From contig NZ_JBAJEX010000001.1 in the NCBI RefSeq assembly GCF_039822265.1, forward strand, positions 186,001 to 250,000: a stretch of 64,000 nt of DNA, given 5' to 3'. A program made the translations under genes and the position numbers. The notes under the pieces were generated by a model. The model was given only the letters and a program-made list of their open reading frames with translations. It was not told where the DNA came from and did not search any database. This stretch comes from Thiobacter sp. AK1. Lineage in GTDB: Bacteria > Pseudomonadota > Gammaproteobacteria > Burkholderiales > Thiobacteraceae. This document shows positions 1 to 64,000 of the stretch, piece by piece. The stretch's first letter is position 1. Every line of letters begins with the position of its first letter.

Positions 1-839
1 CGGGGCGCAATCCCTCCTGCCAGATAAACCCCGCCGGCGGCCCAGGCGGTGAGGGCGAGATTGCCCGCCTGAGCCCCGTAGATGCGCAAGAACAGTTCCA
101 GCGCCTGATTCGCCACCGCATCCCCATCGTCCAGGGCGGCGCGGCTTACCGCCGCCGCCCCCGCTTCCGCCACCGCCTTGCGCAAGCCAGGGGAGACCGG
201 CCACCTGTCGGCCAAGTATTCAAACACGGCGACCAGTCCCGCGCCGGAGAGAATGCGTTCGTAGGAGACATGCCCGTGGCGCGCCATGAGGAAGCGCAGC
301 AGGCCGATTTGCTCTTCATCGGTGGGCGCGAAATCCACGTGGCCCCCTTCCGAGGGCAGCACCTGGTAGTGATCGCCTGCCCAGACCAGAATCGCCTCAC
401 CCAGGCCCGTGCCGGCCCCCAGCACCGCGCGCGGGGCGTGCGGCTTTTCCTGTCCTGCCTGCAGGGTCAGCAAATCGGAAGGCTTGAGCGCTTCGATGCC
501 ATGGCCGACCGCCACGAAATCGTTGATGAGGATCACCTGGGGCAAGCCGCAGGCAGTCTCGATTTCGTCCGCATCCACCGTGAGTGCCAGATTGGTGAGC
601 TCGAGACGCCGGCTTTCGACGGGTGCCGCCACGGCAAGACAGGCCGCATAAGGCCGCGGCCAACCGGCGAGAAAATGCTGGATCATGGCGGTAAGCGACG
701 GCCACGCCCTGCTGTCGAAGCGCGCCTCGTTTAGCGTGCGTGCGGGCCGGCCATCATCCAAGGCGGCAAGACGCAGCAATGTCTTGCTGCCACCCACGTC
801 GGCGGCAAGGACACAGGGAAGGGAATCGCTGGGGGTCAT
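1..839 (-). CDS. glk: Glucokinase, 3' end cut by the window edge
   Basis: Phosphorylates glucose to glucose-6-phosphate with ATP in the cytoplasm (bacterial glucokinase family, ROK/hexokinase fold). About 279 residues are visible and the family usually has about 320-340, so the last 40-60 lie outside the window. The N-terminal phosphate loop ADVGGSKT is at residues 13-20. Further in are INDFVAVGHG, which carries the catalytic Asp, GAGTGLGEAIL, and EGGHVDFAP, the glucose-binding glutamate motif. The ATG at 839 precedes the conserved MTPSDSLPCVLAADVGG start. It lies downstream of merR on the same strand with a 172-bp gap holding no gene, so co-transcription is possible but unproven. Confidence 0.9.
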   Translation of the reverse strand, partial: MTPSDSLPCVLAADVGGSKTLLRLAALDDGRPARTLNEARFDSRAWPSLTAMIQHFLAGWPRPYAACLAVAAPVESRRLELTNLALTVDADEIETACGLPQVILINDFVAVGHGIEALKPSDLLTLQAGQEKPHAPRAVLGAGTGLGEAILVWAGDHYQVLPSEGGHVDFAPTDEEQIGLLRFLMARHGHVSYERILSGAGLVAVFEYLADRWPVSPGLRKAVAEAGAAAVSRAALDDGDAVANQALELFLRIYGAQAGNLALTAWAAGGVYLAGGIAP

Positions 840-1011
840 GCCCGCCCATGGTAGCCGGCACAGGGCGCGCGCGCCAGCGGCCATGCGACGTCACGGGCAG
901 CGCGCTCGGCGCGCGGCTATCCTTGCCTTACGCCCGGCCAAAGCCAGCAGGCGGCATAACCCTGGCCCACGAAGCAAGGCAGGCCAAGATGCCGCCCTCT
1001 TCGGCCCAGGA

Positions 1012-1434
1012 TCAGCGGGCGTCGAATTCCCGGTCGGCGAGGCTAGCGACGATGGGGCAACGAGCCTCTGCTACCCCCGACTCGCACTGCTGCACGAGCT
1101 GCTGCAAGGTGCGCCTCATGCGTTCCAGGTCCTGGAGCCGGCTTTCGATGGCCGAGAGCTTTTGCATGGCCAGGGCCTTGGTTTCGCTGCAGTTGCCCTC
1201 CCCCAGCCGGAGCAGATTGATGATCTCCTCCAGGCTGAAACCCAGCCGCTGCGCGCGCTTGATGAACAGCACACGCGCCACCGCCTCTAGGGGATAGAGC
1301 CGGTAGCCTTCGGCGGGCTTGGGCGGTTCCTGCAATAACCCGCGCCGCTGGTAATAACGGATGGTCTCGATGTTGACGCCGGCCTTGCGCGCCAGGGTGC
1401 CGATGGTTATGCCTTTGATCGCCATGTGGGCCAT
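1012..1434 (-). CDS. merR: MerR-type mercury-responsive regulator, orphan
   Basis: A 140-aa MerR-family activator: winged-helix DNA-binding domain (residues about 9-75; ITIGTLARKAGV, IRYYQRRGLL), dimerisation helix, then the metal loop. Cys82, Cys117 and Cys126 sit at exactly the numbers of the three Hg(II) ligands of Tn501 MerR, and the C-terminal RCPIVASL resembles MerR's SCPLIASL. AGAGG lies 9 nt before the ATG at 1434, which supports this start over the internal Met4. No merT, merP or merA gene lies beside it; neighbours are glk and divergent mlaA. It could act on a distant mer locus or have taken on another thiophilic-metal target. Confidence 0.85.
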   Translation of the reverse strand: MAHMAIKGITIGTLARKAGVNIETIRYYQRRGLLQEPPKPAEGYRLYPLEAVARVLFIKRAQRLGFSLEEIINLLRLGEGNCSETKALAMQKLSAIESRLQDLERMRRTLQQLVQQCESGVAEARCPIVASLADREFDAR

Positions 1435-1660
1435 TAACGGCAGCCTCTGGAAAACCTTTAGCGTGAGATAACGCGAAACAGCGCCTGCCGGGGCCGCTCT
1501 ACGGAGCCAATACCCGCGCAGCGCACCGGCTTAAGACTCAAGATCCCGGCGCCACTGCCGTTACGATTGGGCAATACGGGCGTGATTCCCGCGCTGGCAG
1601 CGAGCTGCTATCATTCGCAAGTCTCGCCCGCAAAAAATAAAGACGAACGGAAAACACACC

Positions 1661-2482
1661 ATGCGCCTTGTTTCCTGCACCGTCCTGCTCGCCCTCAGCC
1701 TCTCGGGCTGCGCCACTGCCACGGACCCCCGGGATCCGCTGGAGCCCGTCAACCGCGGCATCTATCGGTTCAACGAAACCGTGGACAAGGCCGTGCTCAA
1801 ACCGGTAGCCCAGGGCTACAAGGCGGTCCTGCCCCAGCCCGTGCGCACCGGAGTGGCGAATTTCTTTTCCAACATCGAAGACGTGCTGATCGCCCTCAAC
1901 AACTTGCTCCAGTTCAAGTTCCACAATGCCGCCTCCGACGTGGCGCGGGTCGCGTTCAACACGACGTTCGGCATCGCGGGCATTTTCGATGTGGCCACTT
2001 CCTTCGGGCTGGAAAAGCACGACGAGGATTTCGGCCAAACCCTGGGTTACTGGGGCATTGGAGACGGTCCTTTCCTGATGCTGCCCATCCTGGGCCCGAG
2101 CAATCTGCGTGATACCGTTGGTTTGGCGGCTTATTACCAGCTCGACCCGGTGCTGAACCTAGACCACATTCCCACGCGCAACACGTTGAGCACTCTGCGC
2201 TTCGTGAACCATCGCGCGCAGCTGCTGGATGCGGAGAAAGTCCTGGACGAAGCCGCCCTTGATCCCTATACCTTCCTGCGGGATGCCTACATCCAGCACC
2301 GGCGCAGCCTGATTTATGACGGCAACCCGCCGCGGGAGAAACTGCTAGACGACGAGGACCCGCCGCCCCAGCCCGCGCCTCGTTCGGAAGCGCCCGCGGC
2401 TTGGGAAGCAGCCGCCCCGGCGGCACCGGCAGAACAGGAATCACTCGCCGTCACGAACGACCTGTCGGGGCGGCAAGAGTAA
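1661..2482 (+). CDS. mlaA: Outer-membrane lipoprotein MlaA (VacJ)
   Basis: MlaA is the outer-membrane component of the Mla system that removes mislocalised phospholipids from the outer leaflet and passes them to MlaC. The 273-aa protein has a lipoprotein signal peptide with lipobox LSGC (Cys17), then the MlaA domain with [19 protein letters not shown] and [19 protein letters not shown]. The last 50 residues are Pro/Ala/Glu-rich and probably disordered. It stands alone here; mlaBCDEF are not in the window. The 3' end overlaps the convergent rhlE end by 42 bp. Confidence 0.93.
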
Positions 2483-3733
2483 GGCAGGGATTTCCCGCTT
2501 GCCCGCAGCAGGACGCGGCGGCACCGGCGCGACGAGGGGACAGCTGGGCGGGGCGCCACGTTCCTGCTGCGGCCCTGCCGAGCGCGCCCTGCCCACCTCC
2601 ACCGGCGGCGGCGCCTCCAGCGGCAGCTCGCGCTTGATGAACTTTTCGATCTCGGCGAGCAGTTTCTTCTCTTCCGGACTCACCAGGGAGATCGCCAGCC
2701 CAGAAGCCCCTGCCCGGCCCGTGCGGCCGATGCGGTGCACGTAGTCTTCGGCGTTGAAGGGCAGCTCATAGTTCACCACGCAGGGCAAGTCATCGATGTC
2801 CAGGCCCCGCGCGGCGATGTCGGTCGCCACCAGCACCATCACCTGCCCTGCCTTGAAGTCCTCCAGCGCCTGCATGCGCGCCTGCTGGGTCTTGTCGGAG
2901 TGGATGGCGGTCGCAGCGATGCCGACCCGCTCCAGCTCGCGGGTGAGGCGATCCGCTCCCACCTTGGTATTGACGAACACCAGCAGCTGGGACAGCCCGC
3001 GGCTGCGCACGATGTCCACCAACACACGCCGTTTCTGCTCGTTGGGCACCCGGTAGGCGAGCTGGGTCACGGTCTCCGCAGTCGTGTTACGCCGCGCCAC
3101 CTCGATGCTGACCGGGTCGCGCAGCAATTCGCGGGCCAGTTTCTTGATCTCTTCCGGGAATGTAGCGGAAAACAGCAGCGTGCGACGCTTGGCCGGCAGG
3201 TGGGTGAGGATGCGTCGAATGTCCGGCATGAACCCCATGTCCAGCATGCGGTCGGCTTCGTCCAGCACCAGGAATTCCACCTGGGACAGATTCACGCTGC
3301 GGTTTTGCAGATGGTCGAGTAGCCGCCCGGGGGTGGCCACCAGAATCTCCACGCCTTTACGCAGCTCCGCGATCTGGGGATCGATGCTCACCCCGCCATA
3401 GACCACGGCGGCGCGCAGGGGAGAATACTTGCCATAGGTCTTGACGCTCTCGTACACCTGCGCCGCGAGCTCGCGCGTGGGCGTCAGGATCAATGCCCGC
3501 ACCGGATGCCGCGCCGGCGAGGTGCTGGTATTGGCGTGGACCCGTAGCGTGTGCAGCATGGGCAGGGTGAAGCTGGCCGTCTTGCCGGTACCGGTCTGGG
3601 CACCGGCCATCACGTCGCGTCCGGCGAGCACCACGGGGATGGCCTGGGCTTGGATGGGCGTGGGTTCCACATAGCCCGCTTCTGCGACGGCGCGCAGGAC
3701 TTCAGGACACAGGCCGAGTTCTTCGAAAGTCAT
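2441..3733 (-). CDS. rhlE: DEAD-box RNA helicase RhlE
   Basis: ATP-dependent RNA helicase of the RhlE subgroup, acting in ribosome assembly and RNA turnover. From the ATG at 3733 it has 430 aa: Q motif around F3-Q28, Walker A AQTGTGKT (45-52), PTRELA (85-90), DEAD (158-161), SAT (189-191), [14 protein letters not shown] (332-339), then a basic, Pro-rich tail typical of RhlE. An in-frame TTG at 3766 would add 11 residues, but MTFEELGL is the family's usual N terminus. Its last 42 bases are antisense to the end of mlaA. Confidence 0.95.
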
Positions 3734-3798
3734 GGGTAGGGACTGACCGCCGCGGGAAGGGCTCAATGGGAACGGGGCATCACCCGCCCCAATGGGTC

Positions 3799-3828
3799 AT
3801 TATAGGGCGATTTTTCCTGAATCCTCAA
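3799..3828 (-). promoter_or_regulatory. Sigma-70 promoter for rhlE
   Basis: On the minus strand, -35 TTGAGG (3828-3823) is separated by 18 nt from a perfect -10 TATAAT (3804-3799). The predicted transcript starts near 3792, giving a leader of about 60 nt before the rhlE ATG. The -35 box lies over the stop of the upstream thioredoxin gene. Confidence 0.65.
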
Positions 3829-4196
3829 GGAGTTGTATCGAGGAACAAGCCGCCATGCTGCTTGAGAAAATCGCGCACCCAGCGCTCGGGCCTGGCGCTG
3901 GCGAAACGCGCCCTTTCCTCGCCGTCGACGAACAGGAGCACGGTGGGAAAGCCACGCAGGCCGTAACGGCCCGCAAGCTTCATGTTGTCGCCCTCGTCCA
4001 CCTCCACCTTGGCCAGACGAAGCTTGCCGCCGGAGGTCTGCACGACCTTTTCCAAAACGGGTGCCAGAACGATGCAAGGCGGGCACCAGTCAGCCCAGAA
4101 ATCCACCAAAATGGGCGTCTCCCGGGAGGCGGCGATCACGTCCCGCTCGAAGTTTTCCAGGGAGGTATCGTAGATCAGCGGCAAATGGTCATTCAT
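3825..4196 (-). CDS. Thioredoxin-family protein with WCPPC active site
   Basis: A 123-aa thioredoxin-fold protein: redox motif WCPPC (37-41) in VDFWADWCPPC, cis-proline in RGFPTVLLF (Pro84) and a C-terminal helix. Classical thioredoxin has WCGPC, and Pro in the third position is known from other thioredoxin-fold proteins, so the reduction potential may differ. There is no signal peptide from this start, so it is likely cytoplasmic. The ATG at 4196 fits the family; a GTG at 4259 overlaps the HIRAN stop (GTGA) and would add 21 residues. A TACAAT box at about 4228-4233 lies before the ATG, favouring the short form. Confidence 0.85.
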   Translation of the reverse strand: MNDHLPLIYDTSLENFERDVIAASRETPILVDFWADWCPPCIVLAPVLEKVVQTSGGKLRLAKVEVDEGDNMKLAGRYGLRGFPTVLLFVDGEERARFASARPERWVRDFLKQHGGLFLDTTP

Positions 4197-4255
4197 TACG
4201 AAACAGACGAAGGCATAAAGAGCTGCATTGTAGCGGATCGCCGACCGCGCGTTCG

Positions 4256-4645
4256 TCACGGCTCGATCACGACTTCAAACTGCACACGCGCCCAGTGGGA
4301 ACGTCCTGGCTGCAAATGGGTGATGCGTCCCGACAGCCGCACGCCTTGATCCAGCAAACGGGCGACCGTCTCGTTGCCGGCACGGGGCACGTAGCCCAGC
4401 ATTTCACCCCGCCACGACACCCGCACCGCGCGCGGATCGTGGGGGTTGTCCGGTTCCCGTTCCAAGGTGAGCACATCGCCGACGCGTAACTGATTCCAAA
4501 CCTGTCTGCCGGCGTGGTACTGGAACCCCGCGAGCGGCAGGGTGGCCAGCACCATGCGCGCCTGCACCTCGGCGGCCAGGGTGGGTGCAACGAGCGCTGC
4601 CCAGGCGGCGGCAAGCACGAGGCGAAGCACGCCTGCCCGCATCAT
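4256..4645 (-). CDS. Exported HIRAN-domain protein
   Basis: A 129-aa protein. Residues 1-25 form a signal peptide (basic start, LRLVLAAAWAALVAP, cleavage near LAAEV). Residues about 30-128 match the HIRAN domain: LPLAGFQYH, LTLEREPDNPHDPRAVRV, LGYVPRAGNETVARLLDQG. HIRAN domains in HLTF/Rad5 bind 3' single-stranded DNA ends, so an exported version is odd. The ATG at 4645 overlaps the yoaA stop (ATGA), implying translational coupling. Function here is unknown; it might bind another ligand in the periplasm, or the hydrophobic start might be an anchor. Confidence 0.8.
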   Translation of the reverse strand: MMRAGVLRLVLAAAWAALVAPTLAAEVQARMVLATLPLAGFQYHAGRQVWNQLRVGDVLTLEREPDNPHDPRAVRVSWRGEMLGYVPRAGNETVARLLDQGVRLSGRITHLQPGRSHWARVQFEVVIEP

Positions 4646-6594
4646 GCGCCCCCGAGCCGCGCCTGCCGCGGGGCCTCCTCGAAGAAGCGTTCCGCCTCTC
4701 GCTGCTCGCGGGTGCGGCGCATGGGCGGTAGGCTTTGCCAAATGCGGCGTCCGTATGCTTTGTCGATCAGCCGTGGGTCGCAGATCATGAGCACACCACG
4801 GTCGGTCTCAGACCGAATGAGGCGTCCTGCCCCTTGCTTGAGAGTGATCACGGCATGGGGGAGCTGGTATTCCATGAAGGCATTGCACCCCTCCCGGTTC
4901 AGCCGTTCGATGCGCGCCGCGAGCACCGGGTCGTCCGGCGGTGCGAAGGGCAGGCGATCGATGACGACTACCGATAGCGCCGCGCCCGGCACATCCACGC
5001 CTTCCCAAAAGCTTTGCGAAGCCACCAGCACAGCATTGCCGAGCCGGCGGAAGCGTTCCAATAATGCCGTGCGCGTACCTTCGCCCTGGAGCAGCAGCGG
5101 GAAATCCAACCCCTCGCGGGCGAAGGCCTGCTCGAGTAGCCCATGGGCCTCGGTCATCGCCTTCAGGGTGGTAAACAGCAGAAAGGCACGACCACCGGCG
5201 GCGCGCAGGATGGGCAGGGCGGCTTCCACCACCGCCTGGGTGTAATCACCGCGATTCGGCTCAGGTAGGCCCTGTGGAACGTAGAGCAGCGCCTGGCTGG
5301 CGTAATCGAAGGGGCTGTCGAAAGCCGCCGTGCGGGCCGCCTCGAGCCCCATGGTGCGCTGGTAATGGGAAAAATCCCCCTTCACCGCCAGCGTGGCGGA
5401 GGTGAAGATCCAGGCCCGGGCTTGACCCTCGATGTGGCTGCGCAGGGTATCCGCCACCGACAATGGCGTGCCGTTGAGCTGAAAGCCGTGTGGGGAAGCT
5501 TCCACCCAACGCACCACTTCCCCTGCCGAGTGCGTCCGCCACTGGCGCAAACCCTGAGCCAAAGTCTGTGTCCGCAGTCGGCAGTTTTCAAGGCCCGGCG
5601 CGCGCTCCGCCTGGGCAGCGAGCGCCTCTTCCAGCTCGCAAAGACGTGCGGCAAGCGCATCGAGCGCCGCTTCGAAACCGTCCTTGGCGAGCGCCCGTTC
5701 CAGCGGCGCACGCCAACTTTCTCGCGGCAGAGTCAGACGTACTTCGCGCACCGCCTTCTCCAGGGCCTGCGCCGCCTCCGGTAGGCTGGTGGCATCGCGC
5801 GCATGGGCGAGCGCCTCGCTGCGGCTGTCGCGGGCAAGCTCCAGCAACTGACCCGCGGTGATGCTGCTACCAAAAAACAAGCTGGCGATCTCCGGCAGCT
5901 GGTGCGCCTCGTCCAGGATCACCGTGTTGGCCGCAGGCAAAAGCTCCGCCACCCCCCCTTCGCGCAGGGCGAGATCGGCGCAAAACAGATGATGGTTCAC
6001 CACCACCACATCCGCCGCCAGCGCGCGACGGCGCGCTTCCATCACGAAGCATTCGCGATAGTAGGGGCACTCGCTGCCCAGGCAGTTGTCGCGTGTGGAC
6101 GTGACGTAGTTCCACACCGTGGCGCTCTCCGGCACGCTACTACAGGCTGCCTTGTCGCCGCTGTCCGACGTACGCGCAAATCGCTCCACGTGCGGCAAAA
6201 GCCTGGCATCGCGCCGGTCGAAAAAGCGTCCTTCCGCGCAGGCCCGCTCCAGGTGGTAGTGGCAGACGTAATTGGCGCGCCCTTTCAGCATGGCCACCGT
6301 CACCGGCAGGCCCAGCGCCGCCCGCACCGCGGGAATGTCCCGCAGAAAAAGCTGGTCCTGCAGAGTTTTGGTGCCAGTGGAAATGATGACCTTGCCTCCC
6401 GCAGTGAGAGCAGGAACCAGATAGGCCAGGGTCTTGCCGGTCCCCGTGCCCGCCTCCACCACGAGCTGCGCACAAGAGCCAATGGCCTCGGCGACCAGAC
6501 GCGCCATGGCCACCTGCTGGGGACGGGGCCGAAAACCCGGAATGGTCCGCGCGAGAGGACCATTGGCAGCGAAAAATTCAGCTGGATCGGGCAT
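4642..6594 (-). CDS. yoaA: YoaA/DinG-type Fe-S DNA helicase
   Basis: A 650-aa superfamily 2 (XPD/DinG-like) 5'-3' DNA helicase colinear with E. coli YoaA, which unwinds damaged forks together with the chi subunit of DNA polymerase III. Walker A EAGTGTGKT (47-55) is followed by four cluster cysteines C111, C171, C176 and C182, DEAH (228-231), TSATLAV, QSFWEGVDVPG and a final QGAGRLIR. The cluster layout is intact. The stop overlaps the HIRAN start. The upstream 5' region is short before the MITE-like element at 6646-6798. Confidence 0.93.
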   Translation of the reverse strand: MPDPAEFFAANGPLARTIPGFRPRPQQVAMARLVAEAIGSCAQLVVEAGTGTGKTLAYLVPALTAGGKVIISTGTKTLQDQLFLRDIPAVRAALGLPVTVAMLKGRANYVCHYHLERACAEGRFFDRRDARLLPHVERFARTSDSGDKAACSSVPESATVWNYVTSTRDNCLGSECPYYRECFVMEARRRALAADVVVVNHHLFCADLALREGGVAELLPAANTVILDEAHQLPEIASLFFGSSITAGQLLELARDSRSEALAHARDATSLPEAAQALEKAVREVRLTLPRESWRAPLERALAKDGFEAALDALAARLCELEEALAAQAERAPGLENCRLRTQTLAQGLRQWRTHSAGEVVRWVEASPHGFQLNGTPLSVADTLRSHIEGQARAWIFTSATLAVKGDFSHYQRTMGLEAARTAAFDSPFDYASQALLYVPQGLPEPNRGDYTQAVVEAALPILRAAGGRAFLLFTTLKAMTEAHGLLEQAFAREGLDFPLLLQGEGTRTALLERFRRLGNAVLVASQSFWEGVDVPGAALSVVVIDRLPFAPPDDPVLAARIERLNREGCNAFMEYQLPHAVITLKQGAGRLIRSETDRGVLMICDPRLIDKAYGRRIWQSLPPMRRTREQREAERFFEEAPRQARLGGA

Positions 6595-6645
6595 GGCGCT
6601 GGAAATGCTAACACGCGCCGAACCAGGAAGGCCGATCTGGCTTGG

Positions 6646-6798
6646 CTATTGAGCATTACGTAAATAGGTGACACCTTTGTGTCGTCCCCGCGAAAGCGGG
6701 GACCCAGGAACATGGTGAGAAATACCCTGGATTCCCGCTTTCGCGGGAATGACGTTTGACTTACGCAGCCTGTCAACGACTTACGTAACGCTCAATAG
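6646..6798. mobile_element. MITE-like element with 18-bp terminal inverted repeats
   Basis: Left end 6646-6663 and right end 6781-6798 are inverted repeats matching at 17 of 18 positions (core TTGAGC-TTACGTAA). Inside, 6681-6708 and 6726-6753 form a second inverted pair matching at 24 of 28 positions, each arm holding its own palindrome CCCGCGAAAGCGGG. No ORF fits, so any transposition would need a transposase in trans. I could not identify a convincing target-site duplication. It separates yoaA from the hydrogenase-linked operon. Confidence 0.75.
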
Positions 6799-7179
6799 GC
6801 TCAGCAAAACGCCTAATACAACGCTATCGACACTTGCAAAACCAAGTGACAGGCCACGCATGGCACCGTCATTCTCACGAAGGCGAGAATCGAGAATATT
6901 TGGCCATTTTCCCGGATGCTCGCTTGCGAGGCACCACGCTGGCCGCTGCGAGCCTCGCGGCAAGTTTCCGTTGGTCGCGGTGAAGTCGCCGATTGTTCAC
7001 CGCCTCCTTGGCGGCGGCTTGCGCAACCGCCCCGCCGGCGAATGTCAGGCTGCCTGCCGGAAGCGCTTTCTCGCTCAACCCTTGCGCATTGGGGAGGAAG
7101 CCTCCGACGAAAGCCACCGTGGCCTTGCCGAGCACGCCCGAGGCCCAGTCTCGGCCGGCCAGCGCCGCCCCGGCGCAGC
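6799..7179. other. 381-bp stretch without a confident gene
   Basis: Between the MITE-like element and the mini-secretin gene. It begins AT-richer, then holds a degenerate copy of the dispersed repeat (CATTCTCACGAAGGCGAGAAT near 6870-6890). An 86-codon minus-strand ORF (7135-6875) starts MLGKATVAFVGGFLPN but runs into repeat sequence at its end and shows no known motif. It may be a decayed gene end or chance. Confidence 0.5.
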
Positions 7180-7962
7180 TCAGGGCAATAGCTCCACCTT
7201 GACGCGCATGCTAAAGGCAAGCGCATCCCGGCCACGGGTGCTGTAGGCGATGCCCCCGGCATCCCCCTCCGACGTGACGTTCACCCCGCCCAGCTCGATC
7301 CATTCGCCCAACCGTCCGGAGACCGTGGTGGCGGCCGCTTCCACTGCCACGCTCCGGTCGTCCACAAGTCGACTGCGTCTGGGATGGATGTCCAGGAACA
7401 CGCGATCGCCCGCCAACCGGGGCACCACCTCAAAGCCCGTGTCCACGTCACGGTAATCGGTGGTTTCCTGGACCACCGTGCGACCCCAGGCGTCCCGCGT
7501 CACCACCTGGCGGCGAAAAGGCACCGCTGTACCGGTGCGAATGAAGGCGGAATTGCCTTCCAAGACTTGCAGGCGTTGCTCGTCCTGGCGCTCGCCCTGC
7601 GCGCGATTGGACCAGACCTGCGCCTTCACGCCTTGAGCCGGCCCGATCTCACCAGCTACGGCAGCGCCCATGTCTTCGCCGGTTGCGCTGCCTCCCATGC
7701 GCACGCTGATCATCAGCCGCCGCGGCGCGCTGTCGAGGCTGGCCAGCAACTGGCGGATCTGGGCCAGCCGCTCCGGCGTGGTGCGTACGATCAGCTTGTT
7801 TTGCATGCCCGTCACCACGCCATCCGGCCCCACCAACGACTGAATCACAGGAATCACTTGTTCGGCGCTACGCCATTGCAGGGGGATCACCTCCAGCCGC
7901 GCCTCCGCCCAGGCGGCAGCCGAAATGATGAAAAGTAGCGCAGCCTTCAACCATATCTTCAT
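7180..7962 (-). CDS. Small secretin-like exported protein
   Basis: A 260-aa protein with signal peptide MKIWLKAALLFIISAAAWAEA. Residues about 23-90 match the secretin N1/NolW-type domain (IPLQWRSAEQVIPVIQSLV, NKLIVRTTPERLAQIRQLL). The second half resembles the secretin beta-barrel core: LEGNSAFIRTGTAVPF, TDYRDVDTGFEVVPRLAGD, then a GEWIELGG strand. True secretins have 400-750 aa with several N domains, so this is a minimal or degenerate version and may not form a pore. Its ATG overlaps the stop of the hydrogenase maturation protease (ATGA), so it is translated as part of the hydrogenase operon. No type II secretion or pilus genes are near. Confidence 0.78.
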   Translation of the reverse strand: MKIWLKAALLFIISAAAWAEARLEVIPLQWRSAEQVIPVIQSLVGPDGVVTGMQNKLIVRTTPERLAQIRQLLASLDSAPRRLMISVRMGGSATGEDMGAAVAGEIGPAQGVKAQVWSNRAQGERQDEQRLQVLEGNSAFIRTGTAVPFRRQVVTRDAWGRTVVQETTDYRDVDTGFEVVPRLAGDRVFLDIHPRRSRLVDDRSVAVEAAATTVSGRLGEWIELGGVNVTSEGDAGGIAYSTRGRDALAFSMRVKVELLP

Positions 7963-8420
7963 GTTCCGTCTCCTTGCCCCTCACATTCCGCGCACACCGC
8001 CTCCACCAGCACCGGCAACGCCGCTGCGAGATGGGCGTCGAGGCCGAATGCCTGCCGCGGGTGGATGATTTCCAGTCCGTACAGGATGAAACGACGCGGC
8101 CCGTTGCCGAGCCGACGGCTCAAGGCAAGCGCGTCCGCCAATCCAAAGCCATGGGTGGACGTGTGCCGGGCCAATTGCCGCAGCACCGCCTCCTCTTCCA
8201 ACCGGTGCAGGGTGCCGACCGGCGCGCCGCTCACCACCGCATCCACCAGGATCGCCTCGTCCAGTCCTTCCAGGGCCTGCACCAGACGCGCGCCCGGCCG
8301 GTCCAGCGTCCACACGGGAATCCCCAGGGGCGCCAGCCGGGCTGCGATGAGGGGCGCGGCGGCCATGCCCAGCGCATCGTCACCAAAGGGTGAACCCACG
8401 CATAGCACCGCACGCTTCAT
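7959..8420 (-). CDS. [NiFe] hydrogenase maturation endopeptidase
   Basis: Removes the C-terminal peptide of the hydrogenase large subunit after nickel insertion (HycI/HyaD/HoxW family, peptidase M52). From the ATG at 8420 it has 153 aa: N-terminal GSPFGDDALG (residues 9-18), which includes a Ni-sensing acidic residue, LVDAVVSG in mid-protein, and THGFGLADAL with the family histidine. The start overlaps the hydA stop as ATGA and the stop overlaps the mini-secretin start as ATGA, so it sits firmly in the operon. Confidence 0.9.
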   Translation of the reverse strand: MKRAVLCVGSPFGDDALGMAAAPLIAARLAPLGIPVWTLDRPGARLVQALEGLDEAILVDAVVSGAPVGTLHRLEEEAVLRQLARHTSTHGFGLADALALSRRLGNGPRRFILYGLEIIHPRQAFGLDAHLAAALPVLVEAVCAECEGQGDGT

Positions 8421-9715
8421 GTGCGTTCCAGCCTCAGGCGTAGGAAATGGGTGGCACAGGAAATGCACGGATCATAGTTGCGGATCACCTGCTCCGCGCG
8501 CAGGCGCAAAGCCGCCTCGTCGCGGTCCAGCCCGAAGGCACCGAGGTTGGCGGCGAGATCCGCCTCGATGCGCGCCTGGTTCTGGCTGGTGGGCGGCACG
8601 ATGCGCGCCGAGCTCACGCAGCCGCGCGCGTCGAACGCATAGTGGTGCCAAAGCAGTCCCCGCGGTGCCTCGCTGGCACCAAAGCCTTGCGCCGCCCGGG
8701 GGGTCATCGCGACAGCCGGCTGGTCGGTCTCCTGGTAACGGTCGAGCAGATCGACGGCCTCGCTTAAGGCAAACAGGATTTCCACTGCCCGCGCCACCAC
8801 GCTGTGGTACATGTTGCGCGAAGGCCAAGTAATGCCCGTGGCCTGTGCGCGTTCGCGCACCACCTCCGGCAACTGCGCAAAATGACAGTTCAGGCGCGCG
8901 AGCGGCCCCACCAGATAAGGCCGCCCACGCAGCAGACAGTGCAGGGCCGTGGAATGGGGCACCTGCCGCTCCTCGAACACGTGGGGAAAATCGGCGATGG
9001 GGATGTCCAGTCCCCGATCGGAGACGATGCGATCCCCCATCATGGGGTAACGCCCGGGCTCGCTTAAGCTCACACATTCGAAATCTTGATCGTCCGCGGG
9101 CAGGGGCCAGGCGGCACACCACGCCACCAGCGCCTCCGCCTCGGGGAGCGCGGCCAGTAGCCGCTCGCGCAGATGCGACGCCTCGGCATGGGTGGGGCTG
9201 TGGTGAAAACCGCCCACGCGCGCGCCTACCGGATGAACGGAACGCCCGCCCAGGAAGCGGATGATGTCGTTTCCCAACGCCTGCAAGCGCAAGCCACGCC
9301 GCACTGCCTCCGGCGCCTTCTCGGCGAGGGCGACCACGCTGTCGCAGCCGAAGAAGTCAGGCGCCGCCAGCAAATGGATGTGCAAGGCATGGGATTCGAT
9401 CCATTCTCCACAGTAGAACAGGCGCCGCATGGCTTCTACCCAGGGCGTGACGCGCACGCCAAAGGCCGACTCGATGGCCCGCACCGCGCTCATCTGATAG
9501 GCCACGGGGCAGATCCCGCAGATGCGCGCCACCGCATCCGGCACCTCCTCGAAGCTACGCCCCTCGAGCAGCTTCTCGAAGAGCCGCGGCGGCTCGTAGA
9601 TATTGAGCTGCAGTCGCTCGATGTGCCCATCGCGGATGAATAGCTCGAGCGCGCCCTCGCCTTCCACGCGCGAAAGCACGGGCACGTCGATGCGGATCTC
9701 ACGGCGTTGCGTCAT
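8417..9715 (-). CDS. hydA: Group 3b-type [NiFe] hydrogenase large (catalytic) subunit
   Basis: Carries the Ni-Fe active site of a cytoplasmic bidirectional hydrogenase/sulfhydrogenase. From the ATG at 9715 (GGAGG 3 nt upstream) it has 432 aa. The N-terminal ligand motif is RICGIC (Cys66, Cys69) and the C-terminal one DPCISCATH (Cys417, Cys420, His423), followed by 9 residues that end at the stop; a protease of the maturation family is encoded next. It overlaps the small-subunit gene by 17 nt. Assignment to group 3b rests on gene order (B-G-D-A) rather than alignment. Confidence 0.93.
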   Translation of the reverse strand: MTQRREIRIDVPVLSRVEGEGALELFIRDGHIERLQLNIYEPPRLFEKLLEGRSFEEVPDAVARICGICPVAYQMSAVRAIESAFGVRVTPWVEAMRRLFYCGEWIESHALHIHLLAAPDFFGCDSVVALAEKAPEAVRRGLRLQALGNDIIRFLGGRSVHPVGARVGGFHHSPTHAEASHLRERLLAALPEAEALVAWCAAWPLPADDQDFECVSLSEPGRYPMMGDRIVSDRGLDIPIADFPHVFEERQVPHSTALHCLLRGRPYLVGPLARLNCHFAQLPEVVRERAQATGITWPSRNMYHSVVARAVEILFALSEAVDLLDRYQETDQPAVAMTPRAAQGFGASEAPRGLLWHHYAFDARGCVSSARIVPPTSQNQARIEADLAANLGAFGLDRDEAALRLRAEQVIRNYDPCISCATHFLRLRLERT

Positions 9716-10481
9716 GGTCCTCCCCTGCCGCGCGCCGGAAGGCTTGCGCCCCGGCAGCGATGAACAGGAAACGTTGACGGGCCTCCTCGGCGCGCAAACC
9801 CAATTCCTGGAAGCGCGCAACGAGCGCGGCGCCGTTGACCTGTTCAGCGGGCCCGAAACAGCCATAGCAGGCGCGTTGATGGGCAGGGCACAGCGCCCCA
9901 CAGCCACCATGGGTGACGGGCCCCAGGCACGGCTCACCCTTTGCCACCAACACGCAGATCTGCCCCGCTCGCTTGCATTCGAGACACACGGAGTCTGGCT
10001 CCCTGCGTGGCCGCACACCCAGCAGCAGATCAGCCAGGGCCGCCATCACCTGGCGTGGACTCACCGGACAGCCGGGCAGTTCCAGATCCACCTTCACGTG
10101 CTCGGCAATGGGCGTAGAGGTGTCCAGTGCGTCAAGCATCTCGGGCCGGGCATACACCGCCGCCAGCCAGTCGCCTTGACGCATACGCCCGTTGCGTAGC
10201 GCCTGGATGCCACCTGCGGTGGCACAGGCTCCTAGGCTCACCAGATAGCGGCTGCGCGCCCGCACGTCACAAATGCGTGTCGCATCGTGCGCAGTCGTGA
10301 TGCTGCCTTCCACCAAGGCGATGTCGGCCTCGGCCTCGGGGTCCACGATACCGGCCTCGGCAAAGTGCACGAAGCGTACCCGCGTGGCGAGTGCGAGTAG
10401 CGCTTCGCCGGCGTTGAGCAAGGCAAGCTGGCATCCGTCACAAGAGGCAAACTTGTGTACTGCGACGCGTGGCTTTTCCAT
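9699..10481 (-). CDS. hydD: [NiFe] hydrogenase small subunit
   Basis: Electron-transfer subunit with iron-sulfur clusters. From the ATG at 10481 it has 260 aa. FASCDGCQLALL (Cys14, Cys17) is the proximal cluster motif, LGACATAGGI and ELPGCPVS provide further ligands, and the Cys-rich C-terminal half (SVCLECKRAGQICV, GGCGALCPAHQRACYGC) suggests two more clusters. There is no twin-arginine signal, which fits the cytoplasmic group 3 type. The start overlaps the hydG stop by 1 nt (TGATG). Confidence 0.92.
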   Translation of the reverse strand: MEKPRVAVHKFASCDGCQLALLNAGEALLALATRVRFVHFAEAGIVDPEAEADIALVEGSITTAHDATRICDVRARSRYLVSLGACATAGGIQALRNGRMRQGDWLAAVYARPEMLDALDTSTPIAEHVKVDLELPGCPVSPRQVMAALADLLLGVRPRREPDSVCLECKRAGQICVLVAKGEPCLGPVTHGGCGALCPAHQRACYGCFGPAEQVNGAALVARFQELGLRAEEARQRFLFIAAGAQAFRRAAGEDHDATP

Positions 10482-11317
10482 CAGAAGCCCCGCACACCGA
10501 ACCAAGAGCGAACTTGGGCGAAGTTGAAGACCGGGCCATCGCGACAGACGAACTGGCCACCAATCTGGCAATGCCCGCAATGGCCGATGCCGCATTGCAT
10601 GTTGCGTTCGAGGGATAGAAACAGCGCCGTGTCGGGCAGCCCCTTGTCCATCAGCATGCGGGCCGCCGCCAGCATCATGCCTTCCGGGCCGCACATCATG
10701 ACAACGGTGCGCTCGGGATCGGGTTCGGCCTGAGCGATGAGTTCGGTCACCGGCCCCACGTGCCAGGGCCAGGCGCCACGCACCGCGTTGGCCGCCACGT
10801 GCACCTCGGTGTTGGGCACCTGGGACCAGGCCTGGTACTGGTCGCGGTAGATCATGTCATCGCTGTGCTTGACGCCCTGAATGATGGTGAGCTTGCCGAA
10901 GCGACGCCGGTGGCGGATCGCGTAATGGATGACGGACACCACCGGCGCGCAGCCCAAGCCCCCGGTGATGACCAGCAGATCCCGCCCTTGCGCCTCACTA
11001 AGCGGCCAGCCCCGTCCGTAGGGACCGCGGATGCCGACACACTCGCCCTCATGCAGACTGGCCAACCCCTCCGTGACGCGCCCCACACAGCGGATGGTGT
11101 GGTCGAACACGCCATCGAGCTCCGGATCCGAGACGATGGAAATGGGCACCTCGCCCACGCCCAGCAGATACACCATGTTGAACTGTCCCGGCGCGAAACG
11201 ATAGCGAGCGCGCAGGCCAACATCCTCGAAACGCAGACGCAAGGTGAAGACGGTATCGGACTCCTGCCGCCGCTTAAGGATGCGCGCTGGCTGGGGCAGG
11301 TAGGGGTTAAGCGCCAT
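10481..11317 (-). CDS. hydG: Hydrogenase FAD/NAD(P)-binding diaphorase subunit
   Basis: Passes electrons between NAD(P)H and the hydrogenase core; ferredoxin-NADP reductase-like. From the ATG at 11317 it has 278 aa: flavin-binding barrel ([17 protein letters not shown], then PISI), nucleotide-binding [17 protein letters not shown], and a C-terminal [2Fe-2S] site with cysteines in [19 protein letters not shown]. It overlaps the hydB stop by 11 nt. The start follows the family's usual N terminus and discards a long upstream in-frame extension that is antisense-like. Confidence 0.92.
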
Positions 11318-12416
11318 CGGCTGCCTCCGCAAGCAGGACTTCGACCTCCTCGGTGAGATCGATGCCCACGGGGCACCAGCTGATGCAACGGCCACAGCCC
11401 ACACAACCGCTGCGCCCGAATTGCGCCTGCCAACCGGCAAGCTTATGGGTGAGCCACTGGCGGTAGCGCTGACGAATTTCGGGGCGGACCTGGTATCCAT
11501 GCAGCCAAGCATGTCCCGCGCTGAAGCAGGAATCCCATTGCCGTTCGTGCACCGTCGCCTCGCCTTCAAGCGCAGGCACGTCTTGCTCTCGATGGCAGAA
11601 ACAGGTGGGACAGACCTGGGTGCAATTGCCGCAGGAAAGACACCGTGCCCCAACGTCTTCCCACCGGGAATGATCCAGCCGCTGGTAGAGGCGGCGCAAA
11701 CGCTCCGGCGCCGGCAGGCGCCTGGTTTGCGCGGCCGCGGCCAGCCCGATTGCCTGGCTGGCGGCAGCCCGTTGTTCCGGCGTGGCGGGGGCGAGTACGA
11801 GGGCCTGCATTAGCTCCCGTCCTTCCTGGCTGCCGGCCTGGGCAACGAAGCCATCGTCGAGTTCCGTCAGGGCAAGATCGAATCCCGCCGCAGCCTGCGG
11901 CCCATCGCCAGTGGCGGCGCAGAAACAGGTGTCGGCGGGATGGGTGCAGTTGACGGCGATGAGTAGCATTTCCTCGCCGCGCGCGGCGTAATAGGGGTCG
12001 GGGTGAAGGCCCCCCAAAAAATGACGGTCGTGGATGGCCAATGCCGCCAGATCGCAGGCACGCACCCCCAAGAAGGCGAGCGGACGCGGCGGCGGCACAA
12101 GCTCTTGTACCTCGAAACAGCCCGCTGCCCGGCGTGCCTGCCACAAAGGCTCGCGTGGCGCAAACAGAAAAGGCTTGATGGCCTGCGCACCGTTGGCCCA
12201 GGCAAAGCAGCGACTCCCAGCCGTCTGCTCGAGACGGTAACGACCAGGCGCTTGAGCATCCCGCCAGCCCCAAGGGAGCTGTGTCGCAGCATCGATCGTA
12301 TCGTAGGCGATGACGCCCGCACGCACCCGAGGACCGATCACGCGGAAGCCCTGGGTCAGCAAAAGTTGGATCAGATCATCGAGACGGGCGTGGGGCAGGA
12401 ACGACACGTCATTCAT
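11307..12416 (-). CDS. hydB: Hydrogenase beta subunit, two [4Fe-4S] clusters
   Basis: Ferredoxin-like electron-transfer subunit (sulfhydrogenase beta / anaerobic sulfite reductase A-like). From the ATG at 12416 it has 369 aa. Two cluster motifs are visible: [12 protein letters not shown] and [12 protein letters not shown] near the C terminus. GAGG sits 5 nt before this ATG, making it a better start than the ATG at 12431. It is the first hydrogenase gene of the run, 46 bp after ubiB, with no obvious separate promoter in that gap. Confidence 0.9.
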
Positions 12417-12462
12417 GTTTACCTCATCCACCCATCTGACTCGCCGATGACATAGCCGCCCT

Positions 12463-14142
12463 TCAGTCCCGTCCGGAGCGCCAGATGGAAAACACCAACC
12501 AGATGCTGTTCATCACCGCCAGCAGGAAACCAAAAAAACCCAGCACCGGCATGCCGAAGATCTTCGGCCCGCCCTGGATGGTCATGACGATGGAGGAGCC
12601 GATGATGAGGCTGGCGGTAAGAATGCCCAGGGTAAGCCGGCTGGCACTGCGATCGATCTGGTTGCCGAAGCGCTCGAGCCGCTTGAGATCCAGGTCGATA
12701 TGGGCGCGTCCCTTGCGCAGTTCCTTGAAGAAACGCGAAAGATCCCGGGGCAGCCCCATCAGCACGCTCGCCATCTCGGCCACACCACGCTCCGCTCGCT
12801 TGGCCAATGCCTGCGGCGAGTAGCGCAGGGGCAGCACCTGGGTCATGAAGGGTTCCACGTGTTCCCCCATGTCGAATTGGGGATCCAGCTGGCGGCCCAG
12901 ACCTTCCAGGGTGATGAGGGCCTTGAATAGCAGGGTGAGATCCGGCGGCAGCACCAGATGGTGTTCTCGCATGATGACGGTAAGCTCCGATAGCAGCCGT
13001 CCCATGCTGATGTCGCGCAGCTGCACGCTGGAATAGTTGAACACGAATTCGATCAGATCCGAAGCCAGGCGCGCCTCGTCCACCGGCCCGTCCCCGCTCC
13101 ATTCCAGGATCACTTCCAAGAGCGCGCGCTCGTCCTTGCGCAAAAGGGCCAGCAGCAGATCCGTGATCTGGTTGCGCCGCTCGGTGGTGAGCATGCCGGT
13201 CATGCCGAAATCGATCAGCCCCAGGCGATGCCCCGGTAGGTAGAATACATTGCCAGGATGAGGATCGGCATGGAAATAGCCATGGATCAGAATCATCTTC
13301 AGCACCACGTTGGCGCCGCGCACCGCCAGCAGCCGACGGTCGAGACCGGCCGCGTCCACCTGATCCAGCCGATTGCCCGGGATGCCCTCGATGCGTCCCT
13401 GTACGTTCATCACCGCGCTGGTGTAGTCCCAGTACACGCGCGGAATCACCACCGTGGGATCGTCCGCGAACATCTCCCCGAAACGTTCCACCGCACGCGC
13501 CTCGGCGGCGAGATCCAGTTCCCGGCGCAAGGATTTGGCGAATTGCTGCACCACCCGCCGCGGCTGGTAGCGGCGCGACTCCGGGATCTCCGACTCCAGC
13601 AGCGCCGCCAAGTGGCCCATGATGCGTAGATCCGCCTCCACCTTGGGCACAATGCCCGGGCGGCGAACCTTGAGCACCACCGGCGTGCCATCTGGCAGCA
13701 ACGCATCGTGCACTTGGGCAATGGAGGCCGCCGCGCGCGGGGTGGGATCGATCTGGGCGAAGACTTCCTGCGGCGGGCGCGTGAGCGCCTGCGTCATGTC
13801 AGCCAGCAGCGCCTCGAAGGGCACCGGCGGCACCTGGTCTTGCAGCCGCTCCAGCTCGGCGATCCACTCCGGCGGCAGCAGGTCCACGCGTGTGGCAAGC
13901 ACCTGGCCGAGCTTGATGTAGGTGGGCCCCAATTCCTCCAGCATGCGCCGGAAGCGCTGCGGCGGTTCCAGCCGGGTGATCTCGCTTTCCTCTTTCCAGT
14001 GCAGGATGCGGCCCGCGCGCTCGAGGGCGCTGACCAGGCCCATGCGCCGCACCAGGTCGCCCAGCCCGTGGCGAATCAGCACGGAGCTGATCTCGTGCAG
14101 CCGGGGAAAATCCCGCACCACACTGATCGTCTCCCACAGCAT
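12463..14142 (-). CDS. ubiB: UbiB/ABC1 (AarF) protein-kinase-like ATPase
   Basis: Member of the UbiB atypical kinase family, needed for ubiquinone production or distribution. The 559-aa protein has the family's KxGQ motif (Lys77-Gln80), an Ala-rich nucleotide loop (AAASIAQVH), HADPHPGN, DFG in LIDFGMTG, and two C-terminal membrane helices (LGILTASLIIGSSIVM and VLGFFGFLLAVMNSIWLVF). Its ATG overlaps the upstream gene's stop by 1 nt (TGATG). Being upstream of hydB suggests a link to respiratory metabolism, but the gene might equally be another ABC1 paralogue than UbiB itself. Confidence 0.87.
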   Translation of the reverse strand: MLWETISVVRDFPRLHEISSVLIRHGLGDLVRRMGLVSALERAGRILHWKEESEITRLEPPQRFRRMLEELGPTYIKLGQVLATRVDLLPPEWIAELERLQDQVPPVPFEALLADMTQALTRPPQEVFAQIDPTPRAAASIAQVHDALLPDGTPVVLKVRRPGIVPKVEADLRIMGHLAALLESEIPESRRYQPRRVVQQFAKSLRRELDLAAEARAVERFGEMFADDPTVVIPRVYWDYTSAVMNVQGRIEGIPGNRLDQVDAAGLDRRLLAVRGANVVLKMILIHGYFHADPHPGNVFYLPGHRLGLIDFGMTGMLTTERRNQITDLLLALLRKDERALLEVILEWSGDGPVDEARLASDLIEFVFNYSSVQLRDISMGRLLSELTVIMREHHLVLPPDLTLLFKALITLEGLGRQLDPQFDMGEHVEPFMTQVLPLRYSPQALAKRAERGVAEMASVLMGLPRDLSRFFKELRKGRAHIDLDLKRLERFGNQIDRSASRLTLGILTASLIIGSSIVMTIQGGPKIFGMPVLGFFGFLLAVMNSIWLVFSIWRSGRD

Positions 14143-14798
14143 CAGCGGTCCTTCCCGCCTGCCTTGTCTTGCAGCGCCTGGGCCACGCCAGCCAGGATGC
14201 CGCTTGCCACCAGGGCCAGCCTGCGCGCCACCTCACCCGCCGCGGCCGTGCCCTGCGCCGCCCCGTTCTTCACGATCGGCGCGGCGCGGTTAGCGAGGCT
14301 TTCCACGGTCTCGGCCACCATGCGACCCGTGTCGGTTCCGGTCCGGCGCGCGTGGGTGAGCAGATCGGCGAACGCCTGCTTCACCCGCTCCTGGGCGCGC
14401 TCGCTGCCGCGCCCCAGCGCCTCCAACAACGCCCCTTCTAGCCGGCGCAGATCCTCGAGCACGGGGCGGAGGTCTTCCGCTGTGAGGGCCTTGCCTTCGG
14501 CAATGAACTGCTCGGCGGCAAGCTTGGTGGCCTCGGCCGACTTGCGCACGGCTTCATCGAGGCCGGCCAGGGCATCGGCGGCAGCCGCCTTGAGCTCGCC
14601 GCCACGCCGCGCAAGGCCCAGGCTCACGCCTTCGGTGACGGCGGCGAGCACCGCGCGCAATTCGGACAGCTCCAGGGCGCGCGACGTAAGCGCCCGCAGG
14701 GTGAGATCGCGCACCGCGGTGCGTAGATCCGGGGCCTGTTCGGCGCTGGCGGCGGCCTCTTCCCGGACGCTTTCGATGGAGATGGGCGTGGCGTTCAT
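14142..14798 (-). CDS. Ala-rich helical protein, DUF6781-like
   Basis: 218 aa, almost entirely predicted helix, rich in Ala, Leu, Arg and Glu. It resembles a conserved family found next to ABC1 kinases in beta- and gammaproteobacteria (DUF6781 from memory). There is no signal peptide, but the C-terminal RLALVASGILAGVAQAL could be a short membrane-associating helix. It is translationally coupled to ubiB and is probably the first gene of the transcription unit. Role unknown; helix content suggests a phasin-like or scaffold part. Confidence 0.65.
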   Translation of the reverse strand: MNATPISIESVREEAAASAEQAPDLRTAVRDLTLRALTSRALELSELRAVLAAVTEGVSLGLARRGGELKAAAADALAGLDEAVRKSAEATKLAAEQFIAEGKALTAEDLRPVLEDLRRLEGALLEALGRGSERAQERVKQAFADLLTHARRTGTDTGRMVAETVESLANRAAPIVKNGAAQGTAAAGEVARRLALVASGILAGVAQALQDKAGGKDR

Positions 14799-14891
14799 AG
14801 CGGACTCCTGTTGGCTGGCGATTAGGCCAAATCATAGCGGAAACGCCAGCAGGCAACCGGGAAACCCGGGGCAGGTCCGGGCGCGCCGGCT

Positions 14892-14920
14892 TTGACTTCG
14901 GGCGGAAACTCCCGTTTAAT
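14892..14920 (+). promoter_or_regulatory. Sigma-70 promoter placed to give a leaderless mRNA
   Basis: -35 TTGACT (14892-14897), 17-nt spacer, -10 TTTAAT (14915-14920). The ATG of the NlpC/P60 gene begins 7 nt after the -10 box, so the expected transcription start coincides with the start codon. No Shine-Dalgarno sequence lies between. Confidence 0.7.
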
Positions 14921-14926
14921 CCGCCC

Positions 14927-15430
14927 ATGGCTGCCAAATCTCATGCCCTCGTCCTGATCCTGTGCACCCTCGCCCTCCCCTGCCGGGCCGAGCCGGCTCA
15001 AGGGGAGGCATCGCGCAGCCAGGAACCGGCATTGATGGCAGGCCCCACCACGGATCTCACTCTTTATGCCCTGAGCCTCAACGGCACGGCCTACCGCTAC
15101 GGCGGCAGCGATCCGGAAGGCGGGCTCGATTGCAGCGGCTTCGTGGGTCACGTCTTTCGCGAGGTGGCAGGTATCGACCTGCCCCGCAGCGCCCAGGCCA
15201 TCGCCCAGCTGGGCCGCAAGATCGGCATCAGTGAACTCAAGCCCGGCGATCTGGTGTTTTTCAACACGCTGCGGCGGGCGTTTTCCCACGTGGGCATTTA
15301 TCTCGGCAACCAGCAGTTCATCCACGCCACCAGCAGCCGTACCGGCGAGGTCCTCATCTCCAGCCTGCGCGAGGCCTACTGGGCGCGCCGTTTCGACGGT
15401 GCACGCCGCATCGATCTCGCCGGGCAATAA
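14927..15430 (+). CDS. NlpC/P60 peptidoglycan endopeptidase, exported
   Basis: A 167-aa cysteine peptidase that cleaves cell-wall peptides. It has signal peptide MAAKSHALVLILCTLALPCRA, then an NlpC/P60 domain with catalytic Cys69 (GLDCSGFV), His121 (SHVGIYLG) and the third polar residue His133 (FIHATS). The domain is complete and there is no extra binding domain. The next gene begins 58 bp downstream on the same strand. Candidate leaderless transcript. Confidence 0.92.
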   Translation: MAAKSHALVLILCTLALPCRAEPAQGEASRSQEPALMAGPTTDLTLYALSLNGTAYRYGGSDPEGGLDCSGFVGHVFREVAGIDLPRSAQAIAQLGRKIGISELKPGDLVFFNTLRRAFSHVGIYLGNQQFIHATSSRTGEVLISSLREAYWARRFDGARRIDLAGQ

Positions 15431-15488
15431 ACCCCGGCCCGTCGTCGGCCGGCTGCGCCAGGCGGCCTTCGATGAGAGGGAAGCAATC

Positions 15489-16196
15489 ATGGCTTGCTCC
15501 TTTCGCACTTTAGCCCGTCTTCTGGGCGTGGCTGTGTCGGGCTTGGGTCTGTCGCTGGCCGCGCTTGCTCAGGACATGAGCCAGCAGGAACTCGAGGACT
15601 GGTTCAATGACGACACCAGCGCACGCATCGCCGCGGTGAATACGGGAGAGCTGGTATTCCTCGCCACACCACCCGCCAAGCCCGTGCATCACCATCACAA
15701 CATCCTCACCGTGGACGACCGCACGCTCGCAAGCGGCTGGGCAGAGCTGCGGCAATGCCATGGCAATCTGGACCGGGTCTTTGCCACCCAGATCGTGTTT
15801 CGTCCGGAACGCGTGCGAAATCTGGTCATCCTGAGCCGGGAAGGCATCGGTCAAGCCTGGGTGGAAGGCGCGACGGTGCAGTTGCGCGACATTGGACCCA
15901 ATGCCCGCATCTGCCTGCGCCTGCAAAGCCAGGTGCTCATGCCCAACGCGGACGGCACCTACCACGTGAATAGCGGGCCCTTCATGCGCCGTTTCCTGGA
16001 TGGCTACTATCCCATGCACGTGACCATGGAGGTGCGGCTCCGTACCCGGCACCTGCGCTTTCTCGACATCACGCCCGCCAGTCAACAAGGCTTCCAAGTA
16101 AGGGTCACAGCCCATCAAGTGCGCTTCGATACCTGGTTCGAAGGGCGCCTGCAAACCCTCATCCGCTTCACCCGAGTAGGCACGCCACCAGGTTGA
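15489..16196 (+). CDS. Exported protein of unknown function with HHHH motif
   Basis: 235 aa from the ATG at 15489, which has a good GAGAGGGAAG site before it. The signal peptide is residues 1-27 (cleavage near ALAQD). The mature part has KPVHHHHNILTVDD about 40 residues in, then mostly beta-type sequence, with two single cysteines (ELRQCHGN, ARICLRLQ) that could form a disulfide. The His cluster is a possible metal site. I do not recognise a family. Position between a cell-wall peptidase and an iron transporter fits a periplasmic or envelope role. Confidence 0.8.
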   Translation: MACSFRTLARLLGVAVSGLGLSLAALAQDMSQQELEDWFNDDTSARIAAVNTGELVFLATPPAKPVHHHHNILTVDDRTLASGWAELRQCHGNLDRVFATQIVFRPERVRNLVILSREGIGQAWVEGATVQLRDIGPNARICLRLQSQVLMPNADGTYHVNSGPFMRRFLDGYYPMHVTMEVRLRTRHLRFLDITPASQQGFQVRVTAHQVRFDTWFEGRLQTLIRFTRVGTPPG

Positions 16197-16205
16197 TGCA
16201 TGCTT

Positions 16206-16234
16206 TTGCGAATTATTCGCGTTTGCGTTAACAT
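16206..16234 (+). promoter_or_regulatory. fbpA promoter with candidate Fur box
   Basis: -35 TTGCGA (16206-16211), 17-nt spacer, -10 TAACAT (16229-16234). A perfect 13-bp palindrome GCGAATTATTCGC (16208-16220) lies on the -35 box; extended to 16207-16221 it has the 7-1-7 Fur layout, with about 9 of 14 half-site bases agreeing with the consensus. GGAGG lies 8 nt before the fbpA ATG. Iron repression is the natural reading but is inferred. Confidence 0.6.
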
Positions 16235-16268
16235 GCCTTGACGTTTTCTTTAACCGGAGGTCAAGCCC

Positions 16269-17264
16269 ATGTTTTTACGACTATTTCTACCCTTTGCTCT
16301 GATCGCTGCCACCCTCCTTCCCGCCCGCGCGGAGGAAGTGGTGGTCTATTCGGCGCGAAACGAGCAACTCATCAAGCCCGTGTTCGATGCCTACACCCGT
16401 GCCACCGGGGTGCAGGTCAAATTCATCACCGACAAGGAAGGGCCGCTCTTGGCCCGGCTCAAGGCGGAAGGCGCCAACACGCCCGCGGACCTATTGCTCA
16501 CGGTGGATGCCGGCAATCTTTGGCAGGCGGCCGAGGAAGGCGTGTTGCAACCGGTGGATTCGGTCGTGCTGGAGCGCAACATCCCGGCCAGCCTGCGCGA
16601 CCCGGCCAAGCGCTGGTTCGGCCTGTCGGTGCGCGCCCGCACCATCGTCTACAACACGCAGCGGGTGCGGCCATCCGAGCTTTCCACCTATGAGGCGCTC
16701 GCTGAGCCGAAATGGAAGGGGCGCCTGTGCCTGCGCACCTCGAAAAAGGTTTACAACCAATCTCTGGTGGCCATGATGATCGCCGAACATGGTGAAGCGA
16801 AGACGGAGCAAATCGTGCGCGGTTGGGTCGCCAATCTCGCCACCGACCCCTTCCCCGACGATACCAAGATGATGGAAGCCGTGGCGGCTGGCCAATGTGA
16901 CGTGGGCATTGGCAACACTTACTACTTTGGTCGACTGATGGAAAAGAACCCCAATCTGCCCCTGGCGCTGTTCTGGCCCAACCAGCGGGGCTCCGGGGTG
17001 CACGTGAACATCTCGGGCGCGGGCGTCACGCGCTTCGCTAAGAATCGCGCCGGCGCCATCCGCCTGCTAGAATGGCTCTCCTCCAGGGAGGCCCAAAACA
17101 TATTCGCCGACGTGAACCTGGAATACCCGGTGAACCCAGCGGTCAAACCGGATCCGATCGTGGCCGCCTGGGGCGAGTTCAAGCGCAATCCCATCAACGT
17201 GGCCAAGGCTGGTGAACTGCAGGCAGCAGCCGTAAAATTGATGGACCGAGCCGGGTATAAATAA
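16269..17264 (+). CDS. fbpA: Fe(III) ABC transporter periplasmic binding protein
   Basis: Captures ferric iron in the periplasm for the FbpBC permease (FbpA/FutA/AfuA family, 331 aa). Signal peptide residues 1-22 (cleavage near ARAEE), N-terminal [19 protein letters not shown], and the iron-binding tyrosine pair Tyr218-Tyr219 in [12 protein letters not shown]. The start has GGAGG at the right spacing. First gene of fbpABC; an intrinsic terminator follows just inside fbpB, which would make fbpA mRNA more abundant than that of the membrane parts. Confidence 0.93.
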
Positions 17265-17270
17265 CCAAGC

Positions 17271-18941
17271 ATGTCCCTCGACACCCTTTCCGGGGCAAAA
17301 GCGCCGCAAGGCGCTTTTGCCTTTTTGCAGCCTCGGAAATCGCCGGGCCCCTGGCGCCTGCTGACTGCAAGCGTGACCTTGTTCATGGCCATTCCCCTGC
17401 TGGTGGTGGCCTCCGCCATGCTGCACCCAGATCGGGAGACCTGGCGTCATCTGGCAGAGAACGTCCTGGTTGGCCTGGTGCGCAACACGCTCCTGCTCAC
17501 CCTGGGCGTCAGCCTCGCCACCGCCGTGCTGGGCACCGGACTCGCTTGGCTCACGGCAGTGTGCGAGTTCCCGGGGCGCCGGTTATTTGCCTGGAGCCTG
17601 ATGCTGCCCCTGGCGCTTCCCGCCTACGTCACGGGCTTCGTGCTGGTGGGGCTGCTGGATTTCACGGGTCCGGTGCAGACCTTTTTGCGCGAGGTCTTCG
17701 GGCCGAATTTGCGCCTGCCACCCATCCGCTCGGGGGGTGGCGCGGCCCTCGCCCTCACCCTCGCCCTCTACCCCTACGTCTATCTGCTGGCGCGCAATGC
17801 CTTCTTGAGCCAAGGAAGGCGCGCCCTCGAAGTGGGGCAGAGTCTGGGACTCAGCCGCCGCCAGGGTTTCCTGCGCATTGCGCTGCCCATGGCGCGCCCA
17901 TGGATCGCCGGCGGCGTCGCCCTGGTGGCCATGGAAACCTTGGCCGATTTCGGCACCGTGGCCGTGTTCAACTACGACACCTTCACCACCGGCATTTACA
18001 AGGCCTGGTATAGCCTGTTTTCCCTGCCCGCAGCGGCCCAGCTCGCCTCCGTGCTCATGCTCATCGTGCTGGTCGTTTTGCTCGTGGAGCAACACCTGCG
18101 TTCAGGCATGCGTTACACCCAGACAGGACGCGCAAGCCAAGCACGCGAGCGCATCGTGTTGCGCGGCGCGGCGGCCTGGGGCGCAAGCCTCATGTGCGCG
18201 GCGGTGCTCGCCGCCGCCTTCGTCGTGCCGGTGGGGCAGCTCGCTGTGTGGACGCTGGAAGTTGCGGCGCGTGACCTAGACAGCCGTTACTGGGCCTACC
18301 TCGCCCGCTCGCTATTATTGGCGAGCAGCGCTGGCCTGTTGATCGCCGGCGTGGCGCTCCTCATGGCTTATGCCCGCCGGCACCACCCCGACACCCTGAT
18401 GAACGTGATGGTGCGCATCGCCACCCTGGGTTATGCGGTGCCGGGTGCGGTGCTGGCCATCGGCATCTACCTGCCCATCGCGTGGTTCGACCATGCCTAC
18501 GTGGCCCTGATGCGGGAACTGTTCGCCCGCGACGCCGCGCCGCTTCTGTCGGGCACGCTTGCGGCCATGCTCTCCGCCTATCTGGTGCGTTTTCTGGCGG
18601 TGGCATATGAACCGGTGTCGGCAGCCCTGCAGCGCATCACGCCCAGCATGGACGAGGCCGCGCGCAGCCTCGGTCTCACGGGACGCCAGCTGCTGGCACG
18701 GGTGCACCTTCCCCTCCTGCGCGGCGGCGTGCTCACCGCGGCGCTGTTGGTATTCGTGGACGTGATGAAGGAAATGCCCATTACGCTGATGACCCGTCCC
18801 TTCGGGTGGGACACCCTTGCCACCCGCATTTTTGAGATGACTTCGGAGGGCGAATGGGAGCGCGCCGCCCTGCCCGCCGTGGCGCTGGTGCTAGCGGGGC
18901 TCGCGCCCGTGATCCTGCTCACGCGGCAAACGGAGCGCTGA
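17271..18941 (+). CDS. fbpB: Fe(III) ABC transporter permease, fused double domain
   Basis: Inner-membrane permease of 556 aa made of two six-helix BPD_transp_1 halves, with two EAA-type loops (ALEVGQSLGLSRRQGFLRI and MDEAARSLGLTGRQLLARV). The annotated ATG at 17271 has no clear ribosome site, and its first 18 codons contain a perfect terminator hairpin. An in-frame TTG at 17325, right after the hairpin, would still leave the first helix (WRLLTASVTLFMAIPLLVV) intact. Which start is used decides whether the hairpin is translated. Confidence 0.9.
   Translation: MSLDTLSGAKAPQGAFAFLQPRKSPGPWRLLTASVTLFMAIPLLVVASAMLHPDRETWRHLAENVLVGLVRNTLLLTLGVSLATAVLGTGLAWLTAVCEFPGRRLFAWSLMLPLALPAYVTGFVLVGLLDFTGPVQTFLREVFGPNLRLPPIRSGGGAALALTLALYPYVYLLARNAFLSQGRRALEVGQSLGLSRRQGFLRIALPMARPWIAGGVALVAMETLADFGTVAVFNYDTFTTGIYKAWYSLFSLPAAAQLASVLMLIVLVVLLVEQHLRSGMRYTQTGRASQARERIVLRGAAAWGASLMCAAVLAAAFVVPVGQLAVWTLEVAARDLDSRYWAYLARSLLLASSAGLLIAGVALLMAYARRHHPDTLMNVMVRIATLGYAVPGAVLAIGIYLPIAWFDHAYVALMRELFARDAAPLLSGTLAAMLSAYLVRFLAVAYEPVSAALQRITPSMDEAARSLGLTGRQLLARVHLPLLRGGVLTAALLVFVDVMKEMPITLMTRPFGWDTLATRIFEMTSEGEWERAALPAVALVLAGLAPVILLTRQTER
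17294..17326 (+). terminator. Perfect intrinsic terminator between fbpA and fbpB
   Basis: 12-bp perfect stem (17294-17305 with 17310-17321, GGCAAAAGCGCC), GCAA tetraloop (17306-17309) and five T (17322-17326). It starts 29 nt after the fbpA stop and lies inside the annotated 5' end of fbpB. Likely a partial terminator that sets the binding-protein to permease ratio. Confidence 0.85.
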
Positions 18942-18943
18942 AC

Positions 18944-19990
18944 ATGGCGGCAGCCCTTGAGTTGAAGGAGGTGGAAAAGCGCTTCGGCGCAACGAAAGTG
19001 GTACAGGGCGTGTCCTTTCATCTGGCCCCGGGCAGCATCGCCTGCCTGCTTGGCCCCAGCGGCTGCGGCAAGACCACGGTGTTGCGCCTCATTGCCGGCT
19101 TCGAAGAAGTCAGCGCCGGTGAGATCCTCCTTGATGGCAGCGTGGTGAGTCGGCCGGGGCATACCCTGCCGCCCGAGCGGCGCCAGGTGGGCATGGTGTT
19201 CCAGGATTACGCCCTGTTTCCCCATCTGAGCGTGGAGAAAAACATCGCTTTCGGTCTTTCCCGCTGGCCGGCCGCCGCCCGCGCCACGCGCGTCAAGGAG
19301 CTGTTGGAACTGGTGGGCCTGGCAGGCTACGCCCGGGCCCATCCCCACGAGCTCTCCGGTGGCCAACAGCAGAGGGTGGCGCTGGCGCGGGCGCTAGCGC
19401 CCCGGCCCGAACTGCTGCTTCTGGACGAGCCCTTCTCCAACCTGGATGTGGAATTGCGCGAGCGGCTCGGCCTGGAACTGCGCCAGATCCTCAAACACGA
19501 AGGCATGACCGCCATCCTGGTGACCCACGACCAGCAGGAGGCCTTCGCCATGGCAGACGAGATCGGGGTCATGCACGAGGGCCGCATTCAGCAATGGGAT
19601 AGCGCCTACCGCCTGTATCATCAGCCCGCCAACCGCTTCGTGGCCGACTTCATCGGCCAGGGCGTGTTCCTGCCGGGCACGGTGCTCAACTCCCATCAGA
19701 TCGAAATCGAGCTGGGCATCCTCGACGGGTCCTTTCCTCGCGAATGCAGCAAGGGCTGTCCGGTGGACGTCTTGCTTCGCCCCGACGACATCGTGCACGA
19801 CGATAGCAGCCCTCTCCTGGCGGAAGTGGTGCACAAGGCCTTTCGCGGCGCCAGCATTCTCTACACGCTGCGCCTACCGAGCGGGGGCACAGCCCTCTCC
19901 CTCGTGCCCAGCCACCACGATCACGCCTTGGGGGAAAAAATCGGCATCCGTCTCGACGTGGATCACGTGGTGGCGTTCAAGCGCCTATAA
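18944..19990 (+). CDS. fbpC: Fe(III) ABC transporter ATPase
   Basis: 348-aa ATP-binding subunit that powers FbpB. Walker A GPSGCGKTT, Q loop VFQDYALFPHLS, signature LSGGQQQRVALARAL, Walker B LLLLDEPFSNLD, switch His in LVTHDQQEA, and a C-terminal regulatory TOBE-type region (VDVLLRPDDIVHDD). The ATG at 18944 is 2 nt after the fbpB stop; a longer in-frame start lies inside fbpB and is unlikely. Confidence 0.93.
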   Translation: MAAALELKEVEKRFGATKVVQGVSFHLAPGSIACLLGPSGCGKTTVLRLIAGFEEVSAGEILLDGSVVSRPGHTLPPERRQVGMVFQDYALFPHLSVEKNIAFGLSRWPAAARATRVKELLELVGLAGYARAHPHELSGGQQQRVALARALAPRPELLLLDEPFSNLDVELRERLGLELRQILKHEGMTAILVTHDQQEAFAMADEIGVMHEGRIQQWDSAYRLYHQPANRFVADFIGQGVFLPGTVLNSHQIEIELGILDGSFPRECSKGCPVDVLLRPDDIVHDDSSPLLAEVVHKAFRGASILYTLRLPSGGTALSLVPSHHDHALGEKIGIRLDVDHVVAFKRL

Positions 19991-20028
19991 TCCCGAGCCT
20001 GCCATACCTCCTGCGCGCAGCGTCCCGC

Positions 20029-23000
20029 ATGGTGAAACCACCCCGCCCGTTCTCCCACAAGATGGCTTTGAGCGTCGCCGCCGGCTTCGCGCTGGTGCTC
20101 GCCCTCATGGTGTCGCTGGCAGTGGTCGGCCTGCGCGAGATGGCCTCCATCAACGACCACCTGGAACGCATCGTCAACGAGAACAACGCCAAGGTGGAAC
20201 TCGCCACCGCCATGCGTGATGCGCTGCGTCAGCGCATCATCACCATGCACAGCATCGTCATCGCCCCCGATCCCTTCGAGCGCGAAGAGGCCTTGCAGCG
20301 CTTCTACGAATACGGCATCCAGTTCAACAACGCCCGCCAGAAGCTGGATCGGCTCGCCTTAAGCCGCGAGGAAAAAGCGGTGCTGGAACGCATCCGCACT
20401 CTGGCCAACGTGGCCCAGCCCAAGGTGGTCAGTGGCATCGAGCATGCCATGAACGACGAGCAGGAAGCAGCCCTGCGCATCCTGCGGCAAGACGCCATCC
20501 CCTCCCAGCAGCAGCTGGTGGCGCAACTGGAGGCCATGGTGGATCTGCAGCGTCAGGCAAGCCGGCAGGCCGCCGAGGAGGCCGCCCGGGCCTACCGTCA
20601 AACGGTGTGGTTAATGATCGCCCTTGGAACCAGCCTGGTGCTGCTGGGCATCGTCGTCTCGGGCTGGGTAGTGCGGCACATCAGCCAGCAGACCCAGCAG
20701 ATCGTGCGCGAGCAGGTGAAGTACAAGACCCTGTTCACCACCAACTCCGATGGCATCGTCCTGGTGGCCGATGGCCGCTTCATCGACTGCAATCCCGCCA
20801 CCCTCACCATGTTCGGCTACGACAGCGTGGAAGCCTTCTGCCGCACCACGCCCGCCGAGCTAGGCCCGGCGAGCCAGGCGGACGGCACACCCTCCGGCGA
20901 ATACGGCATGCGCCAAATCGAGAAGGCGATACGCGAGGGCCACTGCCAGTTCGAATGGCTGGGCCGCACGCGCGACGGGCGCGTCTTTCCGGTGGAAATC
21001 GCGCTGCACGCCATGACCCTGGACGACAAGGTGGTCGTGCAGGCCATCATGCGCGACATCACGGAGCGCAAGGAAAGCGAAGCGCGCCTGCGCGCCGCCT
21101 ATGATGCCGCCTTGGAAGCCTCGCGCATCAAGTCCCAATTCGTGGCCAACGTCAGCCACGAAATCCGCACGCCGCTCAACGGCATCATCGGCATGGTGGG
21201 GCTGCTCCTGGACTCGAACCTGGATCCAGAACAGCGGGATTATGCCGAAACCATTCGCTTCTCGTCGGAAGCTTTGCTCACCATCATCAACGACATCCTC
21301 GACTTCGCCAAGATCGAGGCCGGACGTATGGAACTGGAGATCGTTCCCTTCGATCTGCGCGAGACCGTGGAAGAAGCCCTGGAGCTATTCGGCGAGCGCG
21401 CCCATGCCAAGGGTCTGGAGATTGTCTGCGATCTGCCACCCAACTTGCCGACACAGGTATCGGGCGATCCGGCGCGCCTGCGCCAGATCCTGATCAACCT
21501 GGTGGACAACGCCATCAAGTTCTCCCAACAGGGCGACGTGGTGGTGCGCGGTCGAGTCACAGCGGTAAGCGACACTGAACTCGAGCTGCGGATAGAGGTG
21601 AGCGATGCCGGCATCGGCATCAGTCCAGAAGGCATGAAGCGCCTGTTCCAGGCGTTCTCCCAAGCAGACGGCTCCACCACGCGGCGTTATGGCGGCACCG
21701 GACTTGGGCTTGCCATCTCGCGCCAACTCGCCCAGCTCATGGGTGGCGACATGGGGGCGCACAGCACGCCGGGAATGGGCAGCACTTTCTGGTTCACCGC
21801 ACGTGTCAAGCCGGCCGGTCCCGTGACGAATGCCGACGCGGCCCCTGCCCTGCGTGACGTCCCGGTCCTGCTCGCCGTGCCCAACACTCACCTGCGAGAG
21901 GTGCTGGCGCGTCAGCTGGCCCACTGGGGCATGCGAGTGGAAGTCGCCCTCACCAGCGTGGACGCCCACACCAAGTTAAGCCACGCGGCACACCGTGGCG
22001 CGCCCTTGAGCGTCGCCCTGATCGACGTCCAGCTATTGGAGGGAAGTGGTGAGAAGCTGCTTTACGCCCTCGATCAGGATCCGGCTCTGGCGGGTCTCAA
22101 ACAGATCTTGCTCACGGGCATGGCACCCAGGCCTGCGTGGCGTGCCTGGCTCACACCGGGACGACGCGTGCATCTGCCCAAACCGGTGCGCACCGGCCGC
22201 CTGCAGAGTCTGCTGGGCGAGCTTTTGGGCTACGCCCTGCCCGCCCCTGTCCCGGCGGCCCCGGCCAAACATGCCGCGCCGGTGCGCGTGCTGGTCGCGG
22301 AGGACAACGTGGTCAACCAGAAGGTGGTGAGTCACATGCTGCGCAAGCTGGGGGTGCGCGCCGACGTGGTGGCCAACGGCAAGGAGGCTGTGCAAGCCAT
22401 GGCGCGCATTCCCTACGACCTCCTGCTCATGGACTGCCAGATGCCGGAACTGGATGGTCTGGAAGCCACCATCGAGATTCGCCACCGGGAACTCACCCTG
22501 CCCGAGCCGCGGCGCACCCCCATCGTCGCCATGTCCGCCGATGCGCGACCGGAAGCCAAGGCACGCTGCACCGCGGTAGGGATGGACGACTACCTGGTCA
22601 AGCCCGTGCGCCTGCCGGTCCTCGAGCAAACCCTGCGGGCCTGGATCCCATCCTGGCAGCAACCCCAGCAAGACGCCATGAGTGAGGAAAACCCGCCAGG
22701 CCCGGCCATTGACCTGGACAAGGTCCGGCACATGATGAAACGCAATGCCACAGCGGAGCAGGAACTCATCATGCTCTACCTGTCCACCACCCAGGGTTCG
22801 CTGATGGAACTGGCGAACGCGGCGCAACGGGAAGACACAGCAACCTGCGCCGCCAAGGCCCACGAGATCAAGGGTGCCTCGGCCTACGTGGGTGCCCAGG
22901 AGATGCAGCGGCTCGCGGCTGCGGTGGAGCTGGCGGCTCGCAACGGGGAGTGGGAACGGGTACGTGCTGCGACGGAAGAACTGGAAGCGGCGTTCATCCG

Positions 23001-23058
23001 CGTCTGGGCCCAGGTCAACCAGGTGGAAGCCAACCAAGACATCTCGGTTCATCCTTGA
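20029..23058 (+). CDS. Hybrid sensor histidine kinase with two receivers and HPt
   Basis: 1009 aa, BarA-like layout. Membrane helix at about 14-38, helical periplasmic sensor (about 40-190), second helix at about 195-216, PAS domain (about 232-350), HisKA with phospho-His377 ([12 protein letters not shown]), HATPase with DNAIKFS and GGTGLGL, receiver 1 (Asp666), receiver 2 (Asp802 in [13 protein letters not shown]), and HPt His945 ([12 protein letters not shown]). Receiver 1 lacks the N-terminal acidic pair (LLAVPN where DD/ED is expected), so it may not be phosphorylated normally. No response regulator is adjacent. It follows fbpC by 38 bp, so it may be co-transcribed with iron uptake. Confidence 0.93.
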
Positions 23059-23130
23059 CACGGGCGCCGAAACGAGGAGACAGGCTGCGCCTGGAGTGAA
23101 TGCCGCTTTGGTATCGAGGACTCTCCCACC

Positions 23131-23179
23131 GCCCTCGCCGCAGCGGCCGCCGGGCCGCTACTGCCGCGCTGGCGAGGGC
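23131..23179. terminator. GC-rich hairpin between convergent genes
   Basis: Outer stem GCCCTCGCC (23131-23139) pairs with GGCGAGGGC (23171-23179), with an inner AGCGGCC/GGCCGCT stem. It lies after the kinase gene and covers the stop codon of the convergent small gene. There is no T-tract, so termination ability is uncertain. Confidence 0.4.
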
Positions 23180-23427
23180 CGCAATCCGGGAAAATGCCCT
23201 TCCACGATGCGCCGCGAGGCGGGGCTGAGATCGCGCGCTTCCCTGCGCCTGAGGCTCGCCTTGACCTCGGCCTGGTACACGGTCTGGATGAGCTGGGATG
23301 CCAGCGCGCGGGCTTCCTGGGGCGTGAGATGAAGCACCGTGCCACCGAAATCCACGCGCACCCGTTCCCCCTCCTCGCCTTCCGCGACACTGACAGCGAC
23401 GGGGCATTCGGTTCTATCCTGATGCAT
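23158..23427 (-). CDS. Small unknown protein under a sigma-54 promoter
   Basis: 89 aa from the ATG at 23427, preceded by GAGGAGAG. Acidic N-terminal half (VAVSVAEGEEGERVRVDFGG), a likely helix with LTPQEARALASQLIQTVYQ, then a basic C-terminal half (KASLRRREARDLSPASRR). No signal peptide or known motif; I do not recognise the family. The shape suits a small regulator or adaptor. It is read from a consensus -24/-12 element at 23470-23485, so expression should depend on RpoN and an enhancer-binding activator. Confidence 0.75.
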   Translation of the reverse strand: MHQDRTECPVAVSVAEGEEGERVRVDFGGTVLHLTPQEARALASQLIQTVYQAEVKASLRRREARDLSPASRRIVEGHFPGLRPSPARQ

Positions 23428-23469
23428 GGCTGAGTCTCTCCTCGTCGATGGATATCCGAGGCAAGAATC

Positions 23470-23485
23470 TGCAAGCGCCGTGCCA
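23470..23485 (-). promoter_or_regulatory. Consensus sigma-54 (RpoN) promoter
   Basis: Minus-strand sequence TGGCACG-N4-TTGCA matches the -24/-12 consensus at every conserved base. GG and GC are 10 nt apart as required. The predicted transcript starts near 23459, about 32 nt before the ATG at 23427. I saw no equally good RpoN site elsewhere in the intergenic sequence. Confidence 0.85.
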
Positions 23486-23599
23486 GAACCCAAGCATGCG
23501 TCCATGCGGCTGATTTGCTGCGGATTTCTGCGCCGGTTCGGGCCATTCGGCGTATGCCCGGCGTGGAAAGTCCGACAGCGCCGTCGGCGGCCCATCCAA

Positions 23600-24790
23600 T
23601 CACAGACGCTTGACGAGGATTTCGCGCACCTCGTCGTCGCTCAGCACGATGGGATTGGTCTTCATGCTGGAGCCACGGCAATGGGCTACGATGCGGGGCA
23701 GGTCGGCCTCGGTCACCCCGTAGGCGGACAGGCGCGGCAGGTCAAGGGCGCGGGTGAGCTCGGCTAGGCTATGCACCAGGAACACCCGCGCGCCCACCGG
23801 CTCCAGATGCGTCTTATTGCGAAACAGCCGTCCGGCCTGGGCATATTTCACCAAGGCGGGGTTGTCCGGATCGCGCGCCTCCATGATGTCGATATTGGCC
23901 CGCGTGGCCTCGGCCACCAGGGTGCCGCAAACCACTCCGTGGGGGATGGGGAAGAAAGCGCCCAAGGGAGAGGCCAGCCCATGCACCGATCCCAGCCCCG
24001 CCTGGGCAAGCGTGATGCCCGACAGTAGGGCGGCGTAGGCCATCTTCGCCCGGCCCTCCGCCGCACGCGGCCCGCCTTCGTACCACTGCAGCAGTCCATC
24101 CCGCGCCGCGGTCAGACCACTCAAGGCAAGCGCATCGGTGAACGGATTGGCCTTGGTGGAGACGAAACTCTCCAGTAACTGGGTGAGCGCATCCATGCCA
24201 TTGGCGGCGATCAGCTGCGGCGGGCAAGACGCCAACAGGTCCGGATCCACCACCGCGTATTCCGCGACCAGTTTCTCGTCGCCAAAAGATTTCTTGTAGC
24301 CGTTCTCGCCGCGCACCGAGAGCACTGCGTTCTTGGTGGCCTCTGAACCCGTTCCAGCGGTAGTGGGAACGGCAATGAAGGGCGTGGCGGGCCCCAGGTA
24401 GGGCCGTTCGGGTCCCACCCCCTCCAGGTGGTCGAGCACGGAATTGCCGGGCTTGAGCAGTCCGGCAATGGCCTTGGCCGCGTCCAGCACGCTGCCGCCG
24501 CCGATACCCAGCACCACCTCGATCGCCTCCGCGCGGAAACGCGCCACCGCCTCGTCCACCAGCTGCGGCGAGGGTTCGCCAGTGACGGTGAGGCGCTGCC
24601 AGCTGATTCCCGCCTGTTTCAGGCCGCTTTCAAAGCGTTCCCAGTGCCCTGCCGCTTCCAGGGAATGGCCGCCGGTGACGATCAGGGCGCGCTGACCGAA
24701 ACGGGCAGCCAGCGCCGGGACCTTCGCGAACATGCCGGCCCCGAACTCGATGCGGGGCAGGCGCGAGACGGAAAAGGGCGCAAGCTTCAT
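23600..24790 (-). CDS. Iron-containing alcohol dehydrogenase
   Basis: 396-aa group III (Fe-ADH) NAD(P)-dependent dehydrogenase, oxidising alcohols or reducing aldehydes; the substrate is not deducible. Nucleotide motif GIGGGSVLDAAKAIAGLL, PTTAGTGSEATKNAV, and metal-ligand histidines in SVHGLASPLGAFFPIPHG. Its ATG overlaps the ABM gene stop (ATGA). Last gene of a four-gene operon; the sigma-54 small gene starts 173 bp downstream. Confidence 0.92.
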   Translation of the reverse strand: MKLAPFSVSRLPRIEFGAGMFAKVPALAARFGQRALIVTGGHSLEAAGHWERFESGLKQAGISWQRLTVTGEPSPQLVDEAVARFRAEAIEVVLGIGGGSVLDAAKAIAGLLKPGNSVLDHLEGVGPERPYLGPATPFIAVPTTAGTGSEATKNAVLSVRGENGYKKSFGDEKLVAEYAVVDPDLLASCPPQLIAANGMDALTQLLESFVSTKANPFTDALALSGLTAARDGLLQWYEGGPRAAEGRAKMAYAALLSGITLAQAGLGSVHGLASPLGAFFPIPHGVVCGTLVAEATRANIDIMEARDPDNPALVKYAQAGRLFRNKTHLEPVGARVFLVHSLAELTRALDLPRLSAYGVTEADLPRIVAHCRGSSMKTNPIVLSDDEVREILVKRL

Positions 24791-25092
24791 GGCAGCACGA
24801 ACGCCGGACAGAGCAAATGATGCGCCACCCCCTGACGGGGCTCAGCCATCCAGGGCGCCACCAAGTCACGCCACTTGAGATAATGGGCTGTCTGCTTGTG
24901 GGCGGCGGCGGCCGCGGCGTCGCGGAACACTTCGTAGAGCACGAAGCGCGTGGGGTCCTCCGCCTGTTGCAGGACATCGAAGCGAAGATTGCCGGATTCG
25001 GCCACGCTAGCCAGATGGTTCTCCCGGGTGGCGGCAATGAAATCCGCCACATGTTCCGGCTTGACGTGGACATGGACCAGGGTCACGTGCAT
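24787..25092 (-). CDS. ABM-domain (antibiotic biosynthesis monooxygenase-like) protein
   Basis: 101 aa from the ATG at 25092, which has AGGAG in front; a longer start is not needed. Dimeric alpha+beta barrel family (LsrG/YgiN-like): VTLVHVHVKPEHVADFIAAT, GNLRFDVLQQAEDP, FVLYEVFRDAAAAAAHKQT. Members are cofactor-free monooxygenases or isomerases of small reactive molecules. Coupled with the alcohol dehydrogenase, it may handle the same metabolite. Confidence 0.85.
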   Translation of the reverse strand: MHVTLVHVHVKPEHVADFIAATRENHLASVAESGNLRFDVLQQAEDPTRFVLYEVFRDAAAAAAHKQTAHYLKWRDLVAPWMAEPRQGVAHHLLCPAFVLP

Positions 25093-25102
25093 GGGGTCTC
25101 CT

Positions 25103-26002
25103 TCACTCTTGCAAAAGCGCCACAATGTCCTCGCGCCGCGCCTTGCGGGCGAGGCTTAGCGGCGTGTCGCCCGCGAGCGTGGTGGCCCGCCGGTCGGCGC
25201 CGCGCGCGAGCAGGAAGCGCACCACTTCCAGATGACCGTTGGCACAGGCCTTGTGCAAAGGCGTAAAACCCTCGTGGCCCGCCTGGTTCAGCAGTGCGCC
25301 CCGCTGAACCAGCATCTGTACGATGGCGTGATGCCCGCGGCTTGCTGCCTGCATGAGCGGTGTGAAGCCGTAGGCGGTCATGGCGTTGGGATCGGCCCCC
25401 TTGTCGAGGATGAACAGCGTGGCGCGTTCATAGCCATTGAGGGCCGCCCAGTGCAGGGGCTCATAGCCGTGCCGGTCCCGGGCCCGCACATTGGCGCCGC
25501 GGGAAAGCAACAGCAGCGCCGTCTCCTCGCGCCCATTGAACAAGGCCACCATGAGGGGCGTCCAGGAGTCGGCACGGCGCACGTCCACGTCCATTCCCGC
25601 ACGGAGGAACAACAACACCTCGTGCGTCTGCCCCGCCTCCACGCGGCGAAACAGGGCATCAGGCGCGAAGCGCTCTCCCCGCCGCGCGAGCCCGGCCAAA
25701 AATTGGGTACGCTCGGCCTCATCCATGGGCCGCTCGTCGGCCCATGGATCGGCATTGGCCTCTTCCCGCGCACGCCAGTGCTGATGGGCCAGGGACAGGC
25801 GCAGAATCTCCCGCGCCACCTCCGGCGGGAAGCCCTGCCGGGTTTCCGTGTCGGCCACCGCCAGCTCGGAGAGATAAGCCTCACAGGCATCCGTGCCCCA
25901 CAGCTCGACGATACGCTCCAGGATGCGCGGGTAGTCGCGCTCCAAGGCATGGGGATAACGATCCGGTTGATCCGCAAGCCAGCCCGCAAGACGCGCATCC
26001 AT
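25103..26002 (-). CDS. Ankyrin-repeat protein with unknown N-terminal domain
   Basis: 299 aa. Residues 1-135 are an unrecognised helical domain (LADQPDRYPHALERDYPRI, WGTDACEAYLSEL). Then come about five ankyrin repeats to the C terminus (DSWTPLMVALFNGREETALLLLSRG, written in part; HGYEPLHWAALNGYE; YGFTPLMQAASRGH; EGFTPLHKACANGH; AGDTPLSLARKA). Ankyrin repeats bind proteins. The ATG at 26002 has AGGAG 7 nt upstream; an ATG at 26008 would overlap the yjbQ stop but is only 1-2 nt from that site. Confidence 0.85.
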   Translation of the reverse strand: MDARLAGWLADQPDRYPHALERDYPRILERIVELWGTDACEAYLSELAVADTETRQGFPPEVAREILRLSLAHQHWRAREEANADPWADERPMDEAERTQFLAGLARRGERFAPDALFRRVEAGQTHEVLLFLRAGMDVDVRRADSWTPLMVALFNGREETALLLLSRGANVRARDRHGYEPLHWAALNGYERATLFILDKGADPNAMTAYGFTPLMQAASRGHHAIVQMLVQRGALLNQAGHEGFTPLHKACANGHLEVVRFLLARGADRRATTLAGDTPLSLARKARREDIVALLQE

Positions 26003-26004
26003 GG

Positions 26005-26424
26005 TCATTCTCCTAGCAGGTGCAGCACCACCTGTCGGTGCTGGGGCGCACTGCGGTGCTCGAACACGTAGATACCCTGCCAGGCACCCAGCACCGGCGC
26101 ACCCTCCCGCACGGGAATGGAAAGACTGGTCTGGGTAAGCGCCGCACGCACGTGGGCGGGCATGTCGTCGGGCCCTTCGATCACGTGCTCGAACAGGGGA
26201 TCGCCATCCGGCACCAAACGGGCGAAGAAGCGCGTGAGATCGGACTGCACGTCCGGGTCGTAATTTTCCTGAATGAGCAGACTGGCCGAAGTGTGGCGGA
26301 TGAAGAGGGTGAGTAGACCAGTGGCAATGCCGGTTTCGCGCACCCAGCGCAGGACTGGCTCGGTGCACGCGTACAGTCCCTTGCCACGGGTGATGATCTC
26401 GATCACATGATTGGCCTGACGCAT
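26005..26424 (-). CDS. yjbQ: YjbQ/UPF0047 family protein
   Basis: 139 aa, same length as E. coli YjbQ (138 aa), a homotrimeric fold with secondary thiamine-phosphate synthase activity reported. Conserved TLFIRHTSASLLIQENYDP, FFARLVPDGDP, EGPDDMPAHVRAAL, LGAWQGIYVFEHR, and an HLLGE end. The ATG at 26424 has no ribosome site, but a TACAAT -10 box ends 6 nt before it, suggesting a leaderless message. Likely first gene of yjbQ-ank-ABM-ADH. Confidence 0.92.
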   Translation of the reverse strand: MRQANHVIEIITRGKGLYACTEPVLRWVRETGIATGLLTLFIRHTSASLLIQENYDPDVQSDLTRFFARLVPDGDPLFEHVIEGPDDMPAHVRAALTQTSLSIPVREGAPVLGAWQGIYVFEHRSAPQHRQVVLHLLGE

Positions 26425-26430
26425 GGCGCG

Positions 26431-26436
26431 ATTGTA
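26431..26436 (-). promoter_or_regulatory. -10 box directly before yjbQ
   Basis: TACAAT on the minus strand, ending 6 nt before the ATG at 26424. No good -35 box was found. The spacing puts the transcription start at or next to the start codon. Confidence 0.5.
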
Positions 26437-26931
26437 CTGCGAGAACACGGCAGCCGAAGCCGCGATGCGGTCATGCGATGGAAGGTCGGATAGGGGGCGA
26501 CACGTTCCCGTCGCCCCGGAAGGCGCACGGACCCACAGAAATGGCCATGAAATACGCCCGTATCCGCCTACGTGGGCATGACGTCCCAACCGTCAGTCCG
26601 GCTAGCCGAAAGGAGAGCCGGAATCCAGAAACGTCGGTGGCTTAAGCCGAGGCGTCCTGGATTGCCCCATGCGTGGGAATGAGGGTTCGTTTCGCACTCG
26701 GCGAGTGGAGCGGGGAAGCGACGCCGATCGCGGCTAAAGCCCCTCCCACAAGGTCTTCCCCACCCGGCTGGTGGGCGGTACTCAAGCCATGCAGGTCTTT
26801 CATTGCGCGCGCGGCTTGCTACGACCGGGAAATCGAGAAGCGGCGATAGTCCGGACAACAGGGGGCGCAATCGCCGCTTGCGCGGGAATGACCATCGCCG
26901 CGTAGCGTTTCGCGACTGTCAGCGCCCGCCC
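26437..26931. other. 495-bp intergenic stretch with decayed dispersed repeats
   Basis: Between yjbQ and the clpB 3' end. No plausible gene on either strand. It holds fragments of the GGAATCCAG / CTGGATT repeat family (about 26619-26665), a CGTGGGAATGAGG piece near 26672-26686, a REP-like core at 26726-26753, and CGCGGGAATGACC near 26880-26892. It looks like an accumulation site for short repeats. Confidence 0.6.
26726..26753. repeat. REP-like core sequence
   Basis: GATCGCGGCTAAAGCCCCTC followed by CCACAAGG resembles the GCGGCTAAAGCCGCTCCCACA REP core seen in pseudomonads and other proteobacteria, with one mismatch in the stem. Single copy here; no RAYT transposase in the window. Confidence 0.55.
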
Positions 26932-29529
26932 TCAGGCAGCCTGGGCGAGAGTTCCCTTCTCGAACACGATCTCGCCGCCACGCACATCGACGCGAATGAC
27001 ATCCTTGGGCCCGAAGTGTCCCGCCAGGATTTCCTTCGCCAGCGGGTTTTCGATCCGGGTTTGGATTGCCCGCTTGAGCGGTCGCGCCCCGTACACCGGA
27101 TCGAAGCCCGCCTTGGCGATTTCCGTCAGCGCCGCATCGGTGACTTCCAACCCCATGTCCATAGCCGCCAGCCGCTTCGACAGGTAGCCAAGCTGGATGC
27201 GAGCAATGGCCTTGATATGCTCCTCGCCCAAGGGATGGAACACTACCACCTCATCGATGCGGTTGATGAACTCCGGCCGGAAATAGTTTTTCACTTCCGC
27301 CAGCACCGCTAGCTTGATTACCTGGTAGTCGTCCCCCGCCATCTGCTGAATCATCTGGCTGCCCAGGTTGGAGGTCATGACGATCACCGTGTTGCGAAAG
27401 TCAACCGTGCGGCCCTGACCATCGGTGAGGCGCCCGTCGTCCAACACCTGCAGCAAGACGTTGAACACGTCCGGATGTGCCTTCTCCACTTCGTCCAGCA
27501 GGATCACGCTGTATGGCTTGCGTCGCACCTGCTCGGTGAGATAGCCACCCTCCTCATAGCCCACGTAGCCGGGAGGCGCGCCAATCAGCCGCGCCACGGA
27601 GTGCTTCTCCATGTACTCGGACATGTCGATGCGGATCAAATGGTCCTCGGAATCGAACAGGAATGCCGCCAGCGCCTTGCACAGTTCGGTCTTGCCCACG
27701 CCGGTAGGTCCGAGGAAAAGGAAGGAGCCATAGGGCCGGTTGGGATCCGACAAGCCCGACCGGGAACGCCGGATGGCATCCGATACCACGCGCACCGCCT
27801 CGTCCTGTCCCACCACCCGCTCGTGCAGGGCCTCTTCCATGTGCAGTAGTTTGTCGCGCTCCCCCTGGAGCATCTTCGCCACCGGGATACCGGTCATGCG
27901 CGAGACCACCTCGGCGATCTCTTCCGCGCCGACCTGGGTGCGCAAAAGCTTGAACTTGCGCTTTTCGGTTCCGGCAGCTTCGGCCTGCTTGAGCTGCGCC
28001 TCCAGCTGCGGCAACTTACCGTACTGGATCTCCGCCACCTTGTCGAGTTGGCCCTTGCGCTGCAATTCCGCCATCTCGGCGCGCAAGCGCTCTATTTCTT
28101 CCTTGATGTGCTGAGTGCCTTGCACCATCGCCTTCTCGGCCTTCCAGATTTCCTCCAAGTCGGAGTATTCCTTCTCCAGCTTGCGGATCTCTTCCTCCAA
28201 GAGCGCTAACCGCTTCTGGCTGGCCTCGTCCTTCTCCTTGCGCACCGCCTCGCGCTCGATCTTGAGCTGGATCAGCCGCCGCTCCAGCTTGTCCATCGCC
28301 TCCGGCTTGGAGTCGATCTCCATCTTGATGCGCGCGGCCGCTTCGTCGATGAGGTCGATGGCCTTGTCCGGCAGGAAGCGGTCGGTGATGTATCGATGGG
28401 ACAGTTCTGCCGCGGCGACGATGGCCGGGTCGGTGATCTCCACGCCATGATGGACCTCGTATCTCTCCTGCAAGCCGCGCAGGATGGCGATGGTGTCTTC
28501 CACCGACGGTTCTTCCACCAGCACCTTCTGGAAGCGGCGCTCCAGCGCGGGGTCCTTCTCGATGTACTTGCGGTATTCGTCCAGCGTAGTGGCGCCGATG
28601 CAGTGCAGCTCGCCGCGGGCGAGCGCGGGTTTGAGCATGTTGCCAGCGTCGATCGCTCCTTCCGCCTTACCGGCGCCCACCAGCGTGTGAATCTCGTCGA
28701 TGAACAGGATGATGCGCCCTTGCTCCTGGGCGATTTCCTTGAGCACGGCCTTGAGCCGTTCCTCGAATTCACCGCGATATTTCGCGCCTGCCAGCAGACC
28801 GGCCATGTCGAGGGAGAGCACCCGCTTGTTCTTGAGCGTCTCCGGCACCTCGCCATTGACGATGCGCTGCGCGAGCCCCTCCACGATGGCCGTCTTGCCG
28901 ACGCCAGGCTCACCGATCAGCACCGGGTTGTTCTTGGTGCGCCGCTGCAGAATCTGGATGGTGCGACGAATCTCGTCGTCGCGCCCGATGACCGGATCGA
29001 GCTTGCCTTCCCGCGCGCGCTCGGTGAGATCAATGGTGTATTTTTTCAGGGCCTCGCGGGTCCCCTCGGCTTCCGGATTCTGCACGGTTTCACCTCCTCT
29101 GATGGCATCAATGGCTTTTTCGATCGCGGCCCGGTTGGCACCCGCATCCTTCAAGGCGCGGCCGGTATCACCTTTGTCCTCGAGCGCCGCGAGCAGAAAC
29201 ATTTCCGAGGCGATGTACTGGTCGCCGCGTTTCTGTGCCTCCCGGTCGGTGAGGTTGAGGAGATTGTTGAGGTCACGGGAAATGTTGACCTCGCCTCCAT
29301 GGCCCTCGACCTTGGGCAGGCGGTTGATGGATGCCTTAAGGCCCGCCCGCAGCGCCTGCACATTGACGCCGGCGCGCTCTAGAATGGAGGCGCTACTGCC
29401 GTCCTCCTGGTTGAGCAGCGCCAAAAGCAAGTGCTGAGGCTCGATATAGGGATTGTCGTTGCCCACCGCCATGCTCTGGGCATCGGCGAAGGCCTGCTGG
29501 AACTTGGTCGTGAGTTTATCGAAACGCAT
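26932..29529 (-). CDS. clpB: Disaggregase chaperone ClpB
   Basis: 865-aa hexameric AAA+ chaperone that, with DnaK, rescues aggregated proteins. N-terminal Clp repeat domain (1-145), first AAA domain (GEPGVGKT), coiled-coil middle domain (about 400-530; [19 protein letters not shown]), second AAA domain (GPTGVGKT) and the C-terminal D2 small domain. Full length with no ClpP-binding loop expected. A sigma-32-type promoter lies directly upstream, divergent from nadC. Confidence 0.97.
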
Positions 29530-29563
29530 GACTGTCCTTTCGGGATTTTTCGGGTTTCTCCCA

Positions 29564-29591
29564 ATATAGGGGGCGAGGGGCCGATTTCAAT
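29564..29591 (-). promoter_or_regulatory. Heat-shock (sigma-32) promoter for clpB
   Basis: Minus strand: ATTGAAA (29591-29585) against CTTGAAA, 12-nt spacer, then CCCCTATAT (29572-29564) against CCCCATNT. The predicted start lies near 29557, about 28 nt before the clpB ATG. Spacing and both boxes fit RpoH. Confidence 0.7.
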
Positions 29592-29604
29592 GCCGCTTTG
29601 GCGC

Positions 29605-29610
29605 TACAAT
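29605..29610 (+). promoter_or_regulatory. -10 box directly before nadC
   Basis: TACAAT, ending 8 nt before the nadC ATG at 29619, within GGCGCTACAAT. There is no Shine-Dalgarno sequence in the gap. No convincing -35 box. It lies next to the divergent clpB heat-shock promoter. Confidence 0.5.
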
Positions 29611-29618
29611 CCGCTGCC

Positions 29619-30458
29619 ATGACCGAAACCGACCTCGCACGGGCCATCGAGGCCAATGTCAGCGCTGCCCTGGCCGAGGATCTAGGCAGTGGCGATCTTA
29701 CCGCCGCCCTCATTCCCAGCGAGCGGCGCGCGCTGGCCACCCTGATTACCCGCGAGGATGCGGTCCTGTGCGGCCTGCCTTGGTTCGAGGCCTGTTTCCG
29801 CCATCTGGATGACGCGGTCGTCTTCCGCTGGCAGGCGCAGGAGGGCGCAACGGTCAGAGCTGGCAGCCTGCTGTGCGAGATCGAAGGCAGGGCGCGCGCC
29901 CTGCTCTCGGCGGAACGCCCGGCGCTCAATTTCCTGCAGACCTTGTCCGCAGTGGCAACCACCACGCGGCGTTATGTGGAAGCGGTGCGCGGCACGCGCG
30001 CCGTGATCATGGATACACGCAAAACCCTACCGGGTCTGCGCATCGCCGAGAAATATGCGGTGAGGGTGGGTGGCGGCGTCAATCAGCGCGTGGGGCTGTT
30101 CGACGGAATTCTGATCAAGGAAAACCACATCGCCGCGGCAGGCGGCATCGGTGAAGTGCTGGCGGCGGCGCAGCGGCTGGCGCCGCCGGGGATGCCCATC
30201 CAGATCGAGGTGGAGAATCTGGAAGAGCTAAAACAGGCTCTGCAGGCGGGGGCCACCTTGGTGTTGCTGGATGATTTCTCCCTGGAGGACATGCGCACGG
30301 CGGTGCGCATGGCGGCAGGTCGGGCGCTGCTGGAGGCCTCAGGCGGCATCACCCTGGACAATGTGCGCGCCGTCGCCGAGACCGGCGTCGATCGCATTTC
30401 CGTGGGCAGCCTCACCAAGAACATCCGCGCCGTGGATCTCTCCCTGCGCATAAGCTGA
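29619..30458 (+). CDS. nadC: Quinolinate phosphoribosyltransferase
   Basis: 279 aa. Converts quinolinate and PRPP to nicotinate mononucleotide in NAD synthesis. Conserved EDLGSGDLTAALIP, FLQTLSAVATTTRRYV, DTRKTLPGLRIAEKYAV, KENHIAAAGG, and the SGGITLDNVRAVAETGVD phosphate loop with SVGSLTK. The ATG at 29619 matches the family N terminus; a start 21 nt earlier would overlap the -10 box. Other nad genes are not in the window. Confidence 0.95.
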   Translation: MTETDLARAIEANVSAALAEDLGSGDLTAALIPSERRALATLITREDAVLCGLPWFEACFRHLDDAVVFRWQAQEGATVRAGSLLCEIEGRARALLSAERPALNFLQTLSAVATTTRRYVEAVRGTRAVIMDTRKTLPGLRIAEKYAVRVGGGVNQRVGLFDGILIKENHIAAAGGIGEVLAAAQRLAPPGMPIQIEVENLEELKQALQAGATLVLLDDFSLEDMRTAVRMAAGRALLEASGGITLDNVRAVAETGVDRISVGSLTKNIRAVDLSLRIS

Positions 30459-30473
30459 GCGCCGGGCGCGCCT

Positions 30474-31892
30474 TCAGACGTGAGCGGCGATGTATTGCTT
30501 CACCACCTCCACGTCAGCCTCCACCACCTCGACGCGCTGGGGACGCGACTCCAGATCGGCCAGGTCTGCGGGCCGCTCGGGTGCCCGGCCCAGCGCCTCG
30601 CGGATGGTGTCCTCGAACTTGGCCGGCAGCGCGGTCTCAAGACAGATGAGTGGTACGCCGGCTTCTCGATATTCCAGTCCCACCTTGACGCCATCGGCCG
30701 TGTGGGGGTCGATCATCTGGCCGTATCGTTCGAACACCTTGCGGATGGTGGCGATGCGGTTGGCATGGGTGCTGCGTCCGGACACGAAGCCGAACCCCTT
30801 AACCCGCGCGAACTCGCTGGCCGCAAGAGTGATGCCCTCGCCCCGGTCCACACGCGCCCACAGTTCACGGATGCGCGCCGCATCCCGGTCCACCGCGTCG
30901 AAGATCATGCGCTCAAAATTGGAGGCCTTGGAGATGTCCATGGAAGGGCTGGAGGTGGGCACCGTCTGCGCCCGCGGCGCGTAGCGGCCCGTCTTGAAGA
31001 ACTCGTCTAGCACGTCGTTTTCGTTGGTGGCGACGATCAGCCGACGGATGGGTAGCCCCATCATGCGGGCGATGTGGCCTGCGCATACGTTGCCAAAATT
31101 CCCAGAGGGCACGGAGAAAGAGACTTCCTGGCCGATTTCTTCCACCACGGCGAGATAGGCCTTGAAGTAATAGACCACCTGCGCCGCAATGCGTCCCCAG
31201 TTGATGGAATTGACCGCTCCGATGTGGTAGCGGGCCTTGAACGCAAGATCGTTGGAGACGGCCTTGACGATGTCCTGGCAGGCGTCGAACGAGCCGCGTA
31301 CGGCCAGGTTGTGAATGTTGGGTTCGTTAAGCGAATACATCTGCGCCCGCTGGAAAGGAGTCATGGCCCCATGTGGAGAGAGCATGAATACCCGGATGCC
31401 GCGCTTGCCCCGCATGGCGTATTCCGCCGCCGAGCCGGTGTCGCCAGAAGTCGCGCCCAGGATGTTGAGAGTCTGTCCTGTGCGCGCCAGGGTATATTCG
31501 AAGAGCTGGCCCAGTAGCTGCATGGCCATATCCTTGAAGGCGAGGGTGGGGCCGTTGGACAGGGCAAGGATGTACAAACCCGGTTCCAGGGCGCGCACCG
31601 GCGTGATGTCGCCGGCGTTTTCGCCCGGACGCGTGTGGCAGAACACGGTAGGGGTGTAGGTCCGCGCCACCAAATTCTTCAAGTCGGGGGGCGGAATATC
31701 CGGCGCGAAGCGGGAAAGGAGCGCAAAGGCGAGCTCCGCATAGCTCAAACCCCGCCAGCTCGCCAGCTCGTCACGGCTGATCGCAGGATAGCGCTCCGGC
31801 ACATAAAGCCCGCCATCCGAGGCAAGCCCCCCGAGGAGGATTTGCAAAAAACTTTGTGGCTCGGCATGGCCACGGGTGGAAACGTAGCGCAT
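30474..31892 (-). CDS. thrC: Threonine synthase
   Basis: 472-aa PLP enzyme that turns O-phosphohomoserine into threonine. N-terminal YVSTRGHAEPQSFLQILLGG, PLP lysine in LAFKDMAMQLLGQLFE, GATSGDTGSAAEYAMRGKRG, and SFSVPSGNFGNVCAG. Last gene of alaC-hom-thrC, 9 bp after hom. It ends convergently 15 bp from nadC. Confidence 0.96.
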   Translation of the reverse strand: MRYVSTRGHAEPQSFLQILLGGLASDGGLYVPERYPAISRDELASWRGLSYAELAFALLSRFAPDIPPPDLKNLVARTYTPTVFCHTRPGENAGDITPVRALEPGLYILALSNGPTLAFKDMAMQLLGQLFEYTLARTGQTLNILGATSGDTGSAAEYAMRGKRGIRVFMLSPHGAMTPFQRAQMYSLNEPNIHNLAVRGSFDACQDIVKAVSNDLAFKARYHIGAVNSINWGRIAAQVVYYFKAYLAVVEEIGQEVSFSVPSGNFGNVCAGHIARMMGLPIRRLIVATNENDVLDEFFKTGRYAPRAQTVPTSSPSMDISKASNFERMIFDAVDRDAARIRELWARVDRGEGITLAASEFARVKGFGFVSGRSTHANRIATIRKVFERYGQMIDPHTADGVKVGLEYREAGVPLICLETALPAKFEDTIREALGRAPERPADLADLESRPQRVEVVEADVEVVKQYIAAHV

Positions 31893-31901
31893 GGCGCGTC
31901 C

Positions 31902-33215
31902 TCAGCCCAGATGTTCCAATCGCAATTTCACCACTGGACCGCTCACGCTGGCCAGCGCCTCGATGCGCTCGATGGCGGCCAGCACGTGTTTTTCCAGCGT
32001 GTCATGGGTAAGCATGATGATGTCCACTTGTTCCTGTCCTTCCAGCGGCTCCTTCTGGATCATCGCGTCGATGGAGATACCCAGGTCGGCCAGGATGCGC
32101 GTGATGTCGGCGAGCACGCCCGGACGGTCGTAGGCGCGCATGCGCAGGTAGTAGGAGGTACGCACCTCGCCCATGGGCAGGATCGGCTCGTTGGACAAGG
32201 CATCCGGCTGGAAGGCCAAATGTGGCACGCGGTTTTCCGGGTCGGCAGTCGCCATGCGCGTCACGTCCACCAGATCCGCCACCACGGCGGAAGCGGTGGG
32301 CTCGGCGCCGGCGCCTCGGCCATAGTAGAGCGTGGCGCCCACCGCATCTCCCTTGACCAGTACCGCGTTCATCACCCCTTCCACGTTCGCGATCAGCCGC
32401 CGCGCCGGAATCAGAGTGGGATGCACCCGCAGCTCGATGCCCTGGTCGGTGCGCTTGGTAATGCCCAGCAACTTGATGCGGTAGCCCAGCTCCTCGGCGT
32501 AGCGAATGTCTTCCTTGGTGAGCTTAGAGATACCCTCTGTGTAGGCCTTATCGAATTGCATAGGAATACCAAAGGCGATGGCGGAGAGGATGGTCAGCTT
32601 GTGCGCGGCATCGATGCCTTCGATATCGAAAGTGGGATCCGCTTCCGCATAGCCGAGCCGCTGTGCCTCCGCCAGCACTTGGTCGAAGGGCAATCCCTTG
32701 TCACGCATTTCGGACAAGATGAAATTGGTGGTGCCGTTGATGATGCCCGCCACCCATTCGATGCGGTTGGCAGTGAGTCCTTCGCGGATCGCCTTGATGA
32801 TGGGGATGCCACCGCCAACCGCCGCTTCGAAGGCCACCATAATCCCCTTGTCCTGGGCCGCGGCGAAGATCTCATTGCCATGCTTGGCGATCAAGGCCTT
32901 GTTGGCAGTCACCACGTGCTTGCCATTGGCGATGGCCTGCAGCACCAAAGTGCGCGCTGGTTCCAGACCACCGATCAGCTCCACCACGATGTCGATGTCG
33001 GGATGGTTCACCACCGCTCCTCCATCGTCGGTGATCACCAATCCTTGCCCGCCGTACTGCTGGCGGGCCCGCTCCACGTTGCGCACCGCGGCCATGGTCA
33101 CGCGAATCTCGCGCCCGGCTCGGCGGGTGATTTCCCGAGCGTTGCGCCGCAGCACGGTGAGGGTTCCGCCACCGACGGTGCCGAGGCCAAGCAGGCCAAC
33201 ATTGATTGGTTTCAT
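31902..33215 (-). CDS. hom: Homoserine dehydrogenase with ACT domain
   Basis: 437 aa from the ATG at 33215. NAD(P)-dependent reduction of aspartate semialdehyde to homoserine. Rossmann motif GLLGLGTVGGGT at the N terminus, ANKALIAKHG, GGGIPIIKAIREGL, NGTTNFILSEM, and a C-terminal ACT domain (about 350-430; YYLRMRAYDRPGVLADI) for threonine feedback. Precedes thrC closely. Confidence 0.96.
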   Translation of the reverse strand: MKPINVGLLGLGTVGGGTLTVLRRNAREITRRAGREIRVTMAAVRNVERARQQYGGQGLVITDDGGAVVNHPDIDIVVELIGGLEPARTLVLQAIANGKHVVTANKALIAKHGNEIFAAAQDKGIMVAFEAAVGGGIPIIKAIREGLTANRIEWVAGIINGTTNFILSEMRDKGLPFDQVLAEAQRLGYAEADPTFDIEGIDAAHKLTILSAIAFGIPMQFDKAYTEGISKLTKEDIRYAEELGYRIKLLGITKRTDQGIELRVHPTLIPARRLIANVEGVMNAVLVKGDAVGATLYYGRGAGAEPTASAVVADLVDVTRMATADPENRVPHLAFQPDALSNEPILPMGEVRTSYYLRMRAYDRPGVLADITRILADLGISIDAMIQKEPLEGQEQVDIIMLTHDTLEKHVLAAIERIEALASVSGPVVKLRLEHLG

Positions 33216-33285
33216 AGTCAATTCCATTGCCAAAAAGGCAGAGGCGCCACCATTGCGCGATGGTGGCAACCTCCGCTGCGGGTTC

Positions 33286-34470
33286 TTAGAGCAATCCGTC
33301 TTTCCTGAACATTTCTTTCAACCCACGGATCGCCTGGCGCGTGCGGGCCTCGTTTTCGATCAGCGAGAAACGCACGTGGTCATCACCGTATTCCCCAAAA
33401 CCGATGCCTGGCGAAACGGCGACCTTGGCATCCGCCAGCACTTTCTTGGAAAACTCCAGCGAGCCCATGGCACGGTAAGGTTCCGGAATCGGCGCCCAGA
33501 CGAACATGGTCGCCTTGGGCACCTCCACCTGCCAGCCGATGGAATGCAGCCCCTTGCACAGAGCATCGCGCCGCCGCTGATACATCTGGCAGATCTCGCG
33601 CACGCAATCCTGGGGGCCTTCCAGTGCCAGGATACTGGCCACCTGGATGGGCGTGAAGGTACCGTAGTCGTGATAGCTCTTGATCCGCGCTAGGGCCGCG
33701 ACCAGATCTTTGTTGCCCACCATGAAACCCACTCGCCAGCCGGGCATGTTGTAGCTTTTTGACAGGGTGAAAAACTCCACCGCGATGTCCTTGGCTCCCC
33801 GCACCTGCATGATGGATGGCGCGCGATAGCCGTCGAAGACGATGTCGGCATAGGCAATGTCATGCACCACATAGATGCCCTGTTCGCGGCACATCGCCAC
33901 CACCTTTTCGAAGAAAGGCAGCTCCACACACTGCGTGGTGGGATTGCTCGGGAAGTTGAGGATGAGCATCTTCGGCTTGGGATAGGAGGTCTTGATCCCC
34001 TTCTCCAGCTCCTCGAAAAAGTCGAGTCCAGGCCGCATCGGAATGAATTGAATGTCGGCCCCAGCGATCACCGGTCCGTAGATGTGAATGGGATAGCTTG
34101 GGTTGGGCACCATCACGATGTCGCCGCGGTCTAAGGTCGCCAGGCACAGGTGAGCGATGCCCTCCTTGGAGCCGATGGTGACGATGGCTTCCGTGTCCGG
34201 ATGGATGTCCACGCCGTAACGGGTCTCATACCAGTGACTGATGGCCCGGCGCAGCCTGGGAATACCCTTGGACACGGAGTAACGATGCGTATCGCCGCGC
34301 TGAGCGCTCTCAATGAGCTTGTCCACGATGTGGCGCGGCGTGGGCTGATCGGGATTGCCCATGCCAAAGTCGATGATGTCCTCACCGCGCTTGCGTGCGG
34401 CGGCCTTCAACTCGCCCGTGATGTTGAACACGTAGGGCGGCAGGCGCTGAATACGGGGAAACGCGTCCAT
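33286..34470 (-). CDS. alaC: Class I aminotransferase, AlaC type
   Basis: 394 aa from the ATG at 34470. PLP fold-type I transaminase similar to AlaC, which makes alanine from pyruvate and glutamate. [32 protein letters not shown], Schiff-base Lys in [25 protein letters not shown], and the PLP-phosphate arginine region. Its position before hom and thrC is common in betaproteobacteria. An in-frame ATG at 34488 would add six residues; neither start has a good ribosome site. Confidence 0.88.
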
Positions 34471-34502
34471 GATGCCCAAAATGGCCAAAAAGCCAAAAAA
34501 GT

Positions 34503-34508
34503 TATAAT
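34503..34508 (+). promoter_or_regulatory. -10 box between alaC and the Mth938 gene
   Basis: TATAAT on the plus strand within GTTATAATCTTAC; the reverse strand reads TTATAA and could serve alaC. No good -35 box on either side. The leader to the plus-strand ATG is about 55 nt. Confidence 0.45.
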
Positions 34509-34570
34509 CTTACCGAACCCTACCCCGCCCCGCAACGACACTCGAGGGAACACCAAGAGGCGCTACCGTC

Positions 34571-34939
34571 ATGAAACTCCATCTCGCCCAATTTGCCGGC
34601 CAGAACGCCTTCACGGGCTATGGGGCGGGCTATGTGCTGGTGAATGGCGAGCGCTTTGAGCGCAGCCTGATCGTGTTGCCGGACCGTCTGATCACCGACT
34701 GGACACCGCGCACCAGCGCGGAGCTGACGGAAGCAGACTTGGCGTTTCTGGCCACGCTCGCCGTGGATATCGTACTGCTCGGAACCGGGGCGCGGCTGTG
34801 CTTCCCCCCACCCGGGCTCGCCCAAACCCTGCCGCGCCAGGGCATCGGTCTGGAAGTGATGGATAGCCAGGCGGCCGCCCGCACCTACAACATCCTGCTC
34901 GCCGAGGGCCGACGGGTCGCCGCGGCCGTGATGTTATGA
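34571..34939 (+). CDS. Mth938-like domain protein
   Basis: 122-aa single-domain protein of the Mth938/NDUFAF3 family (DUF498). MKLHLAQFAGQNAFTGYGAGY start, SLIVLPDRLITDW, LGTGARLCFPPP and GIGLEVMDSQAAARTYNILL are typical. The mitochondrial relative NDUFAF3 helps assemble respiratory complex I; the bacterial role is unsettled. Convergent with yrfG. Confidence 0.85.
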   Translation: MKLHLAQFAGQNAFTGYGAGYVLVNGERFERSLIVLPDRLITDWTPRTSAELTEADLAFLATLAVDIVLLGTGARLCFPPPGLAQTLPRQGIGLEVMDSQAAARTYNILLAEGRRVAAAVML

Positions 34940-34969
34940 CCAAAGCCGCTTGCCGCGCCACGACTTCCC

Positions 34970-35632
34970 TCAGGTCGGCGTAAACGGCGTGACGTCGGCG
35001 AAGCGGGTGAGAACTGGGAATTCTTCCACCTGCTTGCGCGGTGCACGCGTGTCTGGCTGCGCCACCGCCAGCAGGTGCCGGATGCCATGGGCCCGCGCCG
35101 AGCGCAGCACGGGCAGGCTGTCGTCGATGAGCAGGGTGCGGTCCGGGGCAAACGGCTCTTGCTTTGCCAGGTAGGTCCAGAAGCTCGCCTCTTCCTTGGG
35201 CACGCCGAACTCGTGGGCGCACACCAGCCGATCGAAAAAGCGCGCAAGCCCCGTCTGCTCCATCTTCAGGGCGAGGCTGACCTGGTGAGCATTGGTCACC
35301 AGCACCACCCGCTTGCCCAGAGCTCGCACCGCTTCGAGGAAGGGCACCACATCGGAATGCACCGCGATCAGATGCGCCACCTCGCGCTTGAGACGGGCGA
35401 TGTCCAGTTCCAGCTCCCGGCTCCAGTAGTCCACGCAATACCACTGCATGCTACCCGCTAGCCGATCATAGCGTGCACGTAGTTGCGCGCGCGCCTCCTC
35501 GGCCGGTATCCCGTGCTTCTCGGCATAGCGCCGGGGCACGTGCTCGAGCCAGAAATGATTGTCGTAGTGCAGATCTAGGAGGGTGCCGTCCATGTCCAGC
35601 AGGACGGTGTCGATGGCATCCCAGTTAAGCAT
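34970..35632 (-). CDS. yrfG: HAD-family GMP/IMP nucleotidase
   Basis: 220-aa haloacid dehalogenase-type phosphatase colinear with E. coli YrfG. Motif I DTVLLDMDGTLLDL (catalytic Asp pair), helical cap, motif II VLVTNAH, Lys in FGVPKEEASFW, motif IV LLIDDSLPVL. The ATG overlaps the rpoS stop by 1 nt (TGATG), so it is coupled to the stress sigma factor gene. Confidence 0.9.
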   Translation of the reverse strand: MLNWDAIDTVLLDMDGTLLDLHYDNHFWLEHVPRRYAEKHGIPAEEARAQLRARYDRLAGSMQWYCVDYWSRELELDIARLKREVAHLIAVHSDVVPFLEAVRALGKRVVLVTNAHQVSLALKMEQTGLARFFDRLVCAHEFGVPKEEASFWTYLAKQEPFAPDRTLLIDDSLPVLRSARAHGIRHLLAVAQPDTRAPRKQVEEFPVLTRFADVTPFTPT

Positions 35633-36576
35633 CAGAAGAGCGCGTCCTTGGACACACCAGCACGGCGCAGGATCTTGCGTAAGGACTGCAGGGCTTCCAT
35701 CTGGATCTGGCGCACCCGCTCGCGGGTGATGCCGTGCGCCTCGGCCACCTCCTCCAGCGTGCTAATCTCGTGGCCATTGAGGCCGAACCTGCGCTCGATC
35801 ACGCTGCGCTGCTTGTCGGTGAGCTGGCTGAGCCACTCATGCACGTGCTGTTCCACCTCGACCCGCTGCAACCAGGTTTCCGGCAGGACGCCCTGCTCGT
35901 CGGGAATGGCCTCGCCAATGGACAGATTGGGATCGATGTCCAGCGGCGCATCGAGGGAGGCCATGCGCTCGTTGAGACTCAAGATATAGCGCACCTCCTC
36001 CACGTCCCGGCCCAGGAGATGGGCCACGTCCTCGGGCGTCGGATCGGGCTTGCCATGCGCCTCCAAGTGCCGCTGGGCGCGCAGATAGGTGTTGAGTTCC
36101 TTGATGATGTGCACCGGCAGACGAATGGTGCGCGACTGGTTCATGATCGCGCGCTCGATGTTCTGGCGGATCCACCACGTGGCGTAGGTGGAAAAACGGA
36201 AGCCCCGTTCCGGGTCGAATTTTTCCAGGGCGTGGATCAGCCCCAGATTGCCTTCTTCGATCAGATCCAACAACGGCAGGCCACGGTTCACATAGTGCTT
36301 GGCAATGTTCACCACCAGGCGCAAATTGCACTCGATCATACGCTGGCGCGCGGCGAAATCGCCCTGGGCCACGCGCCGCGTCAGTTCCAGCTCCTCCTGG
36401 GCGGTGAGCAGGGCATTGTGGCCGATCTCGTTGAGATAGAGCTGGGTGACGTCGGCATTGGGGTCAGAAAGAAAAGCCTCGCTGTCTTGAGGCGCCTCGA
36501 CGCGATTCTCGGCCGCCTCTTCGGGGCCCTCCAGCCCGCCTTCCAGCGGGTCGTTTTCCTGTGTGTCGTCAGGCAT
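35632..36576 (-). CDS. rpoS: Stationary-phase sigma factor RpoS
   Basis: 314 aa from the ATG at 36576. Region 1.2 ([21 protein letters not shown]), region 2 with the core-binding and -10 recognition helices ([37 protein letters not shown]), region 3, and region 4 helix-turn-helix ([20 protein letters not shown]). A TTG at 36594 overlapping the nlpD stop would add six residues. It lies after nlpD as in many proteobacteria, where a promoter inside nlpD often drives rpoS. Confidence 0.95.
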
Positions 36577-36590
36577 AGGAAGCTTGGCGC

Positions 36591-37553
36591 TCAAGACGTC
36601 TTGTCGTTGGGAAGGTATTTCAGGGGGTCCACGGGCTTGCCCAGGCGGCGGATTTCGAAGTGCAGTTTGACGCGATCCGCATCGCTGTCCCCCATCTCGG
36701 CGATTTTCTGACCACGCACCACGTTTTGGCCTTCTTTCACCAGGATCTGGCTGTTGTGGGCGTAGACGCTGAAATAGCTCTTGTTGTGCTTAATGATGAT
36801 GAGTTTGCCGTAGCCGCGCAAGGTGGTCCCGGTGTGCACCACCTTGCCCGCAGCGGCGGCCAACACCGGCTGGCCCAGGTTGCCGGCGATGTCCACGCCC
36901 TTGCTGCCGCCTTCACCGAAGCTGGCGAGCAGCTTGCCAGTCGCCGGCCAAACCCACTCCACCCGGTCCGGATCGTCCTCTTCCGGTGCCTGGTTCTCGG
37001 CTGCCAAGGGTTTATCGGCCGCGGGTTTTTCCGGCGGGCTGCGCCCTAAAGCATTGGCCGTCGAGGCGCTTTCAGGCTTGGGCGGCGCCGATTTCTCCAG
37101 CCGCGCCAGCGCCTGTTCGGAGTAGGGTTCGCGGATGGCCTTGGGTTCGGTCTTGAGCACGGCCTCCGCCGCCGGCAGCGGTTTGGCCTCGGCAACCGCC
37201 GGTGCTTTGAGCGGCTGCACCCCTTCGCCCCCAGGCGGTGTCAGGCGCAATACCTGCCCGACGCGGATGAGATAAGGCTCGCCGATGCCGTTCCATTCCG
37301 CCAGTTCCCGGTAGTCGAGACCGAATTCCAGGGCGAGACTGTAGAGGGTGTCGCCCTTCTTAACGGTGTAGGTGGCGGGCCGCCAGTCCGGTTCGCGGGG
37401 TGCGACCTTGGTCGCAGGTTTGGCTGTGTTCTGGGGGGAGCGTGCGCTCTCCGCTGGCAGGCGGTCGATCACGGGCGCCCGGTGCGGCGTCGTGCCACAG
37501 CCCGCGACCAGTAGAGCCGTAAGCGACAAGGTGGCAAGCGTTTTCAAGGTCAT
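36591..37553 (-). CDS. nlpD: LysM/LytM lipoprotein NlpD
   Basis: 320 aa from the ATG at 37553 with GAGGGGGG upstream. Lipobox LLVAGC (Cys19), LysM domain (about 65-110; [20 protein letters not shown]), a Pro/Ala-rich linker, and a C-terminal M23/LytM domain. The zinc ligands look lost: GSKGVDIA replaces HxGxD and LHFEIR replaces HxH. That fits a non-catalytic activator of amidases (as E. coli NlpD activates AmiC) in cell separation. Sits between pcm and rpoS. Confidence 0.92.
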
Positions 37554-37569
37554 GGAACTTTTGCCCCCC

Positions 37570-38226
37570 TCATGCCACCCCCGGCAGCAGCGGCACGAAC
37601 TTGACGTCCTCCAGGTCCGACTGCTGGAAACCTTGGGGCGTGCGTTCCACCACTGTGAGGCGCTGGCTGTCCGTGCCCAGGGGCAGCACCAAACGTCCTC
37701 CCACGGCAAGTTGCAGCAGCAGGTGCTGGGGCATGTGTGTTGCGGCGGCCGTTATCACGATGGCATCGAAGGGAGCGAGTTCCGCTAGGCCTAGACTACC
37801 GTCGCCGTATTTCACCTTCACGTTGTACAGGCGTAATTCGCGCAGGTTCTTGCGTGCACGCGCGATCAGAGGCGCGATCCGCTCGATGGTCACGACTTCC
37901 TTCGCCAGCCTGGCGAGAATCGCCGCCTGATAGCCACACCCAGTTCCGATCTCCAGCACCCGCGCCAGTTCCCGGCCGTTGCGTGCCAGTTCCGTCATGC
38001 GCGCCACGGTATAAGGCTGGGAAATCGTCTGACCGAAGCCGATAGGCAAAGCCACGTCCTCGTAGGCTCGGCTGGCGAGCGCTTCTTCCACGAAAATGTG
38101 GCGCGGCACGGTTCCCATCGCCGCCAGCACCACCTCGTCGGCGATGCCCTGCGCACGCAGACGCTCCACCATGCGCGCGCGGGTGCGCTGGGAGGTCATG
38201 CCGATACCCGAGAGCTTGGGATCCAT
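37570..38226 (-). CDS. pcm: Protein-L-isoaspartate O-methyltransferase
   Basis: 218 aa. Repairs isoaspartyl damage in proteins using S-adenosylmethionine. [12 protein letters not shown], the SAM-binding [32 protein letters not shown]. Starts at 38226, or at Met10 (38199); neither has a strong ribosome site. Between surE and nlpD, a typical stationary-phase survival cluster. Confidence 0.95.
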
Positions 38227-38238
38227 GGGATCGCAGAA

Positions 38239-38982
38239 TCAGCCGCCGAGCCAGCTACGCACGGCATCCAATTGGGCGAAATGGGTGAGATCCATCTGCA
38301 GCGGCGTCACCGAGACATAGCCATTGGCCACCGCGTGGAAGTCGGTACCGGGGCCGGCATCTTGGGCGCTGCCGGCGGCACCCACCCAGTACACGGTCTC
38401 GCCGCGCGGACTCTGGCTCTTCACCACCGGCTCCGCCTTGTGTCGCTTGCCCAGGCGCGTGACCTGCAAGCCTTTGATGGCCTCGAAGGGCACATCCGGC
38501 ACGTTCACGTTGAGCAGAAAAGGAGGTGGCAGCGGGCGTGCTTGCAGGCGCCGCACCAATTCAAGGGCAATTCGCGCCGCAGCTGGATAATTACCCTGGC
38601 TTACGCTGGCGAGCGACACCGCCATGGCTGGGATGCCCAGCAAAAACCCCTCGGTAGCAGCAGCCACCGTGCCCGAGTAGATGGTGTCGTCCCCCATGTT
38701 GGCGCCATGATTGATGCCGGAGATCACCATGTCGGGCTGTTGCGCGAGCATGCCGGTGACGGCCAGATGCACGCAGTCCGTGGGCGTGCCGTTCACGTAG
38801 TAAAAACCGTTGTGCGACTGGCGCAGGCTTAAGGGACGGTCGAGCGTGAGGGAATTGCTGGCACCGCTTCGATCGCGCTCTGGCGCCACCACGGTGACTT
38901 CGGCTAGCGCCGACAATGCCTCGGCGAGAGCGGCAAGACCTGGGGCGAAATATCCGTCGTCATTGCTTAGCAGGATGCGCAT
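38239..38982 (-). CDS. surE: 5'/3'-nucleotidase SurE
   Basis: 247 aa from the ATG at 38982. Metal-dependent nucleotidase/exopolyphosphatase. N-terminal [16 protein letters not shown] with the Asp-Asp metal site, [36 protein letters not shown]. First gene of surE-pcm-nlpD-rpoS-yrfG and just downstream of tRNA-Pro, so it may be read from the tRNA promoter. Confidence 0.95.
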
Positions 38983-39044
38983 GCTCGAAATGGAAACCCG
39001 GCCCCAGACGGATGGACCCCGGATAGGCCCGCAATTGGAAAGTC

Positions 39045-39121
<77 letters not shown>

Positions 39122-39130
39122 AAGGCCCGC

Positions 39131-39160
39131 ATTATAACGGAAAGCTTGGTAGCGAGCCAA
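39131..39160 (-). promoter_or_regulatory. Promoter of tRNA-Pro
   Basis: -10 TATAAT (39136-39131) with -35 TTGGCT (39160-39155) at 18 nt. The -10 box ends 9 nt before the tRNA 5' end. The block CGTTATAAT is identical to that before tRNA-Val at 46811. Confidence 0.65.
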
Positions 39161-39169
39161 CACGGGACG

Positions 39170-39538
39170 TCAGCAGCGCAAAAGCTCGATCACTTCCTGG
39201 ATCTCGCGTCGGATCACCGCCACATCCACGCTCGGCGCGGCGCCACGCTTGTCGGCGTCCGCCTCTTGCGCCAGGCCGGACTCCAGTCGATTGCGCGCGC
39301 CGCTGATGGTGAAGCCCTGTTCGTAGAGCAGCTCGCGGATGCGCCGGATCAGCAGCACTTCGTGATGCTGGTAGTAGCGCCGGTTGCCACGCCGCTTGAC
39401 CGGCTTGAGCTGCGTGAATTCCTGTTCCCAGTAACGCAGCACATGGGGCTTGACACCGCACAGCTCGCTCACCTCACCGATGGTGAAGTAGCGCTTGGCA
39501 GGAATCGGCGGCAGAGCGTCGGTCTTGGTGTTCTGCAT
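39170..39538 (-). CDS. MerR-family regulator downstream of ihfA
   Basis: 122 aa: MerR winged helix (residues about 16-85; RYFTIGEVSELCGVKPHVLR, YWEQEF, RRGNRRYYQHHEV) and a short C-terminal helix without metal cysteines. This small MerR gene follows ihfA in most betaproteobacteria and many gammaproteobacteria. Target unknown. Confidence 0.88.
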   Translation of the reverse strand: MQNTKTDALPPIPAKRYFTIGEVSELCGVKPHVLRYWEQEFTQLKPVKRRGNRRYYQHHEVLLIRRIRELLYEQGFTISGARNRLESGLAQEADADKRGAAPSVDVAVIRREIQEVIELLRC

Positions 39539-39587
39539 GTGCGGGCGAAAACAGGGATGACGGCACGCGCGTCAGCGCGGATGCGGG

Positions 39588-39950
39588 CTATTCTGCTGCC
39601 GCCTGGGGCTCGGGCTCACCCTGCCCCTGCGGAACCGCCTGGCCCTGCTGGCGTTGCTGGCGGGCATAGGACTGCTCCACCAGCGACTTGAGCTTTTGGC
39701 TGGCGTGGAATGTCACCACACGCCGGGCGGTGATGGGAATCTCGGCACCGGTCTTGGGATTGCGTCCGGGGCGTTGGGGTTTGTCGCGCAGTTGGAAATT
39801 GCCGAAACCCGAGAGTTTGACGCTTTCACCAGACTCCAGGGCCAGGCGGACCTCCTCGAAGAAGGATTCCACCATGTCCTTGGCCTCGCGCTTGTTGAGC
39901 CCCACCTTTTCGAAAATCATGTCGGCTAGTTCGGCTTTTGTTAGCGTCAT
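39588..39950 (-). CDS. ihfA: Integration host factor alpha subunit
   Basis: 120-aa DNA-bending protein of the HU/IHF family. [39 protein letters not shown] with the intercalating Pro in the arm, [16 protein letters not shown]. The tail after residue 100 is Gln/Pro-rich and longer than usual. Downstream of pheT, the standard arrangement. IHF also assists sigma-54 promoters, one of which lies at 23470. Confidence 0.95.
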
Positions 39951-39972
39951 ACGGCTCCCTCGCGATGCGCGC

Positions 39973-42330
39973 CTACTGCCGCAGTCTGGCCCCGAATCGG
40001 TCGGCCAGGACCTGGGTCAGACGGGCGATGACCGCGTCCACTTCTGGGTCGGTCAAGGTCTTCCGAGTATCCTGCATTAAAACCCTGAACGCAAGACTTT
40101 TCTTTCCAGAATCAATGCCTTTGCCCTGGTAGAGATCGAAAATCGCGATCTCCGTCACCTGCTTGGGCGCTGCCTGGCGACAGGCCGCCAGCAGCGCGCC
40201 GGCCTCCACGGTTTCATCGACGATCACCGCGAGATCGCGTCTGACGGGCGGAAACTTCGACACCTCGAGGTAGTGGGGCAAGGGCACCGTCATGAGCGGC
40301 GCAAGCAGTAGCTCGAACAGGACCGGCGCGGCCGGCAATTCGTATTTCTGCACCCAGCGGGGATGCAGGCTGCCCACCCAGCCGATGGGGCGGCCCCGAT
40401 GGAAAATCTCGGCGCACCGGCCCGGATGGAGGGCCGGGTGCTCAGCACGCCGAAATGCTAGATCCTCGCCAGCGGCGAAAAGGCTTTCCACGTCCCCCTT
40501 GACGTCGAAGAAATCCACAGGCCGGCTCACCACGCCCCACTGCTCGGGATCGGCGGGACCGAAGGCAATGCCTCCCAAACGCTGCGGTTGCTCGAAGCCC
40601 GCTTCCACAGCGTGGAAGGTGCGGCCCAGCTCGAACAGGCGCACCCGTGTCTGCCGGCGATTGACGTTGAAGCGTAGACAATCTAGCAACCCGCCCCAGA
40701 GGGTGGTGCGCATCACACCCATCTGGGCAGCGATGGGATTTTTGACGGGCACGGCTGCGCCCCGCCCGAGATCGTTCTCCCACTGGGCGTCCACGAAGCT
40801 GTAGGTCACCACTTCGTGGTAGTCGCGCCTGGCCAGATGCTCGCGCAAGGCGTGCTCGTCGCGCCGGGTCTCCGGCAACGGCAGCATGGCAGCCGCTGTA
40901 TGAGGACGGCGCGCCGGCAGGTTCTCGTAGCCATAAAGACGCACGATTTCCTCGATCAAGTCCTCTTCGATGGCTAGATCGAAGCGGTAACTGGGCGGCG
41001 TGACCAACAAGCCTTGCGCGTCTTGCTGCACCCCAAGCCCGAGCCGTTTTAGGAGGGCACCCATAGCCTCGTCCGCCACTTCGACCCCCAACACGCGGCG
41101 CGCCCGCTCCGGACGCAGACGGATGGGCACGCGCGCACGCAACCGACCCTGGACTTGGGTGACGGGCCCCGGCATCCCACCGCAGATCTGAAGCACCAGT
41201 TGGGTGGCGTATTCCAGGCAGGCGGCCGTTGCGCCAAAGTCCACGCCGCGCTCGAAACGGTAGGCGGAATCGGTGGCAAGCCCCAGTCGCCGCGCTCGTC
41301 CCAGGATGCTGGCAGGATCGAAGAAGGCCGCCTCCAGGAACACGTCCACGGTGGTTTCGTCCACCGCGGTCTCGGCACCGCCCATGATGCCAGCCAGGGC
41401 CACCGGCCGCGCCGCGTCGGCGATCACCAGCATGTCCGGCGCCAGGCTCACGTCTTGGCCATTGAGCAGTACGAGGCGCTCGCCAGCAGCCGCCAGCCGC
41501 ACCGTGAGGCCGCCCGAGAGTTTGCGGCAATCAAAGGCATGCATGGGTTGGCCGCGTTCCAGCAGCACGTAGTTGGTGATGTCCACCAGGGGGTGGATGG
41601 CACGCAGGCCGCTGCGCGCGAGCCGTCGCACCATCCATTGCGGAGTGCGTGCGGCCGGATTCACACCCCGGATCACGCGCCCGCAGTAGAGGGGACAGGC
41701 CTCAGGCGCCGCCACCGTGATGGTCAGCGCGTCCGTGATGCGCGCCGGCACGGGTGCCGGCTGCGGCAGGTCAAGCGGACTTGCAGTCATGGCGGCCACC
41801 TCGCGCGCCACGCCCACCACACTCAGACAATCTGCCCGGTTGGGGGTGAGCTTGAGGGTAAAGATCCGGTCGTCAAGCTCCAGGTAGGCGCGCAGATCGG
41901 CCCCCACCGGCGCGTCCGCCGGCAGCACCAACAGACCCTCGCTTTCCTCCGCAAGCCCCAGATCCCGCGCGGAGCACAGCATGCCGCAGGATGCCACGCC
42001 ACGTATTTTGGCCTCCCGGATGGTCATGCCTGGAAGCGTGGCCCCCACCCGGGCGCAGGGCACGCGCATGCCCGCTGCCACGTTGGGCGCCCCACACACG
42101 ATTTGAAGAGGGGCTTCCTCACCCACGTCCACCTGGCACAGCTTCAGCCGATCGGCGTTAGGGTGGCTGTCCACCGATTTCACTTCTGCCACCACCACGC
42201 CGGTGAAGGGTGGCGCGGCCGCTTCTAGCGCCTCCACCTCCAGGCCCGCCATGGTCAACACATGGGCGAGCTCATCGCTGGAAAGCGGGGCATTGACGAA
42301 GCGGCGCAGCCAGTTCTCGGAAAATTTCAT
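39973..42330 (-). CDS. pheT: Phenylalanyl-tRNA synthetase beta subunit
   Basis: 785 aa. Partner of PheS in charging tRNA-Phe. N-terminal [12 protein letters not shown], tRNA-binding EMAP-like domain (40-150; [13 protein letters not shown]), B3/B4 editing domain, B5 domain and a C-terminal anticodon-binding domain ([17 protein letters not shown]). The ATG follows the pheS stop by 1 nt. Confidence 0.97.
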
Positions 42331-42331
42331 G

Positions 42332-43423
<1,092 letters not shown>

Positions 43424-43435
43424 TCAATCGGCGCT

Positions 43436-43795
43436 TTACGCCGCGAGGCTGGCCTTGGCCCGCTCGGCCAACTGACCGAATGCGGGTTTGTCGAACACCG
43501 CAAGATCCGCCAACACCTTGCGGTCGATCTCGATGGCGGCTTTCTTCAGGCCGTTCATGAAACGGCTATAGGTCAGACCGAATTCGCGGGCACCGGCATT
43601 GATGCGCGCAATCCACAGCGCGCGAAACTGGCGCTTGCGCTGGCGCCGATCACGATAGGCATACTGACCAGCCTTCATCACGGCCTGTTTGGCGATGCGA
43701 TAGACGTTCTTGCGACGGCCGCGGTAGCCCTTGGCCTGCTCCAGCACCTTTTTGTGACGCGCACGGGCGGTCACACCACGTTTGACGCGAGGCAT
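43436..43795 (-). CDS. rplT: Ribosomal protein bL20
   Basis: 119-aa 50S subunit protein, also a translational repressor of its operon in E. coli. [23 protein letters not shown]-type start ([18 protein letters not shown]), RNVYRIAKQ-like helix and [15 protein letters not shown] end. 12 bp after rpmI. Confidence 0.97.
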
Positions 43796-43807
43796 AGGCG
43801 GTCTCCT

Positions 43808-44005
43808 TTACACGTAGGGCATCATGGCACGGATGCGACGCGCATCGCTTGCATCCACCAGCGTCATGCCGCGCAGGTTGCGCTTGCGCTTGGTGGTCTT
43901 CTTGGTGAGGATGTGACGCAAATTGGCATGCGTCCGCTTGACTGCACCACTACCCAGCGCCTTGAAGCGCTTGGCCGCACCGCTTTTGGTCTTCATCTTG
44001 GGCAT
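43808..44005 (-). CDS. rpmI: Ribosomal protein bL35
   Basis: 65-aa 50S subunit protein: [36 protein letters not shown]. The 101-nt leader between infC and this gene can form GC-rich hairpins, where L20 regulation would act by analogy with E. coli; that is inference. Confidence 0.97.
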
Positions 44006-44106
44006 TTCTCGATACTCCGCATTGGCGGAAGCGGGATCTCCCGTCTTCCCTGACCACGCCCGCTGGCGCGGGGGGCCGATTCATCGAAACAAGCCACGGG
44101 CCGAAG

Positions 44107-44673
44107 TCAGGCTTCTTTCGGAGCCGCTTCCTTCTTGCCACCCTTTTCCGGCTTGTGCTTTTTCAGGGGCGCCACCACCATCACCATCTGCCGACCTTCC
44201 AGCTTCGGGTATTGCTCCACCTGGCCATATTCGGCCAGGTCGGCCTCGACCCGCTTCAGGAGCCGCAAGCCCAGCTCCTGATGGGTCACTTCCCGGCCCC
44301 GGAAACGCAGTGTGATTTTGGTCTTGTCGCCTTCCTGCAGGAAACGTATCAGGTTGCGCAGTTTGACCTGATAATCTCCCTCGTCCGTGCCCGGACGAAA
44401 CTTGACTTCCTTGACCTGGATCTGCTTCTGCTTGAGCTTCGCCTCATGCCGCTTTTTGCTTTCGCGGTACTTGAACTTGCCGTAGTCCATCAACCTGCAT
44501 ACCGGCGGCTGGGCGGTCGGCGCGATCTCCACGAGATCGATGTCGTTCTCCTCGGCGAGTGCCAGCGCCTGTTCGCGGCTGACGATGCCCAACTGCTCGC
44601 CGTCCATGCCGATGAGACGAATCTGTGGCGCAGTGATCTCCTCGTTGACACGCGCCTCTTTTTCCTGAGCGAT
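44107..44673 (-). CDS. infC: Translation initiation factor IF-3, ATC start codon
   Basis: 188 aa. IF-3 checks the start codon and keeps ribosomal subunits apart. [20 protein letters not shown] start, [19 protein letters not shown] linker, C-domain [19 protein letters not shown] strong GGAGG lies 8 nt before ATC at 44673, which is the family's first codon position; the nearest ordinary start (TTG at 44688) would lie before the ribosome site itself. A rare start codon gives IF-3 self-control, as known for E. coli infC (ATT). Confidence 0.93.
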
Positions 44674-44690
44674 AGCAGAAACCTCCAATC

Positions 44691-44735
44691 AAGTTAAAGC
44701 GAGGAGCCCGCTGAGGCCTTCAGCGGGCTCCTCGC
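44691..44735 (-). terminator. Long hairpin between thrS and infC
   Basis: A 16-bp perfect stem (44699-44714 with 44720-44735) with a 5-nt loop, followed on the minus strand by TTTAACTT, about 10 nt before the infC ribosome site. The T run is short, so it may be a weak terminator, an attenuator or an mRNA processing site. Confidence 0.6.
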
Positions 44736-44747
44736 CAAATCCAGCCG

Positions 44748-46655
44748 TCACCCCTTGGCCGCGATCTCCCGGCGCACGCGTTCGATGAACGCCGGTACCG
44801 TCATCTGACCCAGGTCCTCGCCCTTGCGAGTGCGTACGGCCACCTGGTTTGCCTGCACTTCCTTGTCACCGCAAATGACCTGGTAGGGCAGTTTTTGCAA
44901 ACTATGTTCTCGAATTTTATAGCTTATTTTCTCGTTTCTCAAGTCCGTTTCGACGCGCAGTCCCGCAGCGCGCATTTCTTCGGCCACCCGCTCAACGTAG
45001 CCCGTCTGGGCATCGGTGATGCTCATCACCACCACCTGCACCGGGGCAAGCCATACCGGCATGGCGCCGGCATGGTGTTCGATGAGGATACCGATGAAAC
45101 GCTCAAGCGAGCCCAGGATCGCTCGGTGCAGCATGACCGGCACCCGACGGCTATTGTCCTCGGCGACGTAGTGCGCCCCCAGGCGCTCCGGCAGAGCAAA
45201 ATCCAGCTGGATGGTGCCGCACTGCCAGACACGCCCTAAGCAATCCTTGAGGGCAAACTCGATTTTCGGCCCGTAAAACGCGCCCTCTCCCGGCTGCAGC
45301 TGGAAGGCCAGCCCCTTGGCCTTGAGCGCCGCTTCCAGCGCTGCTTCGGCCTTATCCCAGGTCTCGTCGGAGCCGACACGCTTTTCCGGCCGCGTGGAAA
45401 GCTTGACGGACACTTCGCCGAAGCCAAAGTCCCGGTACACCTTGAGCAACAGGTCGATGAAGGCCGAGACCTCGTCCTGGATCTGCTCTTCGGTGCAGAA
45501 AATGTGAGCGTCGTCCTGCACGAAAGCGCGCACCCGCATGATGCCGTGGAGCGCGCCAGAAGGCTCGTTGCGATGGCAGGCACCAAACTCCGCCAGCCGC
45601 AGCGGCAGGTCGCGGTAGCTCTTGATGCCCTGGTTGAAGATCTGGATGTGCCCTGGGCAGTTCATGGGCTTGACCGCGTAGTCGCGGTTTTCCGAGTGCG
45701 TGGTGAACATGTGGTCGCGGTAGTTCTCCCAGTGACCGGATTTCTCCCACAGCACCCGATCCATGACCTGCGGCGTGCGCACCTCCAGGTAACCATGGGC
45801 ACGCAACTGGGCGCGCACGTACTGCTCGATTTCCTGCCAGATGATCCAGCCCTTGGGATGCCAGAACACCATGCCCGGCGCCTCGTCCTGCAGATGGAAC
45901 AGATCCAGCTGCTTGCCCAGCTTGCGGTGATCGCGTTTTTCCGCTTCCTCCAGGCGGTTTAGATAGGCGTCGAGATCCTCCTTGCGCGCCCATGCGGTGC
46001 CGTACACGCGCTGCAGCATCTCGTTGCGGGAATCGCCGCGCCAGTAGGCACCAGCCAGCTTCATCAGCTTGAACACCTTGAGCTTGCCGGTGGAGGGAAC
46101 GTGGGGGCCGCGGCACAGATCGGTGAAGTCGCCCTGGCGGTAGAGGGAGATCTCCTCCCCTTCTGGAATGGACTCGATGATCTGGGCCTTGTAGTGCTCG
46201 CCAAGGTCCTTGAAGTACTGGATGGCATCGGAGCGCGGCATGACGATGCGATAGACCGGCAGATCCTGGCGCGCCAGCTCCTGCATGCGCTTTTCAATCG
46301 CTGCCAGGTCTTCGGGTGTGAAGGGCCGTTTGTAGGCGAAATCGTAGTAAAAACCATCCTCCACGACCGGACCAATGGTGACCTGAGCCTCTGGAAAGAG
46401 CTGCTTGACCGCCTGGGCAAGCAGATGGGCGGTGGAATGACGGATCACCTCCAACCCTTCCGGGTCCTTGTCGGTGATGATAGCCACCTCGGCATCGTCC
46501 TCGATGCGATAGGAGGTATCCACCAGCTTGCCGTTCACCCGTCCGGCCAGCGCCGCCCGCGCCAGGCCAGGCCCGATGGCGGTCGCCACCTCGGCCACCG
46601 TCACGGGATGATCGAACCTGCGCTGGGACCCATCGGGCAAATGGATTGTGGGCAT
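44748..46655 (-). CDS. thrS: Threonyl-tRNA synthetase
   Basis: 635 aa from the ATG at 46655. N-terminal TGS domain (1-62), editing domain ([18 protein letters not shown] with zinc-like HxxxH), class II core with [13 protein letters not shown] (zinc Cys), [19 protein letters not shown] and [16 protein letters not shown], and anticodon-binding domain. Gene order thrS-infC-rpmI-rplT is standard. Lies between a terminator after tRNA-Val and the infC hairpin. Confidence 0.97.
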
Positions 46656-46677
46656 TGGACGACTCTGATTGCGGCTT

Positions 46678-46710
46678 TGCAAACAACAAGAGCCAGGCAG
46701 GGCCTGACTC
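46678..46710 (-). terminator. Intrinsic terminator after tRNA-Val
   Basis: On the minus strand GAGTCAGGC-CCT-GCCTGGCTC (46710-46690, one mismatch in the 9-bp stem) is followed by TTGTTGTTTG. It ends the tRNA transcript about 12 nt after the CCA end and lies just upstream of thrS. Confidence 0.75.
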
Positions 46711-46722
46711 TCGCGGGGTAAC

Positions 46723-46799
46723 TGGTAGGCGCGATTGGACTCGAACCAACGACCCCCACCATGTCAAGGTGATGCTCTAACCAGCTGAGCTACGCGCCT
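46723..46799 (-). tRNA. tRNA-Val (anticodon GAC)
   Basis: 77-nt cloverleaf with encoded CCA. Acceptor AGGCGCG/CGCGCCT, D arm GCTCAGCTGGTTAGAGC, anticodon loop TTGACAT giving GAC, T arm GGTTCGAGTCC. Own promoter upstream and terminator downstream. Confidence 0.97.
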
Positions 46800-46810
46800 G
46801 GGGAGGGCGA

Positions 46811-46839
46811 ATTATAACGGAGCCGGCTCGCCGAAACAA
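46811..46839 (-). promoter_or_regulatory. Promoter of tRNA-Val
   Basis: -35 TTGTTT (46839-46834), 17-nt spacer, -10 TATAAT (46816-46811). The -10 box ends 11 nt before the mature tRNA 5' end. Confidence 0.7.
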
Positions 46840-46879
46840 ACGCCTGTATTCGTCCAGCCACCATGGCCTCGAACCGGCC

Positions 46880-49099
46880 TCAAGTGGGTACACCCTGCGC
46901 CGTGCGCCGCGCCAGGCGCACGCCGCGCACGGCCGTGAGCGCCGCAAGAAGGCGCTCGAGCTGTTCCAGATCGCGCACCTCGATGGTGAGGCGCAGGTCG
47001 GTGAGCCCACCACCCGTGACCGCGTTGACGGCGAGCGGGTTCATTTTTTCAGCGGCGAGCGCCGCCAGCAGATCGCGCAGCAGGCCTGGCCGGTCATCAC
47101 CCCGCACCAGTAGATCCACCGCATGCAGGCTGTCAGCGCCAGCCGCCCAGCTCGCCGCCAGCAGGCGCGCGCTGCGTTCGCCCGCTAGCCCTTGCACGTT
47201 GGGGCAATCCTGGCGGTGTACCACCGCGCCCCGGGCGCGGGTGAGATAGGCAACGATGGGATCCGGTGGCACCGGCCGGCAGCACTTGCCATAGGCGACG
47301 GGCAGACTGCCCACCCCTTCGATCAACACATCGCTTCTGGCCGCACGGGAAGGCCCGCGGCGCGGCGGCGCAGGCATGACCTCCCGTGCCGGTGCGGGCG
47401 CCAGGTTGCGGATCGCCTGCTCCAACTGCAGCTGCCGGTACTCCCCCCGGCCCAGGGCGACGAGAAAGTCTTCCAGCCGTGGTTGGCCGAATGCCTGGGC
47501 AAGCTTCTCCTGGTTCAGGCCGCTCACGCCGAGCCGGATGAGCTCCTTGTCCAACAGCTCCCGACCCTGGGCCAGGTGCGCATCGTGCTGCTGGGCATGG
47601 AACCACTGACGCACCTTGGCCCGGGCGCGCGATGTGACGAGATAATCGCCAGACAGCCAGTCGCGCGAGGGCCCGCCCTGTTTGGCGGTGAGGATCTCAA
47701 CCCACTGGGCGTTTCGGAGCTTGTAGTTGAGCGGCACGATGTGCCCATCCACCTTGGCGCCGCGGCAGCGATGGCCCAGATCCGTGTGCACGGCATAGGC
47801 GAAGTCAAGGGGCGTCGCGCCCTGCGGCAGATCGATCACCTTGCCTTGGGGGGTGAGCACATAGACACGGTCGCGGAACAGCTCGGTCTTGAACTGCTGC
47901 ACCCATTCACCGGCATCGCCGCCACTGGCGGCGACCTCATCCCGCCACGCCAAAAGCTGGCGCAGCCAGGCGATTTTCTCGTCGAAGCCCTGGCTCGCCT
48001 TCACCCCTTCCTTGTAGCGCCAGTGCGCGGCCACGCCGAATTCGGCGTGGCGATGCATTTCATGGGTGCGGATTTGCACTTCCAGCGCCTTGCCTTCGGG
48101 CCCGATCACGGCAGTGTGCAGCGAGCGGTAGTCGTTGGCCTTGGGATGGGCGATGTAGTCGTCGAATTCTCCCGGGATGGGTTGCCACAAGCCATGCACG
48201 ATGCCCAGCACCGTGTAGCAGTCTTTCACGTCGTTGACCAGGACACGCACCGCGCGCACGTCGTACACCTGCTCGAAATCCAGGTGCTTGAGCTTCATCT
48301 TGCGCCAGATGCTGTAGATGTGCTTGGGCCGTCCGGTGACTTCGGCCTGGATCCCCGCTTTGGCAAGCTCGCCGCGCAGGATCTCGATGACGCAGGCGAT
48401 GTATTGCTCGCGGTCCAGCCGCCGCTCGTCCAACAGGCGTGCCATGCGCTTGTAGACCTCGGGTTCCAAAATGCGCAGGGCGAGATCCTCCAGCTCCCAT
48501 TTGAGCTGCCAGATACCCAACCGGTTGGCGAGCGGCGCGAAGATTTCCTGGGCTTCCCGTGCCACTTGGACGCGCGCGGGATGTTCGCTTTTCACCAGCT
48601 CGCGCAGCAATTGCACCTGCTCGGCCAGAATAATCAACACCACGCGGATGTCTTCGGCCATGGCCAGCAGCATCTTGCGCAGCGACTCGGCCTGATTCAC
48701 GGGCTCGCCGCGGCGGGTCTCGAGGCTCGACACGCCCCGGTGCACCTGATCCATGCGCCCCACGCCCTGCACCAGGCGTAAAACATCCTCCCCCAGCTTG
48801 GCCGCCAGTGTTTCCGGCGCGAGCAGCTCGCCGTCGAGGACGTGAGCGAGAAGCGCCGCGGCCACCGCCTGGTGATCCAGTTGAGAATCGGCGATCACGC
48901 CCGCCACCGCCAAGGCATGCAGGAATAGGCGTTCACCCTGGGGCGTACGCCGCTCCCCATAGGCCTTTTTGGCCAGATCGAAGGCCACGCCGAGCGCTTC
49001 GCGCGCGGGCGCGTCGTAACTCGCGGCATGGGCGGCAAGCCACGCTTGCCGCGTGGGGAGGGACGCGCCGGGCGCGAGTGTACGGGCAGTGGAAACCAT
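46880..49099 (-). CDS. relA: (p)ppGpp synthetase RelA
   Basis: 739 aa from the ATG at 49099. Makes (p)ppGpp on stalled ribosomes. The N-terminal HD region is degraded (LAHVLDGE, GVGRMDQVH; no HDxxED), so it should not hydrolyse. Synthetase domain with YDVRAVRVLV, GEFDDYIAHPKANDYRSLHT and EVQIRTHEMHRHAE; then TGS (VYVLTPQGKVIDLPQGATP), a Zn-finger/helical region (YGKCCRPVPPDPIVAY, HRQDCPNV) and a C-terminal ACT domain. A promoter whose -10 ends 7 nt before the ATG suggests a leaderless message; GGAG is only 1-2 nt from the ATG. Confidence 0.94.
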   Translation of the reverse strand: MVSTARTLAPGASLPTRQAWLAAHAASYDAPAREALGVAFDLAKKAYGERRTPQGERLFLHALAVAGVIADSQLDHQAVAAALLAHVLDGELLAPETLAAKLGEDVLRLVQGVGRMDQVHRGVSSLETRRGEPVNQAESLRKMLLAMAEDIRVVLIILAEQVQLLRELVKSEHPARVQVAREAQEIFAPLANRLGIWQLKWELEDLALRILEPEVYKRMARLLDERRLDREQYIACVIEILRGELAKAGIQAEVTGRPKHIYSIWRKMKLKHLDFEQVYDVRAVRVLVNDVKDCYTVLGIVHGLWQPIPGEFDDYIAHPKANDYRSLHTAVIGPEGKALEVQIRTHEMHRHAEFGVAAHWRYKEGVKASQGFDEKIAWLRQLLAWRDEVAASGGDAGEWVQQFKTELFRDRVYVLTPQGKVIDLPQGATPLDFAYAVHTDLGHRCRGAKVDGHIVPLNYKLRNAQWVEILTAKQGGPSRDWLSGDYLVTSRARAKVRQWFHAQQHDAHLAQGRELLDKELIRLGVSGLNQEKLAQAFGQPRLEDFLVALGRGEYRQLQLEQAIRNLAPAPAREVMPAPPRRGPSRAARSDVLIEGVGSLPVAYGKCCRPVPPDPIVAYLTRARGAVVHRQDCPNVQGLAGERSARLLAASWAAGADSLHAVDLLVRGDDRPGLLRDLLAALAAEKMNPLAVNAVTGGGLTDLRLTIEVRDLEQLERLLAALTAVRGVRLARRTAQGVPT

Positions 49100-49106
49100 G
49101 CTCCGA

Positions 49107-49135
49107 TTATTGAGCCTTGCGAAAGCAGGTGACAA
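49107..49135 (-). promoter_or_regulatory. relA promoter placed to give a leaderless mRNA
   Basis: -35 TTGTCA (49135-49130), 17-nt spacer, -10 CAATAA (49112-49107), or AATAAT with 18 nt. The predicted start falls on the relA ATG. Confidence 0.55.
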
Positions 49136-49412
49136 GCACGGCAATCGTGCCGCTACCCGATTTAGACCCTCGTTTCCGTGCAAGGGGGTATCCGGGCCTA
49201 CGGTGCCGGGGCGTATGGCGGTTCTGGATTCCGGCGCTCGCTTCGCCCGCAAGGAACGACGGCTCCGGCGCCGGTCCTCGACAGACGGAAACCAAAGGAT
49301 TGGCATGGCCGTTTTCGTGGGTCTTTCTTGCCTCGATGCGCAATCTGCAAAGGAAAGGAACCGCCACACGCCCTGTGCTAGACTCAAGCGCCCGAGCTTC
49401 TTCCACCCCGCC
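49136..49412. other. Divergent intergenic stretch with a decayed repeat
   Basis: With the relA promoter this gap totals 313 bp. No gene is evident. CTGGATTCCGGCGCTCGCTT followed by CGCCCGCAAGGAACGACGG (49222-49261) resembles a diverged copy of the dispersed palindromic repeat at 6726-6753. A TAGACT box near 49379 may be the -10 of the plus-strand sensor gene. Confidence 0.5.
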
Positions 49413-50675
49413 ATGGCTTCCGCCCGCCGCCTGCTTGCCGCCATGCTCTTGGTTCTGTCTGGCATGCTGCCGTTCGCCGACGACACCCAGGCGGCGGACC
49501 GCTTGGTGCGCGTCGGCGTCCTGGCCCACCGTGGCAAGGAGGACGCCCTGCGGGCGTGGACCCCCACGGCGCATTACCTGTCCGCCGAGATCCCGGGTCA
49601 CAATTTCGTCATCGTCCCCTTGACCAACGACGACATCGGTCCCGCGGTGGAATACCGCGACGTGGAATTCGTGCTCACCAACCCAGGATCCTACGCGGAG
49701 CTGGAATTCCTCTACGGCATCACCCGCATCGCCACCCTCAAGAGTCACGCGCCAACAGGTGGGCTGAGTCGTTTCGGCGCGGTGATCTTCACCCGCGCCG
49801 ACCGGCGGGACATTCGCACCTTGACGGATCTCCGCGGCAAACGCTTCATGGCCGTGCATCCCAATGCCTTCGGTGGTTGGTGGCTAGCCTGGCGCGAACT
49901 CAAGCGACAGGGCATCGAGCCGACACGGGATCTGCGCGCCCTGCACTACTCTGGTTTTCCACAAGACCAGATCGTATTTGCAGTGCGCGACGGCCAGGTG
50001 GACGCCGGCACAGTGCGTACCGGTCTGCTGGAGAGTCTGGCGCTGGAGGGAAAAATCAAGCTGCGGGATTTTCATGTCCTCAACGCGCGGCATGTGGAGA
50101 ATTTTCCCTATGCACTGAGCACGGAACTCTATCCGGATTGGGCGTTCGCAGTGCTGCGCCACACCCCAGACGACCTGGCTCAGCTGGTCGCGATTGCGCT
50201 GCTGAAAATGCCGCCCAACCATCCCGCCGCCCAGGCCGGCGGTTATTACGAATGGACGGTGCCGCTCGACTACCACAACGTGCACCAGCTGATGATGGAA
50301 CTGGGCGTGGGTCCCTATGGACGCTATGGTCGTCCCGACTACGCCCAGCTCGCCCGCCGCTATTGGGGCTGGCTGGCCGCCCTCGCCCTCGTGGTGATCG
50401 CCCTCGCCGCGGCCTACGTCTACACCCTGCACATGAACCGTCGGCTGCGCGCCATCCAGCATCACTTGGAAGCCGAGATCGCCCGCCGGCAAGCATTCGA
50501 GCAGGCCTTGCAGCAGGCACGAGACGAGCTGGAACAACGGGTCGCCGAGCGCACGGCGGAGCTCAAAAAGATCAACGAAGAGCTGGAATCGCGGGTAGCC
50601 CACCGCACCGGGCAACTGCTGGCGGCGATGCAGAAGCTGGAGGCCGGCCTGCGCATCCCGCGCAACGGCCAGTGA
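49413..50675 (+). CDS. PhnD-type periplasmic sensor lacking a kinase domain
   Basis: 420 aa. Signal peptide (1-27), then a PhnD/TtrS-like periplasmic binding domain (about 30-290: VRVGVLAHRGKEDALRAWTP, LTNPGSYAELEFLYGI, DLRGKRFMAVHPNAFGGWW, LHYSGFPQDQIVFAVRDGQV, VDAGTVRTGLLE), one membrane helix (about 318-342) and a cytoplasmic coiled coil with two RTAEL/RTGQL-type linker motifs. The usual PAS or HisKA/HATPase modules after such a linker are missing; the frame stops at RIPRNGQ. Either a truncated tetrathionate-type sensor kinase or an independent sensor that works through a partner. Confidence 0.85.
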   Translation: MASARRLLAAMLLVLSGMLPFADDTQAADRLVRVGVLAHRGKEDALRAWTPTAHYLSAEIPGHNFVIVPLTNDDIGPAVEYRDVEFVLTNPGSYAELEFLYGITRIATLKSHAPTGGLSRFGAVIFTRADRRDIRTLTDLRGKRFMAVHPNAFGGWWLAWRELKRQGIEPTRDLRALHYSGFPQDQIVFAVRDGQVDAGTVRTGLLESLALEGKIKLRDFHVLNARHVENFPYALSTELYPDWAFAVLRHTPDDLAQLVAIALLKMPPNHPAAQAGGYYEWTVPLDYHNVHQLMMELGVGPYGRYGRPDYAQLARRYWGWLAALALVVIALAAAYVYTLHMNRRLRAIQHHLEAEIARRQAFEQALQQARDELEQRVAERTAELKKINEELESRVAHRTGQLLAAMQKLEAGLRIPRNGQ

Positions 50676-50684
50676 GCACTGCTG

Positions 50685-52508
50685 TCATGCCACGTTTTCC
50701 AGCCGTGCCGCGCGCTTGCGCTCGTGCTCCTTTAGATGCCGCTTGCGCAGGCGGATGGATTGGGGTGTGATTTCCACCAGCTCGTCGTCCTCGATGAATT
50801 CCACGGCCGATTCCAGCGTAAGACGAATAGGTGGGGTAAGACGCACCGCCTCGTCGTTGCCGGAGGCGCGAATGTTGGTGAGCTTCTTGCCCTTGATGGG
50901 GTTCACCACCAGGTCGTTGTCCCGGCTGTGGATGCCGATAATCATGCCTTCATACAGCTTGTCACCAGGGCTTACGAACATGCGGCCACGGTCTTCCAGA
51001 TTCCACAGGGCATAGGCCACGGCCTCGCCGTTTTCCTGGCTGATCAGCACGCCGTTGCGTCGGCCGGGGATGTCGGGCTTCACCGGACCGTAGTCGTCGA
51101 AGACATGGTTCATGATGCCCGTGCCCCGGGTGAGGGTCATGAACTCCGACTGGAAGCCGATCAACCCGCGCGCAGGAATGCGGTATTCCAGCCGAACGCG
51201 GCCATTACCGTCCGGTTGCATATCCGTAAGATCACCGCGGCGGCGGCCCAGTTCCTCCATCACCGCGCCCTGATGGGCCTCTTCCACGTCCACCGTGAGC
51301 AGCTCGTACGGCTCGCATTTCACGCCGTCGATCTCCTTCATCACCACCCGCGGCTTGCCCACCGCCAGCTCGTAGCCCTCGCGCCGCATGTTTTCCAACA
51401 AGATAGTGAGATGCAACTCACCCCGCCCCGAGACCAGGAAGACATCGGCATCGGCCGTGTCCTCCACGCGCAGGGCGACATTGGTGAGGAGCTCTTTGTG
51501 CAGTCGCTCGCGGATCTGGCGGCTGGTAACGAACTGGCCTTCGGTGCCCGCCAGGGGTGATGTATTCACCTGGAAGGTCATGGTGAGCGTAGGCTCGTCC
51601 ACTTGCAGCAATGGCAACGGCCGGGGATCGTCGCGGTCGGTGACGGTGACTCCAATGCCAATCTCCTCGATGCCGGTGATGAGCACGATGTCACCCGCTT
51701 GCGCTTGCTCTACCGGCACCCGTTCCAGCCCACGGAAAGCGAACACCTGGTTGATGCGTCCGGTCTTCATCGCCCCACCGGGACCGGCTACCACAGCGAC
51801 CTGTTGTCCGGGGCGAATGCGTCCGTCGGCGATGCGGCCCACGCCGATGCGGCCCACGAAGGAGGAATAATCCAGGGCAGCAATCTGTAGCCGCAGCGGC
51901 GCATCGGGGTCACCCTGGGGCGGCGGCACGTGGCGCAGCATGGTCTCAAACAGGGGACGCATGTCGCCCACAGGCGCCTTGAGATCGAGGGTGGCATAGC
52001 CATTGAGCGCGGAAGCATAGACCACTGGAAAATCGAGCTGCTCCTCGGTTGCGCCCAAGCGGTCGAAGAGTTCGAAGGTTTGGTTCACCACCCAGTCGGG
52101 ACGGGCTCCTGGCCGGTCCACCTTGTTGACCACCACGATGGGCTTCAAACCCAGGGCGAGCGCTTTCTTGGTCACGAAGCGGGTCTGGGGCATGGGGCCT
52201 TCCACCGCGTCCACCAACAAGAGCACGCCATCCACCATGCCCAGCACGCGTTCCACCTCGCCACCGAAATCGGCATGGCCGGGCGTATCCACGATGTTGA
52301 TGTGGGTCCCTTCGTAGTTCAGGGCGGTGTTCTTCGCGAGAATGGTGATGCCTCGCTCCCGTTCCAGATCGTTGCTGTCCATCACGCGCTCCACCACCTG
52401 CTGGTGGGCGGCGAAAGTGCCTGCCTGATGCAAGAGCTTGTCCACCAGGGTAGTCTTACCGTGGTCCACGTGGGCGATGATGGCGATGTTGCGAAGGGCG
52501 CGGGACAT
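50685..52508 (-). CDS. typA: Ribosome-associated GTPase TypA/BipA
   Basis: 607-aa translational GTPase related to EF-G and LepA, helping 50S assembly and stress growth. G1 [10 protein letters not shown] (12-21), switch region [15 protein letters not shown]3 [17 protein letters not shown]4 NKVD, domains II, III and V, and the BipA-specific C-terminal domain. Full length. Ends 9 nt from the convergent sensor gene. Confidence 0.97.
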
Positions 52509-52620
52509 GGGCGAACCTGACTTTCGAGATGACGAGGAAAAAGGCGGGCGATTCTAACACAGCTGGCCTGCGACCCCGGCCGCCCCGAAAAATTCCCCAC
52601 CTTCCATCAGGTTTTCGCTA

Positions 52621-54228
52621 ATGTTGCAAAATCAGCTTGCCGGTCGCATCCCCATGCCAGACCCCGTCCGCTTGCACCAGATCCTGGTCAATGCTCTCCT
52701 CGATCCGCGCCGCTATCCCCACCCGGTGGAGCGCGTTACGCGGATCGAGACGCACATTTCCACCGTGCTACTGGCCGGGGCATTCGCGTACAAGATCAAG
52801 AAACCCTACGACCTTGGTTTTCTCGACTTCACCACCCTTGCCGCCCGCCGCCATTACTGCGAAGAGGAGTTGCGACTCAACCGCCGTTTTTCCCCCGAGC
52901 TCTACCTGGCGGTGCTGCCCATCACGGGCAGTCATGAGGATCCTCACCTGGGCGGCGAGGGTCCCGCCATCGAGTACGCCCTCAAGATGCGGCGTTTTCC
53001 GCCCGGCTCGCTGCTTTCCGAGGCGATGGCCCGCGGTGAGATCAGCGAGGCGCAAATCGATGCGTTGGCATGCGATGTGGCCGCCTTGCACCAACGCATC
53101 GCCGTGGCCAGCCCGGATACGCCTTGGGGCATGCCCACCACCTTGGCCGCCCAAGCGCGCCAGAACGTGGAACAGATCCAGCCGCTTCTGGGAAGCGACG
53201 CCCAGCGGAGGGAATTGCAGGCCCTGGCGCGCTGGACCGAAACAGAGCTGGCGCGGCTCGAACCCCTGATCCAGCGCCGCAAGCAGGAAGGCTTCGTGCG
53301 GGAATGCCACGGCGACATGCACACCGGCAACATGGTGGTGATCGACGGCCGGATCCGGCTGTTCGATTGCATCGAATTCAACGAAGCCTTCCGCTGGATA
53401 GACGTCATGAGCGAGGTGGCCTTTCTCGTCATGGATCTGGCGAGCCAAGGCCGCCCCGAGCTGGGCTGGCGTTTCCTCAACCTCTATCTGGAGCAGACCG
53501 GGGATTATCCGGGCGTCGGCGTGCTGCGTTACTACCTGGTGTTCCGCGCGGTGGTGCGGGCGAAGGTGGCCGCATTCGAAGCAGCACAGCCCGGTATAGA
53601 GGAGCACGCCCGCCTTAAAGCCTGGCGCCGCTATGAACAGTACATGACGTTAGCGCGCCGTTTCCAGCATGCCGAGCCGCCGCTACTCATCGTCATGCAC
53701 GGACTGTCGGGCTCTGGCAAAAGCACCCTGGCGGCGCGTCTTGCCGAGCGGCTGGGCGCGATTCGCCTCCGCTCCGACGTGGAGCGCAAGCGCCTATTCG
53801 GCCTGAAACCCCTGGAACGCAGTACCGGCCAGGACATCTACACCGCTGAAGCCACCCGCCGCACCTACGCCCGCCTGCACGGCCTGGCGCCTGTCATTCT
53901 GGCCGCGGGTTTCACCTGCATTCTGGACGCGACCTATCTTAAAAAAAGCGAGCGCGACGCGGCCAGGCAGGCGGCCCGGGACCATGCCTTCGTGATCCTC
54001 TCGTGCCAGGCGGGAAAGGCCACGCTGCGTGCCCGCGTGGCCACGCGTCACGCGGCAGGCACCGATGCGGCTGAGGCCGATCTGCGTGTACTGACCTTGC
54101 AGAGTCATTGGCTGGAGCCCCCCAGCGCCGACGAGCCCGTGCTCACCGTGACAACGGACAGCGAGATCGATCTGGAGGGCCTAATCGAAACGTTGCGCGC
54201 CAGGGCCGGACCGACCCGCCTCAGTTGA
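52621..54228 (+). CDS. Phosphotransferase-like/P-loop kinase fusion protein
   Basis: 535 aa with two domains. Residues about 40-340 match the aminoglycoside phosphotransferase-like fold: AFAYKIKKPYDLGFLDF, catalytic loop ECHGDMHTGNMVV (about 228-240), metal Asp in RLFDCIEFNE. Residues about 355-520 are a P-loop kinase with GLSGSGKST (361-369) and LRSDVERKRLFGL. Such COG2187/COG0645 fusions are common, of unknown substrate, and not evidence of drug resistance. Start at 52621; Met12 at 52654 is possible. The stop overlaps the convergent VWA gene by 8 bp. Confidence 0.85.
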   Translation: MLQNQLAGRIPMPDPVRLHQILVNALLDPRRYPHPVERVTRIETHISTVLLAGAFAYKIKKPYDLGFLDFTTLAARRHYCEEELRLNRRFSPELYLAVLPITGSHEDPHLGGEGPAIEYALKMRRFPPGSLLSEAMARGEISEAQIDALACDVAALHQRIAVASPDTPWGMPTTLAAQARQNVEQIQPLLGSDAQRRELQALARWTETELARLEPLIQRRKQEGFVRECHGDMHTGNMVVIDGRIRLFDCIEFNEAFRWIDVMSEVAFLVMDLASQGRPELGWRFLNLYLEQTGDYPGVGVLRYYLVFRAVVRAKVAAFEAAQPGIEEHARLKAWRRYEQYMTLARRFQHAEPPLLIVMHGLSGSGKSTLAARLAERLGAIRLRSDVERKRLFGLKPLERSTGQDIYTAEATRRTYARLHGLAPVILAAGFTCILDATYLKKSERDAARQAARDHAFVILSCQAGKATLRARVATRHAAGTDAAEADLRVLTLQSHWLEPPSADEPVLTVTTDSEIDLEGLIETLRARAGPTRLS

Positions 54229-55531
54229 GCTGGATGCGCTGGCCCCAGGGCACCGGCGCCTTACCCTTCACCAGCCAGATCACGGGATAGGCGGGTTCCA
54301 GCGGCGGGAACTCGCCTTCCGCATCGGTGAAATAAACCAGCACGTCCGGGCGAATACCCTGGCTGTTAAGCCACTGAAAGACGGGACGGAAATCGGTGCC
54401 ACCGCCGCCGGTGAGATCGCGCGGTAGGGTAAGCGGCTCCCAGACCTCGTACAGCCAAGGTCCGTTCTCGCATAGTCGGTCGTCGCAGGCGTGGAGCGTG
54501 ACGCGGGCGCGGATCTGGGCCTTGATCACGTCCACCTCGGAGAGAAATTCGCGCAGCTCCTCATCGTCGATGGAACCGCTGGTGTCCAACACCACCACTA
54601 CGTCGATCATGCTGGAAGCCAGACTGGGCATGATGGCGTCCCCCTCACGCCGAGAGGGCTTCTGGAAGCTGTAATCGTCACGCGCGGCGGTCTTGAGATA
54701 ACGCGCAAGCAGCATGCGCCAAGGCAATTGCGGCTGCAGCAGATTGTCCACCATACGCGCCAGGGTCTTGGACAGCTTGCCTGCCATCGCCGCCTGCTGG
54801 GCGGCGGCGGCGAGCCGTTGCTGCCACTGCCGGCCCAGTTCCTCCTTTTCCGTCTCGGTCAAGCCCTCGATCTCACGCTGGCTGCCTAAACCCTGCTGCT
54901 GTTTCGCGGCCTGGCCCGGCGATTCTCCCTGGAGCGAGTCGGGCGGTGGCTCATCAAGGTTGCCCTGCCCCGCGCCCCTGCCCGCATCCTGCTGGGAATC
55001 GCCGCGGTCGGCGGACGATTGTTGATCGGGCCGACTTTGCGAACCACTACTGGACTCGCTGTCGTAGAGATGACTGTCTATCGTCTCCTCATCTGGATCA
55101 GGCGGGATCAGGGGATAGATCTCCTCCGCCGTGAGGCCATGGTATTCCGGATTCATGAGCACGCCGGGTGGCGGTTGCAGCCCCTCTTCCCAGAGAATGA
55201 GATTCACGGCGTGGTCACAGGCCACGTCCCAGCGCTTGCGCTCCCGATGATGACGCCGCGCGAAATGGGCGAGCGCGCAATGCATGGCCTCGTGCGCCAA
55301 CATGAACTGGGTCTGGGCCAGGGTCAGGTGACGGATGAAGCTTGGGTTGTAGTAGAAATGCCGCGCATCGGTGCCCGTGGAGCGGCACAGGGCAGGGTCC
55401 ACGGCCTTCAGCTCCAAATGCATGACCAGGGCACCCAGGAAGGGTTTCTCCAGGATCAGCCGGGTGCGCGCCGCCGAGAGCTTGGTCTTGAGCGCCTCCA
55501 GATCCGGCACCTCGGGCAAGGGAGAGGACAT
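54221..55531 (-). CDS. VWA-like protein with HExxH metallopeptidase domain
   Basis: 436 aa from the ATG at 55531, DUF2201-type. N-terminal metallopeptidase-like domain with zinc motif HEAMH (80-84), a long Gln/Ser/Asp-rich linker (about 150-220), and a C-terminal von Willebrand A domain with MIDAS motifs DTSGSID and TGGGGTDF. Paired with the MoxR ATPase 8 bp upstream. MoxR/VWA pairs usually act as metal-dependent chaperones that activate or insert cofactors; the target here is unknown. Confidence 0.88.
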   Translation of the reverse strand: MSSPLPEVPDLEALKTKLSAARTRLILEKPFLGALVMHLELKAVDPALCRSTGTDARHFYYNPSFIRHLTLAQTQFMLAHEAMHCALAHFARRHHRERKRWDVACDHAVNLILWEEGLQPPPGVLMNPEYHGLTAEEIYPLIPPDPDEETIDSHLYDSESSSGSQSRPDQQSSADRGDSQQDAGRGAGQGNLDEPPPDSLQGESPGQAAKQQQGLGSQREIEGLTETEKEELGRQWQQRLAAAAQQAAMAGKLSKTLARMVDNLLQPQLPWRMLLARYLKTAARDDYSFQKPSRREGDAIMPSLASSMIDVVVVLDTSGSIDDEELREFLSEVDVIKAQIRARVTLHACDDRLCENGPWLYEVWEPLTLPRDLTGGGGTDFRPVFQWLNSQGIRPDVLVYFTDAEGEFPPLEPAYPVIWLVKGKAPVPWGQRIQLN

Positions 55532-55539
55532 GGTCAAAC

Positions 55540-56589
55540 CTATTTGAGATCGTAGAGCATGAGATCGGTGATGCTGTTCGCCCACTCGGCGAATTCCGGC
55601 ACAGCGAACAGCGGCTTGCCCACCGCGCGGTGCAGGTCGGTGACCAGCATCACTCCCATTTCCCGCTGCGGGAAACGGCGGGCGTATTTGAGCACGTTGC
55701 CCAGCACCCGGTTGGCATCCGGCGTGCCCTTGGCCAACACCGCGCGGCGCACCAAGGCTGCGGCCACGCCATATTGCAGATCGATGCCCTGGGGCACATG
55801 GCTGTCCTGGCCGTTGACGATGGCGTCGATATCGGGCAGCTGATCCATGCTGTCGATGAAGGCTTTCACTTCCACGCCCGCCGCCGGCCCCACGCAGGCT
55901 TCCAGCGTATCCCGCAACAGGTCTGGCATGTGGCCGAATTTCTTGACTGCCCGATGGGCAAATTCCCAGGAGCGCGGGGAAGGAAAGGCGATGGGATTGT
56001 GCGCGGGGTCGAAATGGAACAGCAGATCGGGGCGGAAGCGCAGGAAACCGATGATGCGCTCGTCGATCTGATTGGCGTGAGCCCAAGCCACCCAGTCGTC
56101 GAGATGCGCCTCCATCTCGTAATGGGTGAAGCGGTTGGCCAGCGGCGCGGGCATGGTGTAGGTCACCCCCCGGTCGCCCTGGCGATTGCCTGCAGCGAAG
56201 ATCGCCCAGCCGTCCGGGATCTGATACTCACCCAGACGCCGGTCCAGGATCAGCTGGTAGGCCGCAGTGGACACTGTGGGAGGCGCCGACGTAATCTCAT
56301 CCAGAAACAGGATGCCCGCGGGACCATGGCGCTTCGCGTCCGGCAGCATGGCGGGTACGGCCCATTCCACATAGTCTTCCTTGCGGAAGGGAATACCTCG
56401 CAGGTCGGTGGGCTCCATCTGCGACAGACGGATGTCGATCAGGGGCACGCCATGCTTTTTGGCGATCTGGGCAATGATCTGCGACTTGCCCACACCCGGC
56501 GGTCCCCACAGCATGACTGGGGTGTGCTGGCCGCTGAGCGTGGCTTGAAATTCCTGATCGAGAATGGCGGCAATGTGGGCGGGACGCAT
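55540..56589 (-). CDS. MoxR-family AAA+ ATPase
   Basis: 349-aa AAA+ ATPase: Walker A GPPGVGKS (29-36), LFLDEITSAPPTVSTAAYQLI (Walker B), AAGNRQGDRGVTYTMPAPLANRF (sensor 1 and arginine finger). C-terminal lid extends to YDLK. The first gene of a two-gene unit with the VWA protein, with a short 5' region facing the divergent Nudix gene. Confidence 0.93.
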   Translation of the reverse strand: MRPAHIAAILDQEFQATLSGQHTPVMLWGPPGVGKSQIIAQIAKKHGVPLIDIRLSQMEPTDLRGIPFRKEDYVEWAVPAMLPDAKRHGPAGILFLDEITSAPPTVSTAAYQLILDRRLGEYQIPDGWAIFAAGNRQGDRGVTYTMPAPLANRFTHYEMEAHLDDWVAWAHANQIDERIIGFLRFRPDLLFHFDPAHNPIAFPSPRSWEFAHRAVKKFGHMPDLLRDTLEACVGPAAGVEVKAFIDSMDQLPDIDAIVNGQDSHVPQGIDLQYGVAAALVRRAVLAKGTPDANRVLGNVLKYARRFPQREMGVMLVTDLHRAVGKPLFAVPEFAEWANSITDLMLYDLK

Positions 56590-56731
56590 TGAGACTCCAG
56601 CATAATAGGGAATGCGCGCAGGACCGGCGCGCGGTCGTGAATTTTAACCGCAATCGTGCGCCCGTTGCGGAATGGCCCTACACCATGTCGCGGAATTTTG
56701 TTACTTTGGCGCATCACTCAGGCGTCCTCCC

Positions 56732-57271
56732 ATGAATTTCTGCAGCCAGTGCGGCAATCGCGTCGTCATCACCGTGCCTCCCGGCGACACCCATCCGCGC
56801 CATGTGTGCCCGGCCTGCGGCACCATCCATTATCAGAATCCGAAGATGATCGTGGGGACCATTCCCGAGTGGGAAAGCAAAATCCTGCTCTGCCGCCGCG
56901 CCATTGATCCCAAGCGTGGGCTGTGGACGCTGCCGGCGGGCTTCATGGAAAACGGCGAGACCACCGCCCAGGGCGCGGCGCGCGAAACTCTGGAGGAAGC
57001 CAATGCGCGGGTCGAGGTGGGAGAACTTTACAGTCTTTACAACTTGCCCCACATCAACCAGGTGTATCTGATGTTTCGCGCCCGGCTATTGGATCTGGAT
57101 TTCGGACCGGGTGCGGAAAGCCTGGAGGTGGCGCTGTTCGAGGAGAAGGACATTCCCTGGGATCGGCTCGCCTTTCGCACGGTGGAAGCCACGCTGCGGG
57201 CCTATTTCCACGATCGTCGACAAGGCCGCTTCCGCTTCCACATGGCCGACATCGCCCCGCCGCCAAAATAG
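56732..57271 (+). CDS. Nudix hydrolase with zinc-ribbon N terminus
   Basis: 179 aa from the ATG at 56732. Zinc ribbon Cys4, Cys7, Cys26, Cys29, then a Nudix domain with box GFMENGETTAQGAARETLEE. The glycine normally closing the box (EExG) is Asn (EEAN), as seen in a subset of this family. Probable pyrophosphatase on a nucleotide such as ADP-ribose or NADH. Short C-terminal tail. Confidence 0.9.
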   Translation: MNFCSQCGNRVVITVPPGDTHPRHVCPACGTIHYQNPKMIVGTIPEWESKILLCRRAIDPKRGLWTLPAGFMENGETTAQGAARETLEEANARVEVGELYSLYNLPHINQVYLMFRARLLDLDFGPGAESLEVALFEEKDIPWDRLAFRTVEATLRAYFHDRRQGRFRFHMADIAPPPK

Positions 57272-57297
57272 CGGCGCACAGTGCTGCCGGTAAAGCA

Positions 57298-58089
57298 CTA
57301 GCGCTTCCCCGCAAGGGCGGCGAGGAAACTCATGCTCATGTTCAAACCGTCTTCATAAAGCCGCACGAAGTGCGGGCCAAAGTGAGGCAGCGCCAAAAGC
57401 AGGACGGCGAAGCCGGCCATCAGGGTGAGTGGGAAACCCACCGCGAACAGGTTGAGTTGGGGCGCGGCGCGACTCATCACGCCCATGGCCACGTTCACGA
57501 TCAAAAGGGCCGCCAGCACCGGCAGCGAAAGCATGACCCCCACGACGAATAGCTGGCCACCCGCCATAGCCAGCGCCTGAAAACCACCCGCCGCCAGGGG
57601 AACGGCCGAGATGGGTAGGATGCGAAAGCTCTCCACCAGCGCGGCAATGACCATCAGGTGGCCGTTGATGGCGAAGAACACCAGAATGGCGAGCAGGCCC
57701 ATGAACTGGCCCAGCACGGGCACCTGCGCGGAATTCTGCGGGTCGTAGAAGAGGGCGAAACCAAGCCCCATGGATAGCCCGGCGATGGCGCCCGCCATTT
57801 CCACCGCCGCCAGCACAAGCCGCATGGCAAAACCTAGGCTCAGGCCGATCAGGATCTGCTGCACGGCGATCAAGAGACCCTGCGCCGAGGCCAATCCCAC
57901 CGGTGGGGGCGACGGCAGCACCGGAGCAAGCAGCCAGGCCAGCACCAAAGCGAAGGCCAAGCGCGCCCGAAGGGGAATGGCGCGATGGCCCAGGAGCGGC
58001 TCGGATACCAACAGAGCCGCGATGCGCAGAAAAGGCCACAGCAGGACGGCAAGCCAGGCTTCGAGCTGGACGCTGGTGACGGTGATCAT
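57298..58089 (-). CDS. fliR: Flagellar export apparatus protein FliR
   Basis: 263-aa inner-membrane component of the flagellar type III export gate, with six hydrophobic helices (LLWPFLRIAALLVSEPLLG, GLSLGFAMRLVLAAVEMAGA, LAILVFFAINGHLMVIAAL, NLFAVGFPLTLMAGFAVLLL). Last gene of fliLMNOPQR, 27 bp after fliQ; flhB does not follow. Convergent with the Nudix gene. Confidence 0.96.
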   Translation of the reverse strand: MITVTSVQLEAWLAVLLWPFLRIAALLVSEPLLGHRAIPLRARLAFALVLAWLLAPVLPSPPPVGLASAQGLLIAVQQILIGLSLGFAMRLVLAAVEMAGAIAGLSMGLGFALFYDPQNSAQVPVLGQFMGLLAILVFFAINGHLMVIAALVESFRILPISAVPLAAGGFQALAMAGGQLFVVGVMLSLPVLAALLIVNVAMGVMSRAAPQLNLFAVGFPLTLMAGFAVLLLALPHFGPHFVRLYEDGLNMSMSFLAALAGKR

Positions 58090-58116
58090 GGGCGCGTGGC
58101 CGCGACAGGCGCCGCC

Positions 58117-58389
58117 TTAGCGGATGAGTTCGGGAATGCTGGTAAACAGCCGCGTCATGTAGTCCGCCATGGTGCCCAGCATCCAGGGTCCCGCCAGGAT
58201 CATCACCAGGAACATCACGAGCAACTTGGGGATGAAGGAAAGCGTCATCTCGTTGATGGAAGTGGCCGCCTGGAAGATGCTCACCAGCAAGCCGGTGACG
58301 AGCGCTGCCAACAAAAGTGGCGCAGAGACCAGAATGGTGACTTCCAGCGCCTGCTGGCCGATGTTGATCACGGCATCCGCAGTCATCAT
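58117..58389 (-). CDS. fliQ: Flagellar export apparatus protein FliQ
   Basis: 90 aa, two membrane helices (ALEVTILVSAPLLLAALVTG and LLVMFLVMILAGPWML). SIFQAATSINEMTLSFIPK is the family signature. The ATG overlaps the fliP stop (ATGA). Confidence 0.97.
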   Translation of the reverse strand: MMTADAVINIGQQALEVTILVSAPLLLAALVTGLLVSIFQAATSINEMTLSFIPKLLVMFLVMILAGPWMLGTMADYMTRLFTSIPELIR

Positions 58390-59135
58390 GGATTGAAGCT
58401 CCGCACGAGAGACGCCAAGAGCAGTCCCCAGCCATCCACCAACACGAACAACATTAGCTTGAACGGCAGAGAAATGAGCACCGGAGAGAGCATCATCATG
58501 CCCATGGACATGAGCACGCTGGCCACCACCATGTCGATGATCAGGAAAGGAATGAACACCAGGAAGCCGATCTGGAACGCGGTCTTCAGTTCGCTGGTGA
58601 CGTAGGCGGGAATCAAAATCTTCATGGGCACCGCCTCCGGCCCGGGCATCGGACCCACCTTGCCCAGCTTCGCGAACAGGGCCAGATCTTCCTGCCGCAC
58701 CTGCGCCAGCATGAACTGCTTGAGGGGCTGGGAGGCCTTTTCCAGTGCCTGATCGAAGGGCAGGCGGTTCTCCATGTAGGGCTGATAGGCCTCCACGTAG
58801 ATGCGATCCAGCACCGGAGACATGATGAAGAAGGTCAAGAACAGCGCAATGCCCACGATCACCTGGTTGGGCGGCGATTGCACCGTGCCGATGGCCTGCC
58901 GCAAGAGCGAAAGCACGATGACGATACGCAGGAAGGAGGTCGTCATCAGCAGGAGGGCCGGGATGAAGGTCAGCGCCGCGATCAGGATCAGGGTCTGGAC
59001 ACTCAAGGTGTAAGTCTGGCCGCCGCCCGGCGCCGGGGTGCTGGTGAAGGCGGGCAGGCCGGTCTGGGCCCAGACCTCCCCCACCGACAACAGCAAGGGC
59101 AGACCCGAGAGCAAAATCGCTTTCGCGAGCCGCAT
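58386..59135 (-). CDS. fliP: Flagellar export apparatus protein FliP
   Basis: 249 aa from the ATG at 59135, which has GAGGAGG in front. Cleavable signal peptide (1-23), four membrane helices, TSFLRIVIVLSLLRQAIGT, IPAYVTSELKTAFQIGFLVF, DMVVASVLMSMGMMMLSP. Forms the FliPQR gate core. 10 bp after fliO. Confidence 0.97.
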   Translation of the reverse strand: MRLAKAILLSGLPLLLSVGEVWAQTGLPAFTSTPAPGGGQTYTLSVQTLILIAALTFIPALLLMTTSFLRIVIVLSLLRQAIGTVQSPPNQVIVGIALFLTFFIMSPVLDRIYVEAYQPYMENRLPFDQALEKASQPLKQFMLAQVRQEDLALFAKLGKVGPMPGPEAVPMKILIPAYVTSELKTAFQIGFLVFIPFLIIDMVVASVLMSMGMMMLSPVLISLPFKLMLFVLVDGWGLLLASLVRSFNP

Positions 59136-59145
59136 GCCGCCCTCC

Positions 59146-59571
59146 TCAACCGCGCCGGCTCGCCAGGAGCTGGCGCAGGCGCTCGCCGAAGGGCGTGGCG
59201 GGCAGGTTTGCCTCGAGCGCGCTCGCGTCCTCGGGACGCGGCATGCTGTGCACGGCACTGACCCGTCCCGGCGCCACGCCCACGATGAGCCAGGTCTGTC
59301 CCACTTCCACCAGGACCAGGCGCTCCCGGGGCCCCACCGCGACGCCCCCCAACACCTTCATCGCCCCCCCTGCCGCGAGCTGGCTTGCGCCCAGCCGGCG
59401 CATGAGCCACGCCGTGGCAAAGATGGCCGCAAGCACAAGGGCGAGCGCAGCCAACATTTGCGCGAGGCTGGCGACGGAACTGGAGATAGGGACATTGGAC
59501 GCCTCGGCGGCATGGGCCGCGAAAGCCACCAGCGCGGGCAGCCCCGCCAGGGCGCGAAGCAGGGGGATCAT
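59146..59571 (-). CDS. fliO: Flagellar protein FliO
   Basis: 141-aa assembly factor for FliP. Signal-like start (LLRALAGLPALVAFAAHAAEA), one membrane helix (AQMLAALALVLAAIFATAWL) and a C-terminal domain with KVLGGVAVGPRERLVLVEVG and WLIVGVAPG. The start overlaps the fliN stop (ATGA). Confidence 0.93.
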   Translation of the reverse strand: MIPLLRALAGLPALVAFAAHAAEASNVPISSSVASLAQMLAALALVLAAIFATAWLMRRLGASQLAAGGAMKVLGGVAVGPRERLVLVEVGQTWLIVGVAPGRVSAVHSMPRPEDASALEANLPATPFGERLRQLLASRRG

Positions 59572-60023
59572 CGCTGGAGTTTGCGGATGCGCTCGGCGGG
59601 CGTGATGATGTCGGTGAGACGGATGCCAAACTTGTCGTTCACCACGACCACCTCCCCCTGGGCGATCAGACAGCCATTGACCAGGACGTCCATGGGTTCA
59701 CCCGCCAATCCATCGAGCTCCACCACGGAACCCTGGGCAAGCTGCAGGAGATTGCGGATGGCGATTTTGGTGCGGCCCAACTCCACGGTGAGATTCACCG
59801 GGATATCCAGGATCATGTCGAGATTGTTGGCTGCAGGTGCGGCCGTGGAACCGGCATTGTCGAACACTGGCATTTGCGCCGGCTTGGCGGCTTCCGCCTG
59901 GGCTTGTTCGGCAAGCGCGGCGGCCCAGTCATCGCCGGTGGTGGCTGCCGCTTTCTCCTGCTCGGCCAGTGCTGCCGCCCAGTCGTCCGCCGTGATCTCT
60001 TGCTTCGCCTCGTCTTCCGCCAT
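59568..60023 (-). CDS. fliN: Flagellar switch protein FliN with duplicated N-terminal motif
   Basis: 151 aa; many FliN have about 137. C-terminal SpoA domain (LDMILDIPVNLTVELGRTKI, GSVVELDGLAGEPMDVLVNG) builds the C ring. The N-terminal motif DDWAAALAEQ, present once in typical FliN (DDLWAEALSEQ in E. coli) where the N-terminal region contributes to FliH contact, occurs twice, at residues 13-22 and 31-40. Confidence 0.96.
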   Translation of the reverse strand: MAEDEAKQEITADDWAAALAEQEKAAATTGDDWAAALAEQAQAEAAKPAQMPVFDNAGSTAAPAANNLDMILDIPVNLTVELGRTKIAIRNLLQLAQGSVVELDGLAGEPMDVLVNGCLIAQGEVVVVNDKFGIRLTDIITPAERIRKLQR

Positions 60024-60043
60024 TGCCGCCTCCCTGGCAAGCC

Positions 60044-61018
60044 TCAGCTTTCCGTGCTGCTCACGACGCGCTTCACCTTCAGGGCATACTGGCCATTATG
60101 GACGCCGTACTGACACTCTAGGACGGGCACGCCATCCACTTCCGCCAGCACCGCGTCGGGCACGTCGAGGGACAGGACGTCTCCTACCTTGAGATTCAGA
60201 ACGTCACGCAGCGTGACGCGCGCCGAGCCCAGATTCGCCACCAGCGTGACCTCGGCCAGTTGGATTTGCTCGCGCATCAGACGCAGCCAGCGCTCGTCCA
60301 CCTCGAGCCGCTCGCCCTGCATGGTCGAACTGAGAATATCACGAATGGGTTCGATCATGGCATAGGGGGTGCAGATATGGAAATCGCCTCCGCCTTCGCC
60401 CAGCTCGATGTTGAAAGTAGTCACCACCACCACTTCGCTGGGCGTGGCCACGTTGGCGAATTGGGGGTTCATCTCCGAGCGCACGTATTCGAATTCGATG
60501 GGGTAGATGGGGTCCCAGCATTTTTTGTACTCACTAGTAGCCACGTCCAGCATGCGCTGGATGACGCGCTGCTCGGTGGGCGTAAAGTCACGGCCCTCCA
60601 CGCGCACGTGGAAACGGCCATCGCCACCGAACAGGTTGTCCACCACCAGGAACACCAGGTTGGGATCAAAGATGAACAGGCCCATGCCGCGCAGCGGCTT
60701 GAAGCGCACCAGATTGAGATTGGTGGGCACCACCAGGTTGCGCATGAACTCGCTGTACTTCATGACCTTCACCGGGCTCACCGAAATCTCGGCAGTGCGC
60801 CGCATGAAGTTGTACAGACCGATGCGCAGGTTGCGCGCGAAGCGCTCGTTGAGGATCTCCAACGTGGGCATGCGCCCACGCACGATGCGCTCCTGCTTAC
60901 CGATGTCGTAGGAGCGAACCCCGCCCTGCTCTTCAGCCGGCTTTTCCTCCTCGGTCTCGCCGAGCACGCCCTTGAGTAGGGCGTCCACTTCGTCTTGAGA
61001 GAGGATCTCCTCGGCCAT
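60044..61018 (-). CDS. fliM: Flagellar motor switch protein FliM
   Basis: 324 aa. N-terminal CheY-P-binding motif ILSQDEVDALLKGV, middle domain with EILNERFARNLRIGLYNFMR and NLVRFKPLRGMGLFIFDPNL, C-terminal SpoA domain (LKVGDVLSLDVPDAVLAEV). Follows fliL by 9 bp. Confidence 0.97.
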   Translation of the reverse strand: MAEEILSQDEVDALLKGVLGETEEEKPAEEQGGVRSYDIGKQERIVRGRMPTLEILNERFARNLRIGLYNFMRRTAEISVSPVKVMKYSEFMRNLVVPTNLNLVRFKPLRGMGLFIFDPNLVFLVVDNLFGGDGRFHVRVEGRDFTPTEQRVIQRMLDVATSEYKKCWDPIYPIEFEYVRSEMNPQFANVATPSEVVVVTTFNIELGEGGGDFHICTPYAMIEPIRDILSSTMQGERLEVDERWLRLMREQIQLAEVTLVANLGSARVTLRDVLNLKVGDVLSLDVPDAVLAEVDGVPVLECQYGVHNGQYALKVKRVVSSTES

Positions 61019-61027
61019 GGGAACTTG

Positions 61028-61543
61028 TCACTGGATCACGAAAGCGCTGAAGTACACCGCCAGCACGCCCTGCTTGGGATCTTTCACACCCAGGATTTGG
61101 TTGACCTGGGTGACGATGTCGTTGGCAAGCTTCTGCTTGCCCTCCACCGGCGCGAGTTCTTCCGCCGTCTTGCTGGACATGAGCAGGAGTGTGGCGTTGC
61201 GAATCTGTGGCATGCGCAGCTTGATCTGCTCGATCACCTTTTCGTTGGCCACCTGCAGATCCACCTCTACCTGCAGATAGTGGTCCTCGCCATCCGCGCC
61301 GCGCTGCAAGTTGACCGTGAACTGGTCGAGCCGGGTGAACACGGGCGGTTTTTCCGTTTCTTCCTTGTGCGCCGTCTCGTGGCTGCCGCCGCCCTTGCTA
61401 CCGGCGAGGAACCACCACGCAGCGCCGCCACCGCCGCCGGCTAGGAGCACCGCCACAATGGTGATAATCAGGAACTTGCTTTTCTTCTTGGGTGCCGCAT
61501 CACCACCATCTGCGGGCGGCGGGGCGTTTTTTGCTTGCGCCAT
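61028..61543 (-). CDS. fliL: Flagellar basal-body protein FliL
   Basis: 171 aa. Lys-rich cytoplasmic start, one membrane helix (FLIITIVAVLLAGGGGGAAWW), periplasmic domain with FTRLDQFTVNLQ and IRNATLLLMSSKTAEEL. Stabilises stator units. First gene of the second flagellar unit, behind its own promoter. Confidence 0.95.
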   Translation of the reverse strand: MAQAKNAPPPADGGDAAPKKKSKFLIITIVAVLLAGGGGGAAWWFLAGSKGGGSHETAHKEETEKPPVFTRLDQFTVNLQRGADGEDHYLQVEVDLQVANEKVIEQIKLRMPQIRNATLLLMSSKTAEELAPVEGKQKLANDIVTQVNQILGVKDPKQGVLAVYFSAFVIQ

Positions 61544-61584
61544 GGGCTTCCTCGAATGCCTGCCGCAACCGCGGCCTTCCAGGC

Positions 61585-61613
61585 TTTATAACCTCAAACC
61601 CACGACGGATCAA
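61585..61613 (-). promoter_or_regulatory. Promoter for fliLMNOPQR
   Basis: -35 TTGATC (61613-61608), 17-nt spacer, -10 TATAAA (61590-61585) on the minus strand. Start predicted near 61577, 34 nt before the fliL ATG. I found no -24/-12 sigma-54 or clear sigma-28 element in this gap. Confidence 0.6.
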
Positions 61614-61690
61614 GTAGTTTGGCGATGGTTTTTAGGCAGTTTGTCAGTTTGGCTCCGGAACCCATGGCGAATATTGCGTTTAAACGGCAA

Positions 61691-61718
61691 TAAAAAACGG
61701 GTCTCAGGGACCCGTTTT
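61691..61718. terminator. Terminator between fliK and fliL
   Basis: 10-bp perfect stem AAAACGGGTC (61694-61703) with GACCCGTTTT (61709-61718). On the minus strand it ends in TTTTTTATTG, a strong intrinsic terminator 21 nt after the fliK stop; on the plus strand it is followed by CTGGTTTTT. It splits the flagellar genes into two units. Confidence 0.85.
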
Positions 61719-61738
61719 CTGGTTTTTCCAGACGCGAA

Positions 61739-62773
61739 TCAGGCAAATACGTCCACCAGGCCTTCGCGCCCCGCCCCGCGCCATGCCGGGGTCGCCCTCG
61801 CGGGCGTCAGGACCGGTGCCACGCTAGCGTGGGAGCCCTGGTGCAAACCGGGTTCGCCGTCCTGACGCGGCCCCTGGCCAAAGGAATGGGACGCCACCTC
61901 CACATTCCCAAGCTGGATGCCGCTTTCGGCAAGCATCTCCCGCAGGCGCGGCAAGGCGGCTTCGATCGCTTCACGCACCGGGGCATGAGGCGAGACGAAG
62001 GTCATGTTGGCCTGATCCTGGCCCAAGCTGAGATGGATCTCCACCGGCCCGAGCTGGGGCGGGGTCACCTGGATCTGGGCGAACTGCTGTCCCTGGTGGT
62101 TTAACCACACCACCTTCTGGGCGAACTCGCCACCCCAGCCGGGACTGCCCACCGGCTGCTGCACGGCCGCCGCCGGCATGATTTCGCCGCGCGACGGTGC
62201 GACGCCCTGGGCATGCCAAGCGGCAAGCGGTTGGGGTGTAGCCTCCGCCAGCCTCGAAGCCGGGGCGTCCAAGCTATCAAGATTTCGCGCTCCGACGGCG
62301 TCTTTGGCCATATTCACCCCGGCCGGCAAAAGGAAAGGCTCGTCGGCAACTTTTGCCGGCTTGGCGTCAACTTGCGGCAAGACCGGTGGCAGCGAAGCAG
62401 GCGCATCACCGGCCCTCTCGGCTTTGCTCGTGCCGGTGCGCGGCAGGTTGTCCTGCCGCCCGGCGGTCGGGGCCAGTTGCGAAGTAGCCGACACCAGGGG
62501 CATTAGCGGCAGCGTCGGCAACGCTGCCGCGGGGTCCGTTGTCGATGGAACCGACCCGGCCACCGTGCCTGAATCGTCGGTAACTTGAGCCCCCTCCGCG
62601 CGCGCTTCGGCGATGGGAGGCGAAAGCGGCACGGCGTCCTGCGCGAGCTGGCGCGCAAGCAAGCTGGCAAACAGCGCGCCGTCGGTTGCCGCCGGCTGGT
62701 TAGCCGGTTGCTCGGCCACTGGGGGTGCGACGGCGATCACGGTGATGTGGGAAGAAACAGGCATGTTGGGCAT
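61739..62773 (-). CDS. fliK: Flagellar hook-length control protein FliK
   Basis: 344 aa from the ATG at 62773 (AGGAG 8 nt upstream). The N-terminal two thirds are Pro/Ala-rich and low in conservation, as usual for the molecular ruler. The C-terminal domain (about 215-310) has QVTPPQLGPVEIHLSLGQDQ and FVSPHAPVREAIEAALPRLR, the Flg_hook substrate-specificity switch region. Confidence 0.9.
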   Translation of the reverse strand: MPNMPVSSHITVIAVAPPVAEQPANQPAATDGALFASLLARQLAQDAVPLSPPIAEARAEGAQVTDDSGTVAGSVPSTTDPAAALPTLPLMPLVSATSQLAPTAGRQDNLPRTGTSKAERAGDAPASLPPVLPQVDAKPAKVADEPFLLPAGVNMAKDAVGARNLDSLDAPASRLAEATPQPLAAWHAQGVAPSRGEIMPAAAVQQPVGSPGWGGEFAQKVVWLNHQGQQFAQIQVTPPQLGPVEIHLSLGQDQANMTFVSPHAPVREAIEAALPRLREMLAESGIQLGNVEVASHSFGQGPRQDGEPGLHQGSHASVAPVLTPARATPAWRGAGREGLVDVFA

Positions 62774-62844
62774 GAAACCGGCTCCTGCTTTGGGCCCGCT
62801 ACGGGCGACACGAGCGGATAAGCAAACGACATGCCAGAACGTGG

Positions 62845-63306
62845 TCAATCTTCGCCGCGGGGCAGATGGGGGGTCGCCGCCCGGATGCGGCGCGCATGTT
62901 CGTCCTGGTCCCGCTGCTCCAACCGGTTTTCTCGCACACGCTCGCTAGCGGCATGGCGCGCCTTGAGGACTTCGTAGGTTTTCAGCTTGCGGCGTTCCTC
63001 GAGCCAGACGCGCTGGCCGTGCTCCCAGGCCTGGCGGCAGCGTTCCACTTCGGCGAGCTGATGGCGAATGGCGACTTCGATCTTGGCAAGAAAGGCGTGG
63101 AAGTCTCGCATGCGCGTCACATCCAGCCCCTCCCGCACGGCCTGTCCGAGGCGCTGGCGGTATTCCTGCTGGTAGTCGCGCAGCTTGGCGAGTTTGTCCT
63201 CGGCGGCCTGCCAGGTCCGCTTGAGCTCGGCCAGCCGACGCGAGGCCGCCTCCAGCCGATCGGCCGCCAGATCGTGCAGGCTTTGCAGAGGGAAGCGACG
63301 CGGCAT
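62845..63306 (-). CDS. fliJ: Flagellar export chaperone FliJ
   Basis: 153-aa coiled-coil protein, Arg/Lys/Glu/Gln-rich throughout (RRLAELKRTWQAAEDKLAKL, EVERCRQAWEHGQRVWLEE). FliJ is the central stalk of the FliI ATPase ring and escorts export chaperones. 11 bp after fliI and 71 bp before fliK. Confidence 0.9.
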   Translation of the reverse strand: MPRRFPLQSLHDLAADRLEAASRRLAELKRTWQAAEDKLAKLRDYQQEYRQRLGQAVREGLDVTRMRDFHAFLAKIEVAIRHQLAEVERCRQAWEHGQRVWLEERRKLKTYEVLKARHAASERVRENRLEQRDQDEHARRIRAATPHLPRGED

Positions 63307-63317
63307 GGGCTAGATGC

Positions 63318-64000
63318 TCACCCGCCAAGAAGCCGTTCCAGGCGTAGGATGCTATCGTCGTAGCTCGCCCGCTCGCGCATGTCCTGCACCAGGAAGGCCT
63401 CCAGCTTGGGATACATGACGATGGCCTCGTCAAGCAAAGGGTCGCTACCGCGCACGTAGGCGCCCACGCTGATGAGATCCCGGCTGCGCTGATAGCGGGA
63501 ATACAGGTTTTTGAAGCGCCGCACCCGCTCCAGCTGCTCAGGCGAGACGATTTCGGTGATGGCCCGGCTAATGGAGGCCTCGATGTCGATGGCCGGATAG
63601 TGGCCTTGATCGGCGAGGCTGCGCGATAGCACCACGTGACCGTCGAGGATGGCGCGCGCGGCATCGGCGATGGGATCCTGCTGGTCGTCGCCCTCGGTGA
63701 GCACGGTGTAGAAGGCGGTGATAGAACCCCCACCCTCGCGCCCGTTGCCGGCCCGCTCCACAAGCTGCGGCAGCTTGGCGAACACGGAAGGTGGGTAACC
63801 CTTGGTGGCCGGCGGCTCGCCAATGGCCAGAGCGATCTCCCGCTGCGCCATGGCGAAGCGGGTCAGTGAATCCATGATGAGCAAGACGTGCTTGCCCTGG
63901 TCGCGGAAGTACTCGGCGATAGCGGTGGCATAAGCCGCCCCATGCAGGCGCAGCAGGGGCGGCGTGTCCGCGGGGGCCGCCACCACCACGGCGCGGGTGC
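63318..64000 (-). CDS. fliI: Flagellar export ATPase FliI, 5' part outside window
   Basis: C-terminal half or so (about 227 of roughly 450-470 residues). [20 protein letters not shown] (Walker B), [40 protein letters not shown] and [20 protein letters not shown] are characteristic of FliI/F1-beta-like ATPases. The Walker A loop and start codon lie beyond the right edge. Confidence 0.95.

Follow-up and report, generated by a model that had tools for sequence, protein, structure and literature searches.

A predicted sigma-54 promoter is conserved before a small uncharacterised gene in Thiobacter sp. AK1

In the window, by which we mean the whole 64,000-nucleotide stretch of DNA analysed here, a gene for a protein of 89 residues lies on the minus strand (ATG at 23427, stop at 23158) behind a −24/−12 promoter of the sigma-54 type that recurs before its orthologues. 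On the strength of sequence comparisons, we consider it probable that this small gene forms a single-gene transcription unit of a sigma-54 regulon under activator control; it is an uncharacterised addition to a known sigma-54 class. That an activator-dependent promoter was kept through changes of neighbourhood suggests a function in a defined signal response. Moreover, the promoter offers a testable handle on a small uncharacterised protein, and the identity of the activator would name the signal.

An exact −24/−12 element before the small gene

The predicted promoter, TGGCACG-GCGC-TTGCA at 23485→23470 of the minus strand, was located by motif search. The sequence at this place, TGGCACGGCGCTTGCA, has zero mismatches to TGGCACG-N4-TTGCW, is the sole exact match in the window and ends 42 nt upstream of the ATG, which bears out the full-consensus match claimed in the preliminary description. 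The same description had placed the promoter at a proper distance from a start codon that has its own ribosome binding site, and GAGGAG can indeed be read at 23443–23438 (minus strand). From promoter geometry, transcription is predicted to start at 23459 (minus strand), 12 nt past the C of the −12 element (23471), giving a leader of 32 nt. Taken alone, a single −24/−12 match of this kind would be weak evidence. Sites with at most two mismatches number 13 in the window, below the 16.2 that shuffles would lead one to expect, and genome-wide scoring, which had been proposed as a check, returned 6 exact sites in 2.54 Mb and 43 with at most one mismatch, as compared to 21 for the reversed control, so that about half of the 43 would be chance. 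We also considered the promoter as coding sequence of a longer ORF, for which an in-frame upstream start in the window would give 145 aa. This reading was rejected because a stop stands 8 codons ahead of the ATG in the relative G005, because the distance from site to ATG in the window's own family (35–49 nt) varies by non-multiples of three, and because the TGGCATG of other genomes of g97, a genus of the family f44, is TGGCACG in G339.

Distribution and selection of the small gene

The gene, taken from the ORF listing, is backed by homologues, dN/dS ratios and a structure model. Homologues were present in all ten genomes of the window's own family; among 300 genomes of the order, 21 had one, nine of which belong to the own family. 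In the family f44, presumably Thiobacillaceae, 68 of 100 genomes carried one. A class-wide search over 369 genomes yielded just two, namely the window's own and one with a doubtful weak match inside a 474-aa frame; the doubtful homologues L104, L105 and L113 were left out of the orthologue counts. Plasmid records gave no match, and a literature search on the protein found nothing. A single-protein query against named genomes likewise found nothing, and an alignment query against these genomes returned 14 loci, apparently contigs of the sister genus that were already in the set.

Across nine own-family pairs, dN/dS ranged from 0.07 to 0.28 (0.16 for G000/G001, with dS saturated), and the median for 13 f44 genes was 0.13. 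By these ratios, the small protein shows purifying selection, with the conserved core L-TP-AR-LA--LI--V--AEV--SL. The acidic half followed by a basic half that had been noticed at first is also apparent from the counts, D/E falling from 8 in residues 1–45 to 4 in residues 46–89 and K/R rising from 4 to 9. From the sequences compared, we think it very likely that the gene is genuine and under the control of a signal.

Conservation of the promoter before orthologues

We regard conservation across genomes as the decisive evidence for the predicted promoter. Sites were scored with a weighted consensus of our own making, applied to the 160 nt ahead of the ATG for the own family and the paralogues and to 190 nt for f44. 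In the own family, all ten loci (one per genome) scored at least 0.84, a value reached by 25 of 1357 control windows, and seven scored at least 0.9 (2 of 1357 control windows); L022, whose contig begins inside the gene and has no upstream region, was dropped before the counts. The homologues of f29 and f35, one genome each, scored 0.97 and 0.94. For f44, 30 loci were examined out of the 68 genomes carrying the gene: all 30 reached 0.84 or more (29 of 1584 control windows) and 28 of them 0.9 or more (5 of 1584), the 30 including L140, where a poly-C stretch replaces the upstream region. Near relatives in all these promoter counts are not independent. Because the promoter is conserved across loci when measured against control windows, a chance match is ruled out.

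Orthologue conservation had been named as a check in the preliminary description, and the promoter was kept in four families (the own family, f29, f35 and f44), the exceptions being f34, in which it was absent from both homologues, and f46, with a weak site only (0.78). A second copy in G136 (L112) scored 0.81 and has no −12 GC, and nine paralogues, one of them in the window's own genome, carried no sigma-54 site (best score 0.75). The protein tree is poorly supported and the promoter label changes four times on it; we therefore call the unit conserved but do not claim that a single clade is proven. In each of the five relatives that were searched, a relaxed pattern, TGGCAYG-N4-YTGCW, gave more sites than its reversed control (22 vs 2 in G001, 17 vs 0 in G005, 16 vs 6 in G339, 18 vs 7 in G333 and 14 vs 3 in G350). 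The window's genome encodes rpoN, together with ten clear and four weaker matches to sigma-54 activator genes. Together with the promoter before orthologues, the upstream half-sites described below and the purifying selection on the protein, rpoN and the ten activators uphold the RpoN control that had been proposed for the small gene.

The promoter follows the gene through changing neighbourhoods

In the window, the gene order is clpB, ankyrin, ABM, dehydrogenase and small gene. The iron-containing alcohol dehydrogenase gene (23600–24790, minus strand; Pfam PF00465/PF25137) is the upstream neighbour and lies outside the unit, and a gene for a hybrid histidine kinase (20029–23058, plus strand; 4HB-PAS-HisKA-HATPase-REC-Hpt by Pfam) converges on the small gene. 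This kinase gene also adjoins the unit in G001 and in f29, where the order is clpB, small gene, DsrE-like gene and kinase. Of the seven sister-genus loci that extend beyond the small gene, five have a DsrE-like gene (PF13686, PF02635) after it, and the kinase gene follows in three of five longer loci (L037–L039; not L035 and L036). Across eight sister-genus genomes, the dehydrogenase gene is intact in four and internally deleted in one, and three have no room for it; L037, L038, L040 and L042, the four loci with a lost or internally deleted dehydrogenase gene, have all retained the small gene together with its promoter. As judged by eye, the neighbours of the small gene are either lysA-like and histone-H1-like genes or hemA in f44, and a thioredoxin gene in f35. 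Since the promoter is kept across these changing surroundings, it follows the gene and not the neighbours.

A putative enhancer array upstream of the promoter

Alignment of the ten own-family upstream regions revealed, besides the invariant TGGCA and TGC at the promoter, an invariant G-CG ... AC about 80–100 nt before it. In the window, this stretch corresponds to the putative enhancer half-sites CGACG-N4-TGTCG-N6-CCACG at 23586→23562 (minus strand), which have counterparts in other families. The array lies 77–101 nt before the −24 element, or −103 to −127 from the predicted start. The half-sites expected at enhancer distance were thus found, but not in the end of the alcohol dehydrogenase gene, where the preliminary description had placed them: the conserved array occupies the intergenic gap at 23562–23586, 14–38 nt past the end of that gene. 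A short AATCA block at 23503–23515 (minus strand), about 30 nt before the promoter, contains an ATCA that is invariant in all ten upstream regions; we tentatively call it IHF-like, taking it to be only a partial match to the IHF consensus.

In f44, the arrays read TGWCG-N6-CGACA-N4-TGTCG in the genus g64 and TGACGAAGCTTCGTCA in the genus g97. Of the 30 f44 loci, 25 carry the 16-bp palindrome TGWCG-N6-CGWCA without a mismatch, placed at −100 to −103 or −117 to −124 relative to the −24 element. Among 84 sigma-54 sites from five genomes (a subset of the 87 sites found with the relaxed pattern), just three have such a perfect copy, one of the three being at the small gene; the scans of the 84 sites and of the f44 loci covered slightly different stretches. 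With at most two mismatches, TGACGAAGCTTCGTCA stands at the small gene in seven of eight g97 genomes. In four of these seven it occurs nowhere else and in three at one further place with two mismatches, which is no more than in the reversed control; in G326, also of f44, the sole such match lies about 65 kb from the small gene. The own-family copies of the palindrome are degenerate, with 2–3 mismatches. One other promoter, that of L243 in G001, has a closely similar array, TGTCGGAATCCCGACA at −100; the protein encoded behind it has about 570 aa and no Pfam match. From its conservation and position, the array of TGWCG-like half-sites is a likely enhancer.

The proposed mechanism would run as follows. 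An NtrC-type activator would bind the TGWCG-type half-sites about 100–130 nt upstream of the start, and the DNA, perhaps bent by IHF, would loop toward the promoter. There, sigma-54 RNA polymerase would wait at TGGCACG-N4-TTGCA until ATP hydrolysis opens the complex, so the small gene would stay silent until the signal of the activator comes. The product would most likely be an interlocked b3-a dimer with basic tails, acting as an adaptor that binds a partner protein or nucleic acid.

Candidate activators and other readings of the upstream region

Among the ten clear activators of the genome, NCBIfam cut-offs were exceeded by one NtrC and one PrsR, whereas the other eight passed no cut-off among the NCBIfam families shown. 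PrsR and PilR are candidate activators of the small gene. That PrsR switches the gene on together with PEP-CTERM surface proteins, as part of a PEP-CTERM regulon, is possible, if rather unlikely. PrsR is encoded in the genome (TIGR02915, 752 bits), and paralogues of the small protein sit in an exosortase/exopolysaccharide cluster. Haft 2006 (PMC1569441) describes a 17-nt motif with TTTACA at its end (motif 1) upstream of PEP-CTERM genes, at a mean of 63 nt before the −24/−12 element and with spacings of 32–92 nt; a second report describes an Aquincola PEP-CTERM gene (pepA) as experimentally RpoN-dependent (PMC9850573). The window's array holds a TGTCGGA and is spaced 76 nt from the −24 element, within this range, and two own genes for apparently secreted proteins (L053 and L070) combine sigma-54 sites with the motif TGTCGGA...TTTACA. 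Against this reading, the TTTACA half of motif 1 is absent upstream of the small gene in the window and in G333, G339 and G001, and in these three relatives motif 1 is found at other sigma-54 promoters instead. Sigma-54/NtrC-type regulons such as that of the PEP-CTERM genes under RpoN and the predicted PrsR (PMC1569441, PMC9850573) share with the small gene the single-gene unit, the −24/−12 element and activator-type sites no more than about 130 nt from the start, but the gene of the window encodes a small, probably cytosolic protein instead of a secreted one, and its half-sites are arranged differently.

PilR, the activator of type IV pili, recognises (C/G)TGTC, and its role here, which would tie the protein to pili or surface life, appears doubtful. 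Pilin genes, recognised by eye from their GFTLIELMIVVAIIGILAA start, have sigma-54 sites in the own genome (L052) and in relatives (L169, L192 and L205), with TGACG/GTCA and TGCCG half-sites upstream of the genes. These upstream regions are nevertheless not among the sites bearing the palindrome of the small-gene type with 0–2 mismatches, the own pilA showing 3. NifA binds TGT-N10-ACA, and the palindromes at the small gene can be read as TGT-N10-ACA-like, as can sites borne by nif-like genes (by eye) in G005; the degeneracy of the array within the window's family makes NifA an unlikely activator.

The palindrome might instead be a mere terminator of the preceding gene, with the activator site elsewhere, a reading that we consider improbable. 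In the Thiobacillus-like genus g97, the palindrome is by eye embedded in a longer stem that pairs in spite of its variable sequence and may double as the terminator of the preceding histone-H1-like gene, and in the window the array lies 14–38 nt past the dehydrogenase gene. A terminator does not, however, account for the missing run of more than three T after the palindrome in the window and in G001, nor for half-sites that persist in sister genomes that lost the dehydrogenase gene and in the g64 genome of L154, where the upstream gene reads away (L115). Hardly credible is a chance −24/−12 match before a spurious ORF, for which speak the reversed control with half as many sites genome-wide and the existence of overlapping ORFs, and against which promoter and protein are both conserved.

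Family and predicted fold of the small protein

Turning to the product of the predicted sigma-54 unit, the gene had been described as unrecognised, and it does remain without a fitting Pfam or NCBIfam family. Searches of single members gave scattered matches (best E 0.009 in Pfam and 0.004 in NCBIfam), and DUF6907 (PF21848) reached 14.8 bits, under its curated cut-off of 26. In PHROGs, the nameless phrog_22972 matched 4 of 13 members (best E 4e-5) and phrog_15936, labelled a membrane protein, 6 of 13 (best E 5e-4); fold matches among viral proteins reached E 0.016 at best and were to phage proteins that are of comparable size and uncharacterised. A PDB sequence match to a PTS IIA helical protein (E 0.0019, and 0.08 with a wider profile) was, like weaker ones, taken as helix similarity. 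No signal peptide or membrane segment is seen by eye, and the protein is thus probably cytosolic.

The AlphaFold2 model has a b-b-b-a core with strands at residues 10–17, 20–27 and 30–34 and a helix at 36–66; block means of pLDDT are 90–97 for residues 11–60 and below 50 for the basic C-terminal tail. A model of an orthologue shows the same core with a longer helix. Foldseek against the PDB gave nothing at E ≤0.001. In a structural comparison, COMM domains were the top rows for both models (Z 5.6, 2.6 Å over 62 residues; Z 5.9, 2.7 Å over 70), with PUR repeats at Z 4.2–4.7 and PC4 at Z 3.9 and 3.1; for the second model, coiled-coil helices (Z 5.0–5.4) were tied with COMM by the rule of the tool. 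All matches lie at Z <6, and a Z under 8 can reflect a common arrangement. The COMM and PUR matches are mutually consistent, since COMM domains are described as resembling Pur-alpha repeats in fold and dimer (PMC6089597). The COMM domains of COMMD9 (6bp6) and of a bacterial COMMD-like protein (9q6a) share the predicted b-b-b-a order (Z 5.5–5.9 over 61–70 residues), but the small protein has neither a sequence match nor the N-terminal helical domain, and Z is too low for kinship; the COMM profile in Pfam gave no match at E ≤0.5 among 13 members, in a search whose filters may drop weak ones. With PUR and PC4 proteins (8chw, 3nm7 and 1pcf) it would have in common a sheet and a helix that dimerises, as well as a basic tail, whereas it is modelled with three strands only and has no sequence match. 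From the models, we infer a homodimer with an adaptor or nucleic-acid-binding role.

Paralogues and exopolysaccharide clusters

Paralogues in exopolysaccharide clusters point to where a phenotype might lie. In the sister genus, one paralogue (L044) stands between an EpsL-like gene and EpsE, followed by EpsF, EpsG and XrtB, with EpsD nearby; EpsE, EpsF, EpsG and XrtB score over their cut-offs, and the EpsL-like gene reaches 208 bits against a cut-off of 275. A second one (L046) has the same XrtB/exopolysaccharide setting by eye, and others (L045, L050 and the own L150) are near a NahK/ErcS-like kinase, under its cut-off, or near LuxR-type regulators. The XrtB/exopolysaccharide clusters of sister genomes thus contain paralogues of the small protein, but these have no sigma-54 site, whereas the sigma-54 gene is outside the cluster, and in the window it does not adjoin exopolysaccharide genes. 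The exopolysaccharide link rests on paralogues that themselves have no sigma-54 promoter. A role as adaptor in surface or exopolysaccharide physiology is put forward tentatively, as a possibility below even chances. Bolder, and improbable when taken as a whole, is the idea of an unrecognised family of minimal bacterial COMM/PUR-like dimeric adaptors, to date confined to the order of the window. One branch would depend on a travelling sigma-54 enhancer unit and others would sit in exopolysaccharide clusters and two-component loci, and surface-signal activators would in this way govern how much of a small regulator of exopolysaccharide or envelope is made.

Other sigma-54 sites in the window and in relatives

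The site before the small gene had been called the only strong sigma-54 target, which does not hold, as the window contains a second strong site, TGGCATG-TCGT-TTGCT at 62836→62821 (minus strand), ending 47 nt before an ORF that is FliK-like by eye. A similar FliK-like ORF in G005 (L218) has a sigma-54 site at the same distance. Three pairs of loci (L243/L259, L168/L260 and L235/L261) encode proteins of about 450–600 aa that are related by eye and each have a sigma-54 site near the start; the proteins of L259 and L260 had no Pfam match. The protein of L059, in the window's own genome, matched nothing in Pfam or NCBIfam at E ≤0.01, and this protein of 60–62 aa with a sigma-54 promoter is common to the own genome (L059, G000:C5:122836), G001 and G005 (L239 and L219).
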